From a virus, in IMG/VR virus record IMGVR_UViG_3300033146_000462, positions 1 through 22,958 of that record: a stretch of DNA of 22,958 nt; one strand, given 5' to 3'. The position numbers and the translations under genes were made by a program. Shown here one piece after another: positions 1-22,958 of the stretch; position 1 is the first letter of the stretch; every line of letters starts with the position of its first letter. Below the pieces are notes generated by a model. That model was given only the letters and a program-made list of their open reading frames with translations. It searched no databases and had not been told where the DNA came from.

Positions 1-409
1 TACCTTTTGAAAAAGAATAAGCTGAATTATCTCTAACATATCCATGTGTTAATACGTATGCATATGAACCTGAACCAACAGATGCACTAACTACAATACC
101 TATTACAGGATAATTCATAAGATATGAATCATTATATCCTGTTTTACGAAGCTTTCCATTTGAATCCAATCTTACAACTTGACCAAATGATAATGATTCT
201 CCAGCTGTTACTCGTATAACTGTACCTGAATAAGTATGATCTGTTACAGGTGGATTTCCTAATTGTATCTCATCATGTATATGCCCTAATAATGAAAATC
301 TACCATCTAAATCTTGTGTTAAATCAGCTAATGAACCTGTTCTACCAAGTGTTAATACTCCATTTCCTGTATTAAAACTTAAACTATCTACATAATCATT
401 CTGCTGTAA
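1..409 (-). CDS. Tail/receptor-binding protein, distal part in a shifted frame (partial, runs off the left edge)
   Basis: This is an uninterrupted reading frame of about 136 codons, opened by a stop at 410-412 and still open at base 1. It has no ATG, GTG or TTG near its beginning; the first TTG is at about 169 and the first ATG at about 118. It therefore cannot easily be a separate gene. It lies in the +1 frame of the 121-aa ORF that ends at 396 and reads as its natural continuation (VTAE, then DYVDSLSFNTGNG). The residues include the phage-tail pattern LGHIHDEIQLGNPP, then a segment like the 'agesLsfGqvVrLdsnGK ... viGIvv ... GYVRD' module of gut-phage tail proteins. That module resembles beta-rich virion decoration or fibre domains by pattern only. 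I infer one tail-fibre gene split by a frameshift, either an indel or recoding. Confidence 0.6.
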
Positions 410-761
410 CTATTTGTGGAGTACTTGTTACACCACTAAGATTAAGTAAATAATTAGGACTTATGGTATTAGGGTCAATATCTACAGACATTACAAGTGT
501 TGCACCATTTTTACTTAAAGTTGTAGCTATTCTATGAGAACCTGATATATTTAATATATCTTCGGGATTTAATATCTCTGTTCCACTTCTACCTTTAACT
601 GTAATACTTTGAATACCACTTGCAACAGGATTACCACCATTGGTACTCCCATCACCAACATAGATTTTTTTTGTATCGGTCGAATATACTATTTCCCCTT
701 CTGCCGGAACAAATGAAGTTCTTGCTGAATCCAATCCTCGTTTAACTAATATCTTATTCAT
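396..761 (-). CDS. Tail-fibre protein, N-terminal part (frame breaks at its 3' end)
   Basis: The 121-aa product opens with KILVKRGLDSARTSFVPAEG followed by EIVYSTDTKKIYVGDGST. This is the well-known N-terminal signature of many phage tail-fibre and receptor-binding proteins, in which a short beta module attaches the fibre to the tail. Full proteins with this module are usually several hundred residues, so 121 aa is short, and the sequence ends in mid-domain at TPQIVTAE. The ATG at 759-761 is preceded by a clear GGAGGA about nine bases upstream, unusual here because most genes in the window lack such a site. The ATG overlaps the upstream gene's stop as TAATG, so translation is probably coupled. 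The frame continues as an open frame in +1 (see 1-409). Confidence 0.75.
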   Translation of the reverse strand: MNKILVKRGLDSARTSFVPAEGEIVYSTDTKKIYVGDGSTNGGNPVASGIQSITVKGRSGTEILNPEDILNISGSHRIATTLSKNGATLVMSVDIDPNTISPNYLLNLSGVTSTPQIVTAE

Positions 762-1123
762 TAAAAGTATCCTCCGTTTATATTATAGTTATTCAAGTCT
801 TCAACTGTAATAACAGGATTAGAACCACTTAAATTATTAGCGTTCTGTAATCCTGTTTTCTCATTTGATGTTAAATGTATATCTGTATTATTGATATGGT
901 CGTCAATATCTTCATTTGAATCTGTAACGACAGTCCATTCGTTGTTACGCCTTGCATGAGATTTATCATTTGCAGGTGCATCTCCAATAGCTACTACTTC
1001 CCATTCAGAACCATTAAACCATTCTAATAAACCAGATAATTCAGAAACACGCACAACTCCGTGTTTCTCAATAGAATCTAATCCCGGTACAATATGTACT
1101 ACATCACTTGTTACAGTTTTCAT
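761..1123 (-). CDS. Small fibre-associated virion protein, function unknown
   Basis: This is a 120-aa acidic, soluble protein with no membrane segment. Its N-terminal half contains a 'HGVVRVSELSGLLEWFNGSEWE' type segment (written in parts: HGVVRVSEL, then LLEWFNGSEW). Such patterns are common in short phage structural proteins, in which a label-like 'vrvsd..g.lE.fnGsaW' strand pair sits in a tail or fibre component. The C-terminus is Asn-rich. It starts four bases after the stop of the giant fibre gene and its own stop overlaps the next ATG, so it is co-translated with the fibre cassette. It is probably a tail or fibre accessory. A fibre chaperone is an alternative, but nothing visible supports that specifically. 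Confidence 0.65.
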   Translation of the reverse strand: MKTVTSDVVHIVPGLDSIEKHGVVRVSELSGLLEWFNGSEWEVVAIGDAPANDKSHARRNNEWTVVTDSNEDIDDHINNTDIHLTSNEKTGLQNANNLSGSNPVITVEDLNNYNINGGYF

Positions 1124-1127
1124 ATAC

Positions 1128-4100
1128 TTACATTGCCTTTACAGTTTGAATATAAATATCGCCTGTTCCACTAACTATTGTTACAAAACAACTCCAAGCT
1201 TCACCCATTTTTGGAATGAATCTATTATTATCAATATAAGGTGGCTCAATATCATCTATAGCAATAGTAGGTAATATCTCTTCTCCATTTAGCGTACTTC
1301 CAATTCTAAGATTTACACCTGGACCAACAGGTGGAGGGTTAGCATTTACAGAACCACTTGTTCCTTTATTAACTACTATAATTTGAGTAATTACATAATT
1401 AGCCTCTATTGCAAATTCTTGTGAAGATGTAATATTAAATGCATTGTAATTTATTATATTAGCATCTGTATCTGGACTTAATGAATTATAAGGAACTTCT
1501 CCTGTTAAATTAACAGCCCAATAATTATGTGTAGCACCACCTAATTTAGCAATAGGAGATAGTGTAAACGTTCTACCATTTATATTTAGAATAGTAAATG
1601 TAATACTATTGTTTGCATCGGCTACAAATATTATATGCTGACCTATTGCAAAATCAGTATCCTCATTTAAAGTTGCATTTATAGTTTGTCCCCTTTGAGG
1701 AGTTGATAATTGAATTGCAGTAATATTGATAGCTGTATTAGAAGTACCTTTTAATATAGTACCATCTTCGCCATCTAATCCTGTATTACCTTTATCTCCT
1801 TTTTCTCCTTTTATTCCTTGAAGACCTTGATATCCTAACAACCTACCTGTAGACCGCCAATGTAATTGACCTGCTCCTTCACCATCAGATTGTAAGCCAT
1901 AGCCTTTTATATAGCCACTATCCGAATCAGTAGCAATCCAAATATCACCTTTTGCACCACTTTTAGCTAAAATTACTGCAACAGGAGCTTCTCCCAATAT
2001 TGTAGAATTTGCACCATTTTGACCGTCTAATCCATCTGTACCATCTATACCGTCTAATCCATCTATACCATCTGTTCCCGCAGGACCTTGCTGACCTGAT
2101 ATATTAATAACCCAAGATGAACTTGTGCCAACTCCATCAAAATGATAACAATCTAATATCAACGTTGTACCAGCATAAGATATGACTCGTGTATATAATA
2201 CTCTACTTGCACTACTTGCAATAACATATTGGTCTGCAGTATAACCTAATCCTGCTTCAACTTCAAAATTCTTAGTACCTGTACCAACTATTACAGTTGA
2301 ATTAGAAGTAGTTTTAAATCTTAAACCATCATCTCCTTTAGGTCCTGTTAAAGGAGCACTATAAGTATAATCTGTTCCTGAATCTTTAACTCTAACTCCA
2401 AGCTCATCACCATTCCAAAGAAATTCTAAATCATCTCCTTTTAATTCGTCATATTGATATAAATTATGCCAAGATGATGTACCTGCTACTTTCCAATCAA
2501 GACCTCCAGATATAGCTTTAGTTAATTCTATATTTGGACCTGTCGCACCTTGTAATTCAGAATATTCAAATGGGTCAGAACTACCTTCTTGTTTAATACC
2601 AAGTTGAGTATTATTCCAATCGTATAATAATGATTTACCGTTTTCTCCTGATAGATGGTCTGTATATTCAAACGGACCGCCAGGATTAGGACTTAATCCT
2701 ACTTTATCGCTATCTATATCAAAATAAACAGATTCACCATCATCACCTTTTGGTCCAATTTCACCTGGCATACCTGATGCACCTGCTATATTAATTTCCC
2801 AATAATCATATGTTCCCGAGCCAATGTTATTATTGACATTAACAGTTAATAATTCTCCTACTCGACTAACAACTTGCCCTTCCATATAATTATCTACATC
2901 GTGAGCAATTATTACAGCCATACCTGTACTATAATCAGTTTTATCTGCCAATTCAAGTATAACTTGAACATTAGAACCTATTGTTAATTCAGTATAACTA
3001 CGTGCAAAATATCTACCTGCTGCATTAATAGTATTATCTGATTCAACTTTAAAGTTAAGAGTTTGCACTGAACCATTTAACGCTACTGTTACAGAACCAT
3101 TTTCTTGTTTGAAGTTACTGCATTTAAGCATATATCTTCCTTGTAAATCTAATTTCGACCCACTAGTTTGTCCATTAACTTCTGGAATACCTTTTTCAAT
3201 TACAGCTGTTATATCTGTACCATTAAGACTTAATACAATGTCTGATAAAGCAGGTTCATAAAGTTTATCGTTTTTATATATTGTAATTACTGTAATAGAT
3301 GATTCCGGATATTGATTTTTAGTATATCTCATATCCTGTAACATAATATTAGTACCAGGCACATCTAATCTATAAGTATCACCTTTAGGCAATATATTAT
3401 TCATAAATGATATTGTTGCTTTACTAACTTCTGTATGAAACTTATGAGATATAATTATATTACCTTTGGCTAAAGGACATTGAGTAATTATCAATTTAAC
3501 TTGATTTTCACTATATTCTGTTAATGAAACCCTAGTATCAGGAGTTGAATTAGGAAGAGTTATATTAACATCTGATGCCCTAAGTGGTTGTATTATTTTA
3601 TTCTTTTCATATGTAATAATTGTTGAAAAATTACCATCGCTACCCAATACGGAAGAAGGGTCTTCAATTGGTATAAATTCACTTTCTACAGTTTCAAAGT
3701 TAAATAAGTCCTGTGTTATAACCATTTTACTTGAATCAGGAACATACGTTAGTAATACTGAAAGTATTCGCTGAAATTGTATACCATCATAAGTAAAACT
3801 TAATGTGAATAATGATTCGTTATTTCCTTCCTCATATGTTTCATTTGGGTCAGCTTTAATTACTAACTGATTAAATGGAGGATTATCTGAGGAAGTAGGA
3901 GAAATAAGTATATTCGGACCTGTCTTTTTAGCTATGTTAAATCTAATACTCGAAATATCTACGTATTCTTCAAAATTAAGAAGTTGTGATTTTAATATAA
4001 CTTCTGTATCTTGAGTTATTCTAACATTAGGACTAAGTAATGAAAAATCATAATCTGTATCATATATATATACTATTTTAATTTCTACTGTTTCTTCTCC

Positions 4101-5681
4101 ACCGGGAGAATCCCACACAACTAAAAACGTACCTGATTCCGTAATTGTATCAAGAACCAATCTAAACTTTCCAAGCCCATTTAATAATTCAACATGAGCT
4201 ACTGCTCCATCAGGAGAAACAACACTTACATTGTTAATATCTAATTCTTCATATGATTGCCCATTCTTCTTCGCTATAATAGGAATATCCGTATTTAAAC
4301 CATGCGAATGATACATAACGCTAGCAAATGGAAAACTTAATTCGTATTTAGGAGCTTCTAAACTACCAACTGTGGCATCAACAAACTTATTACCACTTAC
4401 AACTGTATTTACTCCAACTCTAAATGTACCTCCATGCTCACCTGTTACATTGGTGACTATCACTTCAACAACTTTTACAGTTAAGCCATTAACTTCTGCA
4501 TTTACTAATTGTATACTAGCTGTTAATCCATCTTTATTAGCAAACCAATAATTGCCATATTCTATAGATGTAGGCACTTCGTTTACGTGTAATGCTATGG
4601 TATATGTAATAGGAGAACCATTAAAAAATTGAGTAGTAGTTGGTGATATATTTATAAAAGCACGCACTATTTCTGTTGCAGGTATAAGCATAGCAGCATT
4701 TAATAATTTACCATTATACTTATAAGTAGCATATAATGTTCTACTAATACTAAATTCATCATATTTAACTATGACACAATCTTTACCATTATGTACTCCT
4801 AAATCAACATCATAAGAACAACTTTCATTGCATTTTAAACTCAACGCATCTAAATCTATTGTTGTTATAATACCATTTACAGAAAAATATAAATATGCTT
4901 CTTTTTTATCTACATCAGGATATGTATCAAATTTTAAAACCGGAACCGATTCATAAACTTTGCTTACATTAAATGATGTACCTATAACCGTAAGTATAGA
5001 GCCACTATATTTAACGTGTATTACTTCTGCTTTATCATAACCTGCGTACTCAGGCTTAATCTCAAATTGTAATTTAACAACTTTAATATTTTGTTCAAAT
5101 GTTGAAACTTTAGTAATATCAAAAAATTTACTATTTACTTCTATTTCAGTATCATCTAAATCAATAGCAGTTGTATTCTCTGTTAATGATATTAAAGTAT
5201 ACTCATCTACACCAACCTCTACTGTATTTAAACTTGAATGTAGAGAATATCTTTTAGGTTCAACCTTATTATAATACGTTATTGTTTTAGTATCCGACAA
5301 CTTACCATATTTAACTCTTATGTTAAATGGTATTGTTTCATCTACATCATTTGTTTCGTCTATTGTAATTTGAATAGTTACATTATCTAATACTGTTTTA
5401 GTAATAGTAACATTAGGAGTATTCCATTCGATAACAATATCATCTAATTCGCCTATTGATAAGGCTTCTCCATCCAACTCGACTTGAAACGTCATTGTGG
5501 TAGTATTCATTAATGTAGTTGATGGAACTATATTTAACTTGGAACTTGTTACTCCTTTTAAATTAATTGCTTCTAATTCATTAGGTTTACCTGTATCTAC
5601 AGCAACTAACGCTTTTGATACATCTTGTAATTTAACTTCTTTTAGCTGGTCTATCTTTATTTTTGATATTTCATTACTCAT
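1128..5681 (-). CDS. Giant tail fibre/adhesin with Ig-like repeats and collagen-like segments (1517 aa)
   Basis: The start ATG is at 5681. Residues ~1-60 form a short N-terminal attachment region (SKIKIDQLKEV...). Residues ~60-890 look like a string of roughly eight beta-rich units of about 90-110 aa, several ending in a 'vkYdGk...' strand; these resemble Ig-like or BACON-type adhesion modules. Three copies of an ~80-aa module (about 890-970, 1119-1195, 1312-1394) follow the gut-phage pattern 'S.tsl.ig.G.k.F.v..gl.yt.gq.v.ia.d..n.m.g.V.s..g.tl.v......G...yW.inlaG'. Each is linked to collagen-like Gly-X-Y stretches (about 964-984, 1194-1224, 1282-1307). Between copies one and two lie repeats with 'W.n.eLGv...f.Ys.L.G..G'. 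The C-terminal ~120 aa form a distinct beta-rich tip that may bind receptor. Likely a trimeric host-recognition fibre, behind a hairpin that may limit read-through into it. Confidence 0.85.
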   Translation of the reverse strand: MSNEISKIKIDQLKEVKLQDVSKALVAVDTGKPNELEAINLKGVTSSKLNIVPSTTLMNTTTMTFQVELDGEALSIGELDDIVIEWNTPNVTITKTVLDNVTIQITIDETNDVDETIPFNIRVKYGKLSDTKTITYYNKVEPKRYSLHSSLNTVEVGVDEYTLISLTENTTAIDLDDTEIEVNSKFFDITKVSTFEQNIKVVKLQFEIKPEYAGYDKAEVIHVKYSGSILTVIGTSFNVSKVYESVPVLKFDTYPDVDKKEAYLYFSVNGIITTIDLDALSLKCNESCSYDVDLGVHNGKDCVIVKYDEFSISRTLYATYKYNGKLLNAAMLIPATEIVRAFINISPTTTQFFNGSPITYTIALHVNEVPTSIEYGNYWFANKDGLTASIQLVNAEVNGLTVKVVEVIVTNVTGEHGGTFRVGVNTVVSGNKFVDATVGSLEAPKYELSFPFASVMYHSHGLNTDIPIIAKKNGQSYEELDINNVSVVSPDGAVAHVELLNGLGKFRLVLDTITESGTFLVVWDSPGGEETVEIKIVYIYDTDYDFSLLSPNVRITQDTEVILKSQLLNFEEYVDISSIRFNIAKKTGPNILISPTSSDNPPFNQLVIKADPNETYEEGNNESLFTLSFTYDGIQFQRILSVLLTYVPDSSKMVITQDLFNFETVESEFIPIEDPSSVLGSDGNFSTIITYEKNKIIQPLRASDVNITLPNSTPDTRVSLTEYSENQVKLIITQCPLAKGNIIISHKFHTEVSKATISFMNNILPKGDTYRLDVPGTNIMLQDMRYTKNQYPESSITVITIYKNDKLYEPALSDIVLSLNGTDITAVIEKGIPEVNGQTSGSKLDLQGRYMLKCSNFKQENGSVTVALNGSVQTLNFKVESDNTINAAGRYFARSYTELTIGSNVQVILELADKTDYSTGMAVIIAHDVDNYMEGQVVSRVGELLTVNVNNNIGSGTYDYWEINIAGASGMPGEIGPKGDDGESVYFDIDSDKVGLSPNPGGPFEYTDHLSGENGKSLLYDWNNTQLGIKQEGSSDPFEYSELQGATGPNIELTKAISGGLDWKVAGTSSWHNLYQYDELKGDDLEFLWNGDELGVRVKDSGTDYTYSAPLTGPKGDDGLRFKTTSNSTVIVGTGTKNFEVEAGLGYTADQYVIASSASRVLYTRVISYAGTTLILDCYHFDGVGTSSSWVINISGQQGPAGTDGIDGLDGIDGTDGLDGQNGANSTILGEAPVAVILAKSGAKGDIWIATDSDSGYIKGYGLQSDGEGAGQLHWRSTGRLLGYQGLQGIKGEKGDKGNTGLDGEDGTILKGTSNTAINITAIQLSTPQRGQTINATLNEDTDFAIGQHIIFVADANNSITFTILNINGRTFTLSPIAKLGGATHNYWAVNLTGEVPYNSLSPDTDANIINYNAFNITSSQEFAIEANYVITQIIVVNKGTSGSVNANPPPVGPGVNLRIGSTLNGEEILPTIAIDDIEPPYIDNNRFIPKMGEAWSCFVTIVSGTGDIYIQTVKAM

Positions 5682-5690
5682 AAGACGAGA

Positions 5691-5724
5691 TTTTTTAAAA
5701 ACCCCTCATCCATTGACAAGGGGT
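5691..5724 (-). terminator. Hairpin with short U-tract ahead of the fibre gene
   Basis: Bases 5701-5706 and 5719-5724 pair perfectly (ACCCCT/AGGGGT) around a 12-nt loop. On the minus strand the hairpin is followed by TTTTAAAAAA. It lies after the stop of the 288-aa gene and only about 20 nt before the fibre ATG at 5681. It could be a partial terminator that lowers fibre expression relative to the capsid genes, or a 5' hairpin controlling fibre translation. The T-run is short, so strong termination is not assured. Confidence 0.5.
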
Positions 5725-5752
5725 AAATGAACACAATTAAATTTAATACAAT

Positions 5753-6619
5753 CTATAATTCTGCTAATATACTATCTAACTTTCCAATTAAATTTGTTGC
5801 AGTAATAGGGACATAAAGTCTATAAGTTTGTATTGCGTTTTGATTAAACGATTGCATCATATCTTGACGTAAGTGTGAATACCTCAAAGTATAGCAATGA
5901 TAGTTAGCAGCAGGTACGACAAAACGTTCGTAACCATCTACTTCAGATTTACGATATCTATCTCCAACCTCAGGAGCATTATCATCTACTTCTTGTTGAA
6001 CTAATTCAGTAATACCAAAACCAACTCTATAAGGAGTAGTTTCTACAACTTCATCAACATCTAATAGACCAAGAGTACTAACGTTAAAATTTCTATGTGC
6101 TTTACCTGTGAGCTCAATACCTTCTTTGGTTGCACCCACATGAGCTACGGCAGAAACAAGAACATTATCAGCATCATAATTGATTTTAGCAACCAATCTA
6201 ACAATAGCATCAGCCATTGTATCTTGTTCGGTTAAATCAACTGTATAAGTACGGTATGGTTTTTCATTATCAAAGTAATCGACATTATGAATAGATACTC
6301 CAATAAAATCACCTAACGTGAAAGGAGCTTCTGCTATAATATCACCACTTGACCCATTATAACCGATATTTACTTTCTTATTGACTCCCGCTTGATAAAT
6401 TTCTTTCTTCATCTTTAGGGTATCAACATTAACTTCCTGAACACCTACCTGACCTCCTACATACCAATTCAACCTATCAGTTAAATCAAGAGATGCAAAA
6501 TCTAATTTCACTCCGTCCTCATTGAGGATAGCTAGTGCACCTTTTGATAAGTTACCTAATTCGTGGCGACCTGCTATTGTAGAATAGGTGGCGTTTGTAA
6601 TTACATTTACCTTTTTCAT
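5753..6619 (-). CDS. Virion structural protein, 288 aa, function unknown
   Basis: This soluble, mostly beta/alpha mixed protein has no signal peptide. The central part has a strand-rich core (APFTLGDFIGVSIHN, then YRTYTVDL) followed by a helix (DTMADAIVRLVAKIN) that resembles a regular structural-protein domain. The C-terminal 60 residues are helical and polar (YSHLRQDMMQSFNQNAIQTY). It is the last gene before the hairpin that separates the head/neck genes from the fibre, and the ATG at 6619 lies 20 nt after the previous gene's stop. Its position suggests an abundant head-decoration, head-fibre or tail protein, but I do not recognise the family. Confidence is for a real virion gene, not for a role. 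Confidence 0.7.
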   Translation of the reverse strand: MKKVNVITNATYSTIAGRHELGNLSKGALAILNEDGVKLDFASLDLTDRLNWYVGGQVGVQEVNVDTLKMKKEIYQAGVNKKVNIGYNGSSGDIIAEAPFTLGDFIGVSIHNVDYFDNEKPYRTYTVDLTEQDTMADAIVRLVAKINYDADNVLVSAVAHVGATKEGIELTGKAHRNFNVSTLGLLDVDEVVETTPYRVGFGITELVQQEVDDNAPEVGDRYRKSEVDGYERFVVPAANYHCYTLRYSHLRQDMMQSFNQNAIQTYRLYVPITATNLIGKLDSILAEL

Positions 6620-6639
6620 TTTTTAATTATTTTAAATTT

Positions 6640-7890
6640 CTACTTAACTTGTTGTTGTTGTTGCGAACCAACTTCCTCATTCTTTAATGTAGTATAGTTA
6701 GGTGATGGAATACTTGCAGCTGCTAAATTAACAGCTCTATGTACTAAATCAAATTGTTCAACCTCATTAAACTCTAATTCTCCTCCTACTTTATAATTAA
6801 CTTTATTAGGAACTCTAACATAAATTATGCTCGCACGATGAACATTAAAATTGCCCATATGATATATCCTAACATCATTATTAATTATAACACATAGAGG
6901 TCTGCTAACTGTTGTACCAAAAGCGTGATTTAATTTACTCTCTAAATCAACCGGTTTAATTAATTCACCACCTTTATAAGCGACTAATGCTAATGCTGTT
7001 GGTGTACTTCCCCAATTAGGTTCTCCAGATTTAGTAGATATAAATGTATCATTCTCTTGATAATTACTTAATCCAAATGTACTTAAATCAGTAGTACCTT
7101 TATCATGTACTCTATACATCGAACCTTTAACAAGATTACCCTGCTTAAATGGTGGTGCAACATCAACTAATGCTGATATCAACAAAACCTCTGCATAATC
7201 TTCACTTGTTACAGCTGTACATACCATAATAGGTACACCTGCATTAATAGGTTTTGCAGCATAAACTTTTAATTCAACTCCGGTAGTATTACTACCTGAA
7301 AAATTATAAGCCTTTGTACAAGTAAAGATAGTACCTTTTAAATTTGAAGGTGCGCCAAACGTAGTTAAATCTAAGCCCGAAGCACTTATAATTTCATACA
7401 TATTACCTACTATCAATTCCCCTTGCGCATTTCCACCGACAGATGTACCAACATTGTCAATTTTAACTTCAAAGGTTTGACCTATATAAGCCTTACCATC
7501 ACTCAAATCATTAGTAATATTTGAGAAATCAAAATTCTCCGATTCTCTACCAACAATATAGATAGTATTATTCTTATATAGACCTCTCTTTGCTAAAGAA
7601 GTGGAAGGAGAGGGAAGTGTAGCATAATTGTACCTACCATCTCCGACCGCAACTGGTAAATTAAGGTCTACTATAAACGGACCAAGTTGAGCATAATAAT
7701 CACCTATATCTGCATAAGTAACAACAGTTCTTACTCGGTCACGTTCTTGTCTTGCGGCTTCCTTTAATTTAAGAACTGCTGCAGCATTTATATAAATATC
7801 TTTCTGTTCAGGAATGATATTCATTTCGATTTCTTTATTAATTTCACGTAATAAAGAATCAAATATTATATGTGCTTCTTGTATCGTCAT
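6640..7890 (-). CDS. Virion protein with duplicated beta module; probable neck/tail connector
   Basis: This is a 416-aa protein. Residues 1-60 (MTIQEAHIIFDSLLREI ... PEQKDIYINAA) match the opening of conserved Bacteroidota-phage structural proteins that start with a helix pair and 'peeK..yiN.A'. Residues ~159-208 and ~255-300 are two copies of the module 'G.mY.i...G..DlttFG....l.gtiF..t', widespread in phage tail proteins; the second copy reads GSMYRVHDKGTTDLSTFG. The C-terminus ends in five glutamines before VK, encoded by a CAA microsatellite at about 6647-6661. It follows the 336-aa gene with an 11-nt gap. A role in the neck or tail assembly is inferred from position and from the tail-type repeat; it could also be a ring protein. 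Confidence 0.72.
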   Translation of the reverse strand: MTIQEAHIIFDSLLREINKEIEMNIIPEQKDIYINAAAVLKLKEAARQERDRVRTVVTYADIGDYYAQLGPFIVDLNLPVAVGDGRYNYATLPSPSTSLAKRGLYKNNTIYIVGRESENFDFSNITNDLSDGKAYIGQTFEVKIDNVGTSVGGNAQGELIVGNMYEIISASGLDLTTFGAPSNLKGTIFTCTKAYNFSGSNTTGVELKVYAAKPINAGVPIMVCTAVTSEDYAEVLLISALVDVAPPFKQGNLVKGSMYRVHDKGTTDLSTFGLSNYQENDTFISTKSGEPNWGSTPTALALVAYKGGELIKPVDLESKLNHAFGTTVSRPLCVIINNDVRIYHMGNFNVHRASIIYVRVPNKVNYKVGGELEFNEVEQFDLVHRAVNLAAASIPSPNYTTLKNEEVGSQQQQQVK

Positions 7891-7901
7891 AGCATTTATT
7901 T

Positions 7902-8912
7902 TTATTGAGCTACCATAAACGATTTAATTGCAGCTTTGTGTGCTGTTTTAAACTTATCATCTTTTTCATAATAAGCCTTTATTGCACTATTCAAAGTTTT
8001 ACCTAATTCATCTCCATTTACATCTAACACAATAGTTGTATTTGGTACAACGCTTAGAATACCTGCTCTAATCATTTGTAGTATCTCACCTTTTTTATTA
8101 AATTGTTTATCATCTAAGCAACTTAATACTTTCTTAGGTTCATACATAATGTAATCAGAAAGAGAAATAATAATAGTAGTAGTATCAACTTTAATACCTA
8201 TTTCGCTACCATTCATAATATCATCTTCTTTATATAAATCATAAAGATATCCTAGTTTTGTAGGATTATCTGCAATCTTAGAATAAGATACTGCTACCTT
8301 TGTTCTTAATCTTGCAAGAGTTTCTCTATGTTCTTTCTCAACACTCTCCTTATAGATATAAAATCTAATATTAGGAGATTTATTAACATCTGCTACACTA
8401 TTTGCAACAGGAGAATAGTTAAGAACATATATGTATACAAAGTAATCAGAAGCATTAATAGGACTTGCATATTTCAATACTGTAATTTCATCTACAATTC
8501 CTTTATGAACTGTAGATTTAGTACAAGCATCAATTAATGCCTCATTGCTATCAATTTTAACTCCCAATTCTTTAGATAATATTGCTATATTTTCTTTCCT
8601 ACTTGGGTCTAAAACATCATAGTTAAGACTTGCATCTAAATCTAATCCTGTACGAGGTACCGGAACTGATATTGAATGCATATATCTATGTACTTTATCA
8701 CCCCATAGTACATCAGCAGGGTCAAGACCTATAATATTAGGCATTATAAGTCTTAACTCTGTTGTATGACTAAGTAGTTTATTAATTGCTGAATTTGAAC
8801 CGCCAATTCTACCAGAACTATTATTTAAAAATTGAATATTCTTACCTGCTTTCGCATAAAGAGATATTTGTTCTTTATGCTTTATAGCGATTTTATTTTC
8901 TATTATACTCAT
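7902..8912 (-). CDS. Conserved-type virion protein downstream of MCP, function unknown
   Basis: This 336-aa protein is directly downstream of the capsid gene in the transcription direction. The residues are lysine-rich with alternating strands and helices; there is no membrane segment or recognisable catalytic motif. N-terminal ~45 residues are polar and Gly/Ser-rich (SSGRIGGSNSAINKLL), followed by a folded region with aromatic strands (SDYFVYIYVLNYSP, then NIRFYIYKES). The C-terminal helix is basic (KTAHKAAIKSFMVAQ). A head-completion, auxiliary capsid or cargo protein would fit the location. I do not recognise the family from sequence alone. Confidence 0.7.
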   Translation of the reverse strand: MSIIENKIAIKHKEQISLYAKAGKNIQFLNNSSGRIGGSNSAINKLLSHTTELRLIMPNIIGLDPADVLWGDKVHRYMHSISVPVPRTGLDLDASLNYDVLDPSRKENIAILSKELGVKIDSNEALIDACTKSTVHKGIVDEITVLKYASPINASDYFVYIYVLNYSPVANSVADVNKSPNIRFYIYKESVEKEHRETLARLRTKVAVSYSKIADNPTKLGYLYDLYKEDDIMNGSEIGIKVDTTTIIISLSDYIMYEPKKVLSCLDDKQFNKKGEILQMIRAGILSVVPNTTIVLDVNGDELGKTLNSAIKAYYEKDDKFKTAHKAAIKSFMVAQ

Positions 8913-8954
8913 AGGTGTTTTATTTATATTTATAATTATACCTTTAACAATTTA

Positions 8955-10433
8955 TTATGCTACAGCTTCAAGATAAACACAATTCTTAGCTTTAAGAATA
9001 TTAGTACCTCTACTCATCTTAATTTCATAAGCTGACATATCAGTACGAGTGGATATCATATTACCTGCGGTTGCTGCTTCCCAAGATGGAGGAATAGGAG
9101 TTAAACCTTTATATACACCTGTAATACGCTCTTGACCTTGCATTGCAGTAGCTTGAATATTACGCTCACCACTGTAAGTTGATTGGTCAAGGAAAATCAT
9201 ATTATATGATGTCCTAGGTAAGTTAGTACCTGGCATAAAATTACCGTTCTTTTTATCCATCTCGGCTTTTAAGCCATAATCGAAAACATTGCCTACCATA
9301 ACTGTGAATCTATGTCCATTAATTGTTCTATACTGATTGAAGTAAGCACCATAGTTTAACATACCACCTGAACCGCTAATTATAGCATCTCCCAATGCGT
9401 GTGTAAATTGATTACCTACAGCATCATTCATAATAGAGTTGTGAATCTCTTTCGCACCACCTTTACCGGTGTGTACTACAATTTCCATAATACCGTTATC
9501 AGGGTCATCATTTGTAATCTCATCAGAAATTGCATCTAATTTACCTAAATAAAGTTTACCGGAATAAGTATCATAAATACCACCCTCTTTTATTTGCTGA
9601 ATTACACCTGCACCTCTTACAATAGGTTCACCTGAATCCATATCGTAAAATGTATATGTACCATCTTCCCTTTGATTAAACTCTTGGTCCCACAAATCTT
9701 CTTCAAGATATTGTAAGTTATCTAATTCAAATTGATACATCTCCCAAGGCATCCATTTATTAGTCTTACCACCATCTTTAAGGTCGAATTCTACTTCTAC
9801 CACTTGATTGGCGACATTACCACTAATTTCTTTAGAAAAACGGAAGAAACCATATTGGTTCATCATCTCTCCTGGAGCCATAGAATGACTTCTGTTACCT
9901 TTACCTTTTGATTCAGGTGTAGTTGGTGCAGCTAGAACCCAATGCTTTCCTTCAAGAAAGTTTGAAGGGTCAATTGTAGCTGAATCATCACCACCTTGAA
10001 GAATTAAAGTATATCGCTTTCCTCCCTCAGCATCTCCGTGTTCTGCCTGAATACGAACCATGTGTTGTTTATCAGGAGTATACATACCATAAGTTGGAAT
10101 AGCTCTAGCATCTTTAAAGATAACATCGAATGTACTATGTCCAATTCCTACATTAGTAGAACTACCGATAATCTTTTTAATTTCAGTAGTATGCTTCATA
10201 CGTCCCATCACTGGCCAAGTATATGCAGTATCATTTAACTTTTTAGGGGTAAAATAAGATAACCCTTGATGACCCTCTGTTAGTGTCAATAAAGGAAACT
10301 TATTAGAATTTAACCCACTTTCGTAAATGATATTCTTTGTTAGTTTGTTTGGCTTACGTAATCCGTAGCGGTACAAACTATTTTCATCTGTATGACCTTT
10401 AAGATCATACATTGTTTTACCTAAGATTTTCAT
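8955..10433 (-). CDS. Major capsid protein (HK97-fold, crAss-like type)
   Basis: The protein is 492 aa from the ATG at 10433; an extension to a TTG at 10439 is possible but less likely. The sequence has the look of the crAss-like major capsid protein: KGHTDENSLYRYGLRKP near the N-terminus, a mid-protein linker (GGKTNKWMPWEMYQFE), and the diagnostic-looking C-terminal block GGMLNYGAYFNQYRTINGH, then a 'VFDYGLKAEMD' strand and MIFLDQSTYSGERNI. Length (~490 aa) agrees with that family and its place after portal and scaffold-like genes agrees with head operons. About 415 of these subunits would build a T=9 shell in known crAss-like virions (family knowledge). The downstream gap of 42 nt contains no terminator, so the following genes are co-transcribed. 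The main alternative is that a neighbouring structural gene is the shell protein, which I think unlikely. Confidence 0.87.
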   Translation of the reverse strand: MKILGKTMYDLKGHTDENSLYRYGLRKPNKLTKNIIYESGLNSNKFPLLTLTEGHQGLSYFTPKKLNDTAYTWPVMGRMKHTTEIKKIIGSSTNVGIGHSTFDVIFKDARAIPTYGMYTPDKQHMVRIQAEHGDAEGGKRYTLILQGGDDSATIDPSNFLEGKHWVLAAPTTPESKGKGNRSHSMAPGEMMNQYGFFRFSKEISGNVANQVVEVEFDLKDGGKTNKWMPWEMYQFELDNLQYLEEDLWDQEFNQREDGTYTFYDMDSGEPIVRGAGVIQQIKEGGIYDTYSGKLYLGKLDAISDEITNDDPDNGIMEIVVHTGKGGAKEIHNSIMNDAVGNQFTHALGDAIISGSGGMLNYGAYFNQYRTINGHRFTVMVGNVFDYGLKAEMDKKNGNFMPGTNLPRTSYNMIFLDQSTYSGERNIQATAMQGQERITGVYKGLTPIPPSWEAATAGNMISTRTDMSAYEIKMSRGTNILKAKNCVYLEAVA

Positions 10434-10463
10434 TGTCAAATTTGTTAATTATTAATAAGTAAA

Positions 10464-11705
10464 TTAATCTTCTAAATCAGAATCTTTAACTCTACCTGTA
10501 ACTCTACCGTATGATGATTTCTGTATCTTCACTTTACGCCTTTTTACAATTAAATCTTTTTTAGCTTTTGCCTTAGACAGACTTAGCATTAAATTGTCAT
10601 TCCCTGTAAATAAACCTAAAGCTTCAAGAATAATATCTTCATCTGTTACATTAGCCTCTTTATCTAACCTAGCTTTTTCAAATGCCGTATACGTTCTACC
10701 TGAATTATCTTTAAATGCAGGAGTAGTAATGTACGAAATTAATTCATCTCGTGTGGCAGTCACTTTATCATTTCCTACTTGTCTAATAAATGTTTCAGGA
10801 ATAGTTAAACCTTTAACTTTACCAGCGTTAAGTGTATTGGAAATCTTTGTTGTAAATTCTAATTTAGCTTGCTTTTCAGCATCTAATTTTTCTTGGTAAG
10901 CCTGCTCAATAGAATCACTTTGTTTCTTTTCAGCTAATTGAAGTTCTTTTAAATATACTTTACTTTCATTCGCTAAATTATCAGTATCTACTAAATATTT
11001 AAGGTAACTCTCTATTTGCTTAGAAGAATTACCTTTTGCTTCCATACCAGCTCTAACAATAGTACTCATTTGAGTAACATTATTAGTATCAACTCTAGTA
11101 TCTTTGTAAGATGTTTCTCGATTAAAATTATCAAGATTACCGTGTACAGCTAAATATTTATGTACTCTACTTATTTCTGGATTGCTTGCTATATATTCTT
11201 CTACAGCTTCTTGCTTACCTTGATTCTTAGCGTGCTCGGCAACAGCTAATTCTCGCTTAGCAAATCCTTCAGGAGAAGTTTCAAATACTAATGGCTTACC
11301 ATCTCTAGTTAATTCAATATTAGTAATTTTGGCTACATCATCAATAGTAAAAGAATCAGTATCAGAATCATCATCATCAGAATCATCATCATCTGAATTA
11401 GAACCTGCTTCTAACTTTTTAATTTCTTCAGCTGAATATTTAACTGTCCCATCTTCTGCAACAGCATTACCATCCGAATCTAATTTAAATTCATCTTCAC
11501 CTATTGATATAATAGTTTCCTCATCACTACCTGATTCGCTACCAATATTAGATGTATCAACTCCTTCGTCAATATCATCATCACTCGCATCAAGTTCTCC
11601 TTCTCGAACATAAGTTAAATCTGTGATTACAGGATTAAAATTATATCCCATATCAATAGCTTCAACTTTAAAATGTTCTTGTGTAACATTTTCTAATTTT
11701 TGCAT
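10464..11705 (-). CDS. Acidic scaffold-like head assembly protein
   Basis: This 413-aa protein lies between portal and MCP, the usual place of a scaffold gene. Residues ~30-120 are extremely acidic, including DDDDSDDDDSD, with many Ser/Glu; residues ~145-290 are predicted helical and charged, with coiled-coil-like Lys/Glu heptads (LKELQLAEKKQSDSIEQAY). The C-terminus is basic (IVKRRKVKIQKSSYGR) before a final acidic DSDLED. Acidic front, helical middle and basic tail suit a scaffold that contacts MCP with its C-terminus. No protease catalytic motif is visible. The start ATG at 11705 follows the 238-nt gap with a terminator, so this gene probably opens a separate transcription unit. The role is inferred from context and composition. 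Confidence 0.7.
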   Translation of the reverse strand: MQKLENVTQEHFKVEAIDMGYNFNPVITDLTYVREGELDASDDDIDEGVDTSNIGSESGSDEETIISIGEDEFKLDSDGNAVAEDGTVKYSAEEIKKLEAGSNSDDDDSDDDDSDTDSFTIDDVAKITNIELTRDGKPLVFETSPEGFAKRELAVAEHAKNQGKQEAVEEYIASNPEISRVHKYLAVHGNLDNFNRETSYKDTRVDTNNVTQMSTIVRAGMEAKGNSSKQIESYLKYLVDTDNLANESKVYLKELQLAEKKQSDSIEQAYQEKLDAEKQAKLEFTTKISNTLNAGKVKGLTIPETFIRQVGNDKVTATRDELISYITTPAFKDNSGRTYTAFEKARLDKEANVTDEDIILEALGLFTGNDNLMLSLSKAKAKKDLIVKRRKVKIQKSSYGRVTGRVKDSDLED

Positions 11706-11808
11706 ACCTTATTCTAATTTATCGGTTTATTAAAATACTTTAGGTCTTAAATATACGCATAATTTATCATATATCCAAGCTGTATCCTAATCTAATACCT
11801 TATTTAAT

Positions 11809-11820
11809 GACATAAGTTAT
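11809..11820 (-). promoter_or_regulatory. Shared 12-nt motif, candidate phage promoter element
   Basis: The minus-strand sequence ATAACTTATGTC occurs here, 104 nt upstream of the scaffold-like start, and again at 19856-19867, 91 nt upstream of the 160-aa gene. In both places it lies in an intergenic gap and is followed downstream by an AT-rich stretch. No host-type TTTG/TAnnTTTG promoter is present in these two gaps. It could be a phage-specific promoter or activator site, but two copies are weak evidence. Confidence 0.35.
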
Positions 11821-11841
11821 ATATAAAACTAAAGTCCATTA

Positions 11842-11885
11842 AAAACACTCTACAAACGCCAAAAGAAGCTATTATAGAGTGTTTT
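11842..11885. terminator. Bidirectional rho-independent terminator after portal
   Basis: Bases 11842-11852 (AAAACACTCTA) pair perfectly with 11875-11885 (TAGAGTGTTTT) over 11 bp around a 22-nt loop. The stem starts with A-tracts and ends in T-tracts, so both strands give a U-tail; the minus strand tail is TTTTT. It lies about 60 nt beyond the portal stop and ends the packaging transcript before the scaffold/MCP unit. Confidence 0.8.
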
Positions 11886-11896
11886 ATAGAAAATTG

Positions 11897-11943
11897 ATAA
11901 GGGTGCTTGTAAAAAAGAAAGGGAATACCATTGATAGACCGAC
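11897..11943 (+). repeat. Dispersed ~45-bp repeat, copy 1 (between portal stop and terminator)
   Basis: This stretch aligns closely with 20924-20970, including a shared AAGGGTGCT block, a purine-rich A/G run, GGGA(A)TACCATTGA and a closing GAC-TAA block. It directly abuts the portal stop codon. Related copies lie in inverse orientation at 21073-21097 and 21102-21128. On the minus strand, which is the transcribed one here, it reads as a polypyrimidine run. Function unknown. Confidence 0.7.
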
Positions 11944-14358
11944 CTAATTTGCCTTAGCTTTATTTGATGCCTGTGCTTTCGCTTGTTTTGCTTTAATATC
12001 TATTTCTCTATCTTTCTGTTGTAATTGTTTATCCCTAAAAGAAACTAAGTCATCTTGAATCCTTGTCTTTAAACTAAGCTCTCGTTCTTTATTAGGGTCT
12101 ACATTATTACTATCGGTTACTTCCACTGAATTTGTTACACTTGATAATAATTCAATATCTGCATCTACTTGTTTACGTGCATTCTCATTATCTTGTCTTA
12201 ACTCTTCAATCTTATAATCCCACTCACCTTTAGTATTAATCTCAGCAAGTTTACCTTGTGTTTTAGCTTCTTCAGTTGCTTTCTCAGCTGCTTGTGTAGC
12301 TGCTTGATATTCCTGGGTTATCTTTGTATATTCTTTCATAGCATCTGCTACTTCATCCATACTATTAGCTTTAAGTACTTCTACTGCTAATTCAGGTTTA
12401 TCATTTTGAAATATACTAAATGCTCCTTGTTTTGCTGCATTAATATTCTCTTTTTCTGTCGCTGAATATTTAGGTTTAACTCCCAAATCTGATAATATTT
12501 GATTTGCTCCACCAAGTGATATAAATGCAACTTCATCTCCATCTTGAAGTACTTTAGTTTCTCCTTCTACATATGCTATCCTTGAATAATTAAGAGCTTT
12601 CTCATGATCTCTCGCTACAAATTTATTATAAGCATCGAAAGTAAGTCTACTACCAAGTGATGTTCTAAATATAGTTTGTTCTGTTACAGCTTTACCTGCA
12701 TTAGAATTAATATCTCCAAATCTCTGTTCATTCATCGCTACTTGATCCCAAGCTTGTCGTTTAATGAAGTCTATTAGGTTTACCATTTCACTAATATACT
12801 GATTTAACGAACCATCTAATATTTTAACATACGATGCTAATGAACCAAGTACTCCCGGTTCTAAATCCGTATCATTTACGATAAGTTTATTATCTGCTCG
12901 CATATAATATAATCGTGCATCCACAGTATATTCTTCGCTTTCTGTTAAAAGTGATTCAGGAATAAGTAATACTTTATCCATATTTTTAGCGATTGTCCTA
13001 TCTAATTGCAAAAAGAATACGTTAGTTAATGCCTGAAAGTCAATAAGACGTTTATACTTTGAGCCATCTATTCCTTGGATATCTCCATACAATCCATTAT
13101 ATGGCGATTTAACTCCTAGACTTTGTTTTATATCTGCCTCCTGAACTCTAAGAGGTCTAGGCATAGTATATATGTCTAAATCATCTGGACCAAATCTATA
13201 CTGTTCCCAATATTCTTCTACCCAACGTTTAGTAAAATTCTCTTTAGGTACTATATCTTTAACTAATTTATATTCTTCTTCTGTAAATATCATCTCACCA
13301 CTTGCAAGCATTTGCTCTTCTATATTCAATTCATAATATAGAGTTTTACTAAGCCATATTAAATGGTCTACTAGAACACCTTCTGTAGTTGAGAAAGTAA
13401 GAGTATTATCTGCTCTACCTGCAACATTAATATCTGCTCCGAAATTATCTCTAACATATATTAAAGGCATAACTAATCCTGTATCAGAACCATATCTATC
13501 TACAGCTTTACGTATCTCTTCTAATTTAGCTTTAGGTATATCATCTTTAAACTGAGATAATATCTCTTCTATTGATAATTTAAAAGTCCTAAGCCCTGCA
13601 ATATCATCTTCTATATAACGAGAGGAACCATATCTCTTAAACTCTAGCGGATGTATAATCTCTTTATGTACATCTTGATGCCGTACATCGTGAAATGATA
13701 TAACTCTACCTGATATGAACCAATGAAAGAAACCTTCGATATACTTTTCTTCAGCATCTGTTATGTTATTAATTAACTGCAACATTTGCTTATTACGTTT
13801 TGTTTGTTCTCTGCCCCATTCATCTTTAGCATCATTAACAAACTTAACAAAATCTATCTCCTTAATTTCAGGTGGAGGTTGTTGTGCTGCTGCTTCATTA
13901 CCTTGTTGTATTGCTGCTTCACGTTGTTGATTAAATTCTGCCATCTTTTGTTGCATCTGTACTGCAAACAATTCACTAACTAGCATATTAACTTTAGCTA
14001 ATACTCTAGCATCTCTAATTTCAACTACACGTGGGTCTACATTTGTTATAACAAAGTTATCATATTGGGATATATATTCACCCACATATCTTTCCCAAAT
14101 TGGTGTTATAATATCTATATTCCTTATATTCCCGGGAAGTTCCGAAAATCTTTTATCGGGGCTGTTGTAAGGATTTAATACATATTTGTAATCGTCTATG
14201 TTTAATCCATTGATTAACATATCGTAATATCGTTGAATACTAATGTGGTTATCGGCTTGACAAACTCCGTGATAATACTCGAAGTTAGATTGATACCACG
14301 TAGACTTCCGTTTTTGTGATTCAGATACTTCCTGATTTAATAATTTACCTATTGACAT
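11944..14358 (-). CDS. Portal protein (crAss-like type, 804 aa)
   Basis: The portal is the dodecameric ring at one capsid vertex through which DNA is packaged and ejected. The product is 804 aa, matching the ~800-aa crAss-like portals, and follows TerL with a 14-nt overlap, which is standard for TerL-portal pairs. The N-terminal ~110 residues include IRNIDIITPIWERYVGEY, a portal-like helix near the wing. Residues ~120-190 hold a Gln-rich helix (QQQREAAIQQGNE-type) with a PPP break. The centre contains aromatic stem/wing-like segments (EGFFHWFISGRVISFHD), and residues ~660-800 are a long charged coiled coil ending in Ala/Lys-rich helix, suitable for a barrel. There is no membrane segment. The family assignment rests on order, size and these segments. 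Confidence 0.85.
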   Translation of the reverse strand: MSIGKLLNQEVSESQKRKSTWYQSNFEYYHGVCQADNHISIQRYYDMLINGLNIDDYKYVLNPYNSPDKRFSELPGNIRNIDIITPIWERYVGEYISQYDNFVITNVDPRVVEIRDARVLAKVNMLVSELFAVQMQQKMAEFNQQREAAIQQGNEAAAQQPPPEIKEIDFVKFVNDAKDEWGREQTKRNKQMLQLINNITDAEEKYIEGFFHWFISGRVISFHDVRHQDVHKEIIHPLEFKRYGSSRYIEDDIAGLRTFKLSIEEILSQFKDDIPKAKLEEIRKAVDRYGSDTGLVMPLIYVRDNFGADINVAGRADNTLTFSTTEGVLVDHLIWLSKTLYYELNIEEQMLASGEMIFTEEEYKLVKDIVPKENFTKRWVEEYWEQYRFGPDDLDIYTMPRPLRVQEADIKQSLGVKSPYNGLYGDIQGIDGSKYKRLIDFQALTNVFFLQLDRTIAKNMDKVLLIPESLLTESEEYTVDARLYYMRADNKLIVNDTDLEPGVLGSLASYVKILDGSLNQYISEMVNLIDFIKRQAWDQVAMNEQRFGDINSNAGKAVTEQTIFRTSLGSRLTFDAYNKFVARDHEKALNYSRIAYVEGETKVLQDGDEVAFISLGGANQILSDLGVKPKYSATEKENINAAKQGAFSIFQNDKPELAVEVLKANSMDEVADAMKEYTKITQEYQAATQAAEKATEEAKTQGKLAEINTKGEWDYKIEELRQDNENARKQVDADIELLSSVTNSVEVTDSNNVDPNKERELSLKTRIQDDLVSFRDKQLQQKDREIDIKAKQAKAQASNKAKAN

Positions 14359-16654
14359 AAAATTTTCTTTTAAAAGGGTTGGTGGATATTCTATTTAATT
14401 CCTCTGCTAAGTTGCGTTTGCGTTTAATATTCTTGCCTAACTTTCGTTTACTTAATTCGTTCCGTTTCTCTGAAAAAGCAGCTAATATTAAATCACTTAT
14501 TGAATCGAAATTACCTACTGCATTATGCCTTAACAATTCAGATATAATTCTAACAGATTTAATTGTATGATAATTTCTTATTTCTTTACCATCCTCATCT
14601 ACTTTCCTTATTCTATACAGCCATTCATATAATAATTCCAAACCCTGTAATTTACGTTTACTATCACCTATAACCATTCCTAATTTAGTACTTGCTCTGT
14701 ATTTAACATCTGTATTCCATACTATATTAGGTTCTGTTAATAATAATTTACGTTTACCCCAATCAGTGAAATTCTTAACTGTTTCACCTCTATCAGTTTC
14801 AACTAGCAATTTTGCGTTCCAAGATTCACACATAGATAACGCAATTCTATCTGTTTCTTCTCTCTCATCTCGTCTACCGATAAAATGAGCCATAATTAAA
14901 TCCTTATCTCTATATACTTCATTGTTTACAGCTCTAACTGTAATTGATACAAGAGAATGCTTTAATGTAAGTTTATCTTTCTTCTTATCTATACCTACCG
15001 GGTCCATAGTAACTTCGTATAAATTATCTGGTATAAAACCATTTACTCTAAATGGCTCACCAAATTTACGAATACATCCTGCTAAATTCTCTTTAGCTTT
15101 ATGAGGATAGTGTCCTATATAACCTCCTACAGTTATGTTCCTTGATTTTAATTCTGATATACCCATAAACTTATAAGAATTACCATTAGGGATATACATA
15201 CCATCTACATAAAATACTTCGTCTTCGTTTCTCTTTAGATATTCATAATGTTTGATTAATTCAGGAGAAGTAAACATACTTTGTTCACTCTGACTAAATG
15301 CTTCTTCTGGTGTATTAGCTCTTTGCCCAACATACAATACATATTCTTCGGTAGTTAATGTTGATTGTGCATTAAGTTTATTTATATGGTCTACTATAAA
15401 TGCTTCTTCTAAATCACTATTCCCATCTATATCTATGTATGGTTCGTAACACCAAATTTGAGGATGAAAGAAACCACATACTCTATCTCTACCATTGTAA
15501 CTAAATATGTTTTCTAAAGGCATTGCCTGAATACGTTTAGGATTAAAGAAATATCGTTCAAATACTTCCCAATTCGCACCTTTAGTACCACCTGTTCCAA
15601 ATATAGATATGTTACCTGATTTAGTAGCTCCTGATTCAGTAGTAGACATAGTAACACCTAGTACTTCATCTAAATTTGGCCATTTACCTGCTTCCTCACA
15701 TTTAATACGATATGCATCCTTACCTACAAGAGCAGATGTATTTCTAATTGTTCCGGCAGATATTAATTTAGACCTCCACCCAAAACTCTTATTTCCTTCG
15801 CTACTTAGTTTATAACCTAATTCTATACCATCAAGCTGTTCTGATATATAATTTCTACTCCAATATGTGTGATTTTCATACCAATCTAAATTAACTTTAG
15901 TCATGTACGTTAATGCACCCTCTTCTGTTAAGAAATCTAAATCATATGCTCCGTGTAGAACTGATATCTTAGGTATTAAATTAATTATATTAGCTGTATC
16001 ATTCGACTCTTTAGATGAATATCCCTTACGTCTAGCTTTACCTTTAACCTTATTAAATGAATTATTAGCTGCAAACATATCAAATTTATGCATCCAATAA
16101 TCTCCATCCCAAAATGTAGGAAAAGCTTCTATCTTAGGTATATCTCCAACAAAACCAGCTTTGGTATATTCTTCTTTCTCTATATCATTCCTTGTACGCA
16201 TGATACGAGAATAATTAAGATAGGCATAATGACTACCTGTTATTGTTAAAGGATGTAATAACTTCTTACTGCCTATTTCATCTCCAACAGCTTTAAGTCG
16301 TTCATACTGTTCTATATCCTTACGATATAATTTACAATTTGCAGTATGACCAAACTTACGTCTTAATGTTTCAGTCTTCCAATAATCAACCCATTCTCTA
16401 CTCCATTCTGGAAACTTAGTATATACGCCTTCTTCCTCGAAAAAAATAGAGGCTTCTCTAAACAGATATGTATCTACAAATACAAAATCCATTTTCATCA
16501 AGAAGCCTCCGGAATCACCAATAAGAAAATCATCATCAGGGTCTACCCAACCCTCACTCTTAGCAGATGCATATTGTGTAAACTCTTCGTGTACATAGTC
16601 CATTAACCCAGGTCTAGGTACCGAATCCCAATCTACATCTTCTCTTGTTATCAT
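14345..16654 (-). CDS. terL: Terminase large subunit (TerL)
   Basis: TerL is the ATP-driven motor that moves DNA into the prohead and cuts it. Residues ~204-216 (KGKARRKGYSSKE) match the non-classical Walker A seen in crAss-like TerL, with K/R..G.S.KES in place of GxxxxGKT. Residues ~316-325 (YRIKCEEAGK) match the Walker B region with catalytic Glu pair, and TGGTKGANWEVFE at ~354-366 fits the coupling motif. The C-terminal nuclease shows YEVTMDP with D551, LLVETDRG with E619/D621, and FDSISDLILAA with D717 or D721, as expected for an RNase H-like fold. The C-terminus is strongly basic. It lies 10 nt after the nuclease gene and overlaps portal by 14 nt. Length 769 aa agrees with the family. 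Confidence 0.9.
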   Translation of the reverse strand: MITREDVDWDSVPRPGLMDYVHEEFTQYASAKSEGWVDPDDDFLIGDSGGFLMKMDFVFVDTYLFREASIFFEEEGVYTKFPEWSREWVDYWKTETLRRKFGHTANCKLYRKDIEQYERLKAVGDEIGSKKLLHPLTITGSHYAYLNYSRIMRTRNDIEKEEYTKAGFVGDIPKIEAFPTFWDGDYWMHKFDMFAANNSFNKVKGKARRKGYSSKESNDTANIINLIPKISVLHGAYDLDFLTEEGALTYMTKVNLDWYENHTYWSRNYISEQLDGIELGYKLSSEGNKSFGWRSKLISAGTIRNTSALVGKDAYRIKCEEAGKWPNLDEVLGVTMSTTESGATKSGNISIFGTGGTKGANWEVFERYFFNPKRIQAMPLENIFSYNGRDRVCGFFHPQIWCYEPYIDIDGNSDLEEAFIVDHINKLNAQSTLTTEEYVLYVGQRANTPEEAFSQSEQSMFTSPELIKHYEYLKRNEDEVFYVDGMYIPNGNSYKFMGISELKSRNITVGGYIGHYPHKAKENLAGCIRKFGEPFRVNGFIPDNLYEVTMDPVGIDKKKDKLTLKHSLVSITVRAVNNEVYRDKDLIMAHFIGRRDEREETDRIALSMCESWNAKLLVETDRGETVKNFTDWGKRKLLLTEPNIVWNTDVKYRASTKLGMVIGDSKRKLQGLELLYEWLYRIRKVDEDGKEIRNYHTIKSVRIISELLRHNAVGNFDSISDLILAAFSEKRNELSKRKLGKNIKRKRNLAEELNRISTNPFKRKFYVNR

Positions 16655-16664
16655 AATATAATAA

Positions 16665-17630
16665 TTATCTATTCATCAATCCAAATTTTAAAGTGCCACT
16701 CTCCGTTTTTTGTTGAGCGAGCGAATGATGCGTTAATACTCTAAGCACTTCATCTTTTAAATATGGCATCTTAATTGTATCAAGTTGCCTAGTATCTTTA
16801 CAAGCTGGATTTAATTGCACATCTTCATGCTCATCCGAATACAAGAATTTACGTATATGATATAACAGCATACCTGTATTCTTCATTCCAATATCTTCTA
16901 ATAATGCAGCATAAGTGGATAACTGTAAAGCATATAAATTACCAACACTATCATCTAAGTTTGTTATTGGCTCACGTAATGTTTGATATGTATTTTTATA
17001 TCCTGTTACATTATAATTCTCATCATGTATCCAATATCCAGCATTAAATACAATCGTATCATTATTAGTCTTCCAATCTACAATTTTAAATTCATCTTCC
17101 TTAACTGCTAAAATATCAATTAATCCAGATACTCCATATTTAAGGTTGAATACTCCTACTTCAGATAATATACGAAATCCATTCTCTTTTAATATCTCAA
17201 ATGTTAGATATATCATTGGAAAATTCTTCTTTATTTCTAGCATCTTAGGAGATTTTAAATCTAATACTCCAATAGTTTCATCTTCTAATACATCTTCAAT
17301 AGTATATATTTGCTTATGTTTTAGTTTTCTTTCTATCTTATAATAATTACTTGATTCTTTTACAGCTGATTCTAAATAATCGTGGTCTTTATTACCTTGT
17401 ATTAGACTTGTTGTATTGCGTAACTTCCATTCAGCTTTAATCTGTTTAACTGATTTACCTGCATACTTCGGATTACCTTTTAAACCTGATTTGAAACAAC
17501 GATATGCCATTGCATCTGTATCGAATTGGGCTTGATACTTATGAATAATTGTGGTAACTGATGTGAAAGGATTACCAAAATCATCTGTGTATTTATGTGT
17601 AGCCTCATCAAAATAAATATTATGCTTCAT
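16665..17630 (-). CDS. PD-(D/E)XK superfamily nuclease, Cas4/RecB-like
   Basis: This 321-aa protein carries a nearly complete PD-(D/E)XK core. E157 (LSEVGVF), D172 (GLIDILAV), D185 and K187 in FKIVDWKT, and Q236/Y240 in ALQLSTYAAL occupy the expected order and spacing of a RecB/Cas4-type nuclease. The N-terminal SVTTIIHKYQ pattern is also common in phage members. There are not four clustered cysteines, so a Cas4-like iron-sulphur cluster is not supported. It lies immediately upstream of TerL (10-nt gap) and 3 nt after a small ORF. In crAss-like phages a nuclease of this fold is commonly found with packaging or replication genes; DNA end-processing in packaging or recombination is inferred. 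Confidence 0.87.
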   Translation of the reverse strand: MKHNIYFDEATHKYTDDFGNPFTSVTTIIHKYQAQFDTDAMAYRCFKSGLKGNPKYAGKSVKQIKAEWKLRNTTSLIQGNKDHDYLESAVKESSNYYKIERKLKHKQIYTIEDVLEDETIGVLDLKSPKMLEIKKNFPMIYLTFEILKENGFRILSEVGVFNLKYGVSGLIDILAVKEDEFKIVDWKTNNDTIVFNAGYWIHDENYNVTGYKNTYQTLREPITNLDDSVGNLYALQLSTYAALLEDIGMKNTGMLLYHIRKFLYSDEHEDVQLNPACKDTRQLDTIKMPYLKDEVLRVLTHHSLAQQKTESGTLKFGLMNR

Positions 17631-17633
17631 ATA

Positions 17634-17855
17634 TTATAATTTAAGTAGTTTTTCTAATCCTCTAAGTCTGTTCTTACATTCAAACTTACCGTAAAGATGA
17701 CCTGCTGTAATACGTTCGAATGTAAATAATGGCTCATCTAAGAACCTATAATATTCTTCTAATTCATCCGTACCCGCAAACAAGCCATCTTCTATCATAT
17801 ATAATATAGATTGTCCGACAACTTCATCTGTAATATATGGTAATGCTTTATCCAT
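17634..17855 (-). CDS. Small acidic hypothetical protein (73 aa)
   Basis: This soluble protein is rich in Glu/Asp and aromatic residues in its first 50 residues (YMIEDGLFAGTDELEEYYRF) and ends in a basic, leucine-rich helix (RLRGLEKLLKL). It overlaps the upstream 221-aa frame by eight bases and is separated by three bases from the nuclease, so it is in a translationally coupled cluster that ends in TerL. No family recognised; a packaging accessory is the contextual guess. Confidence 0.65.
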   Translation of the reverse strand: MDKALPYITDEVVGQSILYMIEDGLFAGTDELEEYYRFLDEPLFTFERITAGHLYGKFECKNRLRGLEKLLKL

Positions 17856-18507
17856 CTATTTCATTTCCCGGTTCCATACTTGCTTTGAAAGGTTTACCCC
17901 CTCGTATAAATTTTTGTTTTATCTCTTCTTCTCCGTAAGATTTCTCTATTGTTTGTAGCGATAGAGAATACTTTTGTAGTTTCCCACCATCATCTATAAT
18001 TAACTTCAATAGTTGTTGTGCATTAACTGCATTAGATATTGATTCAGGTGAGTTAATATCAATCTTTAATTTGTTAGTATAATTGTTTAATGCATTTGAC
18101 ATCTTAGTTATAGCTATCTTAGCTGTATGTAATGCTGTCAAATGTGAACGCAATAGAGAATAATAAGCGTTGCCCTCTTTCATTAAATCAGAATAGGCAG
18201 TACAAGCCTTCTTAAATAATAGACTACCTTTCCAATCAGCAGGTGCAAACTTTTCAGCTGCTTCTACTATAAGATTGTCTACACTTAAACCAGACTTAAA
18301 TCCCGGACTAGCTGGATTATATATCCACCACAACATTTTAAACTCAAATGGGTCTACTTCTTTATTCTGAATTGCCTCCATTGATTTAGGATGAAGTCGT
18401 CTATGGCGATATAACGCTTTTAATTCAGGTGTCATAAATATAACATCTTTATTTAAAGCTAGCTTATCCTTGATAGAATTGTACCCTATAATATCTCTAT
18501 TATCCAT
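17848..18507 (-). CDS. Hypothetical protein in the packaging cluster (219 aa)
   Basis: I prefer the ATG at 18507 (MDNRDIIGYN) to the in-frame TTG at 18513. The protein is soluble and mostly helical. Residues ~45-110 contain an aromatic-rich segment (FEFKMLWWIYNPASPG), then a helical region (KKACTAYSDLMKEGNAYYSL); residues ~115-165 look like a coiled coil, and the C-terminus is basic (KQKFIRGGKPFKAS). Two genes upstream of the nuclease/TerL pair is a position where a small terminase subunit can sit, and a helical oligomer would suit it. No helix-turn-helix is clear enough to name, so this remains a hypothesis only. Confidence 0.65.
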   Translation of the reverse strand: MDNRDIIGYNSIKDKLALNKDVIFMTPELKALYRHRRLHPKSMEAIQNKEVDPFEFKMLWWIYNPASPGFKSGLSVDNLIVEAAEKFAPADWKGSLLFKKACTAYSDLMKEGNAYYSLLRSHLTALHTAKIAITKMSNALNNYTNKLKIDINSPESISNAVNAQQLLKLIIDDGGKLQKYSLSLQTIEKSYGEEEIKQKFIRGGKPFKASMEPGNEIDG

Positions 18508-18519
18508 TAACAAAAGGTC

Positions 18520-18681
18520 TTAAAATAAAATGATAGTTTTACCAACTGTTTTAAAGTTAATACCTAAGAATTTACCTTCTTTCTCATTCTTAGCCACTTT
18601 AAATACTTTCCTGAAAATTGACATTTTGTTGGTATTTTCTTTTACCACTTCTTTTGTACTTTCTTTAATTACTAAATCCAT
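18520..18681 (-). CDS. Small basic protein (53 aa) behind a dedicated promoter
   Basis: The ATG at 18681 (MDLVIKESTK) is chosen because the longer frame to a TTG at 18708 would place its start inside the promoter's -7 element. The resulting 53-aa protein is Lys-rich (MSIFRKVFKVAKNEKEGK) and ends in a hydrophobic IILF; its mid-part could bind nucleic acid. The leader from the predicted transcription start is about 20 nt. It starts the transcript that continues into the packaging cluster. Family unknown; coding status is moderately supported by the clean start arrangement. Confidence 0.5.
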   Translation of the reverse strand: MDLVIKESTKEVVKENTNKMSIFRKVFKVAKNEKEGKFLGINFKTVGKTIILF

Positions 18682-18705
18682 AACACTTATATTTGATTGT
18701 TTATA

Positions 18706-18737
18706 CAAATATAGCGTTTTCTTAGCAATTATGCAAA
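18706..18737 (-). promoter_or_regulatory. Bacteroides-type promoter (packaging genes)
   Basis: On the minus strand TTTG (18737-18734) is separated by exactly 20 nt from TATATTTG (18713-18706). This agrees fully with the Bacteroides housekeeping consensus TTTG-N19-21-TAnnTTTG. Transcription would start at about 18699-18701, leaving a ~20-nt leader before the ATG at 18681. It lies in the gap after the 177-aa gene. Use of the host RNA polymerase is therefore likely. Confidence 0.75.
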
Positions 18738-18740
18738 TTA

Positions 18741-19274
18741 TTACTTAATATTTTTCTTCAATTTTGAAGTTTGTTGCAATTTTAATATCCACGCATTAGG
18801 AAGTTTAGCCTTATGTACTCCCTTTTTCATTTCAAATTCTTTTAACTTTTCTCTTGATAGATTGTATATCTTTTTTCTGCCTTTACCTTGCTCCGACTTC
18901 TTCTTAAATGTATGTACATTTGCTGCATTTAAACGTTTATACATTTCTTCTTTCGCTTTCTTTGGCTCGTTTATTAACCTATCTCTATCCAATATTCCTT
19001 GCGAAAGTAATTCCCTAAACTTTAATATACCTGCTTGCTGTGCACCATTAACAAGAAACTTCCCAAAGCTGGGAATTGCTACATCTCTACTATCTTCAAT
19101 TAACTCGAATAGTTGTTCCATATACTTATCTAATAGAAATTCTACTTCCTCTTCTAATAGTCTTTGTTTAGGTGGATGCATACTTTGAGAAGTAGCATTT
19201 TTCTTATCTATTACTGCATTAATTTTATTAGTAGTTGATTTAATCAATTCCCTAGCTTGAGTAGTATTTTGCAT
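18741..19274 (-). CDS. Lysine-rich hypothetical protein, possible DNA-binding
   Basis: This 177-aa protein is strongly basic in its second half (KKSEQGKGRKKIYNL, then KLKEFEMKKGVHKAK). Residues ~45-75 contain a helical segment followed by VAIPSFGKF, which is reminiscent of the 'ipgFGkF' turn in HU/IHF-like proteins, a family known in crAss-like phages. The rest of the HU signature (R..RNP.TG) is absent, so this is only a hint. There is no signal peptide. It sits eight bases after the 160-aa gene and immediately before the promoter at 18706. A DNA-organising role is inferred from charge only. Confidence 0.6.
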   Translation of the reverse strand: MQNTTQARELIKSTTNKINAVIDKKNATSQSMHPPKQRLLEEEVEFLLDKYMEQLFELIEDSRDVAIPSFGKFLVNGAQQAGILKFRELLSQGILDRDRLINEPKKAKEEMYKRLNAANVHTFKKKSEQGKGRKKIYNLSREKLKEFEMKKGVHKAKLPNAWILKLQQTSKLKKNIK

Positions 19275-19282
19275 GATTACTT

Positions 19283-19765
19283 CTATTGAAACGAAAACAG
19301 TTTATTTATCTTAGGATGAGAAGGGTCTATATCTACAACACTTAATATACTTGATGCAGTAACTAGTATATAATTACATAAGTAATATAGTTGCATAATA
19401 TTAGGACTACCACTGCTCATCCTTTCTGCTGCTGTTGGTTTTAATCTAAATAAATCATCGTGATACAATGTATGTACCATTGTTGCTTCGGAATGTTGCT
19501 GCAATATTAGAAACTTATCTTTCTGTATATTTAGTGATTTATAACTATCCGGAATTTCTCCGAAGTCTACGATTTGCATACCTGTATAATTCAACTTATG
19601 GCTAAGCGTTACCATACTTGTTTTCTCATCATACGAAGCTATAATTTGTGCTAATGTTCCTGTGAATCTACGTTTAGCTAATATTGTACCCACAGGTAGT
19701 ATATATTGCATCTCTTTAAACTTGTCATCTGGTTGTATCAGATTGAATACTTTAGGTGTTACCAT
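19283..19765 (-). CDS. Hypothetical protein (160 aa)
   Basis: This protein begins with a strand-rich half (MQYILPVGTILAKRRF, then GTLAQIIASYDEK), resembling a small beta-barrel fold, and ends in a helical region with aromatic residues (IMQLYYLCNYILVTASSIL). The latter is moderately hydrophobic but contains polar residues; a single weak membrane helix cannot be excluded. It is the first gene after the gap containing the candidate promoter motif at 19856-19867. No family recognised. Confidence 0.6.
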   Translation of the reverse strand: MVTPKVFNLIQPDDKFKEMQYILPVGTILAKRRFTGTLAQIIASYDEKTSMVTLSHKLNYTGMQIVDFGEIPDSYKSLNIQKDKFLILQQHSEATMVHTLYHDDLFRLKPTAAERMSSGSPNIMQLYYLCNYILVTASSILSVVDIDPSHPKINKLFSFQ

Positions 19766-19855
19766 ATCATTTTAAATTTTAATGTTATTATTATAGGTAT
19801 TAATTGTATCTAATTTGTATATTGGTTATAAAAGTGCTATATATAAGGATAGACA

Positions 19856-19867
19856 GACATAAGTTAT
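19856..19867 (-). promoter_or_regulatory. Second copy of the 12-nt candidate promoter motif
   Basis: The motif ATAACTTATGTC (minus strand) is identical to that at 11809-11820 and lies 91 nt upstream of the 160-aa gene's ATG. It is followed downstream by TTATATATAG. See the first copy for the reasoning; evidence is limited to two occurrences in equivalent positions. Confidence 0.35.
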
Positions 19868-19930
19868 TTTGTGTAAATATGGATATTCTAATGGCATAAC
19901 TAACTGAATTGTAATAATATAAGGGTAAAA

Positions 19931-20260
19931 TTAATTTAAGAACTGAAGCATATATTGTAGCACCGGAACTGTTGTCTTATCTGCTTTCTTAACTATTGCT
20001 ATACTATCTCCCCACTTTAGATTGGATGTAGTAGTATCTTCTATATATTCTTCAATAAAAGCTGAATCTCTTAGAATATTAGTAATAGATACTAATTCTT
20101 CTAAATATGCTCTAAACAAAATAGGAGATAAATGTATTGTAACTACATCTTCTCCTAATACACTAATTTGATACGCCATTTCAAGATTGACAACCTTTAA
20201 CACAGAATTAGTTATAACATCACGGTAAGGGGTTAAATTTAATAAAGTAGTATCGCTCAT
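19931..20260 (-). CDS. Hypothetical protein, first gene of the leftward block (109 aa)
   Basis: This 109-aa acidic, soluble protein mixes short strands with a central helix (FRAYLEELVSITNILRDS). It has no membrane segment or recognisable motif. The ATG is at 20260, about 285 nt downstream of the predicted start of the main leftward promoter, so it has a long leader. Being the first gene of the leftward block, it may have a regulatory or early-assembly role, but the sequence does not show which. Confidence 0.6.
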   Translation of the reverse strand: MSDTTLLNLTPYRDVITNSVLKVVNLEMAYQISVLGEDVVTIHLSPILFRAYLEELVSITNILRDSAFIEEYIEDTTTSNLKWGDSIAIVKKADKTTVPVLQYMLQFLN

Positions 20261-20552
20261 CGGTTATAGTATTATATTGCATATCTCTATTGTATCTTTA
20301 GTCGCTATCACTCTACTCCGCTTACACCAACCAACATTTTTACTATATCGTGTGTCCTACCTATCCCGCATACCTTAGTAATCTAATCAGCTACCATTTA
20401 ATACTACTTAATTTCACTTTGGTATAAATTCATTTAATTTATATCCCATAATCCCATTAAGTAATATTCTTTTGGTCTTTTTTTGTTTCATTCCCTTTGC
20501 CTCTGCGGTAGTCATTCCCTATCTCTGCTTCTTTGCGACCTGTCTTATTAAG

Positions 20553-20584
20553 CAAAGATAGTGAATTTCTACCACAAAGTCAAA
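20553..20584 (-). promoter_or_regulatory. Bacteroides-type promoter, probable main leftward (late) promoter
   Basis: On the minus strand TTTG (20584-20581) is separated by exactly 20 nt from TATCTTTG (20560-20553), a textbook Bacteroides -33/-7 pair. Just upstream (20592-20610) is a long T-tract on the minus strand, which could act as an UP-like element. Transcription would start near 20546 and the long leader contains two copies of AGGGAATGA (see findings). It would serve the leftward virion block. Confidence 0.8.
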
Positions 20585-20673
20585 TGAAATACAAAAAAAA
20601 ACCAAAAAAATATTACTCAAAGTGATAGGAGAAAATTTTCTGACGAAAATTTCCCAGCTTACTTGACTAATCT

Positions 20674-20830
20674 ATGAATTTAGCTTTTAATTTAGCTTTT
20701 AATTTATTACTTAACTTAATTATTAACTTAGCTTTTAATTTAAAGGCTTACTCAGCTTTTAGCTCAGCTTTTAATTTAGCTTTTAACTCCGGATTGAATT
20801 TAGCTTTAAATTTAGCTTTAACATCTAATC
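20674..20830 (+). repeat. Hexamer-periodic AT tract (TTAGCT/TTTAAT family)
   Basis: The sequence can be cut in six-base steps, with TTAGCT and TTTAAT (and TTAAAT, TTTAGC) recurring for about 150 bases. The combination TTAGCTTTTAAT occurs several times. The plus-strand frame reads as alternating NLAF units, a by-product of the 12-base period. It is AT-rich and T-rich on the plus strand, resembling an iteron-like or DNA-unwinding tract rather than a gene. Confidence 0.75.
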
Positions 20831-20894
20831 TCATCTATCCTCGTATTTTAATTTAAGTTATACCTTTAACCGTATTTGACTTCTTAGCGTTAAT

Positions 20895-20929
20895 CCCTTA
20901 TTATATTCTAATGCTCCACTTAATAAGGG
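20895..20929. repeat. 8-bp inverted repeat leading into repeat copy 2
   Basis: CCCTTATT at 20895-20902 pairs perfectly with AATAAGGG at 20922-20929, with a 19-nt loop. The right arm overlaps the start of the dispersed repeat (copy 2), so the arm and repeat may form alternative structures. Confidence 0.6.
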
Positions 20930-20951
20930 TGCTATTAAGAAAAAGAAGGGA
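20927..20951 (+). repeat. Dispersed repeat copy 2, left arm of a 25-bp inverted repeat
   Basis: These 25 bases are exactly the reverse complement of 21073-21097. Beyond the core, the repeat continues to 20970 with CATTGACAAG, matching copy 1 at 11897-11943. The core has a purine run between GGGTGCTATTAAG and GGGA. Confidence 0.85.
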
Positions 20952-21072
20952 TACCATTGACAAGCGGACTTAATTCCTGTGGGCATACTTATAGTATTGA
21001 TTTAATTGTATTAAGTGTGTATGTTATATCAGTTACCTTAACCTCCACCAATCTTAGTTAGTGAGTGGTCAT

Positions 21073-21097
21073 TCCCTTCTTTTTCTTAATAGCACCC
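21073..21097 (-). repeat. Dispersed repeat copy 3, right arm of the inverted repeat
   Basis: It is a perfect 25-base reverse complement of 20927-20951, with 121 bases between the arms. The intervening DNA also holds CATAC...GTATG pairing, so a larger cruciform or hairpin is possible. No target-site duplication flanks the arms, so it is not a standard insertion sequence. Confidence 0.85.
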
Positions 21098-21101
21098 GTA
21101 T

Positions 21102-21128
21102 CAATCCCCTCTTTTTCATAGTAGCCCC
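21102..21128 (-). repeat. Degenerate repeat copy 4
   Basis: Directly after copy 3 in the same orientation. On the minus strand it shows GGGGCTACTATG, GAAAAAG and GGGGATTGA, matching the core with several substitutions and small indels. Copies 3 and 4 are nearly adjacent, as in a short tandem array. Confidence 0.55.
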
Positions 21129-21359
21129 TCCTTTAACTATTATCATAACTTATAATTTAACGTTTATCATATCATATTGCTAATCTATTGCCTTATTCCA
21201 ATCCTACTTAAATTTGTTTTGATTTAACGCCTATTTGATGCTATATTATAGCCTGCTTCCAAAATTAAATTAAATGCTCGTATGGGGCTTTATTGCAAGG
21301 TCTATGATTGAAATTCAGGGTATGGTATAAAAGGAAATATGATATAGATTATATGTGAG

Positions 21360-21403
21360 ATGATAGGTAGGATGATAGGTGAGATGATGATGATGGTAAT
21401 GCG
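21360..21403 (+). repeat. Short GATGATAGGT-type repeat tract
   Basis: GATGATAGGT occurs twice (21360-21379 area) followed by GATGATGATGATGGT, a purine-rich microsatellite-like run. It borders the larger hexamer tract to the right. No gene is supported here. Confidence 0.6.
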
Positions 21404-21484
21404 TATGCTAAGGTTAAGGTCCGGGTTAATACTACTATGTATACCATTAATCCCGCTAGGGTTTGAGTTACGGCTTATGGCAAT

Positions 21485-21850
21485 GGTTATGTTACATCTT
21501 TATACTAGTGGTTATGTTAGCGTTATACTAGTGTTATGTTAGTGTTATGTTAGTGTTTAGGCTAGCGATTGTATTACATCTTGCGACAATGTTAATACAA
21601 TGTGTGTGTTAAGTTTTTATACCAATACTAAGGTTAGTGTTTATATTACATCCTATGGTAATGTTTGTACTAGAGGCTATACTAAAAAGTATACTATCGG
21701 TTATGTGTATATTTATGTTTATGCTGGTGTTAGAGTTAATATTAATACTAAGGTTACTACTAAGATTACTACTAAGGTTAATGTTTATGTTACATCCTAT
21801 GTTAGGGCTTATACTACTATCTACGTCAGTGTTTATATTACATCCTATGG
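21485..21850 (+). repeat. Hexamer-periodic tract with TTACATC boxes
   Basis: The stretch is built from short steps around TTA/CTA (for example TTATGTTAGTG, ACTAAGGTTA). TTACATC occurs at 21492, 21574, 21646, 21790 and 21838; the last four are 72, 144 and 48 bases apart, all multiples of 24. A 23-base segment at 21636-21658 is repeated exactly at 21828-21850, 192 bases (8 x 24) away. The tract is T- and G-rich on the plus strand. Periodicity exceeds what single frames explain and codes for no convincing protein. Confidence 0.75.
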
Positions 21851-21900
21851 GGACCTAACTGATACCCCCGCGGGGCGATTAGATGAAGAAATACCCCCCG
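21849..21900. other. GC-rich hairpin cluster with CCCCGCGGGG palindrome
   Basis: In a very AT-rich region, GGGG at 21849-21852 can pair with CCCC at 21866-21869, and CGGGG at 21871-21875 with CCCCG at 21896-21900; the central CCCCGCGGGG (21866-21875) is itself palindromic. No T-run follows, so it is not a standard terminator. It lies about 130 nt before the first rightward gene, where a regulatory or barrier structure would fit. Confidence 0.5.
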
Positions 21901-22026
21901 TCAAAGTTAAATTGAAAGATAAGGTATTTCTCAACAACTATTCTAGATAGTACGTTGGAATATCCAGCTTAGGTTGTAGAGTTTCATTAGGTTACAACAA
22001 ACATTCACTCCAATTAAATTCAATAG

Positions 22027-22236
22027 ATGGATTTAAGAAGTGCTCTTGTAGCTTCAGGTATCTCACATTCTACTGTGAAGAAAGAAGCACAAGCAGAAGC
22101 TAAGGCTAAGCACCTTGCTACATTCAATGCTATACTAGCAGCGAATAAAGCAAATGCTAAAGCTGAATACATCTTCTCTAATGATAGCGTTGAGCGTAAA
22201 GCTTGGTTAGCTAAAACAGAGAAGCTAGTATTCTAA
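22027..22236 (+). CDS. Small Ala/Lys-rich protein (69 aa), first rightward gene
   Basis: The ATG at 22027 has no clear Shine-Dalgarno (the leader is AT-rich), as usual for Bacteroidota. The product is helical, with a basic Ala-rich stretch (KKEAQAEAKAKHLATFNAIL, exactly one helix) and residues suitable for nucleic-acid or protein contacts. Codon use is regular, with many GCT/AAA/GCA codons in frame, unlike the repeat tracts next door. There is no membrane segment or known domain. As the first gene of the right arm it may be an early-expressed host-takeover or regulatory protein, by position only. Confidence 0.65.
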   Translation: MDLRSALVASGISHSTVKKEAQAEAKAKHLATFNAILAANKANAKAEYIFSNDSVERKAWLAKTEKLVF

Positions 22237-22377
22237 TAGCTTCGACTACTGTAAGTATCAGTAGGTATAACAAACTACTTCCTCGTTAGAACGGTGAGAG
22301 GTACAGCATCGTGAGTTATAGGTATGGGAATACATACGCCTGCTTATAGCAATAGTATTAACATCTAATACTCTAAT
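22237..22377 (+). ncRNA. Structured leader/intergenic RNA before the 77-aa gene
   Basis: It contains a 6-bp hairpin CTACTG (22246-22251), 7-nt loop, CAGTAG (22259-22264), then blocks AGGTACAG (22299-22306), GTTAT (22315-22319), a hairpin around 22320-22341 with AGG/CCT and TATG/CATA pairs, and AGTATTAAC (22354-22362) before the ATG. The three blocks recur in the same order at 22637-22709. A 5' leader with a regulatory structure is likely; a free RNA is possible. Confidence 0.4.
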
Positions 22378-22611
22378 ATGAGTTTAAGACTTCCTCGTGT
22401 TGAGGATGATAGGTCTTTCCTTATAGAGTTAGGATACCAACTTAGAGCGAAAGTTCTAGACCATGATGGTTGGGTTTATACGTGGCATACAATGCACACG
22501 CGTACTCTAATCGTTGTGGGACAACGCAATTTAAATGCGTTAATAGCTGATAGAAAAGCTAATAACTCAAAAAATTGTAGAGTAAAGGTCCTAGCTGTAG
22601 TACAAGGTTAA
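22378..22611 (+). CDS. Small hypothetical protein (77 aa)
   Basis: The ATG at 22378 (MSLRLPRVEDD) follows the conserved leader. The product mixes strands and helices, with GYQLRAKVLDHDGWVYTWHT in the middle and a basic end (CRVKVLAVVQG); there is no signal peptide, and no motif that I recognise. The residues around DHDGWVYTWHTMHTRT could form a small beta sheet. Both this gene and the 69-aa gene start with M[D/S]LR. Probably one of a series of small right-arm genes, and likely early by position. Confidence 0.6.
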   Translation: MSLRLPRVEDDRSFLIELGYQLRAKVLDHDGWVYTWHTMHTRTLIVVGQRNLNALIADRKANNSKNCRVKVLAVVQG

Positions 22612-22636
22612 GACGATTGAGCGGCATCTCAAGATA

Positions 22637-22709
22637 AGACAACTGCTACTGTCCTAGTGTGGTAAGGTACAGTATAAACTCAGTTATCACTAGTATTAAC
22701 TCTTAAAAG
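22637..22709 (+). ncRNA. Second structured leader with the shared blocks
   Basis: Stem TACTGT (22647-22652) pairs with ACAGTA (22669-22674), with an inner CCT/AGG stem and loop AGTGTGGTA. CTAGTG inside the loop can also pair with downstream CACTAG (about 22688-22693), which would give a pseudoknot. Blocks AGGTACAG (22665-22672), GTTAT (22683-22687) and AGTATTAAC (22692-22700) match those at 22299-22362, and ATGAG follows in both. This is likely a repeated leader element of right-arm genes. Confidence 0.4.
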
Positions 22710-22750
22710 ATGAGAATGGTTGTACATAGGTTCGATTCCTATGCTCATCT
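22708..22750 (+). other. tRNA-like acceptor/T-arm hairpin, no D- or anticodon arm
   Basis: AGATGAG (22708-22714) pairs with CTCATCT (22744-22750), and CATAGG (22725-22730) with CCTATG (22738-22743), the inner loop being TTCGATT, a canonical T-loop. Only ten bases (AATGGTTGTA) lie where the D-arm, anticodon arm and variable loop should be. It may be a degenerate tRNA, an attachment-site-like tRNA tail, or chance within the overlapping small ORF. It is not a functional standard tRNA. Confidence 0.4.
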
Positions 22751-22808
22751 CAAAAAACCCTGTATGCTAAACAGGTGTGTGGAGGTCACAGACACCGCAT
22801 CGGAATAA
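22710..22808 (+). CDS. Possible 32-aa protein
   Basis: A frame starts at ATG 22710 (MRMVVHRFDSYAH...) and stops at 22808, giving 32 residues with three cysteines spaced as C-(5)-C... only loosely and several basic residues. Support comes only from the leader in front of it, which shares blocks with that of the 77-aa gene. It overlaps the tRNA-like hairpin, so either reading may be the real one. Confidence 0.3.
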   Translation: MRMVVHRFDSYAHLKKPCMLNRCVEVTDTASE

Positions 22809-22931
22809 CCTTAGCCGAGAAGATTGGTTCGAGTAATAGACGTAAACTATGAATGTAGTTTCCACGATAACAAGGTAGACTATGTTGATAATGATAGAGT
22901 TGTACAATTCCGTTAAAACAAGGGGCTTTAA

Positions 22932-22958
22932 ATGTACACAGCTACACGTTGTAGCAAA
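22932..22958 (+). CDS. Start of a further rightward gene (partial)
   Basis: ATG at 22932 opens a frame (MYTATRCSK) that is still open at the window edge. An AAGGGG sequence lies about ten bases upstream and could be a ribosome binding site. Nine codons are too few to judge; the support is position in a series of small genes. Confidence 0.3.

Follow-up and report, generated by a model that had tools for sequence, protein, structure and literature searches.

A covarying family of tRNA-like minihelices between phage genes, a candidate signal for cutting polycistronic RNA

In mitochondria, true tRNAs lie between the genes of polycistronic RNA and act as punctuation. How much of a tRNA does such a signal need? 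The minimal RNase P substrates (McClain, Guerrier-Takada and Altman; AT1, pMini) are hairpins made of an acceptor stem, a T-stem and a T-loop (PMC11143913), and the tRNA-like structures that plant viruses such as TYMV and TMV carry as tRNA mimics can be cleaved by RNase P (PMC12710915). Here we describe a phage-borne RNA element, a minihelix of 43 nt in the DNA analysed, that shares with the minimal RNase P substrates a core of about 12 stacked pairs with a T-loop cap (PMC11143913). Those substrates are synthetic and end in CCA, whereas the minihelices are natural, end mostly in CTA or CAA, and have a conserved D-loop-like linker between the stems that the synthetic hairpins lack. Like the mitochondrial tRNAs, they are tRNA-shaped and placed directly between the genes of a polycistronic unit, but they are anticodon-less mimics and their cleavage is putative. 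The TYMV and TMV structures cap the 3' end of RNA genomes by means of a pseudoknot, whereas the minihelices lie between genes of DNA phages and need none. With tRNA itself they have in common the T-arm, the acceptor helix and a D-loop-like GG, but they have no D stem, no anticodon arm and usually no CCA; with tmRNA (RF00023) they share an acceptor stem and T-arm with a stemless D-loop, but they have no mRNA part and no pseudoknots, and span 43 nt against about 370.

The window, meaning the whole 22,958-base stretch analysed, is a linear contig from IMG/VR and comes from a crAss-like phage (Crassvirales): PHROGs for portal, head and terminase are matched by the corresponding proteins, and its TerL is 43% identical to that of cr127_1 (Crevaviridae) over 94% of the TerL length. 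Structural genes occupy the minus strand and the right arm the plus strand, a divergent layout also found in crAss-like relatives; between the two arms lies about 1.7 kb (20261-22026) of low-complexity, largely non-coding DNA with repeats such as AATTTAGCTTTT and GTTATGTTAG. According to the ORF list, the contig holds the first two small ORFs of the right arm complete and no more. Neither of the two small right-arm proteins has close relatives in IMG/VR, and the 77-aa product has no family match in Pfam or PHROGs and no close relatives in phages. The features discussed below are as follows.

22246-22362, plus strand: leader copy 1, with the blocks CTACTGT, AGGTACAG, AGTTAT and TAGTATTAAC; weakly above chance
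22378-22611, plus strand: small ORF of 77 aa, from the ORF list; its stop codon lies 96 nt before P1 of the minihelix
22646-22700, plus strand: leader copy 2, repeating the four blocks of copy 1 in their order and lying immediately 5' of the minihelix; weakly above chance
22708-22750, plus strand: the whole tRNA-like minihelix, 43 nt; 62.3 bits, E ~1e-15 with model R3 (E-values of our home-made models are rough)
22708-22714, plus strand: 5' strand of P1, AGATGAG, the acceptor-stem analogue, containing the second ATGAG; pairs with 22744-22750
22715-22724, plus strand: linker AATGGTTGTA, similar to the D-loop of a tRNA (A-R-Y-G-G); the same in 45 of 45 strict members because the search required it
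22725-22730, plus strand: 5' strand of P2, CATAGG, the T-stem analogue; pairs with 22738-22743
22731-22737, plus strand: T-loop TTCGATT, within the canonical tRNA T-loop sequence GG-TTCGATT-CC
22738-22743, plus strand: 3' strand of P2, CCTATG; pairs with 22725-22730
22744-22750, plus strand: 3' strand of P1, CTCATCT; pairs with 22708-22714
22751-22757, plus strand: 3' tail CAAAAAA, compared with the family tail counts
22932-22958, plus strand: possible start of the next gene, from the sequence; its ATG lies 181 nt 3' of the minihelix and the frame runs off the contig

The first-pass annotation had seen AGGTACAG, GTTAT and AGTATTAAC in shared order before an ATGAG in two spacers, each time after a strong hairpin and in front of successive small genes, and had guessed at a common regulatory RNA, a processing site or a phage promoter. 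The order itself holds in both spacers: AGGTACAG lies at 22299-22306 and 22665-22672, AGTATTAAC at 22354-22362 and 22692-22700, (A)GTTAT separates the two words each time, and the resemblance extends to four blocks (CTACTGT at 22246 and 22646, AGGTACAG, AGTTAT at 22314 and 22682, TAGTATTAAC at 22353 and 22691). The first ATGAG indeed opens a gene (ORF 22378-22611, 77 aa), but the second (22710-22714) lies inside the tRNA-like hairpin at 22708-22750, its ATG opening a frame of about 32 codons, and does not start a gene. Nor did the strong hairpins survive comparison with chance, the leader regions folding no better than shuffles (z -0.32 and -0.03). Among 3000 dinucleotide-preserving shuffles of the two spacers, an ordered chain as good or better appeared 33 times (p ~0.01) and an ordered 8-mer plus 9-mer 18 times. 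AGGTACAG and AGTATTAAC each also occur elsewhere in the window without the leader arrangement, and the contig ends about 250 nt after copy 2. The resemblance of the two copies is probably real, but it is weak and confined to two copies.

Might the leader be a promoter or other regulatory leader for right-arm units, for example for a crAss-like virion RNA polymerase? In phiCrAss001 the early-expressed genes lie at one genome end, and in related crAss-like phages an early-gene operon at one genome end is transcribed by the virion polymerase (PMC8375218), which, with the four ordered blocks in successive spacers, speaks for such a role. The blocks, however, occur in two copies only, with spacing that differs by about 30 nt between them and no fold better than shuffles, and they do not recur outside the window: the leader is absent from the one relative checked, a 46-kb contig, and the exact pattern AGGTACAG..GTTAT..AGTATTAAC occurs in just 8 of 2.9 million viral contigs, in coding-looking sequence from a few unrelated groups. 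Some words do recur in the right arms of other crAss-like phages related to the window, but they are start-codon contexts or coding sequence and not this leader; in two of these relatives (L014 and L017), AACTATTTAATTATG is repeated directly at start codons, like a start-codon context. We regard the promoter reading as tentative, with the balance somewhat against it; it is compatible with the other readings discussed here, the minihelix being a separate feature 3' of copy 2. On similar grounds (two copies near a contig end, unrelated matches in the viral contigs, no copy in the relative, and no close relative of the right arm found) a common regulatory element could not be demonstrated. Of the three original guesses the processing site came nearest, although the element concerned would be the minihelix 3' of copy 2 and not the AGGTACAG leader.

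The minihelix reads AGATGAG-AATGGTTGTA-CATAGG-TTCGATT-CCTATG-CTCATCT, two perfectly paired stems joined by a 10-base linker and closed by a canonical T-loop. This structure is both the minimum-free-energy and the centroid fold of 22708-22750 (z -2.3), and in sequence and fold it places a canonical T-arm, GGTTCRANNCC, capped by the canonical GGTTCGATTCC loop, on a stacked acceptor stem. It scores 62.3 bits with R3, a model built from 28 members with the window and Mycobacterium phage Fowlmouth left out, and 63.9 bits with R1. The element has, in order, a P1 of 6-7 bp, an AAYGG linker, a P2 of 6 bp and the T-loop, and it is intergenic and on the sense strand, between the ORF at 22378-22611 and a possible ORF at 22932 that is cut by the contig end. 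By its modelled structure it is thus a clear member of the family described below. It begins 96 nt after the preceding stop codon, whereas elements in the phages that carry arrays lie within about 10 nt of it; tight stop-codon spacing is a trait of those array phages and not of every member, and given the looser geometry the window copy may be a marker for where a short leader or a small RNA ends. Two known identities were tried and rejected for the element: a cloverleaf tRNA, because only 10 nt separate the acceptor strand from the T-arm and ARAGORN makes no call, and a tmRNA, given 9 bits against the RF00023 gathering score of 47 and again no ARAGORN call. The window as a whole yields no Rfam 15 match at gathering score and no real tRNA or tmRNA by ARAGORN and Rfam 15. 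ARAGORN likewise makes no call on the family elements checked, for which RF00023 gives sub-threshold Rfam matches only.

How widespread is this architecture? The strict pattern ATGGTTGTANNNNGGTTCRANNCC occurs in 58 IMG/VR contigs (about 2 expected), most of them with the minihelix architecture, and in only 9 contigs (about 4 expected) of 257 Gb of bacterial and archaeal genomes, 7 of which have the fold, both expectations being our estimates from base counts and an assumed IMG/VR collection size. All 52 strict matches together form 301 P1 pairs; with the partners swapped among the sequences the number is 159. After removal of 7 poorly paired sequences, the 45 distinct strict members have a covariation score of 1.051, compared with 0.189 +- 0.020 in shuffles, and 94.5% of cells paired over 13 pairs, compared with 52%; sliding the partner by 1-3 columns destroys the covariation. 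Since the search itself sets the linker and the two inner P2 pairs, nothing can be read from their constancy; the other 11 pairs are free. In P1, 6 of 7 pairs are firm and all 7 show compensatory changes, although the first is often A-U or mismatched and not G-C; in P2, 4 of 6 covary and the remaining 2 are those set by the search, for 6 + 6 firm pairs in the family. A relaxed pattern (AAYGGTT, 5-11 bases, GGTTCGATTCC) gave, among the matches listed, 165 structured sequences of 198 distinct ones, and relaxed criteria yield at least 180 elements in at least 132 loci. Members beyond the strict pattern keep the linker GG (AACGGTT, ATTGGAT, ACTGGTT, AAGGTC), and the 6-bp stem is most commonly followed by N-CTA or N-CAA, with CGA also found, where tRNA carries N-CCA at the corresponding position. 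An unannotated Fowlmouth spacer, matched by blastn, has the linker and loop of the window copy with stems that differ yet pair. The family thus imitates the acceptor/T-arm half of a tRNA, 12-13 stacked pairs (P1 of 6-7 and P2 of 6 bp) under a T-loop cap. It is a covarying RNA family that spans more than 100 phage loci and is missing from Rfam 15: none of the elements in 10 member loci reaches a gathering score there, and the full text of open-access papers yielded no description of such elements.

Could the elements be leftovers of decayed tRNA genes, or tRNA-derived integration sites? Relatives carry true tRNAs in the same arm, and in cr109_1 (Crassvirales; L250), just before the DNA polymerase gene at about 1480-1540, lies a tRNA-like element that lacks the anticodon arm but has the acceptor stem, D-arm and T-arm, a form intermediate between a tRNA and the minihelix. 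Decay, however, would not yield one exact architecture with full compensatory pairing at more than 100 loci, and for an integration site the 3' half suffices, with no need of a paired 5' strand. Because of the covariation we consider an origin by tRNA decay, and the leftover reading as a whole, extremely improbable. Two further tRNA-like sequences were seen along the way: on the minus strand of L036, at about 1293-1400, one with a long distance between acceptor strand and T-arm on which ARAGORN makes no call, and near the minihelix of phiCD27 (L125, about 1325-1380) another possible tRNA-like fold, which has a T-arm and, in addition, a small hairpin.

Carriers include Mycobacterium phages Fowlmouth and Cuke, Clostridioides phages phiCD27 and phiCD418 and Streptococcus phage Javan199, and the minihelix is present in well over 100 phage sequences, of which many are not related to one another. 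One carrier is a Lactobacillus, and of 75 genomes in its genus 13 hold one copy each, a sporadic, prophage-like occurrence. Model searches of the window's own crAss-like relatives gave no minihelix above noise, and one array consensus searched for a plasmid home found no match. In the pre-terminase stretch of Streptococcus agalactiae prophages, some carry a tRNA-Ser, -Tyr or -His and related phages a minihelix. The element also occurs in large phages with tRNA clusters, inside or near the tRNA/tmRNA clusters; tmRNA genes were noted inside or near the tRNA clusters of four large phages (L067, L075, L078, L048). This company, with the tRNA-like elbow features, would suit an action in trans, in which a released 45-nt mimic occupies a tRNA-binding protein such as EF-Tu, a tRNA-modifying or -cutting enzyme or a host defence nuclease. 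A trans-acting RNA, though, would not require positions near stop codons nor, as in some genomes, ten or more copies with often different stems, and lacking an anticodon it could not be a decoy for anticodon nucleases; we judge this reading distinctly unlikely. A relation to Y RNA (Ro60/TROVE) was dropped, TROVE protein being found in none of 22 records other than the window, which included array phages and crAss-like relatives and many of which are fragments.

Where, then, do the elements sit? By mechanical ORF calls, on which the context statistics rest except for Cuke and Fowlmouth (depositors' annotation), 104 of 180 structured elements (58%) are clear of ORFs of at least 50 aa, compared with 10% of random positions; 76 overlap such a predicted ORF, 42 of them one of at least 100 aa, and some of these ORFs are probably spurious. 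Both flanking genes lie on the sense strand for 75 of 100 elements versus 163 of 338 random positions, the median distance from the upstream stop codon is 9 nt (relaxed-criteria elements), and the next start follows within 60 nt for 66 of 90. Arrays make the spacing plainest. Cuke (G056, L242) and Fowlmouth have 11 model matches each, and by the depositors' annotation 13 of their 17 full-length elements begin 6-8 nt after an annotated stop codon. In Cuke, 8 of the 12 gaps longer than 60 nt hold elements, as do 5 of the 10 in Fowlmouth, and some of the remaining gaps contain partial matches. Other arrays comprise about 10 elements (G037, L092) and 6 elements (G051, L155), and these two loci and L077 have a geometry similar to that of Cuke and Fowlmouth. 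Copies within one genome often differ in their stems, which indicates that selection keeps the fold and not the DNA, and makes a recombination site or a recent duplication a poor explanation. In three large phages (G006, G021 and G024; L051, L071 and L075), the minihelix begins 4-6 nt downstream of the 3' end of a GOLLD RNA. The minus strand of L159, at about 924-1778, carries six minihelices at intervals of about 150 nt, with no convincing genes in that stretch.

A position fixed at 6-8 nt from the stop codon, or 4-6 nt beyond GOLLD, would also fit a protective cap or spacer against 3'-to-5' exonucleases, or a ribosome insulator between genes, with no RNase P cut; another, different hairpin and a ribosome-binding site often lie between the element and the next start, in keeping with that. 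For this purpose, however, a plain hairpin would suffice, and the conserved T-loop, the D-loop-like linker and the 12-bp spacing, the distance that RNase P measures, would go unexplained. We think this reading unlikely, though it deserves some weight.

We favour instead a cis-acting, tRNA-type processing signal for RNase P in polycistronic phage RNA, to which we give an even chance. The firm 6 + 6 pairs and the placement right after stop codons and after GOLLD argue for a cleavage signal, and so for punctuation do the covariation, the enrichment in phages relative to bacterial genomes, the sense-strand intergenic placement and the exchange of tRNA and minihelix before the terminase in S. agalactiae prophages. 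We infer from these features the elbow, the enzyme, the cut and what the phage gains. The GG of the linker, D-loop-like, could dock into the T-loop to form a tRNA elbow; host RNase P would recognise the elbow and the 12-bp stem and cut at the 5' end of P1, so that the upstream message, or non-coding RNA, would end a few nt past the stop codon; and a second cut or trimming 3' of the element may release the next message, which would have a short leader of its own. This would amount to tRNA punctuation, as in mitochondria, by a minimal mimic without an anticodon. CCA strengthens cleavage by bacterial RNase P, and since most members lack it (CTA, CAA, CGA) and the first P1 pair is weak, the cut may be of reduced efficiency or made by another enzyme. 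The elements that overlap predicted ORFs (76 of 180) count against punctuation, as does the distance of the window copy from both neighbouring genes, and where the element stands alone, as it does in the window and in many contigs, the term is hard to apply.

Despite these reservations, a family that covaries across more than 100 phage loci and is absent from Rfam 15 is worth describing even without a mechanism. It offers annotators a simple model with which to find an RNA that Rfam and tRNA finders currently miss, and Cuke and Fowlmouth are cultivable test cases. In its widest form, our proposal is that phages of Mycobacterium, Lactobacillus, Streptococcus and Clostridioides, crAss-like phages and large phages with tRNA clusters carry an undescribed minimal tRNA mimic by which the host tRNA-processing machinery cuts polycistronic RNA into single-gene messages and sets GOLLD-type 3' ends, a generalisation we find plausible but rate a little short of even. 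If true, it would explain how messages are separated in long phage transcripts and how GOLLD-type 3' ends are made, and tRNA punctuation would extend beyond mitochondria, with many phages placing very small natural tRNA mimics at the ends of their genes.
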